Shown piece after piece: positions 1-64,000 of a DNA stretch of 64,000 nt. The notes beneath the pieces are model-generated. The model worked only from the letters and a program-made list of their open reading frames with translations. It was not told the DNA's origin and did no database searches. How positions within the stretch are numbered: the first letter of the stretch is position 1; each line of letters starts with the position of its first letter. Both the position numbers and the translations under genes were made by a program. This stretch comes from Blastococcus sp. Marseille-P5729 (lineage in GTDB: Bacteria; Actinomycetota; Actinomycetes; Mycobacteriales; Antricoccaceae): positions 248,001 through 312,000 of the forward strand of contig NZ_OMPO01000003.1 in assembly GCF_900292035.1 (NCBI RefSeq), read 5' to 3'.

Positions 1-1
1 C

Positions 2-487
2 GCGTGGTGCCTGATGTGGGACAAGCTGTCCTGGGGCAACCTCGCCAACGGCTTCCTGGTCGGGCTGGCCGCGACGCTCATCTTCCCGCTGCCGTCGATC
101 GAGTACCACGGCCGGCCGCGGCCGCTGGCGATGATCGCGCTGTTGCTGCGCTTCATGTGGGATTTGGTCAAGGCTGCCGTCCACGTCTCCTGGCTCGCGA
201 TCCGCCCCCGCCCGGCCCCGCGCGGCTCGATCGTCGAGGTACAGCTGCGCACCCGATCCGACCTCTACATCACGTTGGTCGGCGCGCTCGTGGCGCTGGT
301 TCCCGGCTCCGTCGTGGTCGAGGTGCGCCGCGCCGCGGGAATCCTGTACGTGCACGACGTGGACACCCCCGGTTCCGAGGGCGTCGAGGCCTGCCGCGCG
401 CGGGTCCTCGACATCGAGGAGCGGCTGGTCAAGGCAATCGGCACCCGCCACGAGATAGCGCTGATCGAGGAGGCCAAGTCGCAATGA
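2..487 (+). CDS. mnhE: MnhE/MrpE subunit of Na+/H+ antiporter, 5' partial
   Basis: Small membrane subunit of the multisubunit Mrp/Mnh monovalent cation/proton antiporter. The frame is open to the window edge. The first ATG (position 14) falls inside what looks like the usual first transmembrane segment (WCLMWDKLSWGNLANGFLVG), so the true start is probably upstream and the gene is cut by the window. A second hydrophobic stretch (MIALLLRFMWDLVKAAVHVSW) and a C-terminal cytoplasmic domain with a VDTPGSEGVE segment fit the family. Its stop overlaps the next start by ATGA, so it is translationally coupled to MnhF. The larger antiporter subunits A-D would be expected to the left. Confidence 0.9.
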   Translation, partial: AWCLMWDKLSWGNLANGFLVGLAATLIFPLPSIEYHGRPRPLAMIALLLRFMWDLVKAAVHVSWLAIRPRPAPRGSIVEVQLRTRSDLYITLVGALVALVPGSVVVEVRRAAGILYVHDVDTPGSEGVEACRARVLDIEERLVKAIGTRHEIALIEEAKSQ

Positions 488-756
488 GCGTCGTCTACAT
501 GATCGCGATCAGCATGCTGGTCATCGCGGGGCTGATCGCCGTCTGGAGGATCGTCGTCGGCCCCTCGAACGTCGACCGCATCCTCGCCAACGACATCATC
601 GTCGTCGTGGTGATCTGCGGCATCGCGGTCACGATCACCGCCTCGGGGTCGGGCTCGGCGCTTCCGATCCTGCTCGTGCTGGCGCTCGTCGGCTTCGTCG
701 GCGCGGTGTCCGTCGCGCGCTTCCTCGTCATCCGAGAGGGGCGCGAGCAACGATGA
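484..756 (+). CDS. mnhF: MnhF/MrpF subunit of Na+/H+ antiporter
   Basis: 90-residue integral membrane subunit F of the Mrp antiporter. Three hydrophobic segments are visible (about residues 3-23, 36-55 and 60-83), separated by the conserved RIVVGPSNVDRILANDIIV loop typical of MrpF. The ATG overlaps the mnhE stop (ATGA), and its own TGA overlaps the mnhG start in the same way, so E-F-G form one coupled unit. Mrp complexes exchange Na+ (or K+) for protons and support pH and salt homeostasis. Nothing is unusual in length or motif. Confidence 0.93.
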   Translation: MSVVYMIAISMLVIAGLIAVWRIVVGPSNVDRILANDIIVVVVICGIAVTITASGSGSALPILLVLALVGFVGAVSVARFLVIREGREQR

Positions 757-1124
757 GCTGGGGCACTCTTCTCGACGTCCTGGGCGCGATCGCCACCCTC
801 GCCGGCGCCTCCCTCACGCTGATCGCGTCCATCGGCCTGGCCCGGTTCGAGAACCTGTTCATGCGGATGCACGCCGCCACCAAGCCGCAGACCCTCGGCC
901 TGTTCCTCATCCTCAGTGGCCTGGCGCTGACGTTGCGCACCTGGAGCGCGTTCGGCACCCTCGTCCTGGTAGCGGTCGCGCAGGCGCTCACAGCGCCGGT
1001 ATCCGCGCACATGCTCAGCCGCGCCGCCTACCGGGCTGGTCTGGTCAAGCCGAGCGATTACGACACCGACGAGCTGGACGAGGCGTTGCGCGAGACGCCG
1101 CCCGATCACCCGCTGCACCACTGA
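753..1124 (+). CDS. mnhG: MnhG/MrpG subunit of Na+/H+ antiporter
   Basis: 123-residue subunit G. It has three membrane segments, and the second is preceded by the family-typical RFENLFMRMHAATKPQTLG stretch (about residues 30-50). The C-terminus is acidic and cytoplasmic. The start overlaps the mnhF stop by ATGA. It is the last gene of the antiporter operon: the next gene begins 131 bases later with its own ribosome-binding site, and no strong hairpin is visible between them. Confidence 0.93.
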   Translation: MSWGTLLDVLGAIATLAGASLTLIASIGLARFENLFMRMHAATKPQTLGLFLILSGLALTLRTWSAFGTLVLVAVAQALTAPVSAHMLSRAAYRAGLVKPSDYDTDELDEALRETPPDHPLHH

Positions 1125-1255
1125 GCGCGGCGCCCGGAACCGATCCGGTCTTCGGTCTCGTCCCTAGGTACTACGTCGAGATCAGCCCTTCGGGGGATTC
1201 GCTCCCGTGCCGCGACCGGGAGGCTGGGTGGCGTAGAAGACAGAGGGAGACAGCA

Positions 1256-1804
1256 ATGATCAGCAACGTGCACTGCAGGCGCCTTCCGGTGCGCGCCTGC
1301 GATGTTCGGCGGGCGCTCGATGCTCTCGGTACGCCGGCCGACCAGATCTGGCCCTCGGACCGGTGGCCGGCGCTGCGGCTCTCCGACGGCCTGCGCCCCG
1401 GCTCGCGCGGCGGGCACGGCCCCATCCGGTACGTCGTCGAGGAGGTCAGCGACCAGGCGATCGTCTTCCGTTTCGAGCGACCCGTCCTACACGGGACACA
1501 CCGGTTCGAGGTGCAGCCCGACGGCCTGGCCTGCGTCGTACGCCACGTGCTGGAAGCGCGTCCCGCGCTCGGTAGCCGTATCGCGTGGATGCTGGCCACC
1601 CGCTGGCTGCACGACGCGCTTCTGCAGGATCTGCTGGACAACCTGACGCGGGAGGTCGGCGGGCAGGTCAGGCGCCCCGCGCGGTGGTCCGGATACGTGC
1701 GGCTGCTGCGTCGCCGATACACCTCGCGCAGCCGCGCCGTACGCCGTAGGGACCAGCCGGCGATCCTCGCGCCCGAACCGGCCGAGGTCCTCGCCGCCGC
1801 CTAG
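1256..1804 (+). CDS. SRPBCC-like hypothetical protein
   Basis: 182-residue soluble protein with no signal peptide or membrane segment. The central part (about residues 35-110: WPALRLSDGL, GPIRYVVEEVS, IVFRFERP, GTHRFEV, VVRHVLEA) has the alternating beta pattern of SRPBCC/polyketide-cyclase-like ligand-binding folds, followed by a helix at about 125-142. The C-terminal 45 residues are very Arg-rich (YVRLLRRRYTSRSRAVRRR). A GGGAGA ribosome-binding site lies just upstream of the ATG. The substrate is unknown, and the fold assignment is an inference from pattern, not from a conserved catalytic motif. It is convergent with the N-acetyltransferase gene. Confidence 0.6.
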   Translation: MISNVHCRRLPVRACDVRRALDALGTPADQIWPSDRWPALRLSDGLRPGSRGGHGPIRYVVEEVSDQAIVFRFERPVLHGTHRFEVQPDGLACVVRHVLEARPALGSRIAWMLATRWLHDALLQDLLDNLTREVGGQVRRPARWSGYVRLLRRRYTSRSRAVRRRDQPAILAPEPAEVLAAA

Positions 1805-1845
1805 TGATGTCGTCCTGCGGCGATTAGCATGCCGGGCTTGCGGGC

Positions 1846-2652
1846 TCAGGAACGCGCGTCGCTCCACAGCAACGGGAATCGGGGACGGGGTACGTCGTCC
1901 AGCTCGATGCCGAAGTACTCCCGGTAGGCCGACAGTGTCGCTTTGTCGTCCATCAGCTCCACCCGCCGTGAGTCCTTCTTGGTCCGGGTGAGCTCGTTGT
2001 TGCTGATCGTCACCCGCCCGTTCGCGGTCGGCAGCGAGCACATGGTGCGTTGGGTGTTCCGGCTGTCTGGTGAGGTCTGCTGCCACCAGTAGACGGCGCG
2101 GAAGTCCGTGAGCGAGCGGATACCAGGTTCGATCCGGTAGATCGGCACGTCCCCGCGCAGGACGTCGTGGCAGCCGGTGCCGGCCGGGCGGACCGTATAG
2201 TCGCCGGTCGCGTCGTGCTGGGAACCGGCCTTGGTCAGCTTCAGCGGCTTCATCGCGTGGGCGCCGAATCCGACGTCGGCGATCCACACGTCACCCTTCC
2301 GGCTGTCGAAGTTCACCAGCACGACCATGTGGTCGCCAGGGTGGGTGAGGCCGCCGTCCACCCACACGCGGCTGGATGCCAGGGTGACGTCGAACCCCAG
2401 CCGCTTCAGCAGCCAGTACAGGGCACCGTTGAGCTCGTAGCAGATGCCGCCCCGGCGACTCAGCGCGATCTTCTCCGCGAACGCGCGGTGGGTGAGCGGC
2501 ACCTTCTCCTTGAGGTTGATCGAGAGGTTCTCGAAGGGCACGCTGAACAGATGTGCCTCGTGAATGGCCCGCAGACCCTTGGGGGTGATCGGGGGAGCCT
2601 CGGCGAGATCGAGGCGGGCCAGGTAGCGGCTCACGACGTCGGCGGACTTCAT
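1846..2652 (-). CDS. Arylamine N-acetyltransferase
   Basis: Acetyl-CoA-dependent arylamine N-acetyltransferase of the cytosolic NAT family, about 268 residues, the usual bacterial length. The catalytic triad is visible: Cys71 in RRGGICYELN, His108 in HPGDHMVV and Asp126 in WIADVGFG. The ATG at 2652 is preferred because family alignments begin with the helix that follows it. A GTG five codons upstream (2667) is also possible, and the upstream GGAG sits between the two. The family acetylates arylamines and hydrazines (including isoniazid-like drugs). In mycobacteria some NATs sit with steroid-degradation genes, but here the neighbours are dehydrogenases. Confidence 0.9.
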   Translation of the reverse strand: MKSADVVSRYLARLDLAEAPPITPKGLRAIHEAHLFSVPFENLSINLKEKVPLTHRAFAEKIALSRRGGICYELNGALYWLLKRLGFDVTLASSRVWVDGGLTHPGDHMVVLVNFDSRKGDVWIADVGFGAHAMKPLKLTKAGSQHDATGDYTVRPAGTGCHDVLRGDVPIYRIEPGIRSLTDFRAVYWWQQTSPDSRNTQRTMCSLPTANGRVTISNNELTRTKKDSRRVELMDDKATLSAYREYFGIELDDVPRPRFPLLWSDARS

Positions 2653-2712
2653 GCCTCCAGTCTCCACGATGGCTGATGACCACCAGCGGTGGCGGTGCCC
2701 ACGTGGGCGCTG

Positions 2713-3771
2713 CTAGTCGGCTGGGTCCGGCCTGGTGGTCGGCATCGACGTGTCGTTTCCACGCAGTGCGGGCGATCCGGTGCCCAGCTGCTCGCGCAGC
2801 CCGACGATCAGCTCGTCGAGAGCATGCCGGGCGGAGTGCCGTGGCTTCCAGCCGAGCTCGCGCTTGGCGCGCGAGGTGTCCATCACCGGCACCTGCATGC
2901 CCATGTCGAGCCACCCGGCGTCGGCGGGGATCGCACGGGCCCGGTAGGCCGCGGACATGGCAGCGCGCAGCACGGCCGGACGGACCTCGATCACCTTCAT
3001 GCCGCGGACCGCGGCCGCGAGGTCCTTGGCGACCAGGACGTCGTCCGCCGCGATGTTGAATGCGCCGGAGGAGCCGCGGACAGCGGCCAGCAGGTAGGCC
3101 TGCGCGGCGTCGTCCGCGTGCACGACCTGCAGCCGGACGCCCTGGGGCAGCGGGAGCAGCGGGATGCGCACTCGCCCCAGCAGCCGGGTCGGCGCGAGCG
3201 GGCCCAGGAACAGCCGCTGGATCTCCGCGCCGGCGCCACGCTGGAACACCAGCGCCGTCCGCAGCCAGGCGACGTCGATGTCGGGGTGGCGCTGCTGGAA
3301 GCTCTGCAGCAGCTGCTCCTGCGCCGCCTTGTCGACGCTGTAATGGGAGGTCTCGATGCCTTGCACCGGCCACCACTCGTCGTGCGGCTCGCTGTCCCGC
3401 GAGGGCGAGTAGGCGCCGACCGATGACGCCACGACGATGCGTCGTACGCCGGCTCGTGCCGCGGCCTCCAGCACCCGGCCGGTGCCATCGACGTTGACAG
3501 TGCGCATGAGCTCGCGCTGGCGGTTCGGCTGGATCAGCCACGCCAGGTGGATCACCGCTTCCGCGCCGTTGAACGCGGTTTCCAACGCCTCGGACGACGC
3601 GGGGTCGGCCAGATCGACCGAGTGCCACTCCGCGACGTCGTATGGCTGCGCGGCCGGCTCGGGGAGCCGACGCGCGATCCCCACGATCTGCGCGGCTTCG
3701 TCGCTGTCGCGCAGCGCGCGCAGTACTGCGGTGCCGACGTTTCCCGTGGCGCCTACGACTGCGACTTTCAT
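2713..3771 (-). CDS. NAD(P)-dependent epimerase/dehydratase (extended SDR)
   Basis: 352-residue extended short-chain dehydrogenase. The N-terminal dinucleotide motif is GATGNVG (residues 7-13), and the catalytic pair is Tyr144-x3-Lys148 (HYSVDKAA) with Ser116/117 in VASSVGAY. The C-terminal half binds substrate. The ATG at 3771 is chosen because an AGGTGGAG ribosome-binding site precedes it; the GTG at 3780 would lie inside that site. It starts nine bases after the stop of the zinc dehydrogenase gene, so the two form an operon. The C-terminus ends in a disordered tail. The substrate (sugar nucleotide, sterol or aldehyde) cannot be told from sequence. Confidence 0.87.
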   Translation of the reverse strand: MKVAVVGATGNVGTAVLRALRDSDEAAQIVGIARRLPEPAAQPYDVAEWHSVDLADPASSEALETAFNGAEAVIHLAWLIQPNRQRELMRTVNVDGTGRVLEAAARAGVRRIVVASSVGAYSPSRDSEPHDEWWPVQGIETSHYSVDKAAQEQLLQSFQQRHPDIDVAWLRTALVFQRGAGAEIQRLFLGPLAPTRLLGRVRIPLLPLPQGVRLQVVHADDAAQAYLLAAVRGSSGAFNIAADDVLVAKDLAAAVRGMKVIEVRPAVLRAAMSAAYRARAIPADAGWLDMGMQVPVMDTSRAKRELGWKPRHSARHALDELIVGLREQLGTGSPALRGNDTSMPTTRPDPAD

Positions 3772-3780
3772 CTTCTCCAC

Positions 3781-4971
3781 CTATCCGGCTGGGTCCAGGA
3801 TGACCTTGATGCAACCGTCCTGCTTCTTCTGGAACATCTCGTACGCCGCCGGCGCCTCGCTCAGCGGTACGCGGTGGGTGGCCAGATCGTCCACACCGAA
3901 GGGATCCGCACCGCCGTCCAGCAGGCCGCGGAGCTCGTCGGTCCACCGGCGCACGTTGCACTGACCCATCCGTAGCGTGAGCTGCCGGTCGAACATCGTC
4001 ATCATCGGCATCGGGTCGGCCATGCCGCCGTAGACGCCGCTGATGGAGACCGTGCCGCCGCGGCGGGCGCAGGTGATAGCGGTGTGCAGTGCTGCCAGCC
4101 GATCGATGCCGGCGCGCTCGATGGCGGCACGGGCGATCGGACCGGGCAGGCTGCTGGTCGCCGAGGTCGCCAGGCCTGCGATCGGGTTGCCGTGCGCCTC
4201 CATCCCGACCGCGTCGACGACGCCGTCGGCGCCGAGACCGTCGGTCAGCTCACGCACCGACTTCTCGACGTCCTTGACGGTAGTGATGTCGATCGTGGTG
4301 ACGCCGCGCTGCTTGGCGCGAGCAAGCCGCTCCGGCACGAGATCCAGGCCGATCACCTTCGACGCCCCGAGGTGCTGGGCGCACGCGGCGGCGAGCTGGC
4401 CCACGGGACCGAGGCCGACGATGACAGCGGTGCTGCCCTCCTCGATGCCGGCGTACTTCACGCCCTGCCATGCCGTGGGGAGGATGTCGGACAGGTAGAG
4501 GTAGTGCTCATCCGCGCCGGACTCGGGGACCTTCACCAGGCCGTAGTCAGCGTGCGGCACCCGTAGCCGCTCGGCCTGACCGCCGGGCACCGAGCCGTAG
4601 AGCTTGGTAAAGCCGAGCAGCGCCGCGCCCTTGTCCTGCTCGGTCTGCTGGGTGGTCTCGCACTGCGACTGCAGATCCATTCGGCACATGCGGCAGTGGC
4701 CGCAGGAGATGTTGAACGGTACGACGACGCGGTCGCCCGGTTGCACGTGGGTGACTGCGCTGCCGACCTCCTCGACGATGCCCATGGCCTCGTGGCCGAG
4801 GATGTCGCCCTTGCTCAGGAAGGGGCCAAGGACGCTGTAGAGGTGCAGGTCCGAGCCGCAGAGCGCGGTGGAGGTGACGCGGACGATCGCGTCGGTGGGC
4901 TTCTGGACGACGGGGTCGGCTACCTCGCTGACCTCGACGGTGCCCTTCTTCTGCCAGGTGACTGCTCGCAT
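3781..4971 (-). CDS. Zinc-dependent alcohol/formaldehyde dehydrogenase-like protein
   Basis: 396-residue MDR-superfamily dehydrogenase of the type annotated glutathione-independent formaldehyde dehydrogenase-like. Catalytic zinc ligands are Cys38 (CGSDLHLY) and His60-Glu61 (GHEAMGIVEEVG). The structural zinc lobe is Cys90, 93, 96 and 104 (CGHCRMC...C). The nucleotide-binding motif GLGPVGQLAAA lies near residue 186. An extra segment around residues 260-300 (NPIAGLATS to the AIERAG helix) is typical of this branch. AAGGAT lies seven bases before the ATG. It is the first gene of a two-gene operon with the SDR. Substrate oxidised is not determined. Confidence 0.88.
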   Translation of the reverse strand: MRAVTWQKKGTVEVSEVADPVVQKPTDAIVRVTSTALCGSDLHLYSVLGPFLSKGDILGHEAMGIVEEVGSAVTHVQPGDRVVVPFNISCGHCRMCRMDLQSQCETTQQTEQDKGAALLGFTKLYGSVPGGQAERLRVPHADYGLVKVPESGADEHYLYLSDILPTAWQGVKYAGIEEGSTAVIVGLGPVGQLAAACAQHLGASKVIGLDLVPERLARAKQRGVTTIDITTVKDVEKSVRELTDGLGADGVVDAVGMEAHGNPIAGLATSATSSLPGPIARAAIERAGIDRLAALHTAITCARRGGTVSISGVYGGMADPMPMMTMFDRQLTLRMGQCNVRRWTDELRGLLDGGADPFGVDDLATHRVPLSEAPAAYEMFQKKQDGCIKVILDPAG

Positions 4972-5052
4972 GGGTGATCCTTGTCGGTGGTGGTTTATCC
5001 CGGCATGTGGCTTAGCCAGAGGTGTAGCTGGACTGCGGTGATGCGGGAGAGC

Positions 5053-5318
5053 TCAGGAGAAAGTCGCGACGGCACGGGTGATCGCTTTTGTCGTCCTCGG
5101 CGCGGACGACGCCCGCCCCGACGATGATGATCTTGCCGCCGTTCTTGCGGGAGCTCGCCGCGGGCGCTGATCTCATCGCCCTTCGCGGCCGGCGACACGT
5201 AGTCGACGGTGAGCGAGAGGGCCGAGGCGCCGTCCTCGAGCGAGTCGCGCAAGTCGTTGCGGTCAGTGACGTGCTCTCCGATTGCGGTGGGCGCGGCCGA
5301 TGCCGCGCGGTGGGGCAC
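5053..5318 (-). pseudogene. PaaI-type hotdog thioesterase remnant with two frameshifts
   Basis: The 479-base gap between two dehydrogenase genes holds a decayed gene. On the minus strand one frame reads ASALSLTVDYVSPAAKGDE, then a +1 shift near 5149 gives KNGGKIIIVGAGVVRAEDDK, then another +1 shift at an A4 run near 5087 gives AITRAVATF and a stop at 5053. Joined, this is the C-terminal half of a PaaI/acyl-CoA thioesterase (VDYLxPA, GR...V, A.....F pattern). The N-terminal half with the HGG motif is not found, so the gene is also truncated. Two extra single bases in short runs (CCC and AAAA) could be assembly errors, but the missing 5' half argues for real decay. Confidence 0.72.
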
Positions 5319-5450
5319 CCGGTGACTGGAGCGCGTGTTCCCCCCACCCTACGCGGGTGGAAACCCGGGCAGCAACCAGTGGCGGTCGCTTGGGCGGCCG
5401 GGCAGGCGACGAGCTCAAGGCACTAAGCCCGCTCGTCACCCCTCGACTCG

Positions 5451-6590
5451 CTACTTGGCGCCGGCATAGTCCTCGTCGGTGTAGCGGATGATGCCGCGAA
5501 TGTTCTTCCCGTCGTTCATGTCCTGGTAGCCCTGGTTGATCTCGGCGAGCGAGTACTCGGTGGTGACGAGCTCGTCGAGCTTCAGCAGGCCGGCGCGGTA
5601 CATGTTCAGCAGCTGCGGGATCTGCTGACGCGGCCCGATGCCGCCGAAGATCGCGCCCTGCAGGTTCTTCTGCAGGAGGGTCAGCTCGAACAGGTTGAGC
5701 TTGACCTCGCCGTCGCGGAAGTCGCCCATGCCGGTGACCACCACGGTGCCGCCCTTGCCGGTGATCTGGCAGGCGGGCTGGATGTGCTCGCCGCTGATCT
5801 CCCCGACCGCGATCACCGTGACATCGGCGAGGGTGCCCCAGGTCATCTCGCCGACCGGGCCCATCGCCTCCTCAATCGAGGCATAGGCATGGGTGGCGCC
5901 GAGCTCCATCGCCTTCTCGCGCTTGAAGTCGACCGGGTCGACGGCGACGACGAACCGCGCGCCGGCGGCGGCTGCGCCCTGGACGGCGTTGATGCCGATG
6001 CCGCCGCAGCCCATGACGACGACGGTGTCGCCGGCCTTGGTGCCGCCGATCTCGGTGGCCGAGCCCCAGCCGGTAGAGACGCCGCAGCCCAGCAGCGCGG
6101 CCTTGTCGAGCGGGATGTCCTTCTCGATCTTGACCACCGAGGCCTCGTGCACAGTGACGTACGGCGAGAACGTGCCCAGCAGGCAGAACGGGATCGCGGG
6201 CTCACCGTCGATCGTGTAGCGGAAGGTCTTGTCGGAGATCGCCTTGCCCTTGACCAGACCGGCGCCCAGATCGCACAGATTCTGTAGACCTTTGGCGCAC
6301 ATCCGGCATTTGCCACAGGCCGGGATGAACGACAGGACGACGTGGTCGCCCTCCTCGAGTCCGACCACGCCCGGACCGACCTTGGTGATCACGCCGGCGC
6401 CCTCGTGACCTCCGACGACCGGAAAGAACGGTACGGGGCTAGAGCCCGTGCGGACATGCTCGTCGGAATGGCACAGTCCCGAGGCGGTGAGCTTGACCTG
6501 CACCTCGTTCGCGACTGGGTCGCCGACCTCGATCTCGCGAATCTCCCAGTCCTGGCCAATCCCGCCGAGGACCGCCGCCTGTACCTTCAT
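5451..6590 (-). CDS. NDMA-dependent alcohol dehydrogenase (paralogue 1)
   Basis: 379-residue zinc MDR dehydrogenase closest to the actinobacterial NDMA-dependent alcohol dehydrogenases, which hold NAD(H) tightly and pass electrons to an unknown physiological acceptor. Catalytic zinc: Cys40 (GLCHSDEH) and His62-Glu63 (GGHEGAG). Structural zinc: Cys92, 95, 98 and 106. The ACGKCRMC lobe, the GCGVSTGWGSA segment and the nucleotide motif GCGGIGINAVQGA are all present. AGGAG precedes the ATG by seven bases. It is very similar to the next gene upstream (6717-7859), including long identical stretches, which indicates tandem duplication. A 126-base spacer with a strong hairpin separates them, so it may have its own promoter. 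Confidence 0.9.
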   Translation of the reverse strand: MKVQAAVLGGIGQDWEIREIEVGDPVANEVQVKLTASGLCHSDEHVRTGSSPVPFFPVVGGHEGAGVITKVGPGVVGLEEGDHVVLSFIPACGKCRMCAKGLQNLCDLGAGLVKGKAISDKTFRYTIDGEPAIPFCLLGTFSPYVTVHEASVVKIEKDIPLDKAALLGCGVSTGWGSATEIGGTKAGDTVVVMGCGGIGINAVQGAAAAGARFVVAVDPVDFKREKAMELGATHAYASIEEAMGPVGEMTWGTLADVTVIAVGEISGEHIQPACQITGKGGTVVVTGMGDFRDGEVKLNLFELTLLQKNLQGAIFGGIGPRQQIPQLLNMYRAGLLKLDELVTTEYSLAEINQGYQDMNDGKNIRGIIRYTDEDYAGAK

Positions 6591-6665
6591 GCCGAGCTCC
6601 TATCGCACCGTTTTCTATAGAGAGCATAGAGGGTGCGCGCACCTACGAGGGCCCGGCCGCCACTT

Positions 6666-6712
6666 GATTTCGGAACGTAGTGCTCGCTCAGCGAGCACTA
6701 CGTTCCGAAATC
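6666..6712. terminator. Long perfect inverted repeat, likely terminator
   Basis: A 47-base inverted repeat with 23-base arms starting GATTTCGGAACGTAG and meeting at GCTCAGC, with a one-base centre. No mismatch occurs in the arms. It lies just after the stop of the upstream dehydrogenase (6717-7859) and before the downstream paralogue. It lacks a clear T tract on the minus strand, so it fits the GC-rich hairpin terminators of actinobacteria rather than a classical one. Confidence 0.6.
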
Positions 6713-6716
6713 GGGT

Positions 6717-7859
6717 CTATACGCCGGCGTAGTCCTCGTCGGTGTAGCGGATGATGCCGCGGACGTTCTTGCCGTCGCGCATGTCCTGGTAGCCCTGGTT
6801 GATTTCCGAGAGCTTGTACTCCTTGGTGATCAGTTCGTCGAGCTTGAGCTGGCCGCTGCGGTACATGTTCAGCAGGTGCGGGATCTGCTTGCGCGGGCTG
6901 GCCCCGCCGAAGATCGCGCCCTGCACTCGCTTCTGCAGGAGGGTGAGCTCGAACAGGTTCAGCTGGACGTCGTTCTTGGCGGCGTCGCCCATGCCGGTGA
7001 CGACGATCGTGCCGCCCTTGCCGGTCATATCGGCGCACGCCTTGATGTCCTCACCCTGCACGTCGCCCACTGTCTCGATGGTGACGTCGGCCATCGTGCC
7101 CCAGGTCATGTCCGCGACCGGCTGCATTGCCTCCTCCATCGAGGCGAAGGCGTGGGTCGCGCCGAGCTCCATCGCCTTCTCGCGCTTGGACTCGACCGGG
7201 TCGACGGCCACGACGTACCGGGCGCCCGCGGCGGCAGCGCCCTGGACGGCGTTCATGCCGACACCCCCGCAGCCCATGACGACGACGGTGTCGCCGGCCT
7301 TGGTGCCGCCGATCTCGGTGGCCGAGCCCCAGCCGGTCGAGACGCCGCAGCCCAGCAGCGCGGCCTTGTCGAGCGGGACGTCGTCCTCGATCTTGATGAC
7401 CGAGGCCTCGTGCACGGTGACGTACGGCGAGAAGGTGCCCAGCAGGCACATGGGCATGATGGGCTGCCCGTCGTTCGTCTTGTACCGGTGGGTGCCGTCG
7501 GCGATGGCCTCACCGGTGAGCAGCCCGGCCCCGAGGTCGCACAGGTTCTGCAGCCCCTTCGAGCAGGGTCGGCACTTGCCGCACGCGGGGATGAAGGCGA
7601 GGACGACGTGGTCGCCCTCCTTCAGGTTCGTGACGCCGTCGCCGACCTTGGTGACGACGCCCGCACCCTCATGCCCGCCCAGGACGGGGTAGAACGGGAT
7701 CGGCGTTGCCCCGGTGAGCAGGTGCTCGTCGGAGTGACACAGGCCCGAGACGGTCAGCTTGACCTGTACCTCGCCGGCCACTGGGTCGCCGACCTCGATC
7801 TCCTGGACGGTCCACTCGTTCGACTCGGCGGAGGTGAGTACGGCAGCGTTGACCTTCAT
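6717..7859 (-). CDS. NDMA-dependent alcohol dehydrogenase (paralogue 2)
   Basis: 380-residue paralogue of the 5451-6590 product. Catalytic zinc ligands are Cys41 and His63-Glu64; the structural lobe is Cys93, 96, 99 and 107 (ACGKCRPC...C). The nucleotide motif is GCGGVGMNAVQGA. It differs from its neighbour mainly in the N-terminal ten residues and in the TNDGQPIMPM loop (residues about 128-140). It begins 35 bases after the stop of the phosphotriesterase-like gene, so both are probably on one transcript. The co-transcribed hydrolase suggests a path in which an ester or lactone is opened and the alcohol is oxidised; this is inference. Confidence 0.9.
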   Translation of the reverse strand: MKVNAAVLTSAESNEWTVQEIEVGDPVAGEVQVKLTVSGLCHSDEHLLTGATPIPFYPVLGGHEGAGVVTKVGDGVTNLKEGDHVVLAFIPACGKCRPCSKGLQNLCDLGAGLLTGEAIADGTHRYKTNDGQPIMPMCLLGTFSPYVTVHEASVIKIEDDVPLDKAALLGCGVSTGWGSATEIGGTKAGDTVVVMGCGGVGMNAVQGAAAAGARYVVAVDPVESKREKAMELGATHAFASMEEAMQPVADMTWGTMADVTIETVGDVQGEDIKACADMTGKGGTIVVTGMGDAAKNDVQLNLFELTLLQKRVQGAIFGGASPRKQIPHLLNMYRSGQLKLDELITKEYKLSEINQGYQDMRDGKNVRGIIRYTDEDYAGV

Positions 7860-7894
7860 GGTTGATATACCTACTTTCCTTGTGAGATTCAGAT

Positions 7895-8866
7895 CTAGCT
7901 GAAGTAGCGCTTCGGGGTCTCGACCATCATCTGGTGAATCTGGTCGTCGGTGACGCCCTGCTCGCGCAGCGCGGGCAGCACGTCGTTGGTGATGTGCAGC
8001 AGATGCCAGTTGGGCACGACCTGGCCGATGGCCTGCTGCTGGTCGCCGGGGAAGTAGTCGATGTAGCAGGACACGTCGTGGGCAAGCGCGATCCGGTCGG
8101 CGTACCCCTCCTTGCAGAGGGTGGCGATGCTGGCGACGCGCTGGTCGGTGGTGTTGAAGATGTCCAAGCCGAACCGGTCGTGCCCGATGATGCAGCCCTT
8201 GTCAGCGATGAACCGCAGGTAGTCCAGGTCGTTGGAGTCACCGGCGTGCCCGATAACGACCTTGGTCAGGTCGACGTTGTGCTTCTCGTAGAACTCGATC
8301 GCCACCCGGCCCATCTCGTGCTCGGAGTTGGTGTGCACGGTGATCGGGACGCCGGTCTCCTGGTGCGCCTCACAGACCGCGGTCGCGATGCGGGTCTGGC
8401 CGTGGGTCAGGCCGGTGGCCTCGATGACGTGCTTGAGGAAGGCGGCCTTGACGCCGGTCCCCGCGATGCCCTCCTTGATGTCGCGCACGAACAGCTCGGT
8501 CATCGGCTCGGGCATGTCGATCAGCTCGCCGGGCCCGCGGTACTCGAAGAAGGTCCGGATCTCACCGAAGGAGTACAAGCCGGTCGCCGGGATGATGTTG
8601 ATGTCGACCTGCTCGTTGACCCGCTGCACCCAGGGCAGATAGCGGCCGAGACCGACGACGGTGGGGTCGACGATGGTGTCGATGCCTGCGGCCTTGGCCG
8701 CCTTGAGCTTCTCGACCGCGTCGGCGATCCGCTTGTCCTCCTCCCAGTGCCCGCCGTAGTTGCGGAGAATGTCGGGGTCGACGATGAAGACGTGCTCGTG
8801 CATCAGCGTGGTGCCGAGGGAGTCGACGTCGACCATTCCTCGGACGGTGGAGATCTGCTTCGGCAT
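7895..8866 (-). CDS. Phosphotriesterase-like amidohydrolase/lactonase
   Basis: 323-residue member of the phosphotriesterase (PTE/PLL) family of binuclear-metal TIM-barrel hydrolases. Metal ligands visible: His23 and His25 (LMHEHVF), a Lys in AAFLKHVIEATG (candidate carboxylated lysine), His in ITVHTNSE, His in VIGHAGDSND and Asp in LAHDVSCYID. GGGAG lies five bases before the ATG. Members hydrolyse lactones, N-acyl homoserine lactones or phosphoesters; which applies here is not visible. It is the first gene of a hydrolase-dehydrogenase operon, and its upstream region carries two good palindromes (8900-8950). Confidence 0.87.
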   Translation of the reverse strand: MPKQISTVRGMVDVDSLGTTLMHEHVFIVDPDILRNYGGHWEEDKRIADAVEKLKAAKAAGIDTIVDPTVVGLGRYLPWVQRVNEQVDINIIPATGLYSFGEIRTFFEYRGPGELIDMPEPMTELFVRDIKEGIAGTGVKAAFLKHVIEATGLTHGQTRIATAVCEAHQETGVPITVHTNSEHEMGRVAIEFYEKHNVDLTKVVIGHAGDSNDLDYLRFIADKGCIIGHDRFGLDIFNTTDQRVASIATLCKEGYADRIALAHDVSCYIDYFPGDQQQAIGQVVPNWHLLHITNDVLPALREQGVTDDQIHQMMVETPKRYFS

Positions 8867-8899
8867 GGTGCTCCCGGCTAGATGACATCAGAATCAACT

Positions 8900-8950
8900 G
8901 TCACCTTAGGTGACCGCCAACACATTCGGAAGACCGAATGGGTGGTCCGT
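8900..8950. promoter_or_regulatory. Two candidate operators upstream of hydrolase-ADH operon
   Basis: Two palindromes lie 34-84 bases before the phosphotriesterase-like start. GTCACCTTAGGTGAC (8900-8914) is perfect around a central T. CATTCGG-aaga-CCGAATG (8933-8950) has perfect 7-base arms. Both have the size and symmetry of TetR- or GntR-type operator sites. No regulator gene is adjacent in the window, so the binding protein is unknown. Confidence 0.5.
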
Positions 8951-9082
8951 CACGCAGACCTCACCTGCGTCGGGATGATCGCTCGGCCATGGCACCAACG
9001 AGCCACGATCAGCGCGTACATCGGGGTGGCGGCTGCTGGAATGACCAGCCCCCGGATTACCAGCTGAGGGGTTCGCCGACCG

Positions 9083-11302
9083 TCACTGTCCTGCCGGCCT
9101 CGGCGCGCGGTACAGGCGCGACGGCCACCAGGTCCAGCGGCCGGCGTCGATCGCCATTGCGGGCACCAGCAGGGTCCGGACGATGAGAGTGTCAAGCAGG
9201 ACGCCGAAGGCCACGATGAACGCCAGCTGCACCAGGAACAGCAATGGCACCACGCCGAGCGTCGCGAAGGTGGCGGCCAGCACCACGCCGGCGCTGGTGA
9301 TGACGCCGCCGGTGACCGTCAGCGCCCGCGTCACGCCGTCCTTCGGGCCGAGCTTGGCGACCTCTTCCCGCGCCCTGGTCATCAGGAAGATCGAGTAGTC
9401 CACGCCGAGCGCGACCAGGAAGATGAAGCCGATCAGTGGGACCGAGGGATCGGCGCCAGGGAAGTCGAACAGGTGGTTGAACACCAGCGCCGACACACCC
9501 AGCGCCGTTCCGAACGAGATCACCGTGGCGACGATGAGCATCAGCGGCGCCACGACGGCGCGCAGCAGCATCATCAGAATGGCCAGGACGACGACCAGCA
9601 CGATCGGGATGATGACCACTAGGTCGCGTTGCGAGGTCTCCTTGGTGTCGTACTTGACGGCCGGCTCACCGCCGACGAGCGAGTCATCATCAAGCGCGTG
9701 GGCGACGTCGCGGACCGGCTCGACGAGTTGCTGCGACTCATCGGGGTCCTCGGGGACCACCACGACCTCGGTCATCCCGTCGGAGGTCTGGCCCTCGCTG
9801 ACGGAGGCGGAGGAGACGCCGTCCGTCGCCTGCAGGTCGGTGACCAGCTGCTCGGCCTGCTGGGCGTCGATGACGACCCGAAGCGGGTCAGCGGCGCCCG
9901 CATCGAAGCTCTCGTCGAGCACCTGCTGCCCGTCGACCGCGTCGACCTGGGTCAAGAAGATCTCGGCGTCCGTCGTCCCGTCGGCCTTGAACGATGGAAT
10001 CGCGAAGCAGAAGGCGATGAGTACGGCCGCTACGACCATCCAGACCTGGCGGGGACGACGCTCGACGAATGCGGCGATGCGTCGCCAGATGCCGTGCGCC
10101 TCGGTACGGTGCTCGCCCTCCTTGGGGATCCGCGGCCAGAACACCCACCGGCCGAGCAGCAGCAGCGCGGGCAGCAAGGTCAATGAGACGGTGACGGAGG
10201 CCGCAATGCCGATCGAGCCGACCGGCCCGAGGCCGCTGTTGGAGTTCAGGTCGGACAGCAGCAGGCACAGCAGACCGGCGATGACAGTGCCGGCAGAGGC
10301 GAGGATCGGCTCGACGCACGCGCGCCAGGCGACCTTCATGGCATCCAGCGGCCGGTCGTGTCTCTCGAGCTCCTCGCGATAGCGAGAGACCAGCAGCAGG
10401 CTGTAGTCGGTGGCTGCGCCGATCACCAGGATCGACAGGATGCCTTGGGACTGACCGTTGAGGACGATGATGTCCTCCTTGGCCAACCAGTAGACGAGCA
10501 GGCCGGCAAGCGCCAGGCCGGACACCGAGGACAGCAGCACCATGAACGGCAGCACCAGCGAGCGATAGACGATCAGCAGGATCAGCAGCACGACGCTCAG
10601 GGTGACCACCAGCAGGATCCCGTCGATCCCGCCGAAGGCAGCGCCGAGGTCGGCTGAATAGCCGGCCGGGCCAGTCACGTAGATCGTCTCGGCACCGCTG
10701 GCCTCGGGCAGCTGATCGCGTAGTGCATCGACGGTGAGCGCGATGAACCGATCGTCATCGGCCGTCACCTCGGCCATCTTCGTCGCATCCAGCGGAACCA
10801 CGAGCAGCACGCCGCTGGCGTCGTTCGCGGGAATGGCGAGGGCGGGCTGGTTGGCTGCGAGCAGGTCGGCCAGGGGAGTGCCGTCGACGGTGATCTGGCT
10901 GATGATGCCGTCGGCGTACGCCGCACCGGGGGGTCCGCCAGGCGAGCCGTCGGTCGGTGGGCCGCCGGGTGACTGTTCCGTCGGCGGCCCGCCCGCCGTC
11001 CCGCCGCCGAAGGCCTTCTCGAAGACGCCGCCGCCCTGCAGGGTGATCAGCGCAGGCAGCGCGCCGGAATCGTCGAGCTCCCGCAGCTTCTCGTTCGCCT
11101 GCACCGACTCGGCCGATTCGGGAAGAAATGTGGAAGCGTCGTTCTTCGAGACTTGCGACAGCTTGCCGATGATCGGGCCGCCAGTCCCTGCGATGGCCAT
11201 CCAGGCGGCGATCACCAGCGCGATCAGCATCGCCGGTCCGAAGCGTCGAGGCTTGGAGGTGGACTCGTGGTCGACGCGCGACTCGACGCGGTTGGCAGGC
11301 AT
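9083..11302 (-). CDS. MMPL-family RND transporter
   Basis: 739-residue inner-membrane RND-type transporter of the MMPL family, which exports lipids or hydrophobic small molecules in actinobacteria using proton motive force. Two repeats each show one N-terminal helix, a large extracytoplasmic loop and a five-helix block. The first block holds GAATDYSLLLVSRYREEL (about residues 300-315) and the second ALGVDYSIFLMTRAREE, the characteristic family segments. The first outer loop contains a low-complexity Gly/Pro insert of GGPPT-type repeats (about residues 118-150). The ATG at 11302 precedes a short Arg-containing leader and the first membrane helix. It probably follows pgm by 108 bases on the same strand but need not be co-transcribed. 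Confidence 0.9.
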   Translation of the reverse strand: MPANRVESRVDHESTSKPRRFGPAMLIALVIAAWMAIAGTGGPIIGKLSQVSKNDASTFLPESAESVQANEKLRELDDSGALPALITLQGGGVFEKAFGGGTAGGPPTEQSPGGPPTDGSPGGPPGAAYADGIISQITVDGTPLADLLAANQPALAIPANDASGVLLVVPLDATKMAEVTADDDRFIALTVDALRDQLPEASGAETIYVTGPAGYSADLGAAFGGIDGILLVVTLSVVLLILLIVYRSLVLPFMVLLSSVSGLALAGLLVYWLAKEDIIVLNGQSQGILSILVIGAATDYSLLLVSRYREELERHDRPLDAMKVAWRACVEPILASAGTVIAGLLCLLLSDLNSNSGLGPVGSIGIAASVTVSLTLLPALLLLGRWVFWPRIPKEGEHRTEAHGIWRRIAAFVERRPRQVWMVVAAVLIAFCFAIPSFKADGTTDAEIFLTQVDAVDGQQVLDESFDAGAADPLRVVIDAQQAEQLVTDLQATDGVSSASVSEGQTSDGMTEVVVVPEDPDESQQLVEPVRDVAHALDDDSLVGGEPAVKYDTKETSQRDLVVIIPIVLVVVLAILMMLLRAVVAPLMLIVATVISFGTALGVSALVFNHLFDFPGADPSVPLIGFIFLVALGVDYSIFLMTRAREEVAKLGPKDGVTRALTVTGGVITSAGVVLAATFATLGVVPLLFLVQLAFIVAFGVLLDTLIVRTLLVPAMAIDAGRWTWWPSRLYRAPRPAGQ

Positions 11303-11410
11303 GATCTCGATTGTCGTCGAGATGCGCGAATCGGCGAATCAGCCTAAAGGTTGACGGCAGCTCCCCCGCATCTGCCGACCGCCATTTTGTGGGGACGGCG
11401 GGGTTGAGGG

Positions 11411-13051
11411 TCAGCCGATGGCGTCGTCGACGACCTTCTTCGCCTCCGCCTGCACTTTCTTCAGGGTGGGCTCACCCTTGAAGGACTCCGCGTAGATCTT
11501 GTACACGTCCTCGGTCCCCGAAGGCCGGGCCGCGAACCAGTTGTGCTCGGTAGCGACCTTCAGCCCACCGATCGGCGCCTTGTTGCCCGGCGCATCGGTC
11601 AGCTTGGCGATGATCGGCTCGCCCGCGAGCTCGGTGGCCGCCACCGCGCCGGGGTTGAGCTTGCTCAGCTTCGCCTTCTGCTCCGGTGACGCGGCAGCAT
11701 CGATGCGGGCGTACGCCGGAGCGCCGTACTGCTCGGTCAGCTCGGTGTACAGCTCGGACGGCGACTTGCCGGTCACCGCCTTGATCTCCGAGGCGAGCAG
11801 GCACAGGATGATCCCGTCCTTGTCGGTCGTCCACGCCTTGCCGCCCCGGCGCAGGAATGAGGCACCCGCCGACTCCTCACCACCGAAGCCGATGGAGCCG
11901 TCGAGCAGCCCGGGCACGAACCACTTGAAGCCGACCGGCACCTCCACCAGCCGCCGACCGAGGGCCTCGGCGACGCGATCGATCATGGACGACGAGACGA
12001 GGGTCTTGCCGACCGCTGCCGTGCGCGGCCAGTCCGGGCGGTTCTCGAACAGGTACTTGATCGCCACCGCGAGATAGTGGTTCGGATTCATCAGCCCGGC
12101 GTCCGGCGTGACGATGCCGTGCCGGTCGGCGTCCGCGTCATTGCCGGTCGAGATGTCGAACTTCTTGCGCCTGCTGACCAGCGAGGCCATCGCGTACGGC
12201 GAGGAGCAGTCCATCCGGATCTTGCCGTCCCAGTCGAGGCTCATGAAGCCCCACTGCGGATCGACCGTGTCGTTGACGACGGTGAGGTCGAGTCCGTAGT
12301 GCGAGGCGATCTCGCTCCAGTAGGCCACCGAGGCACCGCCCATCGGGTCGGCGCCGATGCGTACGCCGGCGTCCTTGATCACCGTCATGTTGATGACCGA
12401 GCCGAGGTCGTCGACGTACTTGCCGAGGTAGTCGTACACGCCGGTGGTGGACGCCGAGCGGGCCGCGTCGATCGGCACGCGCTTGACGCCGCCGAGGCCG
12501 GTCGCGATGAGCTCGTTGGCGCGGTCCTGGATGCGGCTGGTGATCTCCGAGCCAGCGGGCCCGCCGTCCGGCGGGTTGTACTTGAATCCACCGTCGCTCG
12601 GCGGATTGTGCGACGGCGTGACGACGACGCCGTCCGCGCGGTCGGTGCGACCCGACGAGTTGTAGGTGAGGATCGCGTGCGAGACGGCCGGGGTGGGCGT
12701 GTAGCCGCCGCGCGAGTCGACCAGCACCTTGACGTTGTTCGCGGCGAACACCTCAAGCGCGGTCTGCTTGGCGGGGCCGGACAACGCGTGGGTGTCCTTG
12801 CCCATGAACAACGGGCCGGTGATGCCTTCCTTCTGTCGGTATTCGCAGATGGCCTGCGCGGTGGCGGCGATGTGGGCGTCGTTGAAGGAAGTCTTCAGGG
12901 ACGATCCGCGGTGTCCGCTGGTGCCGAAGGAGACCTTCTGGCCCGGCTCGCTGATGTCCGGTTGCCGCTCGTAGTAGGCGCTGATGAGCTCGTCGATGTC
13001 GACGAGATCCTTCTTTGCGGCCTTCTTGCCGGCGCGCGGATCGTTGGCCAT
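11411..13051 (-). CDS. pgm: Phosphoglucomutase (alpha-D-glucose phosphate-specific)
   Basis: 546-residue enzyme interconverting glucose 1-phosphate and glucose 6-phosphate, of the E. coli Pgm type. Signatures: FGTSGHRG (residues 42-49), phosphoserine Ser147 in VVTPSHNPP, Mg-binding DADADRHG, sugar-binding GGEESAGASF, and the C-terminal phosphate-binding RPSGTEDVYKIYAES. The ATG at 13051 is chosen because GGGAGG lies eight bases upstream; a longer frame to 13093 has no such site. It links glycogen/trehalose and nucleotide-sugar synthesis with glycolysis. The Lys-rich N-terminus (GKKAAKK) is unremarkable. Confidence 0.95.
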   Translation of the reverse strand: MANDPRAGKKAAKKDLVDIDELISAYYERQPDISEPGQKVSFGTSGHRGSSLKTSFNDAHIAATAQAICEYRQKEGITGPLFMGKDTHALSGPAKQTALEVFAANNVKVLVDSRGGYTPTPAVSHAILTYNSSGRTDRADGVVVTPSHNPPSDGGFKYNPPDGGPAGSEITSRIQDRANELIATGLGGVKRVPIDAARSASTTGVYDYLGKYVDDLGSVINMTVIKDAGVRIGADPMGGASVAYWSEIASHYGLDLTVVNDTVDPQWGFMSLDWDGKIRMDCSSPYAMASLVSRRKKFDISTGNDADADRHGIVTPDAGLMNPNHYLAVAIKYLFENRPDWPRTAAVGKTLVSSSMIDRVAEALGRRLVEVPVGFKWFVPGLLDGSIGFGGEESAGASFLRRGGKAWTTDKDGIILCLLASEIKAVTGKSPSELYTELTEQYGAPAYARIDAAASPEQKAKLSKLNPGAVAATELAGEPIIAKLTDAPGNKAPIGGLKVATEHNWFAARPSGTEDVYKIYAESFKGEPTLKKVQAEAKKVVDDAIG

Positions 13052-13153
13052 GCCCTCAACCTCCCGAAGTGGACTCCTTCTCATCCTTCCCAAGCGTCTT
13101 TCGCCGGTGCAAGTCGGGGTGCTCGTGGGGATCCGGGCGGTGCAGGCAGGTGC

Positions 13154-14497
13154 CTACAGCCCGAGCAGCGCCCGGGCGATCAGGAAGTAGATGATCAGGC
13201 CGCTGGCATCCAGCAGCGTGCTGATGAAGGGGTTGGAGAACACGGCCGGGTCGGCGCGCAGCAGCCGGGCGACCAGCGGGATCACGCCGCCTGCGGTCGC
13301 CGCCAGCATGCAGATCAGCAGCATGGTCAGGCCGATCACGCCGCCCAGATCGATCCCGTACGCCAGCGAGACCACCCCGAAGGCGAGACCGCCGAGGATC
13401 AGGCCGAGGCAGGTGCCCACCGCGAGCTCGCGCCCCATGATCCGCAGGACGTCGGACGGCCTGACCTCGCCGAGCGCGAGCGCTCGGGTGACCGTGGTAG
13501 CGGCTTGGTTGCCGGGGTTCCCACCGGTGCCGATCAGCAGGGGGACGAACACCGAGAGCACCACCATCTCGCTGAGCGTGGCTTCGAAGACCTCGAGCAC
13601 CTGGACGGTGAGCGCGGCGCCGACGGCAAGCACGAGCAGCCACACCACCCGCTTGCGGACGATGGACCCCACGGTGGTCGCCAGGTACGGACGGCGCAGC
13701 GGTTCCGAACCGCCTTGGCGAGCCTGATCCTCGGAGTCCGCCGCCTCGAGGACGCTCAACGCGTCGTCGACGGTGAACACCCCCACCAGGAGACCCTCGG
13801 AGTCGACGACCGGGAGCGCGAGTCGCTTGGCAGCAGCGCACCGGCGGGCAGCGTCCTCGACCGGCTCGGTCGCATACGCTCGCTCGGCCACGCGGGAGAG
13901 CTCGGCGACGTGCGTGCCGGGCTCGGCGGTCATTAGGCGGCGCAGTCCCACTACGCCGGTGACGCGACGGTGGTCATCGACGACCGGCAGCGTGTAGATC
14001 GTCTCGGCCGCGTCAGCCCGCGCCTGGATCCGCGCGAGCGCGTCCTCGACTGTGCTGTCGCCCCGGATCGGCACCACCTCGGGGCTCATTCGACGGCCGA
14101 CCGATCCCTCGGGATAGCCAAGCACCACCGCGGTCAGGCGTCGTTCGGCGGGGCTGAGCCCCTGCATGAGGCGCGTGCTCACCTTGGCTGGCAGCTCATC
14201 GAGCAGTCCGACTCGGTCGTCGGGGTCCATGTCGGTGAAGACAGCGGCGACCTCGTCGTCCTGCAGCCGGCTCACCAGCTGGGCCTGGGCGCCGGAGCCC
14301 ATCATCTCGAACACCTCGAGCGCCCGATCCTTCGACAGCAGCCGGAAGACGATCGCTTGCTTGGCGGACGGCGTCCGATCGAGGAAGTCGTCGATCTGCT
14401 GTGCGGATGCCGTAGCGACGATCTTCCCGGCGCGCAGCAGATCGTGGTCACTGAGCACCCGCTGCAGCTCAGCCTCGTCCCAGATTTCGGTCATCAT
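13154..14497 (-). CDS. mgtE: Magnesium transporter MgtE
   Basis: 447-residue Mg2+ channel/transporter. The order is an MgtE N-terminal helical superhelix domain (about 15-125), a tandem CBS domain pair (about 130-250) that senses cytosolic Mg2+, a plug helix, and a five-helix membrane domain (about 280-447). The pore signature PLLIGTGGNPGNQAATTVTRALALGEV is split here as PLLIGTGGNPGN and QAATTVTRAL (about residues 342-365). The acidic pore residue lies in TLLDASGLIIYF near the C-terminus. Only 31 bases separate it from the upstream DUF3224 gene, too short for an M-box riboswitch. Confidence 0.95.
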   Translation of the reverse strand: MMTEIWDEAELQRVLSDHDLLRAGKIVATASAQQIDDFLDRTPSAKQAIVFRLLSKDRALEVFEMMGSGAQAQLVSRLQDDEVAAVFTDMDPDDRVGLLDELPAKVSTRLMQGLSPAERRLTAVVLGYPEGSVGRRMSPEVVPIRGDSTVEDALARIQARADAAETIYTLPVVDDHRRVTGVVGLRRLMTAEPGTHVAELSRVAERAYATEPVEDAARRCAAAKRLALPVVDSEGLLVGVFTVDDALSVLEAADSEDQARQGGSEPLRRPYLATTVGSIVRKRVVWLLVLAVGAALTVQVLEVFEATLSEMVVLSVFVPLLIGTGGNPGNQAATTVTRALALGEVRPSDVLRIMGRELAVGTCLGLILGGLAFGVVSLAYGIDLGGVIGLTMLLICMLAATAGGVIPLVARLLRADPAVFSNPFISTLLDASGLIIYFLIARALLGL

Positions 14498-14528
14498 CGA
14501 GCGACTTTCGCACCAGTACCGCGAGCGG

Positions 14529-14927
14529 CTAGTGCGGCAGCGCGTAGCGCAGCAGGACCTCGTGGTTTCCGGACGCGTCGACCTCGAGGTGCACCACGCC
14601 GGTGATGCCGTGCAACTCGCCGATGCCTGACCCGGGGACGATCTCGTACCGGAGCTGCTGGTGCCCGCCGGTCATCGTGCCGAACTGCTGGAGCGCGAAC
14701 TCACCGTACCGCCCGTCGAGCGAGCCGTCGAACCGCTCGATCGCCACGTAGCCGGCGGTTCCGCTGCCTGGGTCGCCCGCCGAGAGCATGACGCCCTCAC
14801 CCGAGCCGGCCATCGCGCCGGTCCACTTCTTCGTGAAGTCGAACCGGTCAGTGCCGCCGACGACCCCGTCCGAAGGGCTCATCTGGATCTCGAATCGGGC
14901 GCGGGCCTGATGCTGGAGCTCGTTCAT
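14529..14927 (-). CDS. DUF3224 domain protein
   Basis: 132-residue small cytosolic protein matching the DUF3224 beta-barrel family. It has the typical order: KKWTGAMAGSGEG, a VAIERFDGSLDGRYGEFALQ strand pair (about 60-85), a GTMTGG turn, and VVPGSGIGEL..ITG near the C-terminus. No catalytic residue is known for the family. It lies 31 bases upstream of mgtE on the same strand, so the two may be co-transcribed. Function unknown. Confidence 0.8.
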   Translation of the reverse strand: MNELQHQARARFEIQMSPSDGVVGGTDRFDFTKKWTGAMAGSGEGVMLSAGDPGSGTAGYVAIERFDGSLDGRYGEFALQQFGTMTGGHQQLRYEIVPGSGIGELHGITGVVHLEVDASGNHEVLLRYALPH

Positions 14928-14968
14928 GCCTCAAGCCTAGATCCCCGTGGGGGCGGGGTCTTGAACTA

Positions 14969-15115
14969 TCACGACATCATGATCGGGCTGATGAAGTCGG
15001 CCAGCTCGTGGTGGGCGTCGAGGGGCAGGATGGTCGCGACGTACTGGTCCGGCCGCACGACGACGATCCAGCTGCGCTCGCGGTCGATCTCGCGCAGGTC
15101 GTAGAGGTCGCGGCT
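14969..15115 (-). pseudogene. C-terminal remnant of FAD-dependent aromatic hydroxylase
   Basis: A 48-codon minus-strand frame with no start codon, reading SRDLYDLREIDRERSW, VVVRPDQYVATILPLDAHHELADF and a stop at 14969. This matches the extreme C-terminus (thioredoxin-like PHOX domain) of phenol 2-monooxygenase-type flavoproteins, where VVRPDQYV and LPLDA are characteristic. Nothing resembling the FAD-binding body is present; the upstream side is the intact siderophore-interacting protein. The rest was probably lost by deletion that brought the neighbouring gene next to the fragment. Confidence 0.7.
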
Positions 15116-15131
15116 GGACCCCCCGGCCGGG

Positions 15132-15893
15132 TCAGCGGGCGGTATTGCGCTTGATGCTCCAGTAGCCGACGACGTCGGCGCATCCGTTGGGCACCTTCTT
15201 CTCGCGGCGCACGAACGAGCGGATCTCGCGGGTGGCGGCAGCCTCCGCGCTCATCCAGACGTACGGCCTGCCGTCGAGCCACGCGGCGGCACGTACGGCC
15301 TCCGGCAGCAGGCTGGGAGCGTGACCGTGGTTGGGGTTGTGCACCCACGTGACACTGACCTCGCCGTCGCTGACGACCGGTTGCTCGTCGTCGGGGGTCT
15401 GGACCTCGAGCACGGCGACGGCGCGGCGTCCGGCGGGCAGCTCGGCGAGGATCCGCAGCGCGGCGGGCAATCCGGTCATGTCGGCGGCGATGAGCTCCCA
15501 GTCGGTCGGCTCGTCGGCGCCGTACCGGCCGTCCGGCCCAGTGATCGCGATCCGTGCGCCGGGCTCGACGGATTCGGCCCACTGCGCCGCGACCCCCGAC
15601 TCGTGGACGACGATGTCGATCGTCAATCGATCGCCGTCGATGGACCGGATCGAGTACCACCGACCCTCGCGCGGAACGTCGTCCGGAAACGACCAGCCCT
15701 TCCCTTGGCTGACCGGCAGCACGGCCGGTTCACCTGCTGCAGTGGGGAAGAACAGCCGCACCCATTCGTCGGCGATGCCGGAGCTCGACCAGCTGGGCGC
15801 GTTCAGGACGATGCGGCGCAGGTGCGGGGTGAGCAGATCGTTGCCGACGACGTCGGCGAAGTAGGTCGTGGTGGTGCGGTCCATGCGCGGCAT
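15132..15893 (-). CDS. Siderophore-interacting protein (ferric-siderophore reductase, ViuB-like)
   Basis: 253-residue cytosolic flavoprotein of the siderophore-interacting family that reduces ferric siderophores with NAD(P)H after uptake. The N-terminal half is the FAD-binding beta-barrel with the RWYSIRSIDGDRLTIDIVVH segment (usually RxYTVR; about residues 78-97) and GPDGRY (about 139). The C-terminal half is the NAD(P)H domain, ending in the family-typical GYWSIKRNTAR. ATG at 15893 or 15884 are both possible, since GGGAG lies between them in effect. No siderophore transporter or synthase gene is nearby. Confidence 0.88.
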   Translation of the reverse strand: MPRMDRTTTTYFADVVGNDLLTPHLRRIVLNAPSWSSSGIADEWVRLFFPTAAGEPAVLPVSQGKGWSFPDDVPREGRWYSIRSIDGDRLTIDIVVHESGVAAQWAESVEPGARIAITGPDGRYGADEPTDWELIAADMTGLPAALRILAELPAGRRAVAVLEVQTPDDEQPVVSDGEVSVTWVHNPNHGHAPSLLPEAVRAAAWLDGRPYVWMSAEAAATREIRSFVRREKKVPNGCADVVGYWSIKRNTAR

Positions 15894-15897
15894 TCTC

Positions 15898-15951
15898 CCA
15901 CCTGCGGTGGGTTATGCCTCGCTCGAGCGAGGCATAACCCACCGCAGGTGG
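15898..15951. terminator. Perfect 54-bp palindrome
   Basis: A perfect palindrome with no spacer, centred on CTCGAG at 15924/15925 and bounded by CCACCTGCGGTGGG and its complement. It fills the space between the stop of the molybdoenzyme gene (15952) and the start of the siderophore-interacting protein gene. It is most likely a hairpin terminator for the upstream gene. Its arm ends with the same 12-mer, CCACCTGCGGTG, found at 55561. Confidence 0.6.
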
Positions 15952-18276
15952 TCAGTCGACGGTGTACTCGTCCAGGACCGAGAGCGATCTGCGCCGCGTG
16001 GGCGCCTCGTGGATCGCCCGCCAGACGCGCTCGGGCGTCAACGGCATGTCGACGTGCCGGACGCCGAACGGGGCGAGCGCGTCGACGACGGCGTTCTGCA
16101 CCGCGGGGGTGGCGCCGATGGTCCCTGCCTCGCCGATGCCCTTGGCCCCGAGGGGGTTGTACGGCGTCTCGGTCTCCTGCGTCGTGAGCGTGAAGGCGGG
16201 GAGGTCGGCGGCCGCGGGCAACACGTAGTCCATCAGCGTCGCGGTGAGGGGGTTGCCGTCCTCGTCGTACACGAACTGCTCGTACAGCGCCTGCGAGACG
16301 CCCTGCGCGATGCCGCCGTGCCGCTGCCCGTCGAAGATCATCGGGTTCAGGATCCGGCCGGCGTCGTCGCAGGAGAAGATGTCGCGCAACCGCGTCTCAC
16401 CGGTCTCGGTGTCGACCTCGACGACGGCGAGCTGGGCGCCGAACGGAAAGGTGGGGCCCACGCCGTTCCAGACGGAGTACGCCGACAAGGCCTCCTCCTC
16501 GGCCAGCGCGGACACCGCGACAGACGCGCTGGATCCCGCGCCGCGCACCGAGACGATCTGCCGCGTGGTGTCGAGGTCGATATCGGCCGGGTCGGCCTCG
16601 AACAGCTCAGCGGCGCGCTTCTTGATCTGCTCGATGAGCTCCAGGGTGGCCGCGCGTACGGCGCTCCCGCCCAGCTGCAGCGACCGCGAGCCACCGGTGC
16701 CACCCCCGACCGGGATCAGGTCGGTGTCACCGTGGACGACGGTGATCCGCTCGACCGGCACCCCGAGCTGGTCGCAGACGATCATCGCGAACGAGGTCGC
16801 GTGCCCCTGGCCGTGCGGTGAGGAACCGGTCAGCACGGTCACCGAGCCGTCCGGGTGCAGCTCGACCGTCGCGTTCTCGCGGTCCCCGCCCATCGTGATC
16901 TCGACGTAGGTGGCCAGCCCGATGCCGAGCTGGACGACGCTCCCGGCCTCTCGCCGCTGCTGCTGCTCGGCGCGCAGCCGCTCGTAGGATGCGAGGTCCA
17001 GCACCTTCTCCAGGGCCGCCTCGTAGTCGCCGGAGTCGTAGGTTGCGCCGGCCTTCGTCTCGAACGGGAACTGCTCAGGCCGGATGAAGTTCAGCCGGCG
17101 CACCTTCGCAGGATCGATGCCGATCTCGGCGGCGAACATGTCGACCGCCCGCTCGATCGCGGCCGCCGCCTCGGGGCGGCCGGCGCCCCGATAGGCGCCC
17201 ACCGGGGAGGTGTTGGTGACCACTGACTCCGCGCGGGCGCTGACCGCCGGGATGTCGTAGCAGCCCGGGGCCATCCTTCGGGTCTGCATCGGCAGCATGG
17301 CGCCCATCCGCGGGTAGGCGCCGGCGTCCTGGAGGATGTCGAGCGCGTAGGCGAGGATCTTCCCCTCGCGGGTCCCACCGATCCTGACCGTCTGCACCTG
17401 GGCCCGCCCGTGCACCATGCCGAGCAGGTTCTCGTTGCGTTCCTCGACCCACACCACCGGCCGGTCGAGCAGCCGGGCCGCCGATGCGATGACCGCGTGC
17501 TCGGGCTCGCAGCGGAACTTCGCGCCGAACGCGCCGCCGACGTCCGGCGTGATGATCCGCACCTGCTGCTTGTCGACGCCCAGCATCATCGCCAGCTCGG
17601 TCTGCGCCGCTTGCGCGCCCTGGTTGGAGGTCCAGGCGGTCAGCCGGCCCTCGGCGTCCCACACGCAGGCGCCGGCGTGGCCCTCGAGCGGGACGACGGC
17701 CAGCCGCTGGTTGACCAGCTCCTGCTCGATCACGACCTCGCAGCCGTCGAACATCCCCGGGTCGCGCTCGGTCTCGAAGCCGTGCGCCACGGTGACATTG
17801 GTGCCGGCCTCGGGGTACAGATAGTCGGTGCCGTCCCGGGACGCCCGGACGTCGACGATCGGCTCCAGCCAGTCGATCTCGACGTCGACCAGGTCGGCGG
17901 CGTCCATCGCCTCAGCCGCAGTCGCGGCGAGCACGACTGCGACCGGCTCGCCGACGAACCGCACCCGATCGGTCGCCAGCGGGAAGCGGTTCATGTTGCG
18001 CTCGAAAGGCCGCATTGTCGGCGGGATCGGGAGCATCGGGAGCTCTTTGGCGGTGTACACCGCGACCACCCCCGGCATCGCGCGGGCCGCGGTCGTGTCG
18101 ATACCCCGGATCTCGCCGTGCGCGATCGTGGAGCGGACGAAACAGGCATGGGCGGCCCCGGTCAGCCGCTCGTCCGTGAGGTCCGCGGTGTACGTCGACC
18201 GCCCGGTTAGCAGACGAGGGTCTTCCGTGCGCAGCACGCGCGTACCGAGGATGCTCACGCCGTCATCCTTTCCCAT
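15952..18276 (-). CDS. Molybdopterin-binding aldehyde oxidase/CO dehydrogenase-like large subunit
   Basis: 774-residue molybdenum-hydroxylase large subunit (xanthine dehydrogenase/CoxL superfamily). The N-terminal domain is VLRTEDPRLLTGRSTYTADL; the molybdopterin domain has GGAFGAKF, the loop AYRGAGRPEA, GSSPHGQGHAT and the C-terminal active-site Glu in GAKGIGEAGTIG. The AYRGAGR loop places it with form-II/aldehyde-oxidase-type proteins, not with true CO dehydrogenase (AYRCSFR). The ATG at 18276 is chosen because homology begins just after it. The usual partner genes for the FAD and [2Fe-2S] subunits are not adjacent on either side, so it is an orphan large subunit here. Substrate unknown. 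Confidence 0.88.
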   Translation of the reverse strand: MGKDDGVSILGTRVLRTEDPRLLTGRSTYTADLTDERLTGAAHACFVRSTIAHGEIRGIDTTAARAMPGVVAVYTAKELPMLPIPPTMRPFERNMNRFPLATDRVRFVGEPVAVVLAATAAEAMDAADLVDVEIDWLEPIVDVRASRDGTDYLYPEAGTNVTVAHGFETERDPGMFDGCEVVIEQELVNQRLAVVPLEGHAGACVWDAEGRLTAWTSNQGAQAAQTELAMMLGVDKQQVRIITPDVGGAFGAKFRCEPEHAVIASAARLLDRPVVWVEERNENLLGMVHGRAQVQTVRIGGTREGKILAYALDILQDAGAYPRMGAMLPMQTRRMAPGCYDIPAVSARAESVVTNTSPVGAYRGAGRPEAAAAIERAVDMFAAEIGIDPAKVRRLNFIRPEQFPFETKAGATYDSGDYEAALEKVLDLASYERLRAEQQQRREAGSVVQLGIGLATYVEITMGGDRENATVELHPDGSVTVLTGSSPHGQGHATSFAMIVCDQLGVPVERITVVHGDTDLIPVGGGTGGSRSLQLGGSAVRAATLELIEQIKKRAAELFEADPADIDLDTTRQIVSVRGAGSSASVAVSALAEEEALSAYSVWNGVGPTFPFGAQLAVVEVDTETGETRLRDIFSCDDAGRILNPMIFDGQRHGGIAQGVSQALYEQFVYDEDGNPLTATLMDYVLPAAADLPAFTLTTQETETPYNPLGAKGIGEAGTIGATPAVQNAVVDALAPFGVRHVDMPLTPERVWRAIHEAPTRRRSLSVLDEYTVD

Positions 18277-18358
18277 TTCCCGACCGCCTTCAACAAACTT
18301 GCCGGTACTAACGACTCGATACGCTCGACGCCACGAAGCCCGACCCAGGAGGCACGAG

Positions 18359-19669
18359 ATGCTGCGAGACCGCACCGGTGAGCCGATCGAGGTGGGCGCC
18401 GGTTTACTCGATCTGACCCAGTACGTGCGCGCCGGCGACACGCTGGTGTGGGGGCAGGGGACCGCCGAGCCGGTCACGCTGACCCGTGCGCTGGTGCAGC
18501 AGCGCACGCAGATCGTCGGGCGCGGCGACCGGCTGAACGCCTTCCTCGGCGTGACGCGCGGCGACACCTTCACTGCCGAGCAGACCGATTATCTCCGTTT
18601 CTTCGGCCTCGGTGGCCTGGGCGAGACTGCCCGGCTGACCAGGGCCGGCGCGGTCGACGTCCTGCCGATCCGGCTCGGGAGCGTGACCGGCCTGATCCGT
18701 CAGGGCAGGCTGCGCTTCGACGTCGTCCTGGTCCAGCTGAGCGAGCCGCGCGGGGGCATCTGCTCAACGGGCCTGGTCGGCGACATGCTGCAGGAGGCGA
18801 TCCGGGGCGCCCGGGTCGTCATCGGCGAGATCAACCCCCGCGTGCCGTTCACCCGAGGCGACACCCAGCTCGCCTGGAGCGATCTGGACGTCATCGTCCG
18901 CAGCGACGAGCCGCTGATGCAGTGGCCGCCGGCCAAGCAGAGCGCGGACGCCGAGACCATCGCTGAGCTGATCGCAGAACGCGTTCCCGACCGCGCCACG
19001 ATCCAGCTCGGGATCGGCGCGGTGCCGGAGGCGATGGCTCCCGCGCTGCGGGACAAGAGCGGTCTGGGGCTGCACTCGGGCATGATGACCGACGCGGTGC
19101 TCGACATGATCGAAGCCGGCGTGATCACCAATGCGCACAAGCCGATCGACACCGGCGTATCGGTCACCGGGCTGGTCTTCGGCTCCGACCGGCTGGCGCA
19201 GTGGGCCGAGGACAACCCGGCGCTCGCCGTCCGCTCGCTGGATCACACCCACGGGCCGCGCGCGCTGAGCACCTTCGATGACTTCTGGGCGATCAACTCG
19301 GCGATCGAGGTCGACCTGAGCGGGCAGGTCAACGCCGAGATGATGAACGGCTCGTATGTCGGCGGGATCGGCGGGCAGCTGGAGTTCGTGCGGGCGGCGA
19401 TGTCCTCCGAGCGCGGCCGGTCGGTCATCGCCTTCCCATCCGCGGCGGCCAGGGGCGCGGTCTCCCGGATCGTCCCGCGGCTGGTCGACGGCGTTGTCAC
19501 CACGCCGCGCGCCGATGCCGATCTGTTCGTCACCGAGTACGGCGTAGCCGACCTGCGTGGCGTCCCGCTGCCCGAGCGCCCGGCACGGCTGATCGCGATC
19601 GCGCACCCCGACCATCGCGAGGGGCTCGAGCGCGCCGTCCGCGAGTCGTCGCGACAGGCCCCCGCATAG
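18359..19669 (+). CDS. Acetyl-CoA hydrolase/CoA-transferase family protein
   Basis: 436-residue family I CoA-transferase (4-hydroxybutyrate or acetate CoA-transferase/acetyl-CoA hydrolase group). AGGAGG precedes the ATG by seven bases. The N-terminal domain has GDTLVWGQGTAEP; the C-terminal domain has IQLGIGAVPEAMAPAL, GLHSGMMTD and the catalytic Glu in WAINSAIEVDLSGQVNAE, then the oxyanion-type GGIGGQLEFVRAA. It diverges from the molybdoenzyme gene with only 82 bases between the starts, so the promoters overlap. The acyl group transferred is not determined. Confidence 0.87.
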   Translation: MLRDRTGEPIEVGAGLLDLTQYVRAGDTLVWGQGTAEPVTLTRALVQQRTQIVGRGDRLNAFLGVTRGDTFTAEQTDYLRFFGLGGLGETARLTRAGAVDVLPIRLGSVTGLIRQGRLRFDVVLVQLSEPRGGICSTGLVGDMLQEAIRGARVVIGEINPRVPFTRGDTQLAWSDLDVIVRSDEPLMQWPPAKQSADAETIAELIAERVPDRATIQLGIGAVPEAMAPALRDKSGLGLHSGMMTDAVLDMIEAGVITNAHKPIDTGVSVTGLVFGSDRLAQWAEDNPALAVRSLDHTHGPRALSTFDDFWAINSAIEVDLSGQVNAEMMNGSYVGGIGGQLEFVRAAMSSERGRSVIAFPSAAARGAVSRIVPRLVDGVVTTPRADADLFVTEYGVADLRGVPLPERPARLIAIAHPDHREGLERAVRESSRQAPA

Positions 19670-19708
19670 CCGCCGCCCTCCGGCGAGGCCCAGACGTCGC
19701 AGCACGGC

Positions 19709-20680
19709 TCAGTACGGCCAGTCGCCGACCGCTTCGTTGGCCAGCAGCACGGCCAGCAGCAGGCGTGCCTTCCGGCCGGAGAGCGGGCCCGCGCTCAGCA
19801 GCCCGCGCTTGAGCAGATCCGTCTCGCTGCCTGGGTACCCGTAGGTGCTGCTAAGCATGTGTCCCGAGCCGGTGCGTGATGCCAGGACGACCGGCATCCG
19901 CGCCGTCAGGTCCGCGATCCGGTCGACGGCATCCTCGTGCACGTGGCCGCCACCGACCCCGTCGATCACCGCTCCCGCGTACCCGAGATCGGGCAGCGAC
20001 TCCAGTAGCCGCAGGTCCTCACCGAGCGTCGCCGGCACCAGCGCCACCGGCGGCACCGGGCCACTCGGGAGCGGCAGCAACGGGCTGGTCTGCGGCCGGT
20101 AGTCGAGCCGGAGGTGTCCCTCCAGCACCCAGCCCAGCGGTCCGGCCTGCGGCCCCGAGGTGAAGGTCGCAGTGCTGGTGACGTGCGCCTTGTGCACCCA
20201 CAGCGGGTCGTGCAGCTGGTCGTTGAAGGCCACCAGCGCACGGACCCCGCCGCAGTCGTCGTCCGCCGCGGCCAGGACCGCGGCATGGAGATTCGCCGGG
20301 CCGTCGGCGCCCGGCAGCGTCGGGTTGCGCATCGCCCCGGTGACGACGAACGGTCGCTCAGCGCGGTTGAGCACCGACAGCAGGTACGCGGTCTCCTCCA
20401 ACGTGTCGGTGCCCTGGGTGACCACGACGCCGCGGGCGCCGTCCGCGAGTGCTGCCATGCCGGCCCGCGCGACCTCGACGACGATGTCGACGGTGAGGCT
20501 GGAGGAGCCCACCTGGGCCAGCTGCGCGGTGCTGATCTCGGCAATCTCGCCCAGCTGCGGTACGGCGGCGACCAGTCGGGCGCCGGTGATGGCCGGTGTG
20601 ACTGGAGAGCCGGAACCTGTGTCGGACGTGGAGGCGATCGTGCCGCCGAGCGAGATGACGTGGACGCGTGGTGGCTGCAT
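19709..20680 (-). CDS. Asparaginase (L-asparaginase type I/II family)
   Basis: 323-residue asparaginase-family hydrolase. Both catalytic threonine motifs are present: SLGGTIAST near the N-terminus (residues 10-18) and VTQGTDTLEETAYL (about residues 87-100) containing the Thr-Asp pair; the Lys of the second triad lies in DPLWVHKAHVTS. There is no signal peptide, so it is cytosolic, converting asparagine to aspartate and ammonia. It is convergent with the CoA-transferase gene (39 bases apart). A long-spaced inverted repeat lies just upstream of its start. Confidence 0.9.
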   Translation of the reverse strand: MQPPRVHVISLGGTIASTSDTGSGSPVTPAITGARLVAAVPQLGEIAEISTAQLAQVGSSSLTVDIVVEVARAGMAALADGARGVVVTQGTDTLEETAYLLSVLNRAERPFVVTGAMRNPTLPGADGPANLHAAVLAAADDDCGGVRALVAFNDQLHDPLWVHKAHVTSTATFTSGPQAGPLGWVLEGHLRLDYRPQTSPLLPLPSGPVPPVALVPATLGEDLRLLESLPDLGYAGAVIDGVGGGHVHEDAVDRIADLTARMPVVLASRTGSGHMLSSTYGYPGSETDLLKRGLLSAGPLSGRKARLLLAVLLANEAVGDWPY

Positions 20681-20698
20681 CGTTCAACTGTGGCAGAG

Positions 20699-20774
20699 AT
20701 TCGAACGCCTCTCGGGCGACGAGACACCAGCGGCGGGGGTCCGGGGTGTAGCGCCCGAGAGGCTGCATTCGAAT
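20699..20774. repeat. Spaced inverted repeat in divergent intergenic region
   Basis: Arms CCTCTCGGGCG and CGCCCGAGAGG are perfect 11-base complements with a 33-base loop, and ATTCGAA/TTCGAAT extends the outer ends after a small bulge. It lies between the divergent asparaginase and MFS genes, in a 267-base spacer, so it is not placed like a terminator. It may be a regulatory structure or the remains of a mobile repeat. Confidence 0.45.
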
Positions 20775-20947
20775 GCCTGATCAGAATAGGGAACCTTGGG
20801 TGGCCGTGACCAGCATTCCCACGCCGTGATTTACGCCGCTACCTGCAGATATTCGCCTGGATCGGGGAATGGCCGCAGAATAATCGGTCATTCGACTATG
20901 TCAGGTCGCCTCCGCGCGGTGACGGGTGGATCCACTAGCCTCGGCGT

Positions 20948-22165
20948 ATGACATCGGTCACCGAAGAGCCGCGCCTGAGGAGCGCCATCGTCAAGCTCGC
21001 GTTCTCGCTCTTCGCCGTGGCCATGTCGTCCCAAGCGGTGTCCCCGCTGCTGCTGTACTACACGCACGACTTGAAACTGTCCGGCACGATTCTCACCGCG
21101 TTCTTCGCCATCTACGCGCTGGGGCTCGTGCCGGCGCTGCTGCTGGGCGGGGCGCACTCGGATCGTATCGGCCGCAAGGCGGTGGTCTATCCCTCCGTCG
21201 TCCTGGTGCTGTGCGCGGTGCTGGCACTGGAGAGCGCGGCTGCCTTCGGCGAGGCCGCGCTGATCGTCGCCCGGTTGCTGCAGGGCCTCACTGCCGGCGC
21301 CTGCTTCACCGTCGGCGCGGTCTGGCTGCGGGAGCTGGCCGGCCCGACGCACGCGAAGCGGGCCGCGATGATCGCCAGCGGCGTGATGGCCTTCGGCTTC
21401 GCCAGCGGTCCGCTGACCACCGGCATATTGGTGCAGTGGGCACCCTGGCCGAAGATCCTGCCCATGCTGGTGCCGGCGGTGCTGCTGGCCATCGCCCTGA
21501 TTCTGCTGCGCTCGGTGCCCGAGACGGTGACCGAGCGCCGGTACGGCAAGATCCGGGTCGGCGTCCCGAGGGAGTCGGTTGCCGGGTTCTTCGCGTACCT
21601 GCTGCCGATCGCGCTGCTGACCTACACGCCGGCGATGCTCGCGCTGACCATCTTCCCGCTGCAGATCGCCGAGACCGGGGTGGGCATGATCTACGCGCTC
21701 GCCGGTTTGTCGATGTTCTTCGTGCAGGGCACGGCGGCGTACGCCGCGATCTACGCGCGACGGTGGGGACCCAAGGCCTGTGGCTGGCTGTCCGGATTCC
21801 TGTGCGCCATCGGCTGCCTGTGCGGCTATTTCGCGGTACAGCCGGACGGGTGGCCGTGGCTGATCCCGGCGTCCTTGCTGATCGGCTTCTCCGGCGGACT
21901 CGCAATGACCGGTGGGCTCATGGTGGCCGACCTGGTCGCTCCTCCGGACCGCCGCGGGGCGCTCGTGTCGATGTTCTACGTCGTCGTCTACTTCGGGTTC
22001 ATGGTCCCGACGATCTTCTCGCTGATCTGGGGCAAGCAGACGCTGGAGGAGGGCTCGACGGTGATGATCCACGCGATCGTGGCGTTCATCCTGGGACTGG
22101 TGCTGCTGGGCCCCGGACGCCGGGTGGTGCAGCGCGCGGAGTCAGCCGCGGTCGCGGAGGGCTGA
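20948..22165 (+). CDS. MFS transporter (12-TM drug/metabolite exporter type)
   Basis: 405-residue major facilitator with about 12 hydrophobic helices. The motif A loop between helices 2 and 3 reads GGAHSDRIGRKAVV (about residues 66-79), and helix 4 has RLLQGLTAGACF. This is the pattern of drug:H+ antiporter-like MFS proteins. There is no substrate-specific motif. The stop lies 24 bases inside the convergent thiamine-binding-family gene. The promoter region faces the asparaginase gene. Confidence 0.85.
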   Translation: MTSVTEEPRLRSAIVKLAFSLFAVAMSSQAVSPLLLYYTHDLKLSGTILTAFFAIYALGLVPALLLGGAHSDRIGRKAVVYPSVVLVLCAVLALESAAAFGEAALIVARLLQGLTAGACFTVGAVWLRELAGPTHAKRAAMIASGVMAFGFASGPLTTGILVQWAPWPKILPMLVPAVLLAIALILLRSVPETVTERRYGKIRVGVPRESVAGFFAYLLPIALLTYTPAMLALTIFPLQIAETGVGMIYALAGLSMFFVQGTAAYAAIYARRWGPKACGWLSGFLCAIGCLCGYFAVQPDGWPWLIPASLLIGFSGGLAMTGGLMVADLVAPPDRRGALVSMFYVVVYFGFMVPTIFSLIWGKQTLEEGSTVMIHAIVAFILGLVLLGPGRRVVQRAESAAVAEG

Positions 22166-22447
22166 CTCGACCCGCTCGACCTTCGCCGTCAGCTGGCCCG
22201 TGTGGCCCGGGCGGATGTCTGCCTTGAGCACCAGGCCCACCCGTGGGGAGGACGCCGCGACCACGTCGACGGCCTGCTTGACGACCGCCATCACCTCGTC
22301 CCATTCCCCCTCGATATTGGTGAACATGGCATTGGTCTCGCACGGGAGCCCGCTCTCGCGGACTACCCGCACGGCCTCGGCGACGGCCTCGGTGACCGAC
22401 CCGTCGTCACTGGTGGACACGGGGGACAGTGAGAATGCGACGATCAT
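22142..22447 (-). CDS. MTH1187/YkoF-type thiamine-binding family protein
   Basis: 101-residue protein of the MTH1187 (formerly DUF77) family, a ferredoxin-like alpha/beta fold that binds thiamine-like ligands. Motifs: IVAFSLSPVSTSDDGSV at the N-terminus, GLPCETNAMFTNIEGEWDEVMAVVKQAVD in the middle and a final VLKADIRPG strand. GAGGAG lies seven bases before the ATG. It starts 20 bases after the stop of an MFS gene (22468-23712), so the two are one operon and the MFS may carry thiamine or a related pyrimidine; this is inference. Confidence 0.85.
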   Translation of the reverse strand: MIVAFSLSPVSTSDDGSVTEAVAEAVRVVRESGLPCETNAMFTNIEGEWDEVMAVVKQAVDVVAASSPRVGLVLKADIRPGHTGQLTAKVERVESALRDRG

Positions 22448-22467
22448 CCAGGGACTCCTCAGATGCG

Positions 22468-23712
22468 TTAGACGTTCAGCTCCGGGTAACCGTACGACGA
22501 GTCGGCGGTGAGATGTCGGCCACGAGCCTGCAGCTGACGGCGTCCGAGCCACACGACCGCCGCGGCTAGCAGCGCCGCGACCGTGGCGACCCCGAAGGCG
22601 AGGTTCGCCGTGTACCTGTCGGTGGTGATGCCCGACAAGGACGTGCCGACGGCGACGCCGAGCGCGATCATGGTGCCGATCCAGGTGAAGCCCTCGTTGG
22701 CCTGCTCGCGAGGCACGATGTTCTCGCAGATCGTGAAGGTCGTGATGAGCGTCGGCGAGACCGCGATGCCCAGTACCGCGACGATCACCGCCATCACCCA
22801 GACGTTCGTGATGACCAGCGCCGGGAGGGTGGCGATCGTGAGCGCCGACAGCAGCAGCGCCAGCCGCCGGTTCAGCGGGGCGATCCAGTCGATGGTGCCC
22901 CACACGATGCCCGAGAGCATGGAGCCGACCGCAAGGGCTGCGATGAGCACGCCCGCCATCGCCGGCCGTCCTTGCTGCTCGGAGAACGCGGTAAGCACCA
23001 GCTCGAAGGTGCCGAGGATGACGCCCATCGCCATGCCCACCACGCAGAGGATCATCAGACCGGGGATGCGGATCGGGGATCGCGCGCCGCGAGGGACCTC
23101 ACCGCCGTGACCGGGCGGCGGCTCGGTGCGCGCCTGGGTGGCGAGCATCAGGCTGCCGACGACCGCGAAGCCCGCAGCGACGATCATCCCGAGAGTCGCG
23201 TGGCCGGCGGTCGAGAGGACGGTCACGAGCACCGGGCCGAGGATGAAGCACAGCTCCTCGATCACTGACTCCATCGCCAGGGCGGTGGGCAGCCGGCTGG
23301 AGCCCTCCAGGAGGTAGGCCCACCGGGCACGCAGCATCGAGCCGACGGGAGGGATGAACCCTCCGGCGATCGCTCCCGCGACATACAGCACCCACGGCGC
23401 GGCGTGGCTGCGGACGGCGATGATGAACATCGCTGCGCCGGCGGCGAACATGATCACGACGGGGATCAGCACCTTGCGCTGGCCGTACCGGTCGGCCAGC
23501 CGGCCGAGGATCGGCCCGAGGATGGCGGTAGCGACTGCGCCCACGGCGGCGACCGTACCGCCCAGGCCGTAGGAGCCGTCGGGATAGGCGCCGACGATGA
23601 GCAGCACCGACCCGAGGCCGATCATCGACAGTGGCAGGCGACCGACGAAGCCGAACAGCTCCATCGAAGGGGTGTGCGGGGTGCGCAGAACCTCGCGATA
23701 AGGCCCTAGCAC
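22468..23712 (-). CDS. MFS transporter
   Basis: 414-residue major facilitator with about 12 helices. Motif A is GRLADRYGQRKVLIP (about residues 65-79). The GTG at 23712 is chosen because the family-typical start LGPYREVLRTP follows it; the longer frame upstream is Arg/Pro-rich and does not look coding. The central loop is hydrophilic (QARTEPPPGHGGEVPRG). It resembles the actinobacterial MFS group with an N-terminal FxGRLPLSMIGLG segment. It probably forms an operon with the thiamine-binding-family gene. Substrate unknown. Confidence 0.82.
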   Translation of the reverse strand: MLGPYREVLRTPHTPSMELFGFVGRLPLSMIGLGSVLLIVGAYPDGSYGLGGTVAAVGAVATAILGPILGRLADRYGQRKVLIPVVIMFAAGAAMFIIAVRSHAAPWVLYVAGAIAGGFIPPVGSMLRARWAYLLEGSSRLPTALAMESVIEELCFILGPVLVTVLSTAGHATLGMIVAAGFAVVGSLMLATQARTEPPPGHGGEVPRGARSPIRIPGLMILCVVGMAMGVILGTFELVLTAFSEQQGRPAMAGVLIAALAVGSMLSGIVWGTIDWIAPLNRRLALLLSALTIATLPALVITNVWVMAVIVAVLGIAVSPTLITTFTICENIVPREQANEGFTWIGTMIALGVAVGTSLSGITTDRYTANLAFGVATVAALLAAAVVWLGRRQLQARGRHLTADSSYGYPELNV

Positions 23713-23870
23713 GCGATCACCACACGACCACGCTAGCGGATGCGCGCCGACGGGGGCCCAGGCGGGCGTCGGCCTCGAGCCCCGGGCGGGGTTGGCCTCG
23801 GGGTCGGGCGGGGATCTCGCGGTACTTTGAGGCGAAGCCAATTCAGCGGCGTTCCGGGAGGCCAGCACCG

Positions 23871-24776
23871 ATGACTGCACCACGCGATCCAGGCGAGATC
23901 GATCCCGAGGCGCCGTCGGCACCGAGCACCCCGCGACAGGGCGGGCGGCATGCTGCGCCGGACGACGAGCCGGAGCAGAGCCGGCCTCCGGCCGCTGAGG
24001 AATCGGCCGCGCTCGACCCGGCCCCGGTGGACGCTCCGGAGAGCAGCGACGCCGGATTCGGCGGCGCGGTCGACGCGGACGATCCGCTGCTGGCCAAGAC
24101 CGACGCGACCATCGAGCCGGCCACCCGGCCGACGTCCTCGGCCGAGGGCGCTGAGCGTCTCGAGGCCTCCGATGCCCGCACTGCCTCCGGGGCGCCCGCG
24201 AGCACGCCCGCACGCCGCCGCCACGCCGCAGAAGGGTCGTCCTTCCGGCTGCCGGCGTGGATGATCTGGCTGGCCAGCACGATCATCATCGCGCTGATCG
24301 CCTGGCTCGTGATCAGCCTGGCCACCGGGGACGACGACGATCAGGAGCAGAGTGCCGCGTCCTCCACCAGTGCCGCCGCCTCGACGTCCGCCGCGTCGAC
24401 GCCGGTCGACGTGAACTCGCTTCCGCAGCTGCTGTGCATGGGCAACAGCTACATCACGATCGAGACCGGTCTCAGTGCTGAGCAGATGCTGGCCGACCCA
24501 GGAGCTGTCGAGTCGCAGTTCCCCGGCAGCCAGCTGTCGACGATCCCGCCCGGCTGCATCGCCGACACCGATACGCGCGACGACGTGGTGCTCGCGATGG
24601 GTCCGTACCCGTCGATCGAGGAGGCCTGTACGGCCGGCGCGGAGCTGCAGGGTGTGCAGTTCACCGCGTACGCCGGGAGCGCCAGCGAAGGCCTTGAGCA
24701 GACCTCCTGCTCGGCGTCCTCCAGCGGAGGGCCCGCTGGAGGCGGGTCCTCCGGCAGCGGATCCCCTAGCGGCTGA
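23871..24776 (+). CDS. Single-pass membrane protein with disordered N-terminus
   Basis: 301-residue protein. Residues 1-125 are a Pro/Glu/Ala-rich disordered region, followed by one transmembrane helix (about 128-152: WMIWLASTIIIALIAWLVIS), a short acidic DDDDQEQ stretch, a Ser/Ala/Thr linker, and an external domain (about 185-280) with four cysteines in the pattern LLCMGN, GCIAD, EACTAG and TSCSAS. The tail is Gly/Ser-rich. GGGAGG lies nine bases before the ATG. The paired cysteines suggest two disulfides outside the membrane. I do not recognise the family. It resembles septal or cell-wall anchor proteins only in architecture. Confidence 0.7.
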   Translation: MTAPRDPGEIDPEAPSAPSTPRQGGRHAAPDDEPEQSRPPAAEESAALDPAPVDAPESSDAGFGGAVDADDPLLAKTDATIEPATRPTSSAEGAERLEASDARTASGAPASTPARRRHAAEGSSFRLPAWMIWLASTIIIALIAWLVISLATGDDDDQEQSAASSTSAAASTSAASTPVDVNSLPQLLCMGNSYITIETGLSAEQMLADPGAVESQFPGSQLSTIPPGCIADTDTRDDVVLAMGPYPSIEEACTAGAELQGVQFTAYAGSASEGLEQTSCSASSSGGPAGGGSSGSGSPSG

Positions 24777-25452
24777 CCAGGACACGGTTCGGCGGGTAGA
24801 TCCGCAGCCGCGCGAACGACAGCGCGAACGACAGCGCCAGCAGCAGCGTGACGCTCAGCTACGTGACCAGCCCGCTGGTCACGTAGCTGGTGCCGGTCTC
24901 CTCGATCGCGTACGTCGCGAGCTGACGGACTGACCAGAAGGGCAGGAACTTCGCGAGCGTCCCGTCGGGGTCGGCGATCATCTGTGTCGCCAGCACGGTC
25001 AGCAGCCCGAGTGCGCCCTCCAGCTCGCGTTTCAGCAGGAGTCCGACGGCCATACCGAGTGGGGCTGCGACAGTGATCGCGCACAGCATCATCAACCCGA
25101 CCGCCCAGGTGCGTTGCAGGTCCTGGTCGACGGTCACGAGCAATAGGTATCCGGCCGACAGCCCGAGCCCGGCGAGAATCATCGCGACGAGCCGCCCGAT
25201 CACCAGGGCGCGCATGGGGTAGCCGGCGATGCGCAGCCGGCGATCCAGCCCGAGTGAGCCGACCGTGCCGAACAGGGCCAACGTGGCCACCGCCCACCCG
25301 AGACCGAGCACGAGCATCCGAACCGATTGTCCTGGCAGCTCATGGCGTGCGAGGTAGAAGGCTAGCGGCAGCAGTGCTACGACGACGAGGGCGGCGCGCC
25401 GATGGGTGAGCTCGCGCAGCGCCGCGCGAGTGACGGCCCGGACCTGGTTCAC
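24766..25452 (-). pseudogene. ABC-2 type permease interrupted by an in-frame amber codon
   Basis: Membrane subunit of the ABC transporter encoded just upstream, whose stop overlaps its GTG start (GTGA). Five hydrophobic segments occur in the first 197 codons, then TAG at 24861-24859. The same frame continues without interruption as LSVTLLLALSFALSFARLR and on to a second stop at 24766: a sixth membrane helix and a basic tail, as expected for an ABC-2 permease. The amber codon therefore truncates the protein before its last helix. The TAG lies inside a perfect 15-base inverted repeat (24856-24889). It could be a disrupted gene, a recent mutation, or a case of read-through. Confidence 0.75.
24856..24889. 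repeat. Perfect 15-bp hairpin containing the amber codon
   Basis: CAGCTACGTGACCAG, four bases CCCG, then the exact complement. It lies entirely inside the permease reading frame. The left arm on the + strand contains the CTA that reads TAG on the coding strand; the right arm encodes SYVTS. Such a perfect hairpin inside codons is the expected product of a template-switch (quasipalindrome) mutation. Confidence 0.8.
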
Positions 25453-26255
25453 GATTCCTCCGAGGCTGGTTCGAGCTCGATGACTCGGTCGACGCGATGC
25501 AGCTCGCTGAGCAGGTGCGTGACCAGCAGGACCGCGGTGCCGGTCTCGCGCCACCGGTCGATCTGCTCCCACAGGTCCAGATAGCTGCCCTGGTCGAAGC
25601 CCTGGTAGGGCTCGTCGAGCAGCAGGAGATCTGGGCGGTTCAGCTCGCCCAGTACGACGTTGAGCTTCTGCCGGGTACCGCCGCTGAGCTGGCCGGCCGG
25701 TTGCCCGCGCCGCGGCCGCCAGCCCAGTGCCGCACACAGCTGCTGGCCGGTCGAGATGCTGCGGCTACGCCGACCAGGTGCAGCGGCACCGAACAGCGCG
25801 AAGTGCTCATCCGCGGTGAGGTGCTCGGCGGTGCCACCGGACTGCGGGGCCAGGCCTACGTTCGGTGTCCGCTCGACGGTGCCCGAGCTCGCGCGACTGA
25901 TACCGGCGCAGATCTGCAACAGGGTGGACTTGCCCGACCCGTTGGAACCCACGACGGCCATCGCCTCGCCCGCGTGCAGCTCCAGGCTCACCCCACGAAG
26001 CACCGTCCGTCGGCGGTAGCGCTTGGTCACCTCCTGGAGCCGGAGCGCGACCGGTGCCACATCCGGCCGGTCCAGCGGAGGCGCGGCGGACGTCCGCAGC
26101 GCCCGCGCGACCTCGTCGGCGTACGCCGTAGCCGGCCCGAACAGCTCGTCCGGCGCAGTGCGGTGCTCGGCTGCCTCAGCCACCGCATCTTGGGCGAGCT
26201 CGGCGGCCCGCTGCGGCCGGACGCCTCGCTCCACCAAGGCACGTTGCAGCGTCAT
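25449..26255 (-). CDS. ABC transporter ATP-binding protein
   Basis: 268-residue ATPase. An unusual N-terminal helical segment (about residues 1-55, with AAELAQDAVAEAAEH and ELFGPATAYADEVA) resembles the HAAS/DUF1700-type regions found beside PadR regulators. Then come Walker A GSNGSGKST (about 90), signature LSGGTRQ, Walker B LLLLDEP and the His switch VTHLL. The ATG at 26255 has a G-rich upstream stretch; an ATG at 26273 that overlaps the PadR stop (ATGA) would add six residues and is also likely. The gene is coupled to both PadR and the permease, giving a three-gene operon. Confidence 0.87.
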   Translation of the reverse strand: MTLQRALVERGVRPQRAAELAQDAVAEAAEHRTAPDELFGPATAYADEVARALRTSAAPPLDRPDVAPVALRLQEVTKRYRRRTVLRGVSLELHAGEAMAVVGSNGSGKSTLLQICAGISRASSGTVERTPNVGLAPQSGGTAEHLTADEHFALFGAAAPGRRSRSISTGQQLCAALGWRPRRGQPAGQLSGGTRQKLNVVLGELNRPDLLLLDEPYQGFDQGSYLDLWEQIDRWRETGTAVLLVTHLLSELHRVDRVIELEPASEES

Positions 26256-26269
26256 CGGCCACCCCCCGG

Positions 26270-26602
26270 TCATGTGTGGCTCCCGGCGAGCAGAGAGTCG
26301 ATGCGGCCACTGAACGTGCTCCACTCGGCCCGCCGAGCCTCGAGCGCCGTACGGCCGGCGTCGGTGAGCTCGAAGTACTTGCGCGGCGGTCCCGAGGTCG
26401 ACGCCTCTCGGCTGGTGGCTACCAGCCCGGTTGTCTCGAGCCGGAGGAGAGCCGGATACAGGGTTCCGCCGGGGATGACGCCCAGGCCCGCCTCTTCCAG
26501 TCGGCTGGTCAGGCCCAGGCCGTAGTCGCGGTGCTGCGCCAGCAGGCCGAGCAGGCACAGCTCGAGCAGGCCGTGCAGCCAAGGTCGCGTGTACTCGCTC
26601 AT
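26270..26602 (-). CDS. PadR-family transcriptional regulator
   Basis: 110-residue winged-helix regulator. It has the PadR signature LCLLGLLAQHRDYGLGLTSRLEE (about 15-38), GTLYPALLRLETTGLV (46-61) and PPRKYFELTDAGRTAL (72-87). It is the first gene of the operon with the ABC ATPase and permease and most likely represses it. A strong inverted repeat overlaps the region from just after its start codon outwards (26604-26640), which suits autoregulation. PadR-ABC operons usually respond to antibiotics or phenolic compounds. Confidence 0.92.
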   Translation of the reverse strand: MSEYTRPWLHGLLELCLLGLLAQHRDYGLGLTSRLEEAGLGVIPGGTLYPALLRLETTGLVATSREASTSGPPRKYFELTDAGRTALEARRAEWSTFSGRIDSLLAGSHT

Positions 26603-26603
26603 G

Positions 26604-26640
26604 GTTGTCAGGCTATCTGGTAATCAGATTATCTGACAAC
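26604..26640. promoter_or_regulatory. Candidate PadR operator
   Basis: Outer arms GTTGTCAG (26604-26611) and CTGACAAC (26633-26640) are perfect complements. Inside, ATCTG-gtaat-CAGAT (26615-26629) forms a second palindrome, and TATCTG recurs. The AT-rich core is unusual for this GC-rich genome. It sits directly upstream of padR, where the promoter should be. Confidence 0.6.
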
Positions 26641-26729
26641 TGACCCGTGGGTCATCGACTCGGAATAGTGGCAGCCATCGAGCGGTTGAACGGTCAACAA
26701 GAACTCAGCGCAGCAAGAGGTAACCACAT

Positions 26730-27644
26730 ATGCACAACTCGAACGATCTGTACGCCTATCGCGAGGGCATCACGACCGATGACGCTCGCGCGTCGGTCAT
26801 GCTCGTCTCGCTCGGCGGGTTCGTCGACGCCGGCCACACGCAGGCGCTGCTGGCCGCGCACATCCTCGCCCATCACGAGCACCAGCTGATCGCCACCTTC
26901 GATGCCGACCAGCTGGTCGACTATCGCAGCCGCCGCCCGATGATGGGCTTCGAGTCCGACCGCTACACGTCGTACGACGTCCCGACGATCGAGCTGCACC
27001 GCGTCCTCGATCTCGACGGCACCCCGTTCCTGATGCTGACCGGCGTCGAGCCGGACTATCAGTGGGAGCGTGTCGTCGACGCGGTCCGCGAGATCGTCGT
27101 CGCCCTCGGCGTCGACCTGACGGTGCTGGCGCACGGCGTGCCCATGGGCGTGCCGCACACCCGGCCGATCGGCGTCACGGTGCACGGCACCAACCCGGCG
27201 CTGGTGGGTGAGTCGGCGAGCCCCTTCGGCAAGCTGCTCGTGCCCGGAAGCATCGAGGCGCTGCTCGAGCTGCGGTTCGGGGAGGCCGGACGCAATGTCG
27301 TGGGGTACGCCGTCCACGTGCCGCACTACCTCGCGCAGCTCGCCCAGCCCGGCGCCTCACTCGTGGCGCTGGAGCGCATCGCGGCCAGCACCGGGCTGCG
27401 GCTGGAGCGGGCCGAGCTCGAGATGGGCGCGGCGAAGGCCGCCGAGTCGCTGCGCTCCGAGCTGGCCGACCGAGAGGATGTCGCTCAGGTCGTCGCCGCG
27501 CTCGAGCAGCAGTACGACGCGCAGTACGGCCAGGTGCAGCGCCGCGGCCTGACGGCCGCCGCCGAGGCCGAGTTGCCCACCGCGGACGAGATCGGCGCCG
27601 AGGCAGAGGCCTTCCTCCGCGGGCTGGGGGACGACGAGCAGTAG
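26730..27644 (+). CDS. PAC2 family protein (proteasome assembly chaperone-like)
   Basis: 304-residue protein of the actinobacterial PAC2 family. It begins with the core segments VMLVSLGGFVDAGHTQALLAAHI (about 23-45) and FDADQLVDYRSRRPMMGF (about 57-74); the FxxDxxxDYRxxRP pattern is diagnostic. Then come LTGVEPDYQWERVV and PHTRPIGVTVHG. The last 70 residues are helical and acidic (LEQQYDAQYGQ). AGAGGTAA precedes the ATG. The family relates to eukaryotic proteasome assembly chaperones; its bacterial role is not settled. No proteasome genes are adjacent in the window. Confidence 0.9.
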   Translation: MHNSNDLYAYREGITTDDARASVMLVSLGGFVDAGHTQALLAAHILAHHEHQLIATFDADQLVDYRSRRPMMGFESDRYTSYDVPTIELHRVLDLDGTPFLMLTGVEPDYQWERVVDAVREIVVALGVDLTVLAHGVPMGVPHTRPIGVTVHGTNPALVGESASPFGKLLVPGSIEALLELRFGEAGRNVVGYAVHVPHYLAQLAQPGASLVALERIAASTGLRLERAELEMGAAKAAESLRSELADREDVAQVVAALEQQYDAQYGQVQRRGLTAAAEAELPTADEIGAEAEAFLRGLGDDEQ

Positions 27645-27675
27645 TCGCGTCCCGCGATACATCGGCTGAAAAGGG

Positions 27676-27722
27676 ACATTGGCGCCAATGCCCCCGGGTG
27701 ACGGGGTCATTGGCGCCAATGT
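27676..27722. terminator. Bidirectional terminator with nested TTGGCGCCAA palindromes
   Basis: ACATTGGCGCCAATG (27676-27690) and its exact complement (27708-27722) extend inward by CCCC/GGGG. On the + strand the right arm is followed by TTTTC. It lies between the convergent PAC2 and pckG genes and can terminate both. Each arm also contains its own 10-base palindrome. Confidence 0.8.
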
Positions 27723-27747
27723 TTTCTGGCTAACCAGGTGCCAGAGG

Positions 27748-29580
27748 CTATTCTGCGTTCTCCAGATTGGTCTTGAGCGTGTTCAGCTCATCGTTCATCG
27801 ACGACGGCAGGCGATCGCCGAGCGTCTGGAACCACTCCTCGATCAGCGGGAGCTCCTGCTTCCACTCGTCGACGTTGACCGCCGACGCCTTGGCGAGCTG
27901 CTCGTCGCTGATGTTCAGGCCCTCGGTGTCGAGCGCGCCCTGGGCCGGCACGAGGCCGATCGCGGTGTCGACGGCGTCAGCCTTGCCCTCAAGACGCTCG
28001 ATGATCCACTTGAGCACGCGGCTGTTGTCGCCGAAGCCCGGCCACAGGAACGAGCCGTCGTCGTCGCGGCGGAACCAGTTGACGTAGAAGATCCGCGGCA
28101 TCTTCTCCGCGTCGGACTTCTTGCCCATCTCGATCCAGTGGTTGATGTAGTCACCGGCGTTGTAGCCGATGAACGGCAGCATCGCCATCGGATCGCGGCG
28201 GACGACGCCCACGGCGCCGGTCGCGGCGGCGGTGGTCTCCGACGAGGTGGTCGCGCCCATGAACACGCCGTGCTGCCAGTCGCGGGACTCGGTCACCAGC
28301 GGGATCGTGGTCTTGCGGCGTCCACCGAAGATGATCGCCGAGATGGGCACGCCGTTGGGCTCGCTGTTGTACTCCTCAGCGAGCACGGGGCACTGCTCGA
28401 TCGGGGTGCAGAAGCGGCTGTTCGGGTGCGAGGAGAGCTGGTCGGACTCCGGCGTCCAGTCGTTGCCGTGCCAGTCGATCAGGTGTGCGGGCTTCTCCTC
28501 GGTCATGCCCTCCCACCACACGTCACCGTCGTCGGTGCGTGCCACGTTGGTGAACAGGGAGTTGCCGGCGTCCATTGTGCGCATCGCGTTGGGGTTGGTC
28601 TGGTACGAGGTGCCGGGGGCGACGCCGAAGAACCCGAACTCCGGGTTGATCGCATAGAGGCGGCCGTCCTTGCCGAAGCGCAGCCAGGCGATGTCATCGC
28701 CCAGGGTCTCGACCTTCCAGCCCTCGACGGTCGGCTCGAGCATCGCCAGGTTGGTCTTGCCGCAGGCGGACGGGAAGGCGCCGGTGATGTAGTGCACCTT
28801 GCCCTCGGGGGAGGTCAGCTTGAGGATCAGCATGTGCTCGGCCATCCAGCCTTCGTCCCGGCCGAGGACCGAGCCGATGCGCAGCGCGTAGCACTTCTTG
28901 CCCAGCAGTGCGTTTCCGCCGTACCCCGAGCCGTAGGACCAGATCTCGCGGGTCTCCGGGAAGTGGCTGATGTACTTGGTGGTGTTGCAGGGCCACGGGA
29001 CGTCCTGCTCGCCCTCCTCAAGGGGCGCGCCGACGGAGTGCAGGCACTTGACGAACGGCTTGTCCTCGCCCATGGCATCCAGCACGTTCTGGCCGGTGCG
29101 GCACATGATGCGCATGGAGATGACGACGTACTCGGAGTCGGTGACCTCGACCCCGAACTTCGGGTCGTCGGCGTCGATCGGGCCCATGCAGAAGGGCACG
29201 ACGTACATCGTGCGGCCCTTCATCGAGCCGGTGTAGAGACCGGTCATGGTCTCCTTCATCTTGGCCGGGTCCATCCAGTTGTTGGTCGGGCCGGCATCCT
29301 CCTCCTTCTCGGAGCAGATGAAGGTCTGGTCCTCGACGCGTGCAACATCGCTCGGGTCGGACATCGCCCAGAACGAGTTTGGGCGCTTCTCTTCGTTCAG
29401 CTGGACGATGGTGCCTGCCTCGACGAGCTCGTCGGTCATCTGCTTCCACTCCGCGTCGGAGCCATCGACCCAGCGGATGTCCTTCGGCTGGGTGATCTCG
29501 GCGACCTCGGCGACCCAGGCAAGGAGTTCCTTGTGCTTGGTCGGGGCGTCCTGGAGGGCGGGGAACTCTGTCGAAGTCAC
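27748..29580 (-). CDS. pckG: Phosphoenolpyruvate carboxykinase (GTP)
   Basis: 610-residue GTP-dependent PEP carboxykinase, converting oxaloacetate and GTP to PEP for gluconeogenesis. The P-loop [12 protein letters not shown] lies at residues 269-280 with the reactive Cys273. Also present are [16 protein letters not shown] (216-230), the metal/GTP segments GDDIAWLRF and FFGVAPGT, and [14 protein letters not shown] near residue 475. The start is GTG, with AGGAG seven bases upstream. It is the normal actinobacterial form. Upstream lie an imperfect 34-base palindrome and a divergent small membrane-protein gene. Confidence 0.97.
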
Positions 29581-29619
29581 GGGGGTGCTCCTTGCGATCT
29601 ACTTGAGTGACACCTGGTC

Positions 29620-29653
29620 TATCCACCATATGCCCTGGGGCATGTGATGGATA
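29620..29653. promoter_or_regulatory. Imperfect palindrome upstream of pckG
   Basis: TATCCACCATATGCCC and GGGCATGTGATGGATA match as inverted arms with two mismatches and a two-base centre. It lies 40-73 bases before the pckG start, in the promoter region, and fits a dimeric repressor or activator site. No candidate regulator is adjacent. Confidence 0.45.
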
Positions 29654-29741
29654 TCCACAAGGACCGCGAAAGTGCTCACATCGTGGTAACACGAGGCACG
29701 CCGCCGTGATGCGCGGGTTACGGAAGGACCCCGCCGTGTTG

Positions 29742-29784
29742 CGATTGTGACTATTGGTGCTTGTGAAACGATTGTGATTATTGG
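29742..29784. promoter_or_regulatory. Direct repeat upstream of 29845 gene
   Basis: CGATTGTGACTATTGG (29742-29757) and CGATTGTGATTATTGG (29769-29784) are 16-base direct repeats with one mismatch and a 27-base period. They are AT-richer than their surroundings and sit 61-103 bases before the small membrane-protein start. A pair of activator-binding sites is possible. Confidence 0.45.
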
Positions 29785-29844
29785 GACAGCCGTCGTAGGC
29801 TCAACGCACCGATCCTTGCTCTTCCCCGGCTCGAAGGTCACCCC

Positions 29845-30288
29845 ATGGTTTCGATGCGTCCGCTCAGCCGACGTCTTGGCGTACCCCACCCGCACTGGCC
29901 TGCGCTGCCCAGCAGCGACCAGCACGGAATCGCCACCCAGCGCGCGCTCTACACGGTCGGCGCTACTCAGGCGCTGTCCGCGGTGGTGTTCGCGCTCCTG
30001 GCCATCTCCGCGCGCTCGCACTTCATCGTCAACACCTACTACCTGTTCTGGGTGCCGTTCTTCGTCGCGCTGCTCGCCATCGCGATGACCGTCATCGGGC
30101 ACCTGGGCAGCCTGTCGGCGCCCTGGCTTGCGGCCCTGCTGAACCTTCCGCTGGCGCTCACGGCGCTGTACGTCGACAGCGCGCTCGGCTCGGTGCTGCT
30201 GATCGCCGCGCTGCTGGCATCGGCGGGGTGGCTGGGCTTCAACCTGCTCGAGGACTCCGCCAAGCGAAACCCCGTCGACGACTTCTAG
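29845..30288 (+). CDS. Small four-helix membrane protein, unknown function
   Basis: 147-residue protein. After a 35-residue hydrophilic N-terminus (PHPHWPALPSSDQHG) four hydrophobic segments follow (about residues 42-56, 63-83, 90-108 and 113-131), ending in a polar tail EDSAKRNPVDDF. The start may be ATG 29845 or ATG 29854. GAAGGT lies a few bases upstream. No known family was recognised. It diverges from pckG across a 264-base spacer with a direct repeat and a palindrome. Confidence 0.65.
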   Translation: MVSMRPLSRRLGVPHPHWPALPSSDQHGIATQRALYTVGATQALSAVVFALLAISARSHFIVNTYYLFWVPFFVALLAIAMTVIGHLGSLSAPWLAALLNLPLALTALYVDSALGSVLLIAALLASAGWLGFNLLEDSAKRNPVDDF

Positions 30289-30588
30289 TGGACCGGCCGA
30301 CCGTGGCCTGCCGACACTTCCGTCCTGCGTCGTCTCTGCGCGCCTGCGGCGCTCATCGACAAGCGTGTATCGATCGCTGCTGATCGACGAGCGGCTGAAG
30401 CGACCGGGCCACGCCACAACTAGCCGTCTCCGGCTCGAATCACGACCGCTCACACCGCCGGGCCGGTGCGAGCGGCGTCAGCGCCCCGTCGCGGACATAG
30501 CGCCCGATGACGCGCGGCGGGTCCTCACGCCCGGGCCGGGGTGCGGTGTGCTCATGAGCACATGCATCCCCGAGTGACCCGCGGCTAG
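30289..30588. other. Intergenic region without recognised gene
   Basis: 300 bases between a small membrane-protein gene and the convergent dynamin gene. The only clear structure is the perfect palindrome TGTGCTCATGAGCACA (30547-30562), flanked by GGGG and CCCC, 27 bases beyond the dynamin stop; it may act as that operon's terminator. No convincing reading frame or RNA was seen. Confidence 0.5.
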
Positions 30589-32973
30589 CTACTCGGACGG
30601 CGGATCATCGGGAAATTTCCCGAACTGCACCGGCATACTCGTCGCGGGCCCCGCCCCGAACTGGGCAGAGGTGGGCGGGGAGCTCCGCGGCGCCGATGGC
30701 CCAGCGGGCGTCGCCGGCACGGCCGGAGCGCCAGGTGCTGGGCCCGGCTCGGGATCAGGTGGCGGGTCCGTGGCGGGTGTGCCGGAGCCGGGGTCGCGCT
30801 CGGCGGCTCGCCTGGCCGCCAGGCGGGCAGACGCCGCCCGGGCCATCTCGGCGACCGACTGCGGGGCGCGGGCCGGCTTCGCCGGGGCTGCCTGATCGGC
30901 GGACGGTGCCGGCTGCCGGGCCGCTGGCGGGGGCGCCTGATCGGCCGACGGTGCGGGTTGCCGGGCCGCCGGCGGGGGCGCCTGATCGGCCGGCGGTGCG
31001 GGTTGCCGGGCCGGGACCTGCTGCGGGACCGGGGGCAACGGCCGGGACTCGGCCGGCCGGGCTGCCTGGTCCTGGGGCGCTCCCTCGGGGCGCGGCGGCG
31101 CCGGGGGGCGGTTCGGGTCGCGGCGCTGGACGACGGCGTTGCGCAGCCGCGGCAGCAACTGGTCGATGGTGCCGACGACGTCCCGGACGGCGGCGATCTG
31201 CTTGGTGATCTCGGCGGCCCGACGCTCGCGCTCGCCGCGATCGACCTTCAGTGATTGGTCGATCTGCTTGATATGCCCGTCGAGGGTCTCGATCCGGCGC
31301 ACCAGCGCACGGTCCAGCGCGAGAGTCAGCTCGTGCTCGGCTTCGATGAAGTACGCGGATGCGTCGGCCTCGAGACGAGCACGCGTCTCGCCGAGGGTCT
31401 CGTTCAGCCAGACCTTGAGCTGGTTGCGGTCCGAGGCGGTGCGGCGTGCCCAGACGATCCAGCCCGCCACGCTCAGCCCCACCGCGACCGCGATCGGCCA
31501 CGCGACGATGGCCGCGCCGGTCGCGTAGGTCAGCGTCGAGCCGGTGATGCTGGTGATCGAGATGCCCGACATCATGCTGATGTTCGTCAGCACCTTCTCG
31601 TCGGCGGAGGACTGCCGCTTCGCGGGCCCGGCGGCGCTCGCCACCTGCCGGGGCCGCTGGAGCGCGGCGTACACCTCGGCCAGCTCGTTCTGCGCGAACA
31701 TCGACTGCAGCACCGACCGCGAGACGCCGCGCATGCGCGCCTGCTGCCGGTCGAAGATCTGCATCGACGAGGCCTTCAGCGCCATGTCGAGCTGCGGCCC
31801 GATGTGCGCGAGATGACCCTTGTCCACCTCCTCGATCTGCCGCCGCCAGTAGGCGAGGAACTTCCGGTTCTCGGACTGGATGTCGGCCATCGTGTCGAGG
31901 CGGGCTCGTGACAACAGCGAACGCAGCCGCAGCTGCCACGCGCGGGAGTCGGCCTTGCGCGCCTGCAGCAGTCGGTCGCGGTTCTCCTTGAGACGATTGG
32001 CGTACTCGAGGTCCGGCTGGCAGGCGCGCCGGCTGTCCTCGAGGCTGGTCAGCAGCCCTTCGAGCTGCGAGCGCATGGTGCGCAGCAGGTTCGCCTCGTG
32101 CAGCGCCGAGGCCTTGACCGCCACCTGCTGCTGGAGCGCAATCTGCAGCTGGGTGACATTCGATTCCTTGCGTAGCGCCTGTCCGAGGTCGCTGGGCCCC
32201 ATCAGTGCGGCCTGCTCGAAGAGCTTGGCCGAGACCGGGAGCATGACGCTGTCGGCGAATCGCGGCGCGTGCTCTCGTAGCAGCTTGCGGTTGTCCTCGA
32301 CGATCTGCCGCCAGCCGCGATAGGCATCGGTCTTGGTCACCGCGAAGATGACGAGATCGATGTTCTTCGATGCCTTGTCGAGGAAGTCCAGCTCGGGCTT
32401 GGTGAACGGCGCCGAGGCGTCACACACGAACAGCAGCGCCGTGGCGCGGCCGACCGCCCGTAGCGCGATCTCCGCGTGGGTGGCATCCAGGCCGCCGACC
32501 CCAGGAGTATCGACGATGTTCAGCTTGCCCAGCAACGGCGAGTCGCACTCGACCTCGATCAGCCGAGGTGGGGCGTACTGCCCGCGATTGCCGAGGTCCG
32601 TGGCCCAGTCCCGCATCGAGTCGAGTGGGACGTCGACCGGCTCCTGCTGACCGGGCAGCAGAGCTCGTGCGGCGGTCTTGGGTCCGCGCCGGAACATGAT
32701 GTAGGTGCTGGTCGCGACGCGGGCATCTACCGGGGACAGGCCTGACACGTTGATGAGGGCATTGGTCAGGCTCGACTTGCCGCGCTTGGCCTCGCCCACC
32801 ACGACCACGGTCGGCTTGTCGGGCCGAGTGGCGCGCATCCGGGACAACCGCGAGGCCATCTCCGGGTCGTGCTTGTCGAGCCCCGCCAGACCGCGATCGG
32901 CGGTCTGCCGGGCCAGCTGGGATAGCGTGATGCGCTTGGCCGGGGCACCGCCGCGCTGCTGAGGTTGCGTCAT
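30589..32973 (-). CDS. Dynamin-like GTPase with Pro-rich C-terminus (IniA-like)
   Basis: 794-residue dynamin-like GTPase. G1 GEAKRGKSS (residues 60-68), G3 DTPGVGG (155-161) and G4 TKTD (213-216) are clear. A long helical stalk follows, then a hydrophobic membrane-insertion region (about 470-520: NISMMSGISITSITG to the AIVAWPIAVAVGLSVAGW stretch), more coiled coil, and a 150-residue Pro/Ala-rich tail with tandem PAPSADQAPPPAARQ repeats. Its ATG overlaps the stop of the GrpE-like gene by one base. It is the last gene of the Hsp70-dynamin operon. IniA-type proteins of mycobacteria remodel membranes under cell-envelope stress; the same role is an inference here. Confidence 0.88.
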   Translation of the reverse strand: MTQPQQRGGAPAKRITLSQLARQTADRGLAGLDKHDPEMASRLSRMRATRPDKPTVVVVGEAKRGKSSLTNALINVSGLSPVDARVATSTYIMFRRGPKTAARALLPGQQEPVDVPLDSMRDWATDLGNRGQYAPPRLIEVECDSPLLGKLNIVDTPGVGGLDATHAEIALRAVGRATALLFVCDASAPFTKPELDFLDKASKNIDLVIFAVTKTDAYRGWRQIVEDNRKLLREHAPRFADSVMLPVSAKLFEQAALMGPSDLGQALRKESNVTQLQIALQQQVAVKASALHEANLLRTMRSQLEGLLTSLEDSRRACQPDLEYANRLKENRDRLLQARKADSRAWQLRLRSLLSRARLDTMADIQSENRKFLAYWRRQIEEVDKGHLAHIGPQLDMALKASSMQIFDRQQARMRGVSRSVLQSMFAQNELAEVYAALQRPRQVASAAGPAKRQSSADEKVLTNISMMSGISITSITGSTLTYATGAAIVAWPIAVAVGLSVAGWIVWARRTASDRNQLKVWLNETLGETRARLEADASAYFIEAEHELTLALDRALVRRIETLDGHIKQIDQSLKVDRGERERRAAEITKQIAAVRDVVGTIDQLLPRLRNAVVQRRDPNRPPAPPRPEGAPQDQAARPAESRPLPPVPQQVPARQPAPPADQAPPPAARQPAPSADQAPPPAARQPAPSADQAAPAKPARAPQSVAEMARAASARLAARRAAERDPGSGTPATDPPPDPEPGPAPGAPAVPATPAGPSAPRSSPPTSAQFGAGPATSMPVQFGKFPDDPPSE
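30891..31015. repeat. 45-bp coding minisatellite in dynamin gene
   Basis: Nearly three copies of a 45-base unit, with CCTGATCGGC recurring at 30891, 30936 and 30981. The unit encodes 15 residues of Pro/Ala repeat (PAPSADQAPPPAARQ). Copies two and three are almost identical in DNA, so the array is young and may vary in number between strains. Confidence 0.75.
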
Positions 32974-33512
32974 CAGGACCCGCCGCGGTCCGTGGTGTAG
33001 ACGGTCACAATCGGGTGGCGCACCATCCGGTCGCCATCGCTGTACCCGGCCAGCTCGATCTCGGCGATGGTGCCGTGCTGGTCGGCGTCCTCGGTGAAGA
33101 CGGTCGCGGAGGCCTCGTGCCGCTGCGCGTCGAAGCGGTCGCCGACCTGCGGCACGATCACCTGGATGCCGAGCTGGGCCAGGTTGTCATCCATGCGCGA
33201 GGCGACCGCCGGAGAGGACACCCGATCGCGCGCGTACAGCAACAGGTCGATCATCTTGTCGCGCTCGTTCTGCAGCGCCACCAGTGCCTCGAGGTGCGGG
33301 CGGACCTCGGAATACAGGACGTAGTCCTCGCCGTCGTCGCCGTCCGTTGCCTGTTGGTCACTGACCGGGTGGATCTGGTCAGAGCCGTCGTCCGCCGCGT
33401 CGTCGTACTCGTAGTCGGTCTCCTCGTCGACGGGACGCTCCCGCAAGGCGTGATCGAGCGCGTCGTCCGCCTCGGCGCCGACGGTGCTCTGCTGGTCGTC
33501 GCGGCTGGTCAT
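32973..33512 (-). CDS. GrpE-like nucleotide-exchange factor
   Basis: 179-residue protein. The first 70 residues are strongly acidic and disordered (DEETDYEYDDAADDGSD), then a helix (about 80-105: LEALVALQNERDKMIDLLLYARD) and a C-terminal beta domain. The GrpE signature is recognisable: RFDAQRHEASATVF, TIAEIELAGY and MVRHPIVTVYT (FDxxxHEA, GY, RxxxVxV). The ATG overlaps the stop of the upstream dynamin gene (ATGA), and its own stop overlaps the next dynamin start. It is probably a dedicated exchange factor for the Hsp70-like protein of the same operon, distinct from the housekeeping GrpE; this is inferred from position. Confidence 0.82.
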   Translation of the reverse strand: MTSRDDQQSTVGAEADDALDHALRERPVDEETDYEYDDAADDGSDQIHPVSDQQATDGDDGEDYVLYSEVRPHLEALVALQNERDKMIDLLLYARDRVSSPAVASRMDDNLAQLGIQVIVPQVGDRFDAQRHEASATVFTEDADQHGTIAEIELAGYSDGDRMVRHPIVTVYTTDRGGS

Positions 33513-35020
33513 GAGGGTGCTCCTCCCGTGTCGAGAGCTCGCAGCTGCTGCCAGAGCATGAAGTACGAACGGTGAATCGTGTGTCCGATCCGGCTTTGGG
33601 CCGGCGTGGAGCCGAAGGTGGCGAAGCTGCGCCACCTGCCGGCGGCGTCGAAGGCGGCCTGGACGAGGTCGGGCAGTGGCGCACCGTGCCTGCCCAGCAT
33701 GTCGTCCGGACCGGATCCGGTGACGAGCTGCCGGACCTCGTCGAACATGTCGTCGGGTAGCTCGACCTTGCCGCTGGTCACGAGAGTGGCGGCTTCCAGC
33801 AGGCGAAGCTGCTGCGCTTCGGGGTGCTGGTAGAGCTCCTCGAGGAAGTCGTAGATCGTGTCACGGATCTGTGGAGGGGACTTCGCGGCCAGCTCGTCGA
33901 GCGAGGTCAGCGCAACCGCGGACTTGATGTCGTCGGCCCGCACGCTGAACACGCCGTCGATGATCCGGTGCAGATCGGGAAAACCGGACTGCGCCTCAAG
34001 CAGCTGGCGTAGGGCGCCGGTGGTGATCTGCGGATCGGCGAGGATCGCATCGACGGCCTTGCGTGCGCCGTACCGGTCGAGCCGGGTCAACAGCCGTTCG
34101 CGGGCATCGACGTCGACCGGGATCTCGGGCCGTACGAAGAAGTCGGTCGACATGAACAGGACGTCGCGACTGGCCTCGTCGAGTGCCGCGATCTCGCGCA
34201 GCGTCTGGGCATCGGCCTCGGTGAAGTTGCCCGTGAGCGCCGACTCGGCCATCAGCCCCACGAGGGGCAGCACCTGCGAGACGGCGTGCCGCAGCGTGTG
34301 CGAGTGCTCGGCGGCCAGCTCGGCAGCGGCCGCCATCGGGTCGTCGGCCTGAACCTGGTCGGCCTTGTTGAGGATCGCGAGCGCGTTGATCGGGCTGCTG
34401 GTATGGCCGCCTGAGGTGCGGCGGAAGGCGCTCAGCGCGTCGGCGTCGTCGGCTCGGATGGACTGGGTGATGACGTAGAGGACCGCCTCCGCGGACGACA
34501 CGGCCTGCTGGGACCGCTCATCGACCTCGCCGGTGCCGCCGCCGAGCATCTCCTCGGTGCGCCCGGCACTCTGCTCGTGGAGCGAGGCCAGCCCCGGAGT
34601 GTCGATGATCGTCACCTGCCGCAGCGCGTCGTAGGTGAGGTAGGCATCCACGACCGCGACCTCCTCGGGCGCGCAGCCCAGATCCGCGGGGATGACGCCG
34701 TCGCCGTCGTACGGGATCGTCAGCACGCTGCCGTCGACCTTGCGCACCTCGACGCGATCGACCGTGCCGTACTGGAAGCGGGTCACCATCCGGGTGCACT
34801 CGCGGACGTCGGTCGCCGACACCCGCCGGCCGATCAGCGCGTTCACCACGGTGGACTTGCCCGATTTGATGCGACCGGCGACGGCGAGCTGCAATGGGCC
34901 TTCGAGACGGCCGAGGATGCCGCGGATCTGGTTCGCGGTCTCCGGCGGCACCTGCTGCACGAGCGAGCGAGCCATCTCGACGACGAGCGCGGACATGCGT
35001 CGCCGCTGCGGGCTGGTCAT
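33509..35020 (-). CDS. Dynamin-like GTPase (IniC-like)
   Basis: 503-residue GTPase shorter than its partner. G1 is AGRIKSGKST (about 48-57), G3 DTPGL (about 141-145, IIDTPGLASLHEQ) and G4 NKAD (about 218). Helical stalk segments follow; there is no obvious transmembrane stretch and no Pro-rich tail. AAGGAG lies eight bases before the ATG. It follows the Hsp70 stop by 51 bases and overlaps the GrpE-like gene. Pairs of unequal dynamin-like proteins are typical (IniA/IniC in mycobacteria, DynA/DynB in streptomycetes), one inserting in the membrane and one peripheral. Confidence 0.87.
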   Translation of the reverse strand: MTSPQRRRMSALVVEMARSLVQQVPPETANQIRGILGRLEGPLQLAVAGRIKSGKSTVVNALIGRRVSATDVRECTRMVTRFQYGTVDRVEVRKVDGSVLTIPYDGDGVIPADLGCAPEEVAVVDAYLTYDALRQVTIIDTPGLASLHEQSAGRTEEMLGGGTGEVDERSQQAVSSAEAVLYVITQSIRADDADALSAFRRTSGGHTSSPINALAILNKADQVQADDPMAAAAELAAEHSHTLRHAVSQVLPLVGLMAESALTGNFTEADAQTLREIAALDEASRDVLFMSTDFFVRPEIPVDVDARERLLTRLDRYGARKAVDAILADPQITTGALRQLLEAQSGFPDLHRIIDGVFSVRADDIKSAVALTSLDELAAKSPPQIRDTIYDFLEELYQHPEAQQLRLLEAATLVTSGKVELPDDMFDEVRQLVTGSGPDDMLGRHGAPLPDLVQAAFDAAGRWRSFATFGSTPAQSRIGHTIHRSYFMLWQQLRALDTGGAPS

Positions 35021-35071
35021 CGGGTGGCTCCTTTCCGGTCGGTGTATGCGGCCCCGGTACCGGTTCGCGGG

Positions 35072-36811
35072 TCAGAGGTTCGTGAACAGGATGATCAGCA
35101 GGATCACCGCGGTCACGCCGATCGCGGCCCAGATCAGCGGCTGCCAGTTGGTCTGCTGCGGTTGGCTCGCCGGCGGGCTGCTGTGCGGCGGGGCAGGCGG
35201 GCGCGCCGGTTGGGCGGCTGGCTGCGCGGGGCGGGCGATCGGGCCGGTCGCGGGTCGAGAGATCGAGCCGGTCGGCGGACGCTGCTGCGCGCCGGTGGAC
35301 GGCCGCGGGTTATTCGGCTGCGATATCGGCCCGCTGGCTGGTGACCTGGGCGCGGGGCGCTGCTGCGGGCCGGTCGTCGGCGATGGCCGCAGGGTGGGCC
35401 CGGTCGACGGGGCCGCCATCGGCCCGCTCATCGGGCGCGCGGCCGGATGCGCCCCACCGCCCGGCGAACGCTGCGGGCCCAGCTGACCCGGCTGCGGGAT
35501 CCGGCGAATGTTGCCGGTCGGCGCTTGCGGGCGGACGGTACGGATCTGCGGCAGCTCGCCCGGAGTCACCCGGCGGGTGGCGTCACCCATTCCCGAGCCG
35601 CCCGGGCCGGGAACCGGCCGGGGGCCGGGCATTCCCGGGCGGCCGGGCTGATTGCCCGCCGGCCCTCGGGGCGGGCTTTGCGGAGCACCGAGCTGCGGGA
35701 TGACGGGGGTGGCGTTCTGGTCCGGGCGGGCGCCGCGCTGGTTGCCCACGTTCAGGTAGAGGGCGCCGCTGGCGACCGTCGCCTCGGGCTGGTCGAGGGT
35801 CGCCGGAGTGACTCCGAGGCCCTCCTGGATCAGTCGCGCCACCAGCGGCACGCGCGAGGACCCACCGACCAGGTACACGCCGGCGAGCTTGTCGGCCGTC
35901 AGGTTCGCATCGCTGATGGTGGTCGAGAGCAGCTCGACCGAGCGGGCGAGGTTGGGGCGGATCAGCTCCTCGAACTCGCTGCGCGTGATGTGCACGTCGT
36001 GGAACGGCGCCGGGAAGGCGATGTCGGTGTGCGGGTGCCGCGACAACGCTTCCTTGCCTTCCTTGATGTCGACGGCGAGGGCGCGCTGCGCCCGCCGGCT
36101 CGCGGTATCGGTGGGGCGGTTGAGGCGTGCCCACTCCTCCGGATTCACTGTCTCTTGGCTCTTGCCGACGTGCTCGAGGATGGCGTGGTCGAAGTCCAGA
36201 CCGCCGAGGTCGGGCAGCCCGGCCTCGGCGGTGACCTCGAAGCCGTTATCGGTCTTCTGCACGATGGCGACGTCGAACGTGCCACCGCCGAGGTCGTACA
36301 CCGCCAGGGCCTGACCGGGCTGCATGTTGTGCCCGCCCTGGGTGACGAAGTGGGTGGCGGCGCCGACCGGTTCGGGGACGAGGATCGGATCGTCCGACAG
36401 CCCGGCCTCGCGGCAGGCCGCGACCAGGACGTCGCGACGGGTCTTGCGCCAGCGCGCGGGATGAGTGAGCCGGACGACGTCCGGTTTGGCGCCGTCGAAC
36501 TGCAGCTGGAACTCCTGCAGGACCCGCTTCAGGACGGCGGCGATCGCCTGCCGCACAGGGATGACGTCGCTGCCGAGCAGCATCTCCCCGTCGTCGATCC
36601 GCCGCTTCGGGTTGGGTTCGTAGCGGCTCGGATCGATGCGGGCCTGCCGGTCGGCGTCGCGACCGACCGCGATGGTGCCGTCCTCGGCCAGGTAGATCGA
36701 GCTGGGGACGAGCGGGCTGCCGTCGATCGTGAGCAGGCGTGGCGCAGCACCATCGACCGACACGGCGGCGACCGTGTTCGAGGTACCGAAGTCGATCGCG
36801 AGTACGCGCAT
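35072..36811 (-). CDS. Membrane-anchored Hsp70-like ATPase lacking substrate-binding domain
   Basis: 579-residue Hsp70-family protein. The actin-like ATPase domain spans about residues 1-360, with IDFGTSNT (6-13), VYDLGGGTFDVA (about 185-196), and GVYLVGGSSRVPLV (about 328-341). No peptide-binding domain follows. Instead there is a 190-residue Pro/Gly/Arg/Gln-rich disordered linker and a single C-terminal helix (about 556-577: LIWAAIGVTAVILLIILF), so it should be tail-anchored with the ATPase in the cytoplasm. The ATG at 36811 begins the ATPase fold exactly; a longer frame upstream looks non-coding. It is the first gene of the operon with two dynamins and a GrpE-like protein. Confidence 0.87.
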   Translation of the reverse strand: MRVLAIDFGTSNTVAAVSVDGAAPRLLTIDGSPLVPSSIYLAEDGTIAVGRDADRQARIDPSRYEPNPKRRIDDGEMLLGSDVIPVRQAIAAVLKRVLQEFQLQFDGAKPDVVRLTHPARWRKTRRDVLVAACREAGLSDDPILVPEPVGAATHFVTQGGHNMQPGQALAVYDLGGGTFDVAIVQKTDNGFEVTAEAGLPDLGGLDFDHAILEHVGKSQETVNPEEWARLNRPTDTASRRAQRALAVDIKEGKEALSRHPHTDIAFPAPFHDVHITRSEFEELIRPNLARSVELLSTTISDANLTADKLAGVYLVGGSSRVPLVARLIQEGLGVTPATLDQPEATVASGALYLNVGNQRGARPDQNATPVIPQLGAPQSPPRGPAGNQPGRPGMPGPRPVPGPGGSGMGDATRRVTPGELPQIRTVRPQAPTGNIRRIPQPGQLGPQRSPGGGAHPAARPMSGPMAAPSTGPTLRPSPTTGPQQRPAPRSPASGPISQPNNPRPSTGAQQRPPTGSISRPATGPIARPAQPAAQPARPPAPPHSSPPASQPQQTNWQPLIWAAIGVTAVILLIILFTNL

Positions 36812-37147
36812 TATCACCCCTACACCTGTTCTTCGTGACGCGACGGCGCCCGGATCCACGGTTCGCGGGGCCAACACGCCACCTGACATCCTGCCATGTG
36901 GAACGCCCCCGGAGAGGGTGCCTGCTCGTCTCGGACGAAGCGAGCGGCCGGTTCGCTCCCCGGTGCCCGAGACAGATCGCTCAGCGCGCATGCGTCGTCG
37001 GGTGCCTAGCAGTCGAGCCTGGCTCATCCCCGGTCAACGGCAGGCAAACCAATGGTCACGGTTTGTCTAACAACCGCTGGTCCCTACGGACCCGCGTTAG
37101 TGTGTCCGGAGCGCAGCCGAACTGGACCCGAAACGAAGGACGGCTCT
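36812..37147. other. Divergent promoter region of Hsp70 and EspI-like genes
   Basis: 336 bases between divergent starts. No reading frame, RNA or long repeat was recognised. AAGGA stands eight bases before the GTG of the EspI-like gene, and AGGGGTG precedes the Hsp70 ATG. The region is large enough for two promoters and shared control. Confidence 0.5.
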
Positions 37148-39283
37148 GTGGGCAAGAAGAAGGACGACACCGACGACGAGCTGTGGCTGGCGGAGATCCG
37201 CGCGAGCAAGGACGACGACTTCCACTCGATCAGCGGTGCTTCGTTGCCGCCCGATCCCTGGCTCGACGGTCCGCAGCCCGGCGCGATCGACCGTGGCGCG
37301 CCACCGCAGGCGCCTGATCCGTTTGCCGCTCCCGCCCCGGACCAGCTGCCCCCAGCGTTCGCGGACCGCCAGAGCACCACCCCGGCCGACCCGTGGGCGC
37401 ACGTGGACGACACTCCGGCCCCCGCGCCCCCGTCGGACGAGCCGGTCAGCCAGTGGGCGCCGCACACGCCACCTCCGCCGGCCCCGATGCCTACCGCCGC
37501 GCCCCGCAGCGAGGATCCGGGGATGCCGATCGTCCAGGGGCCGCGCGAGCCGATGCCCATCCCCCGCATCGAGGACCCGTGGGCTCCGCGTCCAGCAGAG
37601 CGCGCGGACGCCGAGCAGCTGCAGCAGCCCGGCTACGAGATCCCGCGGCTCCAGCCCGAGCAGCACCCTCCGGCGCCGCCGGAGCAGGTTCGTGTCGACT
37701 CGGGCCGGGTCGCGGAGACAACCATGGCGCAGGAACCGGCCGAGCCGCACGGCGGGCGCCACGCCCTGCCCGAGAACGGCGACCCCGCCGAACCGTCCGA
37801 GCCCACCAGGCCTGCCGAGCCCGCCGAGTCCAGCAAGCCCGCCGAGTCGGCCGAGCCCCGCATGCCCGCCGAGCCGGCCCCGCTGAAAGCACCGGACGGC
37901 GGCTCGGACCCGTGGACCGCGGTCGCCGGGTCGACACCGCTGCGCCAGGCATGGGAGGGCGCCCCGGCTCATCAGGGTTCCGGCCAGCAGTTCGCCACCC
38001 TGCCGTCGATGCCGGCGCGGCGCGATCAGCAGCCGGGATTCCCGCCGCAGGCGCCGGCCGCCGCGGGGCCGGTGACCCCGCCGGCCCGCGACGCGCAGAC
38101 CGCCTATCAGGGACAGCCCGGTGGCGCCTATCAGGGACAACCCGGTGGAGCGACAGCGCAACACGCGCCCGGCGGTTCCCCGCCCGCGCAGACCGACCCG
38201 TTCCGGTCCGCGGAGTCCGGTAGCTTCCACGCGCCCCAGGCCCCGCAGACCGGCGCGTTCGCCGTCCCGCAGCAAGGCCACAACGGAGGTGTTCCGTCGC
38301 AGCTCGGCGGGCAGCAGGCCCCCTCGCCTTCGATCATGCCGCTCGACCTGAGCGACGCCGCACTGGTGAAGCAGCGCACGGAGACGCCGGAGGGCGGGTG
38401 GCGGCGCGCGGTCTACAAGGCATCCTTCGGCGGCATCAACCCGGGAATCTCGCGGGAGCAGGCTGAGAAGAACGCACTCATCGAGCGGATCCGCACGCCC
38501 ATCCGTGGCTGCCATAAGATCGCCGTCGTCAGCCTCAAGGGCGGTATCGGGAAGACCACGACCACCTCGTGCCTCGGGCTGACCCTCGCCCACTACCGCG
38601 GAGACCGGGTCGTCGCGCTCGATGCCAACCCGGATGCCGGAACCCTTGCCGAGCGACTCACCGGCGTCACTGACGTCTCGGTGCGCGACATGCTCGACAA
38701 CCTGGACAGCATCCGCTCGTTCACCGACATCTCGCGCTACATGTCCCTGGCCAGCCGGCTGCAGGTGCTCGCCTCCGATCAGGACGCAGAGGTCAGCGAG
38801 GCCTTCGATGCCGAGCAGTACAAGCGCGTCACCGATCTGCTCGCGCAGTACTACAACGTGATCCTCACCGATTCCGGCACCGGCATGCTGCACTCGGCGA
38901 TGCGCGGGACGCTCGAAGAAGCCGACTCGCTGGTCGTCGTCGGCGCGCCGAGCGTCGACGGCTCGTCACGCGCGGCGAAGACCCTGGACTGGCTCGTCGC
39001 GCACGGCTACGGCGATCTCGTCGCCGGATCGGTCGCGGTCATCTCGTCGGTGCGGGAGAAGTCGAACTCCGTCGACATGGGCGTGCTGCGCAACCACTTC
39101 GGCGCTCGCTGCCGGTCGGTGATCGAGATCCCGTTCGACCCGCACCTGGTGATCGGCGGCCGCATCGACATGTCGCAGATCAGCCCGCTCACGGAGCGGG
39201 CCTACCTGGAGCTGGCTGCGACGGTGGCCGACGGCTTCCGTGTCCCCACCAGCACCCGGCAGCCCGGCAACCCGGGGTACTAG
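37148..39283 (+). CDS. EspI-like MinD/ParA-family ATPase with Pro-rich N-terminus
   Basis: 711-residue protein. About residues 1-415 are Pro/Ala/Glu-rich and disordered, with a 24-base tandem repeat coding GAYQGQPG. The C-terminal ATPase begins with WRRAVYKASFGGINPG and RIRTPIRGCHKIAVVSLKGGIGKTT; the deviant Walker A K464GGIGKTT has the signature first Lys. ALDANPDAG and LTDSGTGMLHSAM follow. This layout matches the MinD-like EspI/type VII secretion-associated ATPases of mycobacteria. The GTG at 37148 has AAGGA upstream. Divergent placement suggests it works with the dynamin-Hsp70 operon, or it may serve a type VII secretion system outside the window. Confidence 0.85.
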   Translation: MGKKKDDTDDELWLAEIRASKDDDFHSISGASLPPDPWLDGPQPGAIDRGAPPQAPDPFAAPAPDQLPPAFADRQSTTPADPWAHVDDTPAPAPPSDEPVSQWAPHTPPPPAPMPTAAPRSEDPGMPIVQGPREPMPIPRIEDPWAPRPAERADAEQLQQPGYEIPRLQPEQHPPAPPEQVRVDSGRVAETTMAQEPAEPHGGRHALPENGDPAEPSEPTRPAEPAESSKPAESAEPRMPAEPAPLKAPDGGSDPWTAVAGSTPLRQAWEGAPAHQGSGQQFATLPSMPARRDQQPGFPPQAPAAAGPVTPPARDAQTAYQGQPGGAYQGQPGGATAQHAPGGSPPAQTDPFRSAESGSFHAPQAPQTGAFAVPQQGHNGGVPSQLGGQQAPSPSIMPLDLSDAALVKQRTETPEGGWRRAVYKASFGGINPGISREQAEKNALIERIRTPIRGCHKIAVVSLKGGIGKTTTTSCLGLTLAHYRGDRVVALDANPDAGTLAERLTGVTDVSVRDMLDNLDSIRSFTDISRYMSLASRLQVLASDQDAEVSEAFDAEQYKRVTDLLAQYYNVILTDSGTGMLHSAMRGTLEEADSLVVVGAPSVDGSSRAAKTLDWLVAHGYGDLVAGSVAVISSVREKSNSVDMGVLRNHFGARCRSVIEIPFDPHLVIGGRIDMSQISPLTERAYLELAATVADGFRVPTSTRQPGNPGY
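38102..38149 (+). repeat. 24-bp tandem repeat in coding sequence
   Basis: Two head-to-tail copies of a 24-base unit starting GCCTATCAGGGACA, differing at two positions. They encode AYQGQPGG twice in the disordered region of the EspI-like protein. Confidence 0.85.
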
Positions 39284-39480
39284 AGAGCATCACCGGGGCG
39301 CTCATCGGCGGCGACGACGGCAGCACGCCGGCCCCGAAGCTCGAGCAGGACGACGGCTGCGATGACCGACGCGGTGCCGAGAACCTGCGACCAGTCGAAG
39401 ACTCCCGCGTAGCAGGCCGCGCCGATCAGCACGGCGGCCACCCCGGACGAGCCCTCGTCGCGCAGGACCGCGTGGCCCGC
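39280..39480 (-). pseudogene. Possible C-terminal fragment of a membrane protein
   Basis: A minus-strand frame without a start codon reads DEGSSGVAAVLIGAACYAG, then FDWSQVLGTASVIAAVVLLE, LRGRRAAVV and a stop at 39280. Two hydrophobic helices followed by a basic end look like the tail of a transporter or a small membrane protein. The frame opens after a stop at about 39506. It may also start with a non-canonical codon. It lies in the 264-base spacer before the MFS gene. Confidence 0.3.
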
Positions 39481-39492
39481 GGGATCGCGAGG

Positions 39493-39511
39493 TAGTTCTA
39501 TACACTAACTA
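39493..39511. promoter_or_regulatory. AT-rich candidate operator before MFS exporter gene
   Basis: TAGTTCTATACACTAACTA has five-base inverted ends (TAGTT/AACTA) around an AT-rich core, a stretch rare in this genome. It lies 37-55 bases before the MFS start, where a promoter or MarR/TetR-type site would be. Confidence 0.35.
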
Positions 39512-39547
39512 TCTTTCCGCCTCATCCTTCGAGCTCAGTGAGAACCG

Positions 39548-41134
39548 GTGCCCACCACTTCAGCGTTGCCGCGCTTCCGTCGTACGACGAACGTCCGCAC
39601 GATCATTCTCGTGCTGAGCCTGTGTGGTCTGACCGTCTCGCTGCAGCAGACGTCTATGGTCGGCGCGCTCGCCGATCTGCCCGACGAGCTGGGCACCACT
39701 ACCGAGAACGTGTCGTGGATCGTCACCGTCACGCTGCTCACCAGCGCGGTCGCCATGCCGATCGTCTCGCGGCTGGCCGACATGTTCGGCAAACGCAAGA
39801 TGCTGCTGCTGTGCCTGGGCCTGGTGACCGTCGGCTCACTGATCGGCGCGGTAGGCGGCTCGCTGGCAGTGATCCTCCTCGGGCGCGCCCTTCAGGGGAT
39901 CAGCTTTGCGATCGTCCCGGTCGGCATCAGTGTCATGCGCGATCTGCTGCCGGCCCACCGCATCGGGGCGGCAGTCGCGCTGATGAGCGCCACCCTCGGC
40001 ATCGGTGGCGCGATCGGTCTACCGGTGGGCGGGCTCATCTACAGCACGTGGGGGCTGAGCGCGGTCTTCCTGATGAGCGCGGCGGTGGGCTTCATCCTGC
40101 TGGTGCTCGTGCCGTTGGTGGTCTCCGAGTCGACGATTCGCTCGCCGGGCCGTGTCGACTATGTGGGCTCGATCCTGCTGTCGGCCGCCTTACTGGCGTT
40201 GCTGCTGCCGATCTCCAAGGGCGCGGTGTGGGGCTGGGGCAGCGGACTGACGATCGGGCTGTTCGCCGCCTCGGTGGTGCTCATCGTGATCTGGATTCCC
40301 TACGAGCTGCACCGCACACAGCCGCTGGTCGACCTGCGGACCATGGCCCGCCGTCCGGTCATGCTCACCAACGTGGCGACGGTGCTCATCGGCTTCAGCA
40401 TGTTCGGGCAGCTGCTCGGCGTCACCCAGTTGCTCACCCTGCCCGAGGGGGTCGGTGCCGGCTACGGCTTCTCGCCGTTGCAGGCCGGGCTGTTCCTGCT
40501 GCCCTCGGGCATCGTCATGGTGCTGCTGGCGCCGGTGTCCGCGGCCATCTCGAACCGGTATGGCGCGAAGACGACGCTGCTGACCGGTGGCTGCCTCGTC
40601 GTCCTCGGCTACTTGGTGATGATCCCGTGGATCGGCTCTCTCGTGGCCCTGCTCGTGGGCTCGACGGTCATGGGCTCGGGCATCGCGCTGGCGTACGCCG
40701 CCATGCCGACGCTGATCATGCGTTCGGTACCGGTGACCGAGACCGCGTCGTCGAACGGGCTCAACGCCCTCCTGCGCAGCATCGGCACCTCGTCGTCCTC
40801 GGCGGTGGTGGCGCTGATGCTCTCCTCGGACGTCGTCCACACCGGCGGCAGCGACGTGCCCACCACGCACGCGTTCCAGATGATCTTCATCGTCTCGGCG
40901 ATCGGGGCTGCTGTCGGCACGGCCGTGGCGACGATGCTTCCGCCGCACCGCGCGAGCCTCTCCAACGAGGAGGCCTTCACGTCGGTTCGGGACCCCGGCG
41001 CGGAGTACGACCCGCCGTCCGTCGTGGCCGAGCGCGCCGAGATCGAGTACGAGATCGCCGAGGGCCGCTCCATGCACCATCACGAGCGTGAGCCCGCGGC
41101 GAAGGACCGAAGCTCGTCGCGGGAGGGCGGCTGA
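39548..41134 (+). CDS. MFS drug exporter, DHA2 (14-TM) type
   Basis: 528-residue exporter with about 14 membrane helices. Motif A is SRLADMFGKRKMLL (about residues 75-88); helix 4 has LGRALQGISFAIVPVGISV, and motif C-like GATLGIGGAIGLPVGG lies in helix 5. The start is GTG. The last 60 residues are cytoplasmic and charged, with a His-rich MHHHEREPAAK stretch. The stop lies 55 bases inside the convergent PfkB gene. DHA2 exporters extrude drugs and dyes; no substrate can be assigned. Confidence 0.88.
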   Translation: MPTTSALPRFRRTTNVRTIILVLSLCGLTVSLQQTSMVGALADLPDELGTTTENVSWIVTVTLLTSAVAMPIVSRLADMFGKRKMLLLCLGLVTVGSLIGAVGGSLAVILLGRALQGISFAIVPVGISVMRDLLPAHRIGAAVALMSATLGIGGAIGLPVGGLIYSTWGLSAVFLMSAAVGFILLVLVPLVVSESTIRSPGRVDYVGSILLSAALLALLLPISKGAVWGWGSGLTIGLFAASVVLIVIWIPYELHRTQPLVDLRTMARRPVMLTNVATVLIGFSMFGQLLGVTQLLTLPEGVGAGYGFSPLQAGLFLLPSGIVMVLLAPVSAAISNRYGAKTTLLTGGCLVVLGYLVMIPWIGSLVALLVGSTVMGSGIALAYAAMPTLIMRSVPVTETASSNGLNALLRSIGTSSSSAVVALMLSSDVVHTGGSDVPTTHAFQMIFIVSAIGAAVGTAVATMLPPHRASLSNEEAFTSVRDPGAEYDPPSVVAERAEIEYEIAEGRSMHHHEREPAAKDRSSSREGG

Positions 41135-42021
41135 GCTCCTCGACGGGTGCAGACGAACGCTGCCGCGTCCACGCCTCGGCGCAGCGCGTCGTCGACATCC
41201 GCCCCGGTGGCGTACGCCGACAGGAAGCCGGCCATGAACGTGTCACCGGCTCCCACGGTGTCGACCACCTCGACCCGGCGTCCGGGAACGGAGTGCCGAG
41301 TGCCGTCGGGGGCGCTCGCCGCAGCCCCCTGAGCACCTAGGGTGACGACCGCCAGCGAGCACCCGGCGTCTGCCGCCCACCGGCCGAGCACGTCGATGGC
41401 CTCACCCCGGTCTCCGGAGCCGCGGGCCAAGAAGGCGACGTCCTCGTCGGAGGCCTTCAGGACGCCTCCGCGGGCGCCGACGATCTCGATCCACCGCGAG
41501 GCCGCAGACCAATAGGCCTGTGGGTCGGGGATCACGGCTGGCCGCACGTTCAGGTCGATCGACATCGGGCCGCCATGGGCAGCCGCCCAGTCGGCGAGCA
41601 CGGCCGCGCCGGGCGGCACGACGAGCGCGAGCGAGGCCAGGTGCAGCCAGTCCTCCGCGGAGGTCTGCGCAAGCTCCTCGGGCCGCCACGTGAAGTTCGC
41701 CGTGCCGGCGAAGTGGAAGGTGTAGCTCGCCTGAGCCCGCTCGTCGAGACTGACGACGGCCAGCGAGGTCGGGTCGTCGACCACCACCGCCCGCTCCAGC
41801 CGGACGCCGTTGCCCGCCAGATGCCGCTGCAGCTGCCGGCCGAACCGGTCCCGCGACAGCCGGCCGCAGAACTGCACATCGTTGCCCAGCCTGGCCAGCG
41901 CGATCGCGGTATTCATCGGACCGCCGGCGGACAGCGCCGCCCAGCTGCTGTGGAAGGAGTCGACGTCGCGCTCAGGCACGAGGTCGATGAGTGCCTCGCC
42001 GCACACCGTGAACCGTTGCAT
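41080..42021 (-). CDS. PfkB-family carbohydrate kinase
   Basis: 313-residue ribokinase-like sugar kinase. The N-terminal PfkB motif is GGPMNTAIALARLG (about 33-46), and the C-terminal ATP-binding/catalytic motif is DTVGAGDTFMAGFL (about 252-265) with the catalytic Asp. MSIDLNVRPAVIPD is the usual substrate-side strand. The family includes fructokinases, 2-keto-3-deoxygluconate kinases and nucleoside kinases; fructokinase-like is the best guess. No sugar transporter or hydrolase gene accompanies it. Its 3' end overlaps the MFS gene by 55 bases in antisense. Confidence 0.85.
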   Translation of the reverse strand: MQRFTVCGEALIDLVPERDVDSFHSSWAALSAGGPMNTAIALARLGNDVQFCGRLSRDRFGRQLQRHLAGNGVRLERAVVVDDPTSLAVVSLDERAQASYTFHFAGTANFTWRPEELAQTSAEDWLHLASLALVVPPGAAVLADWAAAHGGPMSIDLNVRPAVIPDPQAYWSAASRWIEIVGARGGVLKASDEDVAFLARGSGDRGEAIDVLGRWAADAGCSLAVVTLGAQGAAASAPDGTRHSVPGRRVEVVDTVGAGDTFMAGFLSAYATGADVDDALRRGVDAAAFVCTRRGAQPPSRDELRSFAAGSRS

Positions 42022-42047
42022 CGCCTCACGCTAGCCCGGCGACGGCG

Positions 42048-43766
42048 CTACTCGAAGGATGCCTCGATGGCCTCGACGATCGCCGAGTAGTCCGCCTGTG
42101 GATCGCGGCCGAGCACGCCGGCCCAGGCGGGGACCACCTCGGCGTGGTACTGGTGCCCGTGACCGGACGGGATGTCGGTGGCGACCGTCATGTCGGCGGT
42201 GACCTGCCAGAAGGTCACCAACGGGAAGTAGGTCAGCAGCACCTCGCGGTCGTCGTCCGCGCCCGCCTCCGCCAACCAGTCGGGCTGGGTGAACGTGAGA
42301 TCCATCGACCACCACACGACCGGGTCGTCGGGGTGCTGCAGGAAGACCACGCGTGACTCCTCCCACGGTCCCAGCGCTCGCCCGTACTCGTCGGCGGTGA
42401 GCTCGTCCTGGTTGCTGGCGAACCGGTAGTGCCGCCCGTTGTCGATGACGGGGTTGATCTCGGTCGAGCCGCCTTGGCGGTCCTCGGTGAGCTGACGGTG
42501 CAGTGGCGTGAAGCCCGGCGTTCCGGTCCACAGGGCACCGTCGACCGAGTCGAGCAGGTCGGACGGCGACTCGAACGCCGAGTTCGCGCCGTACGACCCG
42601 AGCGACTCGCCCGCCAGGTACAGCTTGGGCCGTTCGTTCTCCGGCAGCGCGTCGATCTCGGCGCGCACCGCCTCGTACATCAGCGTGGCCGCTTCCCGCG
42701 GGCTGCTGGTGTCGGCCAGCAGCGCGATGGGTGAGGGCAGCGTCGAGTACTGCATCGCGGCGATCGCGCTGTCACCGTTCATCAGGTACTCGAACGACGA
42801 CGCGACCCACTCGTTCACCCATCCCGTGCCGGTGGTGGTGTAGATCAGGATGGCCGCGCGCTCGAAGGCGCCGGTGCGGTGCATCTCGGCCACGACCGCG
42901 TCGCGCACGTCCGGCAGCTCGCGATCGCCGGCCAGCCCGGCGTAGGTCCGGATGGGCTCGAGTGCCGGCTGGCCGTTCACCTGCTCGAGCAGGTCGGCGT
43001 CCGGGCCGGCTGCGACGAACGTGCGTCCCTCGGCCCCGAGCGACTCCCACGACTCTGCCGACTCCTCCGAGCCGGAACGGAGCGGCGAGCTCGGCACCGA
43101 GGCACCGGGCGGGATTTGCGCGTTGGTCGATGCCGCGTTGTCGCGCACGAGCCGGACGACGGGGCGCAGCACGAGCTGGTCGACCAGCAGCGCCGTCACG
43201 ACGACGATGATCGCCCCCGCCATGATCTTCGCGACCGGCCGGGGAAGGCGGCGCCACCCCAGGCCCGCGAGCCAGTCGTTGAGGCCGACCACCAGCCGGT
43301 ACAGCGCGAAAAGCAGGAGCAGGATCACGGCGGTCGTGGCGACGCTGGCCACGATGCCCCAGAAGCTCTGCGCCGGCATGCCCACCCGGCGGGCATTCTG
43401 GGTCTGCCAGCGCGCGCTGACCGCCGGGACCACGACGACCAGTGCAGCCAGCGCCAGCACCCACAGGGTCGTGAGAACCTTGCGGGCGCCGTCCCGCACC
43501 GAGTACTCCAGGTGTGCCCATCGCGCTACCGCGCGGGCGATCCAGGCGAGCAGGACGCCGATCCAGTAGACGCTGAGCATGCTCAGCGCGGTGATGACGC
43601 CCTGCAGCTGCCACGGCCGGGGCAGCAGCGACGGTGTGAACGACGCCGCGTAAGCGATGATCGCCAGCACCGTGCCGGTGAACGACAGGCCCGGGAGCCA
43701 GTCTCGCCGCCAGGCCAACAGCCGGGCGCGTCGGTCAGGCCGTTCGTGATGTTCAGTGTCGTGCAC
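42048..43766 (-). CDS. Membrane alpha/beta-hydrolase (DUF2319/Abhydrolase_9 type)
   Basis: 572-residue protein with an N-terminal membrane domain (four to five helices within residues 25-210) and a C-terminal alpha/beta-hydrolase domain facing the outside or the membrane surface. The nucleophile elbow is GESLGSYG, the acid probably in LQHPDDPVVWW, and the His in SGHGHQYHAEVV. The NAASTNAQIPPGAS linker separates the domains. This architecture is typical of a widespread actinobacterial family of unknown substrate, probably lipid esters. The start is GTG at 43766, and the gene diverges from the small antitoxin-like gene. Confidence 0.87.
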   Translation of the reverse strand: MHDTEHHERPDRRARLLAWRRDWLPGLSFTGTVLAIIAYAASFTPSLLPRPWQLQGVITALSMLSVYWIGVLLAWIARAVARWAHLEYSVRDGARKVLTTLWVLALAALVVVVPAVSARWQTQNARRVGMPAQSFWGIVASVATTAVILLLLFALYRLVVGLNDWLAGLGWRRLPRPVAKIMAGAIIVVVTALLVDQLVLRPVVRLVRDNAASTNAQIPPGASVPSSPLRSGSEESAESWESLGAEGRTFVAAGPDADLLEQVNGQPALEPIRTYAGLAGDRELPDVRDAVVAEMHRTGAFERAAILIYTTTGTGWVNEWVASSFEYLMNGDSAIAAMQYSTLPSPIALLADTSSPREAATLMYEAVRAEIDALPENERPKLYLAGESLGSYGANSAFESPSDLLDSVDGALWTGTPGFTPLHRQLTEDRQGGSTEINPVIDNGRHYRFASNQDELTADEYGRALGPWEESRVVFLQHPDDPVVWWSMDLTFTQPDWLAEAGADDDREVLLTYFPLVTFWQVTADMTVATDIPSGHGHQYHAEVVPAWAGVLGRDPQADYSAIVEAIEASFE

Positions 43767-43866
43767 CGCTCCATTCTCGTCGTTCAGGGAGATTCGCTGC
43801 CGATCGAGGGAACAAGCCGCCCGGATCGGGTAGTTACACGCCTAGCACTTCACTCGAGGAGGAACG

Positions 43867-44094
43867 ATGGGCAAGCTCGACGGGATCCTGCGCAAGGCGC
43901 AGCAGTACGCACAGCGCAACCCCGACAAGGTCAACGGCTTCGCTGACAAGGCCGGCAGTTTCGTCAACAAGCGCACCAAGGGCAAGTACGCCGGGCAGAT
44001 CGACGGCGCCCTGAACAAGCTCGAAGGCCTCACCGGGCAGCGCCGCCGGGACGACGGCCGTGGCCCCGACGAGCGTGCCGGCGGCAGCTGGTAG
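43867..44094 (+). CDS. MT0933-like antitoxin family protein
   Basis: 75-residue basic protein of the MT0933 (Rv0909-like) antitoxin family: GKLDGILRKAQQYAQRNPDKVNGFADKAG, split here as GKLDGILRKAQQYAQ and NPDKVNGFADKAG, then KYAGQIDGALNKLEG. A GAGGAGG ribosome-binding site lies just before the ATG. In mycobacteria the relative is paired with a small toxin-like protein. Here the next gene is an acylphosphatase on the opposite strand and no toxin gene is visible, so it stands alone. The antitoxin label may be historical. Confidence 0.82.
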   Translation: MGKLDGILRKAQQYAQRNPDKVNGFADKAGSFVNKRTKGKYAGQIDGALNKLEGLTGQRRRDDGRGPDERAGGSW

Positions 44095-44103
44095 CCGCTG
44101 GGC

Positions 44104-44373
44104 TCAACGCACCTCGAACCGCGAATCGTTCTCGACCGGGTCGATGTCTCGCACGTCGACCCGGTCGACGCGTGCTGCGGCCGGGCCGTCATGGGCCCAT
44201 CGGGTGAGCGCGTCGACGTCCTGCACCGCACCCTGGATTTCTGCCTTCACCGATCCGTCGGGCAGGTTGCGCACCCAGCCGGTCACGCCGAGCGCGCGGG
44301 CCTGCTGCTCGGTCGAGGCGCGGTAGTAGACGCCCTGCACCCGGCCATGCACCGTCAGCTGAACCCTCTTCAT
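44104..44373 (-). CDS. acyP: Acylphosphatase
   Basis: 89-residue acylphosphatase, hydrolysing carboxyl-phosphate bonds such as acetyl phosphate. The catalytic Arg18 is in GRVQGVYYR and Asn36 in GWVRNLPDGSV, the two diagnostic residues. The ATG at 44373 begins at the usual position; a GTG six codons upstream (44391) is possible. It is convergent with the small antitoxin-like gene, nine bases apart. Confidence 0.93.
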   Translation of the reverse strand: MKRVQLTVHGRVQGVYYRASTEQQARALGVTGWVRNLPDGSVKAEIQGAVQDVDALTRWAHDGPAAARVDRVDVRDIDPVENDSRFEVR

Positions 44374-44479
44374 GCCCTTATCGTGCCCCACGCGACGACG
44401 TCCGTCTGCGGCCTGTGCGGCCCGTGGCTAGGGTCAAGGTCACCGGTTGGCCGCCAGTGGGCGACACGGGCGCCGCCCT

Positions 44480-44491
44480 TAGAATCGAGGG
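44480..44491 (+). promoter_or_regulatory. Candidate -10 box for leaderless aminotransferase mRNA
   Basis: TAGAAT (44480-44485) ends seven bases before the ATG at 44492 and fits a -10 hexamer that would place the transcript start on the A of the start codon. There is no well-spaced ribosome-binding site. Leaderless mRNAs are common in actinobacteria. Confidence 0.4.
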
Positions 44492-45667
44492 ATGGATTTT
44501 CGTCGCATCACCGGCATGCCGCCGTACGTGTTCACGATCATTGACTCGCTCAAGATCGAAGCGCGCCGAGCCGGGATCGACATCATCGACCTCGGCTTCG
44601 GAAACCCAGACCTGCCCTCCCCCCAGATCGCGGTGGAGAAGCTGGCCGAGGCCGCGCACAACTCCCGCAACCACCGTTACTCGAGCTCGCGAGGGCTACC
44701 GAACCTCCGCAAGGGCTTCGCGGACCTCTACAAGAAGCGCTTCGACGTACACCTTGACCCCGACACCGAGGTCATCTCCACCATCGGGGCGAAGGAGGGC
44801 TTCAGCCACCTGATGTGGGTGCTGCTGCAGCCGGGTGACGCCGCGCTGGTGCCGGCGCCGTCCTACCCGATCCACATCTGGGGCCCGCTGTTCGCCGGGG
44901 CCGCCGTCCGCGAGATCCGGATGGGCACCGAGGAGGACCTGTTCGGCAACATCGTCGAGGCTTACGAGTACTCGTGGCCCAAGCCGCGGGTGATCGTGCT
45001 GTCCTTCCCGCACAATCCCACGACGGCGACCGTCGACCTCGAGTTCTTCCAGAAGGTCGTCGACTTCGCCCGGGAGCGCGAGGTCGTCGTCGTCCACGAC
45101 AACGCCTACGCCGACCTTGGCTTCGACGGCTGGGACCCGCCGTCCATCTTGCAGGCGGACGGCGCGAAGGAGTGCGCGGTCGAGCTGTACTCGATGACGA
45201 AGTCGTTTTCGATGGCCGGTTGGCGGATGGCCTTCATGGCAGGCAATCGCGAGGTCGTGGGCGCGCTGCAGAAGCTCAAGTCCTATCTCGACTACGGCAC
45301 CTTCCAGCCGATCCAGATCGCCGCCACCGTGACCCTGCAGGAACAGGCCGACTTCCCGCGCGAGGTCCAGCCGATCTACCAGTCGCGCCGCGACGCGCTG
45401 GTGAAGGGCCTCAATGACATCGGCTGGAAGGTGGCCGCTCCGAAGGGGACGATGTTCCTCTGGGCGCCGATCCCCGAGCCGTACAAGGAGATGGGCTCGG
45501 TCGAGTTTGCCTCGATGCTGGTCAAGGACGCCCACGTTGCCGTCTCGCCGGGCGTCGGGTTCGGGCCGGGCGGCGAGGGCAACGTCCGCTTCGCACTGAT
45601 CGAGAACGAGGCGCGGATCCGCCAGGGCATTCGTGGGCTCAAGAAGGCCCTCACCAAGCTCCATTAA
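44492..45667 (+). CDS. Class I aminotransferase (AlaC/AlaA-like)
   Basis: 391-residue PLP-dependent fold-type I aminotransferase, most like alanine-synthesising AlaC. The PLP lysine is Lys237 in SMTKSFSMAGWRMAF. Substrate/PLP segments GFGNPDLPSP (about 35-44), YSSSRGLPNLRKG, APSYPIHIWG, SFPHNPTTATVD (NP motif), VVHDNAYADLGFDG and the terminal Arg in GEGNVRFALIENE are in place. It would make alanine from pyruvate and glutamate. It appears monocistronic; the nearest upstream gene is on the other strand. Confidence 0.9.
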   Translation: MDFRRITGMPPYVFTIIDSLKIEARRAGIDIIDLGFGNPDLPSPQIAVEKLAEAAHNSRNHRYSSSRGLPNLRKGFADLYKKRFDVHLDPDTEVISTIGAKEGFSHLMWVLLQPGDAALVPAPSYPIHIWGPLFAGAAVREIRMGTEEDLFGNIVEAYEYSWPKPRVIVLSFPHNPTTATVDLEFFQKVVDFAREREVVVVHDNAYADLGFDGWDPPSILQADGAKECAVELYSMTKSFSMAGWRMAFMAGNREVVGALQKLKSYLDYGTFQPIQIAATVTLQEQADFPREVQPIYQSRRDALVKGLNDIGWKVAAPKGTMFLWAPIPEPYKEMGSVEFASMLVKDAHVAVSPGVGFGPGGEGNVRFALIENEARIRQGIRGLKKALTKLH

Positions 45668-45669
45668 CC

Positions 45670-45756
45670 GCTGCGGTGGCATTTACCCCGCTATACGCCG
45701 ATTACCGTGATGTAACCCACCGCATCCGCGCGTAGCGTTACTGCACCCACCGCAGC
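45670..45756. repeat. Wide inverted repeat with CCACCGC motifs
   Basis: GCTGCGGTGG (45670-45679) is complementary to CCACCGCAGC (45747-45756). ACCCACCGCA also occurs at 45715-45724, giving a direct repeat with the right arm. It fills most of the 137-base gap between two same-strand genes and may be a degenerate relative of the palindromes at 15898 and 55563. Confidence 0.4.
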
Positions 45757-45804
45757 CGCAGATGGTCCGAATGCGTAGCGGGACGACTCAACGAAGGGAA
45801 CCCC

Positions 45805-46911
45805 ATGGGCAAGATCGTGCTGTTCGGAGCGACCGGGTACACCGGCGAGCTCACCGCCGAGGCGTTGCAGAAGCGCGGGACAGGCGGCGTCGTCCTCGCT
45901 GCTCGTAGCGAGCAGAAGCTCGCCGAACTCAAGGAGCGGCTCGACGTGGACTGGCCCACTGTGGTGGCCGACGTCAACGATCCTGCCGCGCTGGACGCCG
46001 TCCTCGAGCCGGGAGACGTCCTGCTCACCACGGTCGGCCCGTTCGTGCGCTGGGGCAACGTCGCCGCAGAGGCCGCGGTGCGCAACAGCTCTCACTACAT
46101 CGACTCGACCGGTGAGGCTGCCTTCATCCGCGACATATTCGAGAAATACGGGCCGCTGGCCGAGAAGAACGGTGTCACTATGATGACCGCGCTCGGCTAT
46201 GACTGGGCGCCCGGCAACCTTGCCGGAGCGCTCGCCGTCGAGCAGGGCGGCGATCAAGTGAGCTCCGTCAAGATCGGTTACTTCAACGGTGGCAAGGCGA
46301 CCAAGTTCAGCATGTCCGGCGGCACGATGGCTTCCAGTGCGGGCGCGATGTTCTATCCGTCGCACGCCTACCTCGACGGTGAGCTGACGCAGGAGCGCAC
46401 CGCGACACGCAAGCACGATTTCGGCGAGGTGCAGGACGGCGTCCCCGCCCGCGGCTTCAGCGTCGGATCGTCGGAGGCATTCTCGCTCCCGCGCGTGTAC
46501 CCGCAGCTGAAGAATGTCGATGTGTATCTGGGGTGGAACGACCCTGACAAGGTGCAGGCGCAGGCTGCTGCCCTCGAGCCGATGCTCGCCGACGAGCAGA
46601 CCCGGGCCAAGCTGATGGCCGAGTCCGAGGCCAAGCTGCCAGGCTCGACCGGCGGCCCGGACGCCGAGACCCGCGCGCAGACCTACGCGGTGATCCTGGC
46701 CGAGGGCTCCAACGACGCCGGCGACGTCCTGTCGCAGGTGCGCGTCTCCGGGGTCAACGGCTATGACTTCACGGCCCGCTTCATGGCTCTCGTGGCCGAG
46801 AAGCTGCTCGGCGGCGAGGTCGAGAGGCGAGGTGCCATCGGCCCGATGGAGGCATTCGGGCGGGACAAGCTGACCGATTACGTCGCCGAGGCCGGCATCA
46901 CCGTCGACTAG
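45805..46911 (+). CDS. Saccharopine dehydrogenase-like/trans-acting enoyl reductase-type oxidoreductase
   Basis: 368-residue protein with an N-terminal Rossmann fold (VLFGATGYTGELTAEAL, residues 5-21; VVLAARSEQKL) and TTVGPFVRWG followed by YIDSTGEAAFIRDIF, the usual pattern of the saccharopine dehydrogenase-like NAD(P)-binding family. In mycobacteria relatives act as trans-acting enoyl reductases in lipid synthesis. No polyketide synthase is nearby, so the partner is unknown. A strong hairpin 28 bases after the stop should terminate it. Confidence 0.82.
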   Translation: MGKIVLFGATGYTGELTAEALQKRGTGGVVLAARSEQKLAELKERLDVDWPTVVADVNDPAALDAVLEPGDVLLTTVGPFVRWGNVAAEAAVRNSSHYIDSTGEAAFIRDIFEKYGPLAEKNGVTMMTALGYDWAPGNLAGALAVEQGGDQVSSVKIGYFNGGKATKFSMSGGTMASSAGAMFYPSHAYLDGELTQERTATRKHDFGEVQDGVPARGFSVGSSEAFSLPRVYPQLKNVDVYLGWNDPDKVQAQAAALEPMLADEQTRAKLMAESEAKLPGSTGGPDAETRAQTYAVILAEGSNDAGDVLSQVRVSGVNGYDFTARFMALVAEKLLGGEVERRGAIGPMEAFGRDKLTDYVAEAGITVD

Positions 46912-46939
46912 CCGCGCACCCTCGTCGCACACCCCACTC

Positions 46940-46979
46940 GCGGCACCTTCGGACTCGATAGCGAGTCCGAAAGTGCCGC
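46940..46979. terminator. Hairpin terminator after 46911
   Basis: GCGGCACCTTCGGACTCG, loop ATAG, then its complement with one mismatch (18-base arms). It lies 29 bases after the stop of the reductase gene. No T tract follows. The right arm leads into CGCAGGTCGTGATG, similar to the flank at 55616. Confidence 0.7.
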
Positions 46980-47014
46980 AGGTCGTGATGCTGGTCTCGA
47001 AGGGCGATTGAAAT

Positions 47015-47050
47015 TTGCATCTTCGCCAGAACGCGGGTCTAATCGTCGGT
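47015..47050 (+). promoter_or_regulatory. Candidate promoter of the sulfur-type operon
   Basis: TTGCAT (47015-47020) and TCTAAT (47038-47043) are spaced by 17 bases and could be the -35 and -10 boxes. The expected transcript start is at or next to the ATG of the leader peptide at 47051, so the leader would be translated from a leaderless mRNA. The hexamers are imperfect. Confidence 0.45.
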
Positions 47051-47128
47051 ATGCATTCCACGGCAACCCGTCGCAGGCACGTCGACTACGGTCGCATGTC
47101 TTGCATGCGTTGTCGTCCCGGTCGCTGA
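47051..47128 (+). CDS. Putative cysteine/sulfur-responsive leader peptide
   Basis: A 25-codon frame with ATG at 47051 and TGA at 47126-47128. It contains RRRHVD (codons 7-12) followed by R, MSCMRC with two Cys codons four apart, and a basic end. The RRHVD-x2-R-x-S-x2-C pattern matches the putative leader peptides that precede sulfate, cysteine and organosulfur operons in streptomycetes and mycobacteria. In mycobacteria such leaderless reading frames slow at Cys codons and control translation downstream when cysteine is scarce. It lies 219 bases before the substrate-binding protein gene. Identification rests on the motif and position. Confidence 0.75.
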   Translation: MHSTATRRRHVDYGRMSCMRCRPGR

Positions 47129-47347
47129 GGCCGTCGGCTCACATCGCCGACGCTGCCCCGACCGACTTCCTCGGTTGATGGCTAGTAGGGCACGCTCGCG
47201 TGCATCCATCGACACTCCACTGGTCGGGTCATGCCAGCAGTAACCGCATTCTGCGTACCTGCCGGCCTCAATACGGACTTCACTTCCCACCCCGCGCCGG
47301 GCGCCGCTGCCTGGCCCCGGGTATCCGTCTAGCTCGAAAGGCCCCCC
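47129..47347 (+). promoter_or_regulatory. Leader/attenuator region with tandem hairpins
   Basis: Between the leader peptide and the first transporter gene lie three small hairpins: CGTCGGC/GCCGACG (47132-47152), ACCGA/TCGGT (47161-47175) and a GATGG/CCATC stem enclosing GCACG/CGTGC (47177-47210). The first starts four bases after the leader stop, where a stalled ribosome would cover or expose it. No ribosome-binding site other than GAAAGG before the GTG at 47348 is seen. Confidence 0.45.
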
Positions 47348-49003
47348 GTGTCCTCCCGTTCCGCATTCCGCCGTACCGCCCTGTCGCTGATCACCACCTC
47401 CGCCGTCCTGCTCGCTGCAGCCTGCGGTGGAGCAGCGAACGGCAAGGACGACGGAGGGGGCACGCCCAAGCAGGGCGGCGATCTGGTGTACCTCGAGGCG
47501 CAGGCGTACACCGACCTCTACCCTCCGTCCGCCGGCTTCTATCCCAACGGCGGCATCGTCAACAACATCACCGACCGGCTGGTCCACCAGAACCCGGAGA
47601 CCCTCGAGCTCGAGCCGTGGATCGCCACCGACTGGGAGATCAACGACACGGCCACCGAGTACACCTTCCACCTGCGCGATGACGTCACCTTCTCCGACGG
47701 CACCAAGCTGGACGCCGCCGCCGTGGCCAAGAACTTCGATCTCTTCGGTAAGGGCGATCCCGCGCGTGGCCTGCAGGTCTCGGAGGCCGTCAACAACTAC
47801 GACCGCAGCGAGGTCATTGATCCGCTGACGGTCAAGTTCTACTTCACCGCACCCTCGCCGGGCTTCCTGCAGGCGACCTCGACCATCAACTCCGGCCTCC
47901 TGTCGCCCGCCACACTGGATGGCGACTTCCAGAGCTTCGCGGCCGGCAACGGCACGAAGATCATCGGCTCCGGGCCGTTCGTCGTCGAGAGCGAGAAGCT
48001 CGGCAGCGAGGTCGTGCTGAAGGCCCGCGAGGACTACGCGTGGGGCCCGGAGTCCGATGCGAATCCGAAGCGGCCGTACGTCGACAGCGTCACCTACACC
48101 GTGACGCCCGAGGGCGGGGTGCGCGTCGGATCGCTCGCCTCGAAGCAGGCGGACGTCGCACGCCAGATCAACGCCACCGACGAGAAGCTCGTCACCAACG
48201 CTGGCGGCAGCATCGAGGCACCACAGACCCGTGGTGTCAACAACAGCTACAGCCTGCGGTTCTCCACCGGGCCACTCGCGGACATCAACGTCCGCAAGGC
48301 GCTGCTGATCGGCACCGACCGACAGGAGATCGTGGACACGCTGTTCACCGACAACTACCCCCTCGCCACCTCGGTGCTGAGCGCGGAGGCCGGCGGATAC
48401 GTCGACCTGTCGGACAAGCTGCCGTATGACGTCGATCAGGCGGTGAAGCTACTCGAGGACGCCGGCTGGAAGGTCGGCGCGGACGGGATCCGCGAGAAGG
48501 ACGGCGTCAAGCTGTCGTTCACCGTCAACGAGGCCAAGCCCCAGCCGCGGTCCTTCGACGTCGACACGCTGATCGCGCAGCAGTGGAAGAAGGACCTCGG
48601 AGTAGACCTGCAGATCCTGCGCGCGGACTCCGGCACCTACGCGCAGGCGATCAAGGATCCCACCCAGGTGCAGATCTACCACTCGATGGTGGGCCGGGCG
48701 GACCTCGACGTGATCAAGAGCCAGTATTACTCGACCAACCGCAACACGCTGCTCAACCGTGGTCCCGACGGCAGCATCAGCGATCCTGAGCTCGAGAAGC
48801 TGCTGCTGGACGTCGCCTCCACGGTCGATCCGAAGGCGCGGATCGCCGCCGACCAGAAGGTCCAGGAGTACTTGATCGACCAGGCGTATGTGATCCCGCT
48901 GTTCGAGGAGCCGCAGGTGTTCGGCATCGCGGCGAGCACGCACGGCGTAGAGTTCGAGTCGGTCGGCCGGCCGGACTTCTCCAACACCTGGATCACTCGA
49001 TGA
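47348..49003 (+). CDS. ABC transporter substrate-binding lipoprotein (peptide/nickel family)
   Basis: 551-residue extracytoplasmic solute-binding protein, family 5. The lipoprotein signal has FRRT, a hydrophobic core and lipobox LAAAC with Cys26. The body shows family features: PWIATDWEINDTATEYTFHL, VTFSDGTKLDAAAVAKNFD and NVRKALLIGTDRQEIVDTLF. The start is GTG after GAAAGG. It belongs to the group I know as the KPN_01854 type, found with flavin monooxygenases and AhpD-like proteins. It is the first structural gene of a seven-gene operon and is preceded by a Cys-containing leader peptide, so the ligand is probably a sulfur compound (inference). Confidence 0.88.
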   Translation: MSSRSAFRRTALSLITTSAVLLAAACGGAANGKDDGGGTPKQGGDLVYLEAQAYTDLYPPSAGFYPNGGIVNNITDRLVHQNPETLELEPWIATDWEINDTATEYTFHLRDDVTFSDGTKLDAAAVAKNFDLFGKGDPARGLQVSEAVNNYDRSEVIDPLTVKFYFTAPSPGFLQATSTINSGLLSPATLDGDFQSFAAGNGTKIIGSGPFVVESEKLGSEVVLKAREDYAWGPESDANPKRPYVDSVTYTVTPEGGVRVGSLASKQADVARQINATDEKLVTNAGGSIEAPQTRGVNNSYSLRFSTGPLADINVRKALLIGTDRQEIVDTLFTDNYPLATSVLSAEAGGYVDLSDKLPYDVDQAVKLLEDAGWKVGADGIREKDGVKLSFTVNEAKPQPRSFDVDTLIAQQWKKDLGVDLQILRADSGTYAQAIKDPTQVQIYHSMVGRADLDVIKSQYYSTNRNTLLNRGPDGSISDPELEKLLLDVASTVDPKARIAADQKVQEYLIDQAYVIPLFEEPQVFGIAASTHGVEFESVGRPDFSNTWITR

Positions 49004-49977
49004 GCCGGACGGCGGTGCTGCGCAGGCTGGCGCAGGCCGCGCTGGTCATCGCGATCGCCTTCACAGGAGCGTTCCTGCTGCTGCAGGCGCTCCCGGGAGA
49101 CGCGGTGATGATCAAGTTCGAGAACCCCGAGCTAGGACTGTCGCCGCAGCAGATCGAGGACATCCGCCAGTCGTACGGCGCCGATGTCCCGCTGTGGCAG
49201 CAGTTCGCGCACACGGCGTCCGGCTTCCTGCAGGGTGACCTCGGGTACTCGATCCAGGGAACGCCCGTACGCCAGTTGATCGCCGAGGCACTGCCCTCGA
49301 CGCTCGCGCTGGCCGCGGCGGCGTTCGTCGTGGCGGTGCTGCTCGCGTTCAGCGTCGCGGTGCTGGCGATGCGCTCCAGGTTCGGCTGGCTGCGGGGCTT
49401 CTTCTCCTCTCTGCCATCGCTGTTCGTGTCGGTGCCGGTGTTCTGGCTCGGCATGGTGCTGATCCAGGTGGTCTCCTTCCAGCTGGGCTGGGTCCGCGTC
49501 GTCCAGCCGGGTCCGATCGAAGGGTTGATCCTTCCTGTGCTGACCCTTGCCGTGCCGATCAGCGCCCCCATCGCTCAGGTGCTGATCCGCTCCGCGGAAG
49601 ACATCGAGCGCCAGCCGTTCGTGGCCGTCGTGCGCTCGAAGGGCGCGAGCGAGGGGTGGGTGCTCTGGCGCAATATTGCCCGTAACGCGCTCCTTCCTAC
49701 CCTGACGATCGCCGGAATCCTGCTGGGGGAGCTGATCGCGGGCGCAGTCGTCACCGAGACCGTCTTCGGGCGCGCAGGGATCGGCCGGCTCACCGAGCAG
49801 GCGGTCGCCAACCAGGACGTCGCCGTCTTGCAGGCGATCGTCGTGCTCGCCGCGGTCGTGTTCGTGCTCGCGAACCTGCTGGTCGACCTCGTCGCGCCGC
49901 TGATCGACCCGCGGCTGAAGGATCGCCGGCGCGCGCGGACGACGGATGCTCGCGAACCGATCGGAGCGACCGCATGA
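49000..49977 (+). CDS. ABC transporter permease (DppB/OppB type)
   Basis: 325-residue inner-membrane permease. It begins with LAQAALVIAIAFTGAFLLLQALPGD (first helix and the PGD motif), then the DppB-type LGYSIQGTPVRQLI segment, and has the EAA loop RSKGASEGWVLWRNIARNALLP (about residues 210-231) that contacts the ATPase. About six helices. The ATG overlaps the stop of the binding-protein gene (ATGA), so it is translationally coupled. The end is short and basic (DPRLKDRRRART). Confidence 0.92.
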   Translation: MSRTAVLRRLAQAALVIAIAFTGAFLLLQALPGDAVMIKFENPELGLSPQQIEDIRQSYGADVPLWQQFAHTASGFLQGDLGYSIQGTPVRQLIAEALPSTLALAAAAFVVAVLLAFSVAVLAMRSRFGWLRGFFSSLPSLFVSVPVFWLGMVLIQVVSFQLGWVRVVQPGPIEGLILPVLTLAVPISAPIAQVLIRSAEDIERQPFVAVVRSKGASEGWVLWRNIARNALLPTLTIAGILLGELIAGAVVTETVFGRAGIGRLTEQAVANQDVAVLQAIVVLAAVVFVLANLLVDLVAPLIDPRLKDRRRARTTDAREPIGATA

Positions 49978-50843
49978 CCGACCTGACGGCCATCTGGGCG
50001 CCCGTGAAACGACGCCGCATCGAGCTCGTCTCGTGGCGGAGGGGGGCACTGCGCTCTCCCGGTCTCGCTCTCGCATGGGTCTACATCGCACTCATGGTGG
50101 CGTTCGCGTTCGTTCCATCGTTGTTCGCCACGCATGACCCCATCGCCGGACAGGCCTCTGCGGCCCTGACCGCGCCGAGTGCCGAGCACTGGTTCGGCAC
50201 CGACGCGACTGGCCGCGACCTGTTCAGCCGAGTCGTCCACGGCGCGGTCCACTCGCTGGGCAGTGCGCTCGTCGCCGTCGGCGTGGGGCTCGTTGTCGGC
50301 ACGCTGATCGGCGTTCTCGCAGGGTCTGCAGGACGGTTCGTCGACTCCGCACTGATGCGTATCGTCGACGTCCTGCTCGCGGTTCCTGCGCTGCTGCTCG
50401 CGCTGAGCATCATCATCCTTCTGGGGTTCGGGACGACCAACGCCGCCATCGCCGTTGGTGTCACTAGCATCGCGGTCTTCGCGCGCGTCGCGCGGTCGGA
50501 GGTCGTGCGTGTACGGCGCAGCGACTACGTCGAGGCCGCCTTCGGCTCCGGCGGCACCTTCCTCACGGTGCTGCGGCGGCACATCCTGCCCAACTCCCTG
50601 AACGCCGTGCTGGCGTTGGCGGCCCTGCAGTTCGGTACCGCGATCCTCGCCATCTCGACGCTGGGCTTCCTCGGGTACGGTGCGCCCCCGCCGACGCCAG
50701 AGTGGGGTCTGCTGCTGGCCGAGGGGCGCACGTACCTCGGAGTCGCATGGTGGCTCACGACCCTCCCGGGCCTGGTGATCGTGCTGACCGTACTGGCGGC
50801 GAACCGGATCGGCCGGTCGCTGGGCAATGGAGGTGACCGATGA
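49974..50843 (+). CDS. ABC transporter permease (DppC/OppC type)
   Basis: 289-residue second permease. It contains [20 protein letters not shown] (about 72-91), typical of DppC, and the EAA loop [23 protein letters not shown] (about 184-206). Six helices with the N-terminus inside. The start overlaps the previous stop (ATGA) and its own stop overlaps the ATPase start, so the three transport genes form an unbroken coupled series. Confidence 0.92.
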
Positions 50844-52474
50844 GCGACCTGCTGACGATTGACGGCCTGACGGTCTCCTACGACACGCGCGGCGAGCGCA
50901 CCCCTGTGGTGCACGACGTCACCTTCGGGGTCGCCCCCGGCGAGGTCGTGGCCCTGGTCGGCGAGTCCGGATCGGGGAAGTCGACCACCGCGCACGCGGT
51001 TGTCGGGCTGCTCGCCGCCAACGGGCACATCGACAGCGGGACCGTGACCCTGGGGGACACCGAGCTGACCGGGCTGAGCGAGCGCGCCTTGCGCGACGTC
51101 CGCGGACGCCGGATCGGCCTGGTGCCGCAAGATCCCAACAACTCGCTCAACCCACTCAAGCGGATCGGCGACTCGATCGCCGAAGTGCTGAGGATCCATC
51201 GCTGGGGCAGCAAGCCGGCGATCGCGCAGCGAGTGATCGAGCTGCTGGAGCAGGTCGGGATCCCGGAGCCGGAGCGCCGGGCGCGGCAGTACCCGCACGA
51301 GCTGTCCGGTGGGATGAAGCAGCGGGTGCTGATCGCCTCCGCGATAGCGCTCGAGCCCGAGCTGATCATCGCCGACGAGCCGACCAGCGCCCTCGACGTG
51401 ACCGTGCAACGCACCATCCTGGACCTGATCGATGAGCTGCGCGAGGAGCGCGGGATGTCGGTGCTCATGGTCACTCACGACCTCGGCGTAGCCGCCGAGC
51501 GCGCCGACCGGATCGTCGTGATGCGCGGAGGGCGAGTCGTCGAGCAGGGGCCGACCGCCGCGGTGGTGGCCGATCCCTCGAGCGAGTACACGCGCGCCCT
51601 CGTCGCCGGCGCCGCCGCGCTGCACGGGTCGCTCGGGCGGCTCGCCGAACGAGCTGCGCGTGCGCCGTCCGGCGAGCAGGCAGGCACCGCGATCGAGGTG
51701 CGGGGGCTGGTCCAGGACTTCGACGGCTTCCGTGCAGTCGACGACCTGTCGCTGGCCGTGCCCTACGGCACGACGCACGCCATCGTCGGCGAGTCGGGAT
51801 CGGGCAAGACGAGCGCGGTGCGGGCGATCCTCGGCTTCCACCCGGCCACGGCGGGGGAGATCATCGTCGCGGGCTCTACCGTGCGTGGGCACGACGGCCA
51901 CTTTCTGCGCGGTAAGGCCTCACGCGAGCTGCGCCGGTCGGCGCAGCTGGTCCTGCAGAACCCGTACTCGTCGCTCAACCCGCGCCGCAAGGTCGGCGAG
52001 ATCGTCGCCGAGCCGCTGGTGAACTTCGGGATCGGCGACCGCGCCGAGCGTCGGGCCGCCGTGGCCGAGATGCTTGGCCGCGTGGCTCTACCGGCGAGCG
52101 TCGTCGACGCGCTACCTCGCGAACTGTCCGGCGGCCAGCGACAAAGGGTCGCGATCGCCCGTGCGCTGGTGCTCCGGCCGAAGGTCGTCGTCCTCGACGA
52201 GCCCGTCTCCGCACTCGACGTCACCGTGCAGGCGCAGGTGCTCGAGTTGCTCGACGAGTTACAGCGCGAGCTCGGGCTCACCTACCTGTTCATCTCGCAC
52301 GACCTCGGTGTGGTCGCCCAGATCAGCGACACGGTCAGCGTGATGCGCGAGGGCCGCGTCGTGGAGCAGGGCAGCACCCGCGACGTGTTCACCACCCCCA
52401 GCACCAGCTACACACGACAGCTGCTCGATGCCATCCCAGGCCGCAGCGACCTGGCCGGCGCGGGCACCCTCTAG
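50840..52474 (+). CDS. ABC transporter ATPase, fused tandem (DppD-DppF type)
   Basis: 544-residue protein with two complete ATPase domains. First: Walker [10 protein letters not shown] (about 34-42), signature [14 protein letters not shown], Walker [14 protein letters not shown], His VTHDLG. Second: [11 protein letters not shown] (about 316), [33 protein letters not shown]. The first domain lacks the usual C-terminal oligopeptide/dipeptide zinc-type extension before the second begins (about residue 285). The fusion fixes a 1:1 pair for the two permeases. ATGA overlap with the permease gene. Confidence 0.93.
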
Positions 52475-52485
52475 GAGACGATCTC

Positions 52486-53502
52486 GTGACCACCATCGGA
52501 TTCTTCACCCGACTGCTCGACGACGCCGAGCCCGCCGAGCGCTACCGGCTCGCCGCGGAGCAGATCCAGCACGCCGAGCGCAACGGCTTCGCGACCGCTT
52601 GGGTTGCGCAGCACCACTTCCACCGCGACGAGGGCGGCCTTCCCTCACCGCTGGTGTTCCTCGCTCACGTCGGAGCGCTCACCTCGCGCATCCGCCTCGG
52701 CACCGGCGTCATCTGCCTGCCGATGGAGGACGCCGTCCGCACCGCGGAGGACCTCGTTGTTGCAGACCTCCTTACCGGTGGCCGCATCGACGTCGGCGTC
52801 TCGACCGGCGGAACGCCGTCGTCCTTCCCTGCGTTCGGCAAGGACTTCGCCGATCGCTACGAGCTGTCGGACGAGGCGCTCTCGACGCTGCTCGGGGCAT
52901 GGCGCGGCGAGCCGATCAACGGCACCGAGAACCGGCTCTACCCGGCTGGCGGGTCGCTGCCCGACCGGATCTGGCAGGCCACCTTCTCGGTCTCCGGCGG
53001 CGAGCGGGCCGGCCGCGCCGGTGACGGGCTGATGCTCTCGCGCACGCAGCCGCGCCCTGATGATCGCCCCGACGCACCGCTGGCGGAGCTGCAGCAGCCG
53101 ATCATCGACGCCTACCGAGCGGCCCTTCCCCAGGGACACCGGCCGCGCATCATGGCCTCCCGCACCGCCTTCGTCGCGGACACGCGCGAGGAGGCGCTTC
53201 GCTGGGCCGAACCCGGGTTGCGCAGCGCCGTCGCGAGCTCGCCGCGCGCGTTTCCGAGGGTCAGTGCGGACGCACCCCTCGACGAGCTGATCCGCCTCAC
53301 CGACACCCATGTCGGGACCGCGGCGGACGTCGCGGAGTCGCTGGCGGCGGACTCCGCGCTCGCTGCGGCGAGCGAGGTCGCCTTCCAGGTGCACTCGGTG
53401 GATGCGCCGCACCCGCAGATCCTGCGGTCGATCGAGCTCCTCGCCGCCGAGGTCGCGCCGGCTTTGGGGTGGGGCCAGCAGCGGGAGGAGGCCGCAGCAT
53501 GA
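52486..53502 (+). CDS. FMN-dependent luciferase-like monooxygenase (KPN_01858 type)
   Basis: 338-residue bacterial-luciferase-like flavin monooxygenase. It has the barrel start IGFFTRLLDD, AWVAQHHFHRDEGGLPSPLVFLAHVGA (about 38-64), IRLGTGVICLPMEDAVRTAEDLVVADLLTGGRIDVGVSTGG (about 70-110) and RAGRAGDGLMLS, all normal for LLM enzymes that use reduced FMN from a reductase partner. The start is GTG with AGGAG eight bases upstream, 11 bases after the ATPase stop. Several LLM enzymes cleave C-S bonds of alkanesulfonates; with the sulfur-type leader this is a plausible but unproven activity. Confidence 0.88.
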   Translation: MTTIGFFTRLLDDAEPAERYRLAAEQIQHAERNGFATAWVAQHHFHRDEGGLPSPLVFLAHVGALTSRIRLGTGVICLPMEDAVRTAEDLVVADLLTGGRIDVGVSTGGTPSSFPAFGKDFADRYELSDEALSTLLGAWRGEPINGTENRLYPAGGSLPDRIWQATFSVSGGERAGRAGDGLMLSRTQPRPDDRPDAPLAELQQPIIDAYRAALPQGHRPRIMASRTAFVADTREEALRWAEPGLRSAVASSPRAFPRVSADAPLDELIRLTDTHVGTAADVAESLAADSALAAASEVAFQVHSVDAPHPQILRSIELLAAEVAPALGWGQQREEAAA

Positions 53503-54089
53503 CCGACGTGATCGACCGGCTGGCCGGAATCGACTCCGGCACCTCCCTCGACGTCCTACGCCGCAGCAGACCTGTCCGCCGCGACGAGATCCAGGCCGGA
53601 TACGACGCGTTGTTCGAGCCGGCCAACGCTGGCGAGATCCCCTTGGTGGAACGGTTCGCGGTGGCCGCATTCGTCGCTGATCTGCAGGACCACGGTGGAT
53701 CGACGAGCTCTCACTATCTGGCCGAGCTCGTCGATGAGCGGTTGCGCGAGCGCATCAGGAGCCTGGCCGTCGGCGCTCGTCAGCGAGGTCCGTGGGGTGA
53801 GTACCGCGAGCCTGGCCTGCAGGACGAAAACGAGCCGGGCGAGTGGTTCGTCGTCCCGGACGACGATCGGCGTCAGCTCGGCGAACGCCTCTCCGCGGTG
53901 CTCGAGCACGCCCACTTCGTCGTCCTGCACCCCCGGGACGCGCGGCCGGAGGTGTTGAGCCGCCTCACCGCCGCGGGATGGGGCCGGCGGTCTGTCGTCA
54001 CCTGGTCGCAGCTCATCGCTTACGTCAGCTTTCAGGTGCGGGTCGTCGAAGGGCTGCGCGTGCTGCGAGCAGAAGGAGAGGGAGCATGA
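53499..54089 (+). CDS. CMD domain protein (Avi_7170 type)
   Basis: 196-residue protein of the group annotated as CMD (carboxymuconolactone decarboxylase-like) domain protein, Avi_7170 family. It has a helical core (VERFAVAAFVADLQ, YLAELVDERLRERI) and the end VVTWSQLIAYVSFQVRVVEGLRVL. It lacks the CxxC of AhpD-like enzymes, so it may be a partner rather than a peroxidase itself. The ATG at 53499 overlaps the monooxygenase stop (ATGA), and its stop overlaps the next start. Confidence 0.82.
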   Translation: MTDVIDRLAGIDSGTSLDVLRRSRPVRRDEIQAGYDALFEPANAGEIPLVERFAVAAFVADLQDHGGSTSSHYLAELVDERLRERIRSLAVGARQRGPWGEYREPGLQDENEPGEWFVVPDDDRRQLGERLSAVLEHAHFVVLHPRDARPEVLSRLTAAGWGRRSVVTWSQLIAYVSFQVRVVEGLRVLRAEGEGA

Positions 54090-54655
54090 GCAAGCCCGAG
54101 AGGTTCACCCGCGACGAGCTCGCCTGGGAGCCATGGATCGAGCCCGCGGCCGAGTCAGAGCTGACCCCGCGACAGACCGAGTCGCTCGTCCAACCGGCAC
54201 GCGCGCGAAATCCCTACTTTCGTCTGCTCGCAGACGATCCAGACATTCTGGAGGCGCGCACCCGGGCCGACCTCGACATCTTTCATGCCGACGGTGGGCT
54301 GCCGAGAGCCGAGCGTGAGCTGGCTGCCGCCGCGACCTCACGGCTGAACGGCTGCGTCTTCTGCGCTTCGGTGCACGCCCGCTTCGCGGCGCACTTCGCC
54401 AAGCGCCCGGAGGACGTCGATCGTCTGCTGGAGGAGGGAATCGACGCCGACCTGGGCGACGAGCGCTGGAACGCGATCGCGGCGGCATCTGCGGCGCTTG
54501 CCCGGACGCCGATCGCGTTCGGGGAGAGCGACGTGCGGCGGCTCCGCGCCGCAGGGCTGGCGGAGGATGAGATCGTGGACCTGATCCACTCGGCAGGCTT
54601 CTTCAACTGGGCCAACCGCCTCATGCTCACCCTCGGCGAGCCCACCACCACCTGA
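54086..54655 (+). CDS. Alkylhydroperoxidase-domain protein (Avi_7169 type)
   Basis: 189-residue AhpD-fold protein with the redox centre Glu78...Cys90-x2-Cys93-x3-His97 (NGCVFCASVHA), the standard arrangement for thiol-based peroxide or hydroperoxide reduction. It is the last gene of the operon, with its ATG overlapping the previous stop. It could protect against peroxide formed by the upstream flavin monooxygenase or reduce a substrate-derived hydroperoxide. The 33-base gap to the convergent SGNH gene has only a small hairpin. Confidence 0.9.
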   Translation: MSKPERFTRDELAWEPWIEPAAESELTPRQTESLVQPARARNPYFRLLADDPDILEARTRADLDIFHADGGLPRAERELAAAATSRLNGCVFCASVHARFAAHFAKRPEDVDRLLEEGIDADLGDERWNAIAAASAALARTPIAFGESDVRRLRAAGLAEDEIVDLIHSAGFFNWANRLMLTLGEPTTT

Positions 54656-54688
54656 GTCCCGGGTAGCGCCGGGCTGGTTGTCGACGGC

Positions 54689-55537
54689 TCAGTCGGGCAG
54701 GTCCATCTCTGCGAGCGATACCGGCGTGGGAAGCGGCCGCTTCGGCGTCACGCCGTGCGACATCGACTCCCCGCGCCGGTGCCGCTGTACGAACGGGATG
54801 AAGTACTCGCGCAGCCAGTAGTGGTCCTCGCGCCGGCGCGCCCGCCACGGGACGGGATCAAGCGCCGGAAGCTCCTGGTTGAGTGGATCCTCGATTCCAG
54901 GCACGCCAGCGATATGGGCGAGCGCCTGCCCGATCAGCCGGTGCCCCAACGACGTGGCGTGGAGCCGGTCCTCGAACCACATACGACGATCGAGGGCGAC
55001 CGGATACCGGTGCAGGTCGAGCAGCCGGACGCCGTAACGCACGGCCTCTTCACGGGTGACGTCGTTGAGCTGCAGGATGTTGCGGCGCAGCGGTCGCACC
55101 ATCCAGTTGATCGCGGCCGGGTCCGGCATGGTGAAGGTGAGCACCTCGGCGCCGGTCTCGCGCGCCTTCCGAAACATGTAGGCGAGATGACCGCGTGCCT
55201 CGTGCCGGTTCCATGAGGTCTTCGATGCGTCGTTCACCCCGCCGACGATCGTCATGATGTCGGGCCGCATCGCGAGAGCCGGCGCGAGCTGGCGGCGGAT
55301 CTCGTGCAGCCGATAGCCGCGGATCGCGAGGTTGGCGTACTCGAGCGCCTGGTCCTGTGCCTTTGCGAGGTGGACCGCGAGCCGGTCGGACCACCCGCGG
55401 TACGACCCGATCGGATTGAGATGGCTCGGGCTGAGAGAGTGCCCGTGCTCCTCGTAGACATGGACGCCGGGCGGGTAGGGGTCTTCGAGCCCCTCGGTGG
55501 TGGAGTCGCCGATCGCGACGAAACGGTGGTAGCTCAT
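54689..55537 (-). CDS. SGNH/GDSL hydrolase
   Basis: 282-residue esterase-like protein without a signal peptide. Block I GDSTTEG with Ser12 (residues 10-16), block III VGGVNDASK, and the C-terminal Asp-x2-His as DRLHATSLGH (about 193-202) give the SGNH triad. The C-terminal 60 residues are an extra region rich in Arg and Trp (WRARRREDHYWLREY). Substrate unknown. It appears monocistronic; a hairpin-rich spacer lies upstream. Confidence 0.9.
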   Translation of the reverse strand: MSYHRFVAIGDSTTEGLEDPYPPGVHVYEEHGHSLSPSHLNPIGSYRGWSDRLAVHLAKAQDQALEYANLAIRGYRLHEIRRQLAPALAMRPDIMTIVGGVNDASKTSWNRHEARGHLAYMFRKARETGAEVLTFTMPDPAAINWMVRPLRRNILQLNDVTREEAVRYGVRLLDLHRYPVALDRRMWFEDRLHATSLGHRLIGQALAHIAGVPGIEDPLNQELPALDPVPWRARRREDHYWLREYFIPFVQRHRRGESMSHGVTPKRPLPTPVSLAEMDLPD

Positions 55538-55562
55538 CAGCTCCCGATTCTACGAACCAGCC

Positions 55563-55621
55563 ACCTGCGGTGCTTCCCGGCGCGCTGTCGAGCGGATAGC
55601 GCACCAGGAAGCACCGCAGGT
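55563..55621. terminator. Hairpin with CCTGCGGTG arm
   Basis: ACCTGCGGTGCTTCC (55563-55577) and its exact complement (55607-55621) enclose a 29-base loop with a small GCGCT/AGCGC stem. It lies between the SGNH start and the FtsX-type permease stop, both on the minus strand. The outer 12-mer CCACCTGCGGTG is shared with the palindrome at 15898. Confidence 0.6.
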
Positions 55622-55635
55622 CATAACGGAGGATG

Positions 55636-55673
55636 CCGCTGGGCCCACCCCGCTTCTGGAGTGAGCCCAGCGG
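55636..55673. terminator. Second hairpin downstream of ABC permease
   Basis: CCGCTGGGC and GCCCAGCGG are perfect nine-base arms with a 20-base loop, 50 bases beyond the permease stop (minus strand). Together with the neighbouring hairpin it makes a tandem terminator for the ABC exporter operon. Confidence 0.6.
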
Positions 55674-55722
55674 CCTGGGATCCCGACCTCCGGCCAGCCC
55701 CCTGGACCGGACGTCGGGTGGT

Positions 55723-57669
55723 CTAGGCCGTGGCCAGGGCCTCGACCGGGCTGACCCGGCCGGAGCGCAACGCGGGCAGTACGGAGGCCACCAGGCCGCC
55801 GACCACCGCGATGCCGAGGAAGATCGCCAGCCGGCCCCACGGGATATCCCACACGATTGGCGTATTGCTGCCGATCACGGTGTACGCCGCGACCATCCCG
55901 TAGAAGATGCCGAGCAGGATTCCGACCAGGCCGCCGATGAGCGACAGGATCACGGCCTCGACGGACACCATCGCTCGCAGCTGGCCCTTCTGGACGCCGA
56001 GCGCCCGCATCAGCCCGCTCTCGCGCTTGCGCTCGATGACAGACAGGGCGAGCGTGTTCGCGATGCCGACCACGGCGATGATCGCGGCGACGGCCAGCAA
56101 GCCGGTCGCGACGTTCGTCATGATGTCGATGATCGCCTCGATTTGCTGCCGCAGCTCGCTGTCCTTCGCGTCGGCCAGCGCGCTCGCTCGGGTGACCTGA
56201 GAGGCGACCTGGATCATCGAGATCAGGCCGATCCCTACGATGATGGCGACGACCGTGTTGGTGGCTCGAGCGGCATGCCTGGTGACGTCCCGGGCGGCGA
56301 TCTTGCCGGGCGTGCCAAGCGCAGATCCGATCGGGCGGAGCAATCTGCCCATGGGCACGACGAGGAGCTGAGCACCCACCAGCACGCCGACCACCGAGAT
56401 CAGCCCGCCGAGCGTCGCGATCGCAACCTGATGGCCGACCGCGCCCAGGGCCAGGACTGCGAGTCCGATGACGACCAGGACCGCCGACAGGATGATCCGA
56501 GTCCTCGACAGCCGTGCCCCTCCGACCTCCGAACTCACCGGACGTAGCGCCTCCATCGGGGAGGTCTGGCAGGCACGGCGAATCGGGAAGTAGGCGGCCA
56601 CCACGGTAGCGGCGATTGTTGCTGCGCAGGCGATCAGAACGGTCACGGGATTGATCGCCAGGCCACCTGCGGCCGCGCCGAACGCGCTGGCGCCGACGTA
56701 GCCGGCCAGGATTCCCAGCCCAACTCCGATGACGGTCCCGACCATGCCGATCAGCAGTGCCTCGAGGAGGATCTGGCGCTTCATCTGCTGAGCGGTCGCC
56801 CCGACCAGCCGCTGGAGGGCGATCTGGCGGCGGCGCTGAGCGAGCAGGATGGCGAAGGTGTTGGCGATGACGATCGCGGCCACGGCCAACGCGATCACGG
56901 CGAACGCTCCCAGCAGCACGGTGATCGCCACGGTGCCGCCACTGACTGCATCGACGACGGCCTCGCGCGCCTCGACGCCGGTCTTGGCGTCAAGTCCATC
57001 GGGCAGCTTGCTGTTCAGCGCAGCCGCGACCTGCTCGGCATTGCCGTCAGTACGAACCAGGTAGTTGTCGAGCCAGGCGTTGTCGTCCTGCTTCAGGTAC
57101 TCGAGCGTGACCCACGACGTCGGTCCGGCGAGTGTCTTGGTGGTTGGATTCGGGTCAGTGATCCCGGTGACGGTGAAGCTGACCTCTTGGTCGTTCATCG
57201 AGCGCAGCGTGACCTGGTCGCCGACCTTGGCTCCGGCGTCCTTCGCGGTCTCCGGGTCGAGCGCGATCTCGGTCGGCTTGGTCGGGAAGCTGCCTTCGGC
57301 GAGCTTCTCGTATGCGAGCTGCTTGTCGTCGATGACCGATGTCAGGCGGATGCCGGACAACGCAGTGCTCCCGGGCAACTGGTAGAGACTGCTCATGATC
57401 GGGGCGACCGCCTCGACTCCGTCAGTGCTCTCGATGGTCTGCAGCGCCTCGTCGCCCTCGTAGATCCCGTAGGTGTCACTGCCCACGACCACGTCTGCAT
57501 TCTGGATCGACTCGGCGACGACCACCTCGATGGCGCGCCCCGCGGTCGAGGAGAAGACGGTGGTCGCCACGGCGAAGAGGCTGCCGATGATGATCGCCAG
57601 CATGACCGCGGCGAGACGCCCCGGCTTGTGCTTGAGCTCGGCGAAGGCCGCCTTGGTGGTGACTGACAT
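55723..57669 (-). CDS. ABC transporter permease, FtsX/MacB type (two FtsX domains)
   Basis: 648-residue permease with two FtsX blocks. After the first helix (about 20-42) comes an extracytoplasmic domain (about 45-240), then three helices with the coupling segment RRRQIALQRLVGATAQQMKRQ and MEALRP; a two-helix spacer (about 395-450) leads to the second block ending ERKRESGLMRALGVQKGQLRAM and VEALATA. The second external loop is short (about 50 residues). The length is below the 800-plus residues of many actinobacterial relatives. It follows the ATPase gene by five bases. The likely role is export of, or envelope response to, peptides or lipids. Confidence 0.9.
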   Translation of the reverse strand: MSVTTKAAFAELKHKPGRLAAVMLAIIIGSLFAVATTVFSSTAGRAIEVVVAESIQNADVVVGSDTYGIYEGDEALQTIESTDGVEAVAPIMSSLYQLPGSTALSGIRLTSVIDDKQLAYEKLAEGSFPTKPTEIALDPETAKDAGAKVGDQVTLRSMNDQEVSFTVTGITDPNPTTKTLAGPTSWVTLEYLKQDDNAWLDNYLVRTDGNAEQVAAALNSKLPDGLDAKTGVEAREAVVDAVSGGTVAITVLLGAFAVIALAVAAIVIANTFAILLAQRRRQIALQRLVGATAQQMKRQILLEALLIGMVGTVIGVGLGILAGYVGASAFGAAAGGLAINPVTVLIACAATIAATVVAAYFPIRRACQTSPMEALRPVSSEVGGARLSRTRIILSAVLVVIGLAVLALGAVGHQVAIATLGGLISVVGVLVGAQLLVVPMGRLLRPIGSALGTPGKIAARDVTRHAARATNTVVAIIVGIGLISMIQVASQVTRASALADAKDSELRQQIEAIIDIMTNVATGLLAVAAIIAVVGIANTLALSVIERKRESGLMRALGVQKGQLRAMVSVEAVILSLIGGLVGILLGIFYGMVAAYTVIGSNTPIVWDIPWGRLAIFLGIAVVGGLVASVLPALRSGRVSPVEALATA

Positions 57670-57674
57670 GACGA

Positions 57675-58457
57675 TCAGACCCCCAGCCCGCGCATCGCGT
57701 CGATGACCGAGTCAGCAGTCGGCCTGTCGATGTGCCCGGCGATCCGGCCGTCGCTGAGCAGAAGAACCGCGTCGGCGTACGACGCCGCGATGGGGTCGTG
57801 CGTGACCATCACGATCGTCTGGTTCTCCTCGCGGGAAGCGGTCCGGAGGATGCTGAGCAGCTGCTGCCCGGAGCGGCTGTCGAGCGCGCCGGTCGGCTCG
57901 TCGGCGAACAGGACGTCGGGCTGACTGATCAGCGCACGAGCGACCGCCACCCGCTGCTGCTGGCCGCCCGACAGCTGTCCGGGCAGGTGATCGAGTCGGT
58001 CCTGTATTCCCAGCGCACTTGCGATCTGGTTGAGTCGCTGGCCATCGACGTGACGGCCCGCGAGCTCGAGTGGGAGTGCGATGTTCTGCTCGGCGGTGAG
58101 TGTCGGGAGCAGGTTGAACGACTGGAAGACGAACCCGACATGGTCGCGGCGTACCTCCGTGACGAACCGGTCGGCCTTGCCCGTGATCGCCTTGTCCGCG
58201 ATCATCACCTCCCCCGAGGTGACTGCGTCGAGGCCGGCGAGGCAGTGCATGAGCGTCGACTTGCCCGAACCGGACGGGCCCATGATCGCGGTGAACGATC
58301 CGCGCGGGAATGCGACGGTAACGCCGTCCAGCGCGCGGACCTGGCGCTCACCCTCGCCGAAGATCTTCGTGACGCCTCGGCCCTGCACCGCCGGTAGGGT
58401 CGGTCCGGCTCCCGGGCTGGCCGGCATCGCGGCCGGGTGGTTGACGCTGGCTGTCAT
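57675..58457 (-). CDS. ABC transporter ATPase, LolD/MacB type
   Basis: 260-residue ATPase. Walker A GPSGSGKST (about 61-69), the LolD-type GLDAVTSGEV, Q-loop VFQSFNLLP, signature LSGGQQQRVAVARAL, Walker B VLFADEPTGALDS and switch VTHDP are all typical of the FtsX-partner group. An extra 28-residue N-terminus (HPAAMPASPGAGP) is disordered. AAGGAG lies six bases before the ATG. It is the first gene of a two-gene operon with the permease. No two-component system is adjacent, unlike in many antibiotic-peptide resistance modules. Confidence 0.93.
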   Translation of the reverse strand: MTASVNHPAAMPASPGAGPTLPAVQGRGVTKIFGEGERQVRALDGVTVAFPRGSFTAIMGPSGSGKSTLMHCLAGLDAVTSGEVMIADKAITGKADRFVTEVRRDHVGFVFQSFNLLPTLTAEQNIALPLELAGRHVDGQRLNQIASALGIQDRLDHLPGQLSGGQQQRVAVARALISQPDVLFADEPTGALDSRSGQQLLSILRTASREENQTIVMVTHDPIAASYADAVLLLSDGRIAGHIDRPTADSVIDAMRGLGV

Positions 58458-58556
58458 GCTGAGCTCCTTGTCGTGGGTGTGCTCTTCTCAGAACACTTAC
58501 GACGTTAGGTTCTCGGCGGACGCGGCGGATCTGACGAAAGTCACGACTTCGATGGT

Positions 58557-58643
58557 CGGCGTACGACCCTGGTCGTACGCCGCAAGACCTGCGGGGCAGC
58601 GGAGCACGCTACGACGTGGATAGCGCGCTCCGCTCCCCCGCAG
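58557..58643. terminator. Tandem hairpins after ilvD
   Basis: First hairpin: CGGCGTACGACC and its perfect complement around a two-base centre (58557-58582). Second: CTGCGGGG, AGCGGAGC and GCTA pair with their complements around a nine-base loop with small internal mismatches (58589-58643). They lie 19-105 bases beyond the ilvD stop on the minus strand, before the ABC operon promoter. Confidence 0.65.
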
Positions 58644-58661
58644 AAGGTGGACTACCTAGCT

Positions 58662-60512
58662 CTAGCGGCTCGGGACCTGGCGGACGGCGCCGGTGCTACC
58701 GGAGGTGACCATCGCGGCGTACGCCTGCAGCGCCTTCGAGACCTGCCGGTCGCGCTCGCCGGGCTGCCACGGATGCTCGCTGGCCTCCATCTTCGCGCGG
58801 CGCTCAGCGAGGACGTCGTCGCCGACGTTGACCCGGATCAGTCGCTTGTGCACGTCGATCTCGATCTCGTCGCCGTCCTCGATCAGGCCGATCGTGCCGC
58901 CGGAGGCGGCCTCGGGCGAGATGTGGCCGACGCTGATCCCCGACGATCCGCCGGAGAACCGGCCGTCGGTGATCAGCGCGCACTCGCGGCCCAGGCCCAG
59001 GCCCTTGATGAAGGACGTCGGGTGCAGCATCTCCTGCATGCCCGGCCCACCGGCGGGGCCTTCGTAGCGGACGACGACGCAGTGGCCGGGCTGGACCTTC
59101 TTGCTGAGGATCGCCTCGACCGCGGCCTCCTGCGAGTCGACGACGAGGGCGGTGCCGACGAAGTGGAACAGCTCCTCGTCGATGCCGGCCGTCTTGATGA
59201 CCGCGCCGTCCTCAGCGAGGTTGCCGTAGAGGACGGCGAGGCCGCCGTCGGCGGTGTAGGCGTGCTCGAGGTCGCGGATGCAGCCCTCGGCGGCGTCGGT
59301 GTCGAGGGCGTCCCAACGATTGGACGTCGAGAACGCCTCGGTGGTGCGGACGCCGCCCGGAGCCGCGTGGAACAGCTCGATCGCCTTGTCGGTGGCCTTG
59401 CCGCCGCGGACGTCCCAGTCGTCGAGCCAGCTCTGCAGGTCAGGCGAATGCACCGAGTGGACGCCGGTGTCGAGCAGCCCGGCGCGGTTCAGCTCGCCCA
59501 GCAGGGCGGGGATTCCGCCGGCGCGGTGGACGTCCTCCATGTGGTAGCTCGGGTGGTTGGGTGCCACCTTGGACAGGCACGGCACGGCGCGCGACAGCTT
59601 GTCGATGTCGGGCAGGGTGAAGTTGATCTCGCCCTCAAGCGCGGCCGCCAGAATATGCAGCACAGTGTTGGTCGACCCGCCCATCGCGACGTCCAGCGCC
59701 ATGGCGTTGTGGAAGGCCTTCTCGTTGGCGATGCTGCGCGGCAGGACCGACTCGTCGTCCTGGTCGTAGTACCGCTTGCACAGGTCGACGATGATGCGGC
59801 CGGCCTCCAGGAAGAGCTCCTTGCGTGCGGCGTGGGTGGCCAGCGTCGAGCCGTTGCCGGGCAGCGACAGTCCCAGCGCCTCGGTCAGGCAGTTCATCGA
59901 GTTCGCGGTGAACATGCCCGAGCACGAGCCGCACGTCGGGCAGGCGCTGCGCTCGACGGCAGTCAGACCCTCGTCGGTGACGTCCTCGGCGGCGGAGGCG
60001 TTGATCGCGGTGATCAGGTTCGTCGGCGTGCTGGCGACGCCGTCCACGACGACCGCCTTGCCGGCCTCCATCGGGCCACCGGAGACGAAGATTGCCGGGA
60101 TGTTCAGCCGCAGCGCGGCCATCAGCATGCCGGGGGTGATCTTGTCGCAGTTGCTGATGCACACGAGGGCGTCGGCGGTGTGCGCGTTGACCATGTACTC
60201 GACCGAGTCGGCGATCAGCTCGCGGGAGGGCAGCGAGTAGAGCATGCCGTCGTGGCCCATGGCGATGCCGTCATCCACCGCGATGGTGTTGAACTCCTTG
60301 GAGACGCCACCGGCCTCGCGGATGGCGCCCGCGACCAGGTCGCCCATGTCCTTGAGGTGCACGTGGCCCGGCACGAACTGGGTATAGCTGTTGGCGATCG
60401 CGATGATTGGCTTGCCGAAGTCGCCCTCCTGCATGCCGGTGGCGCGCCACAGCGCTCGGGCACCGGCCATCTGGCGGCCATGGGTCGACGTACGTGAGCG
60501 AAGCTCGGGCAT
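58662..60512 (-). CDS. ilvD: Dihydroxy-acid dehydratase
   Basis: 616-residue iron-sulfur dehydratase of branched-chain amino-acid synthesis, making 2-keto acids from dihydroxy acids. It has [13 protein letters not shown] (about 15-27), the cluster/substrate segments [20 protein letters not shown] (Cys about 122) and [19 protein letters not shown], and the C-terminal [22 protein letters not shown]. The ATG at 60512 has AGGAG seven bases upstream; the longer frame to 60626 is not supported. It stands alone without other ilv genes. A long antisense frame on the other strand is a shadow. Confidence 0.97.
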
Positions 60513-60674
60513 GGGACTGCTCCTGGTGGATCGGCTGCCCGCGGACGATCGCGGGGTACCCGTCAACGCTACGCCGACCGCTTGCGCCGTGCACGCCGCC
60601 GTCTCACCATCCGGCGGTGGTCGCACCGGCGGGCCGCTCCAGCGGGCTTGAAGTCACGAAGCGGGATCCTCCTC

Positions 60675-60702
60675 AGCAAGAGGGGATAAATCCCCTCCTG
60701 CT
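60675..60702. terminator. Hairpin after acyl-CoA dehydrogenase gene
   Basis: AGCAAGAGGGGA, loop TAAA, then TCCCCTCCTGCT: 12-base arms with one G-U/mismatch position. It lies about 55-80 bases beyond the stop of the acyl-CoA dehydrogenase gene on the minus strand and 160 bases before ilvD, so it probably separates the two transcripts. Confidence 0.65.
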
Positions 60703-60755
60703 CACGGCAACCCCTCCGCCGATGACGTGCTCCACTGCCCCGCAGAACCAGGAAA

Positions 60756-61907
60756 CTACTGGCGGACGTCGCGGAAGGGCACGTCCTTCGACTGGTCGGC
60801 CTCCTTGCGCAGGCCGAGCATCCGCTCGCTGATGATGTTGCGCTGGATCTGGTCGGTGCCGCCGCCGATCGAGGTGAAATAGGCATCCAGGGTGAAGAAG
60901 TTCGCCACCTCGGCGTCGCTCGGCGGGTCAGTGCGGTCGTCGTACAACGTCGGCGCGCCGATGATGTCGCGGCGTAGCCCGGCGGTGCCGTGCAGGATGC
61001 GCGACATCATCAGCTTGCCCAGGGACATCGCGGCAGCGTCCTGCCCGCGGCCTTCGGCGGCGTACCGCGCAGCGTTGAGCCGGGCGGCGGTGCGCTCGGC
61101 ATAGATGTCGGCCAAAGCCTGCACGGTGGCCGGATCGTCGAGCTTGTCATGGCGCTCGGCGAGGTCGATTAGGTCATCCGAGGTGCCGACATAGCGCGGG
61201 TCGTCGGCGCGGGAGCCGACTCCGCGGGCGCCCATGACCAGTCGCTCGTAGCCGAGCGCGGTCATCAGGGTGAGCCAGCCGGCGTCCACCTCGCCCAGCC
61301 GATTGGCGTCGTCCACGAACGCGTCGGTCAGGAACACCTCGTTGAAGTGCGCGTCGCCGGTGATCTGCACCAGGGGACGGACCTCGATGCCGTCCTGCTT
61401 CATCGGGATGACGAAGAAGCTCATGCCGCGGTGCTTCGGGACGTCGACGTTGGTGCGGGCGGCGAGCAGGCCGTAGGTCGCCTCGCGCGCTCCAGAGGTC
61501 CAGACCTTCTGGCCGTTGACGCGCCACTGGTCGCCCTCGCGGACTGCGCTCGTGCGCAGGCTCGCGAGGTCCGATCCGGCTCCCGGCTCGGAGTACAGCA
61601 GGCAGCCGGTGATCGATTCGGTGAGCAGGTCCCGCAGATAGCTGCGCTTGAGCTCCTCCGAGCCAAGCTCGTAGATCACCCGCGCATGCAGGTGGTCGCG
61701 GTCGAGGCGGCCGGGTGCGCCGACTCGCGCGAACTCCTCGCCGACCACCTCGGCGTCCGCCGCCGACAGCCCGCGGCCGAACCAGTCCGTGCTCCAGGTC
61801 GGCGCCAACCAGCCGGAGTCGACCGCGCGCTCGCGGAACTCCTTCGTGCTGCTGCCGGGCTCCCAGGTCTCGGCGAGCCACTGGCGTACTTCGTCGCGGA
61901 TACTCAT
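60756..61907 (-). CDS. Acyl-CoA dehydrogenase family protein (larger, active-type subunit)
   Basis: 383-residue FAD-dependent acyl-CoA dehydrogenase. Middle-domain motif CLLYSEPGAGSDLASLRTSA (about 117-136), VNGQKVWTSGARE, and C-terminal FTSIGGGTDQIQRNIISERMLGL. The pair with the next gene resembles the heteromeric FadE sets (ChsE-type, alpha2beta2) of mycobacteria that act on steroid side-chain or branched CoA esters. The ATG at 61907 overlaps the stop of the upstream gene (ATGA), supporting a fixed complex. No other catabolic genes are adjacent, so the substrate is open. Confidence 0.9.
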   Translation of the reverse strand: MSIRDEVRQWLAETWEPGSSTKEFRERAVDSGWLAPTWSTDWFGRGLSAADAEVVGEEFARVGAPGRLDRDHLHARVIYELGSEELKRSYLRDLLTESITGCLLYSEPGAGSDLASLRTSAVREGDQWRVNGQKVWTSGAREATYGLLAARTNVDVPKHRGMSFFVIPMKQDGIEVRPLVQITGDAHFNEVFLTDAFVDDANRLGEVDAGWLTLMTALGYERLVMGARGVGSRADDPRYVGTSDDLIDLAERHDKLDDPATVQALADIYAERTAARLNAARYAAEGRGQDAAAMSLGKLMMSRILHGTAGLRRDIIGAPTLYDDRTDPPSDAEVANFFTLDAYFTSIGGGTDQIQRNIISERMLGLRKEADQSKDVPFRDVRQ

Positions 61908-63031
61908 GCGCGGGCCTCCTCGATGCTCGGGGCGCCGCTGGCCAGCAGCGCGACATAGTCGGACTTCAGCCGGGCCGGGTCGCCGAGCAGGTGCCGGTTG
62001 GATTCCGCCCGGCGGCGGTAGAGGTGCGGGGTGGTCTCGACGGTGAAGCCGATCCCGCCGTACACCTGGATGCCGGTGGCGGCGACGTCGACGAACCGCT
62101 CCGCGCAGTAGAAAGACGCCGTGGCGACGAGCTCGGCGGCGTCCGGCTCGTCCGCGACCTGCGAGTCGGTCGCCAGGCGGGCGACCGACAGGGCCGATTC
62201 CGCGTTGACGAAGGCGTCCGCCAGCAGGTGCTTGATCGCCTGGAAGCTGCCGATCTCGCGGCCGAACTGCACGCGCTGCTTGGCGTAGTCGGTGGCAACG
62301 CGCAGCGCGGCCACCGCGCCGCCGGCGCTCTCGGCCGCGAGTGCGAGGCGGCCGGCGGTGAGCATCGCCTCGAACGCCGCGCGTCCGCGGTCGCCTCGCG
62401 CGAGAGTGACGGCAGGTGCGGAGGCCGCTGTGACGTCGGCCAGGCCCCGCGTGAGGTCGAACGAGGCGCGAGGGGTGATGGTCAGGTCGGCGGCCTCGAC
62501 GGCGGCGATCTGCTCGCCACCTGCCCCGACCAGTAGGACGACGTCCGCGATGTCGGCGTCGATCACGTACCGCCGCTGGGCGTCGACCCGATCGGCGTCG
62601 AAGGCCCACAGCGGAGCATCGCTCGCGCTGCCGGTCTGATCCTCGGCCCATGCGACCGTGGCGATCGCGCCCTCCGCGATGCGCCGCAGCAGACCGGCGG
62701 CGTCGTCGGATTCTTCGGTCAGCGCGTTCAGCAGTGCCGGGGCTAGCACCCCGGAGGCCAGGAAGGGGACGGCGGCCACGTGCTCGCCGAGTGTTTCGGC
62801 GACACGCCCGGCCTCGACGAGCGTTGCCCCATCACCGCCATGCTCCTCGGCGACCAGCAGGGCGCCGACACCGAGTTCGCTGACGAGTGCCCGCCAGCCG
62901 GCCTGGGCAGCCTCGGCATCCCGCACCTCACCGGGGCGGGCCCGCGTCGGGTCGGGCAGTCGCTCCTTGCAGAACGACCGGATCGTCGTGGCGAGCTCGT
63001 CGAGCTCGCTGGGTGGGGTGGCGGCAGTCAT
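61904..63031 (-). CDS. Acyl-CoA dehydrogenase family protein (partner subunit)
   Basis: 375-residue acyl-CoA dehydrogenase-fold protein. The N-terminal domain has LGVGALLVAEEHGGDGATLVEAG; the C-terminal four-helix bundle has YAKQRVQFGREIGSFQAIKHLLAD (about 252-275) and IQVYGGIGFTVETTPHLYRRR near the end. The central barrel is degenerate compared with its partner (no clear SEPGAGSD), as in the second subunit of heteromeric FadE complexes. First gene of the two-gene operon. A TGACxxGTCA palindrome lies 40 bases upstream. Confidence 0.88.
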   Translation of the reverse strand: MTAATPPSELDELATTIRSFCKERLPDPTRARPGEVRDAEAAQAGWRALVSELGVGALLVAEEHGGDGATLVEAGRVAETLGEHVAAVPFLASGVLAPALLNALTEESDDAAGLLRRIAEGAIATVAWAEDQTGSASDAPLWAFDADRVDAQRRYVIDADIADVVLLVGAGGEQIAAVEAADLTITPRASFDLTRGLADVTAASAPAVTLARGDRGRAAFEAMLTAGRLALAAESAGGAVAALRVATDYAKQRVQFGREIGSFQAIKHLLADAFVNAESALSVARLATDSQVADEPDAAELVATASFYCAERFVDVAATGIQVYGGIGFTVETTPHLYRRRAESNRHLLGDPARLKSDYVALLASGAPSIEEARA

Positions 63032-63070
63032 CGGAGCCTCCGAGTGTGAAAACCGGCAGTGCCCGCGATT

Positions 63071-63082
63071 CTGACACGTCAG
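63071..63082. promoter_or_regulatory. Candidate operator upstream of acyl-CoA dehydrogenase operon
   Basis: CTGACACGTCAG has perfect five-base arms and lies 40-51 bases before the start of the operon; GTCA follows again at 63080-63085. The size suits a TetR-family site. The remaining 200 bases up to the gltX stop hold no recognised gene. Confidence 0.4.
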
Positions 63083-63285
63083 TCAACTTCTGCCGAGCCC
63101 GGGTGAGCGACAGTGTCTCCATCATGCGGAGTGCGCGTGTCAACTCTTCGCGTACCCGCCGACCGGGAGAGGCATTCCATGGTGGTCGTCGAACGAAGCG
63201 AGGAACGAGCGGAGTGGAGACGTCCGCAGGTCCGTGTGAAGGCCGCCATCGCGGGTGCTGCCGTCGCATCCCACCGGCCAGCGGG

Positions 63286-64000
63286 TTAGAGCGTCTCGCG
63301 GAAGCGGCGGAGGCGGGCAAGCGTGGACTCGCGGCCGAGCAGCTCCATGGACTCGAACAGCGGCGGCGACACTCGCGAGCCGGTCACGCCGACGCGCAGC
63401 GGCCCGAAGGCGAGCTTGGGCTTGATGCCGAGGCCGTCGACGACTGCCTCGCGCAGCGCCGCCTCGATGGACGGTGAATCCCAGGCCGAGACGTCCTCCA
63501 GTGCGGTGATCGCGGCATCGAGCACCGCCGGCGAGTCGTTATTGAGCGCCTTCGATATGTCGTCCGCGAACTCGATCTCGTCGTCCGGCGTGAACAGGAA
63601 CTGCAGTTTGGGCAGTGCCTCCGACAACAGCACGAGACGCTCCTGGATCAGCGGGGCGGCACCCAGCAGCAGCTCGACCTGCTCGGCGGAGGGCGTCCAT
63701 GCACCCGTGTAGGCGTAGTGCTCGACGATCCGATCCGTGAGCTGCTCGGCGCTCAGCGACCGGATGTAGTGGCCGTTGAGCCAGTCGAGCTTCTTCAGGT
63801 CGAAGATCGGCCCTACCGTGTTGACCTTCGCCCAGTCGAAGCCCTCGACGAAGTCCTCGAAGGTCGCGACCTCGGTATCGCCCTCGACCGGCGGGTAGGC
63901 GAGCAGCTGCAGGAAGGTGCGCAGCGCCTCGGGCAGGTAGCCCTGCTCGCGGAACCAGGTCAGCCGCGCCGCCGGGTTCTTGCGCTTGGAGATCTTCGAC
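63286..64000 (-). CDS. gltX: Glutamyl-tRNA synthetase, 3' part (5' end outside window)
   Basis: C-terminal 237 codons of a class I glutamyl-tRNA synthetase, open to the right edge of the window. The first residues contain the KMSKS-type loop as SKISKRKNPAARL, followed by REQGYLPEALRTFLQLLAYPP, FDLKKLDWLNGHYI and, at the end, GVTGSRVSPPLFESMELLGRESTLARL, which is diagnostic of GltX. KISKR replaces the commoner KLSKR. It charges tRNA-Glu. No tRNA gene lies beside it in the window. Confidence 0.95.
   Translation of the reverse strand, partial: SKISKRKNPAARLTWFREQGYLPEALRTFLQLLAYPPVEGDTEVATFEDFVEGFDWAKVNTVGPIFDLKKLDWLNGHYIRSLSAEQLTDRIVEHYAYTGAWTPSAEQVELLLGAAPLIQERLVLLSEALPKLQFLFTPDDEIEFADDISKALNNDSPAVLDAAITALEDVSAWDSPSIEAALREAVVDGLGIKPKLAFGPLRVGVTGSRVSPPLFESMELLGRESTLARLRRFRETL

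Follow-up and report, generated by a model that had tools for sequence, protein, structure and literature searches.

An ini-type dynamin pair associated with an Hsp70-fold ATPase and a dedicated GrpE in actinobacteria

In one operon of the 64,000-nucleotide stretch of DNA analysed here (the window), an ini-type dynamin pair is encoded together with an ATPase of the Hsp70 fold and with a dedicated GrpE, and this association is conserved. The IniA/IniC pair was already known, as was a dnaK-like gene in the ini locus of M. smegmatis, which is mentioned in one sentence of PMC5760070. In line with the original prediction, no description of the four genes as a combined system was found in the open-licence PMC literature, nor was any of a dynamin system with GrpE or Hsp70 apart from that mention. 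The best explanation, to which we give about an even chance, is that the dynamin pair acts under envelope stress and is gated by the membrane-anchored Hsp70-fold ATPase, which the co-encoded GrpE would reset. It is based on the conservation of linkage, on co-occurrence, on ATPase, GTPase and GrpE folds that are intact, and on membrane segments; how the proteins touch one another, which of them controls which and what they do in stress are what we infer.

The operon and the proteins it encodes

The operon runs on the minus strand and codes, in this order, for an Hsp70-like ATPase (36811-35072), an IniC-like dynamin (35020-33509), a GrpE-like protein (33512-32973) and an IniA-like dynamin (32973-30589). 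It is flanked by a divergent plus-strand gene (37148-39283) for a MinD/ParA-type (EspI-like) ATPase with a CbiA/AAA_31 match and a Pro-rich N-terminal arm of ~400 residues. All five open reading frames are in place as claimed, with significant Pfam domain matches. The overlaps proposed for the last three genes were read directly, as ATGA for the iniC stop and grpE start (33512-33509) and as TGATG for the grpE stop and iniA start at 32973; the start of the GrpE-like gene itself had to be moved from 33635 to the ATG at 33512, leaving a protein of 179 aa. Purine runs resembling ribosome-binding sites lie upstream of both iniC and grpE. Alignment to orthologues points to ATG 36811, not 37027, as the most likely start of the Hsp70-like gene. 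The MinD-like gene probably starts at GTG 37148. No sigma-70-type consensus was found in the divergent intergenic (promoter) region bounded by these two assigned starts (36812-37147). Downstream of the operon, the gene for PEPCK (GTP) (27748-29580, minus strand; identified by Pfam), which is also conserved in Pseudonocardiaceae, is chromosomal context rather than part of the system. Between it and the IniA-like dynamin gene lies an open reading frame of 284 residues (29599-30453), weakly conserved in the window's family and without a family match.

The Pfam HSP70 match of the first protein (E=3e-34) ends where the ATPase domain ends, so that the peptide-binding domain is absent. The ATPase domain is followed by ~200 Pro-rich residues, seen in the translation (35144-35734, minus strand), and by a hydrophobic segment, the putative C-terminal membrane helix LIWAAIGVTAVILLIILFT (35081-35137, minus strand; hydropathy 2.72), which stops 2 residues short of the C-terminus. 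Orthologues from the module with a complete open reading frame likewise carry a transmembrane segment C-terminal to the ATPase domain. The catalytic residues are intact (D, T, K, P, R and E, with DLGGGTFD and GGSSR). Compared with DnaK, no VLLLDVTPL-type interdomain linker is present, nor is the arginine that contacts the J-domain conserved; a J-protein gene was not found at the window locus. The exposed loop of lobe IIB is ~7 residues shorter than in the DnaK of the same genome, and its residues differ. In DnaK, this loop is the site that GrpE touches (contact residues as in 1DKG). The housekeeping dnaK and grpE of the genome are separate copies on another contig. The original prediction had the Hsp70-like protein, with its exchange factor, act on dynamin oligomers. 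Of this, the conserved association with the dynamin pair and a dedicated GrpE is supported; a classical chaperone cycle that would disassemble such oligomers is partly disfavoured because the peptide-binding half is missing, and the lack of the linker, the unconserved arginine and the short lobe IIB loop argue in the same direction.

The GrpE-like protein was recognized by Pfam (GrpE, E=5.8e-10) and by a sequence-based PDB profile search (8gb3, 9blt, 1dkg). Its predicted model, with a core pLDDT >93, retains the GrpE fold with the beta wing, and its best 12 Foldseek matches, among them 1dkg, 9bls and 8gb3, consist entirely of GrpE or GrpE-Hsp70 entries. A predicted helix of 33 residues (65-97) and a short helix (101-113) accompany the wing in this compact GrpE. 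Among the residues contacting Hsp70 in 1DKG, the FDP..HEA core is kept and others vary; on the Hsp70 side, the contacts for GrpE depart from the canonical ones. In three families (f4, f10 and f12) the GrpE-like protein has two transmembrane segments, which would put it at the membrane beside the tail-anchored Hsp70. At four loci (L069, L071, L072 and L073) both segments are N-terminal, which would make it a membrane-bound GrpE.

The two co-encoded dynamin GTPases are unlike each other, and both carry G1, G3 and G4 motifs. The IniC-like protein (Dynamin_N, E=2.6e-13; G1 GRIKSGKS, G3 DTPG, G4 NKAD) was assigned by its position in the IniC tree. The IniA-like protein (Dynamin_N, E=6e-14), with a hydrophobic tip segment and a Pro-rich tail, matches the solved IniA structure 6j72 with E=3e-26. 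Two lineages are seen in the IniC tree, one mycobacterial and one comprising the window's IniC, which falls outside the mycobacterial clade as its sister and in whose lineage GrpE is linked. Since some genomes hold both, the two lineages are not simple orthologues.

Conservation across genomes

Of 101 genomes surveyed from the window's order, 31 carry a GrpE-like gene, which lies at most 1.6 kb from iniC in 30 of them; in 18 of the 31, iniC has an Hsp70-like gene at a distance of no more than 11 kb. The Hsp70-like gene is present in 30/31 genomes with and 14/70 without the GrpE-like gene (Fisher p=7e-14, with genomes sharing ancestry counted as independent), and the sole GrpE-like-carrying genome without it is truncated at a contig end. 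The order Hsp70-IniC-GrpE-IniA is retained by every relative in the small family of the window, with one locus truncated where its contig ends. Families f4, f10 and f12 have the Hsp70-like gene beside IniC-GrpE-IniA on the opposite strand. A divergent operon in genome G033 has all four genes reordered as IniA-GrpE-Hsp70-IniC, its GrpE matching Pfam with E=1.2e-9. A scan of named genomes, nearly all Pseudonocardiaceae, gave IniC-GrpE-IniA in order on one strand at 78/80 loci, and at 76 of these 78 no Hsp70-like gene was found within the fetched flanks. The GrpE-like stop overlaps a start codon in the IniA frame at 67/92 loci, which is consistent with co-translation. In a phylum-wide sample of 149 genomes, the dedicated GrpE-like gene turned up in no genome but the window's own; the remaining matches score at the level of housekeeping GrpE. 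The linkage in related genomes on which the original prediction had been staked beforehand is thus conserved, and chance adjacency is rejected by its retention over several families and by the counts given above (78/80, 30/31, 18/31 and 67/92).

Could the neighbourhood have been kept, as an old chromosomal region including PEPCK that rearranges slowly, with no joint function of its genes? PEPCK is indeed close to the module in the window and in most Pseudonocardiaceae loci. The stop/start overlaps, the recurrence of the same four genes in changed order and the persistence of the linkage at loci where PEPCK was not found make this explanation very improbable.

The gene order proposed for actinobacterial genomes had included the MinD-like gene. 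The linkage of dynamins, GrpE and Hsp70-like protein is conserved, whereas the MinD-like gene adjoins the module only in the window's family. Its own family occurs in 60/101 genomes of the order, with close orthologues in members of family f16, where no dynamin module was found. The MinD-like ATPase is therefore treated as a neighbour that is probably not a component of the system, contrary to the original prediction.

Some observations on linkage count against gating of the dynamins by the Hsp70-like ATPase. The IniC-GrpE-IniA clusters of Pseudonocardiaceae have no adjoining Hsp70-like gene, the copies of that gene sitting by recA or eccC, and three genomes (G009, G044 and G058) have the Hsp70-like gene in intact form while lacking the GrpE-like gene, so that GrpE is not strictly needed. 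The altered lobe IIB loop and the shared ancestry behind the counts also weigh against it. The reordered operon of G033 and the Hsp70-like gene at the sister iniAC locus count in its favour. The Pseudonocardiaceae arrangement, with the GrpE-like gene by the dynamins and Hsp70-like genes elsewhere, fits another explanation, in which the GrpE-like protein serves the housekeeping DnaK and draws this general chaperone to the dynamins, while the task of the Hsp70-like protein lies elsewhere. This explanation would also fit the location of housekeeping dnaK-grpE in f7, the mycobacterial-type family, several genera of which have the pair 1-2 kb downstream of iniC. We consider it unlikely, as the presence of the GrpE-like gene tracks that of the Hsp70-like family and the same genome already has a housekeeping GrpE.

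Other genes were seen at these loci. At L136 (11660-13586), iniC and the GrpE-like gene are separated by an insertion that encodes a small helical protein resembling WXG100 and two related lipoprotein-like products. A LuxR-type regulator similar in size to IniR adjoins the module in other families; at L056, L069, L071-L073, L086 and L095 it has ~810-960 aa and is divergent from iniC, resembling IniR in size and layout, with detectable sequence similarity confined to the DNA-binding end.

Relatives of the Hsp70-like ATPase at ini, recA and type VII loci

In family f7, which we infer to be mycobacterial-type from its iniR-iniA-iniC locus, iniA-iniC is accompanied by a gene for a membrane Hsp70-like protein, which in most cases sits between iniR and the dynamin genes and is oriented divergently from the latter. 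In the residue table, for which 20 such ini loci were used, the equivalents of DnaK D8, K70 and R151 are lost in 20/20 sequences. Outside f7, nearly all rows retain D8 and K70, and some differ at R151. No dedicated GrpE was found in f7, the GrpE matches near its ini loci being copies beside the housekeeping dnaK, and in the genomes surveyed a degenerate Hsp70 was never found together with a dedicated GrpE. This pseudo-ATPase gene occurs at the ini locus of many genera, mostly between iniR and iniA-iniC (L193, L195, L208-L214, L216-L227). Two Hsp70-like proteins of ini-type loci (L197:15513-18140 and L196:16746-19376) carry beta-propeller repeats (NHL, PD40), presumably extracellular, after the membrane helix. 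The Hsp70-like partner is not known from M. tuberculosis.

These degenerate proteins bear on the main rival explanation, in which the Hsp70-like protein would serve as a scaffold of actin/MreB fold and bring the dynamins to particular membrane sites, ATP turnover being secondary and GrpE maintaining the ATP form. As they have lost their catalytic residues and have been retained at the ini locus in many genera, a non-catalytic role would be enough there. The lack of a peptide-binding domain, an interdomain linker and a J-domain contact, together with a weak match of the Hsp70-like protein to the MreB profile, also agrees with a scaffold. Wherever the GrpE-like gene occurs, however, the Hsp70-like protein retains its full set of catalytic residues, which a pure scaffold would not need, and we regard this explanation as rather doubtful.

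The Hsp70-like family has other homes as well. In Pseudonocardiaceae (f14), one copy adjoins recA and another lies ~100 bp from eccC in most genomes, an Hsp70-like gene adjoining eccC in 11/11 genomes of this family. The eccC-linked loci that were inspected have WXG100, EccD or mycosin genes near, and rplM-rpsI alongside in one. Three loci (L075, L077 and L079, the last with rplM-rpsI near) are ESX-4-like type VII loci in which a membrane-anchored Hsp70 ATPase-domain protein is encoded next to eccC, an arrangement of which no description was found in the open-licence PMC literature. In three genomes of family f3, the distance between eccC and the module's Hsp70-like gene is ~4 kb, and one of these genomes has eccD immediately upstream. 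From the eccC linkage in Pseudonocardiaceae and these f3 genomes, it could be argued that the system is a type VII secretion accessory, the Hsp70-like family energising or gating ESX export and the dynamins remodelling the membrane for it. No eccC, eccD or WXG100 gene was found beside the operon of the window, however, the eccC genes of its genome lying on other contigs, and the ESX-linked Hsp70 proteins form a separate clade, so that such a role is quite improbable. In the Hsp70 tree, both the recA-linked and the ESX-linked clades are separate from the dynamin-linked ones; two of the three DnaK rows were disregarded, as they appear to be translated from the wrong strand, and the grouping of the Hsp70-like clades is independent of them. 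The clade encoded beside recA, also of membrane proteins with an Hsp70 ATPase domain, was seen at L059, L061, L062, L065-L067, L089-L091 and L094.

Candidate mechanism and comparison with known systems

Treatment with isoniazid and ethambutol makes iniA and iniC some of the most strongly induced genes. In the gated dynamin pair that we prefer, the IniA/IniC-type proteins would act at the plasma membrane under envelope stress, and the tail helix would seat the Hsp70-like protein in that membrane. Its ATP or ADP state would set whether the dynamin pair is held or released, through a direct contact made by the ATPase domain or the Pro-rich arm rather than by a peptide-binding domain. The GrpE-like protein, putatively coupled to IniA in translation, would swap ADP for ATP and so reset the gate, and the released dynamins could then deform or cut the membrane using GTP.

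The co-encoding of dynamins and Hsp70 in many actinobacteria, with GrpE in one lineage, suggests an Hsp70-type switch controlling membrane repair. The conserved Hsp70-like partner is a concrete, testable candidate control factor for IniA/IniC that occurs in a laboratory mycobacterium. If the proposal is true, bacterial dynamins would be under the control of an Hsp70-fold switch, and the pairing of a dedicated GrpE with an Hsp70 that has no peptide-binding domain would be a case of exchange factors working outside chaperone cycles. It is possible, though we put it forward only tentatively, that the membrane-anchored Hsp70 ATPase domains of actinobacteria are a general nucleotide switch, gating ini-type dynamins with a private GrpE as reset, gating the ESX channel in a sister clade, and having turned into a pseudo-ATPase in mycobacteria, where GrpE is missing.

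With the DnaK-GrpE system, the operon has in common an Hsp70 ATPase domain whose catalytic residues are intact and a GrpE with helices and beta wing. It differs in having a membrane anchor and no peptide-binding domain or interdomain linker, and in the N-terminal helix of the GrpE-like protein, which is shorter than usual for GrpE. The GAP1-N2 GTPase conflict systems (Kaur et al. 2020, PMC7159879) also comprise actinobacterial GTPases linked to HSP70 and GrpE, including HSP70 without the peptide-binding domain. They have GAP1, FNIII and zinc-ribbon GTPase parts of their own, none of which was found here, and dynamins are absent from the main text describing them (PMC7159879). An identity of the operon with these systems was rejected, as the genes scanned beside the operon and beside related operons gave no Pfam match to GAP1 or FNIII components. 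An anti-phage defence system or island was also rejected, PADLOC giving only generic dynamin similarity to LeoA/LeoBC.

Bacterial dynamins usually work as unlike pairs, and two unlike dynamins are encoded side by side in Cj-DLP1/2, DynA/DynB and LeoABC as they are in the window (PMC6104087). Unlike the pair of the window, these pairs are not known to have an Hsp70 or GrpE partner. The closest comparison is with the mycobacterial iniBAC operon, with its regulator IniR and with IniA, which in the case of M. smegmatis cuts membranes in vitro in a GTP-dependent way (PMC6715688). The flanking genes scanned at the window locus included no IniR-like gene. Both loci have a homologous dynamin pair in one operon and, in the mycobacterial-type family, a membrane Hsp70-like gene; in contrast to iniBAC, the dynamin pair of the window belongs to a sister lineage and is accompanied by a dedicated GrpE and by an Hsp70 ATPase that is intact.
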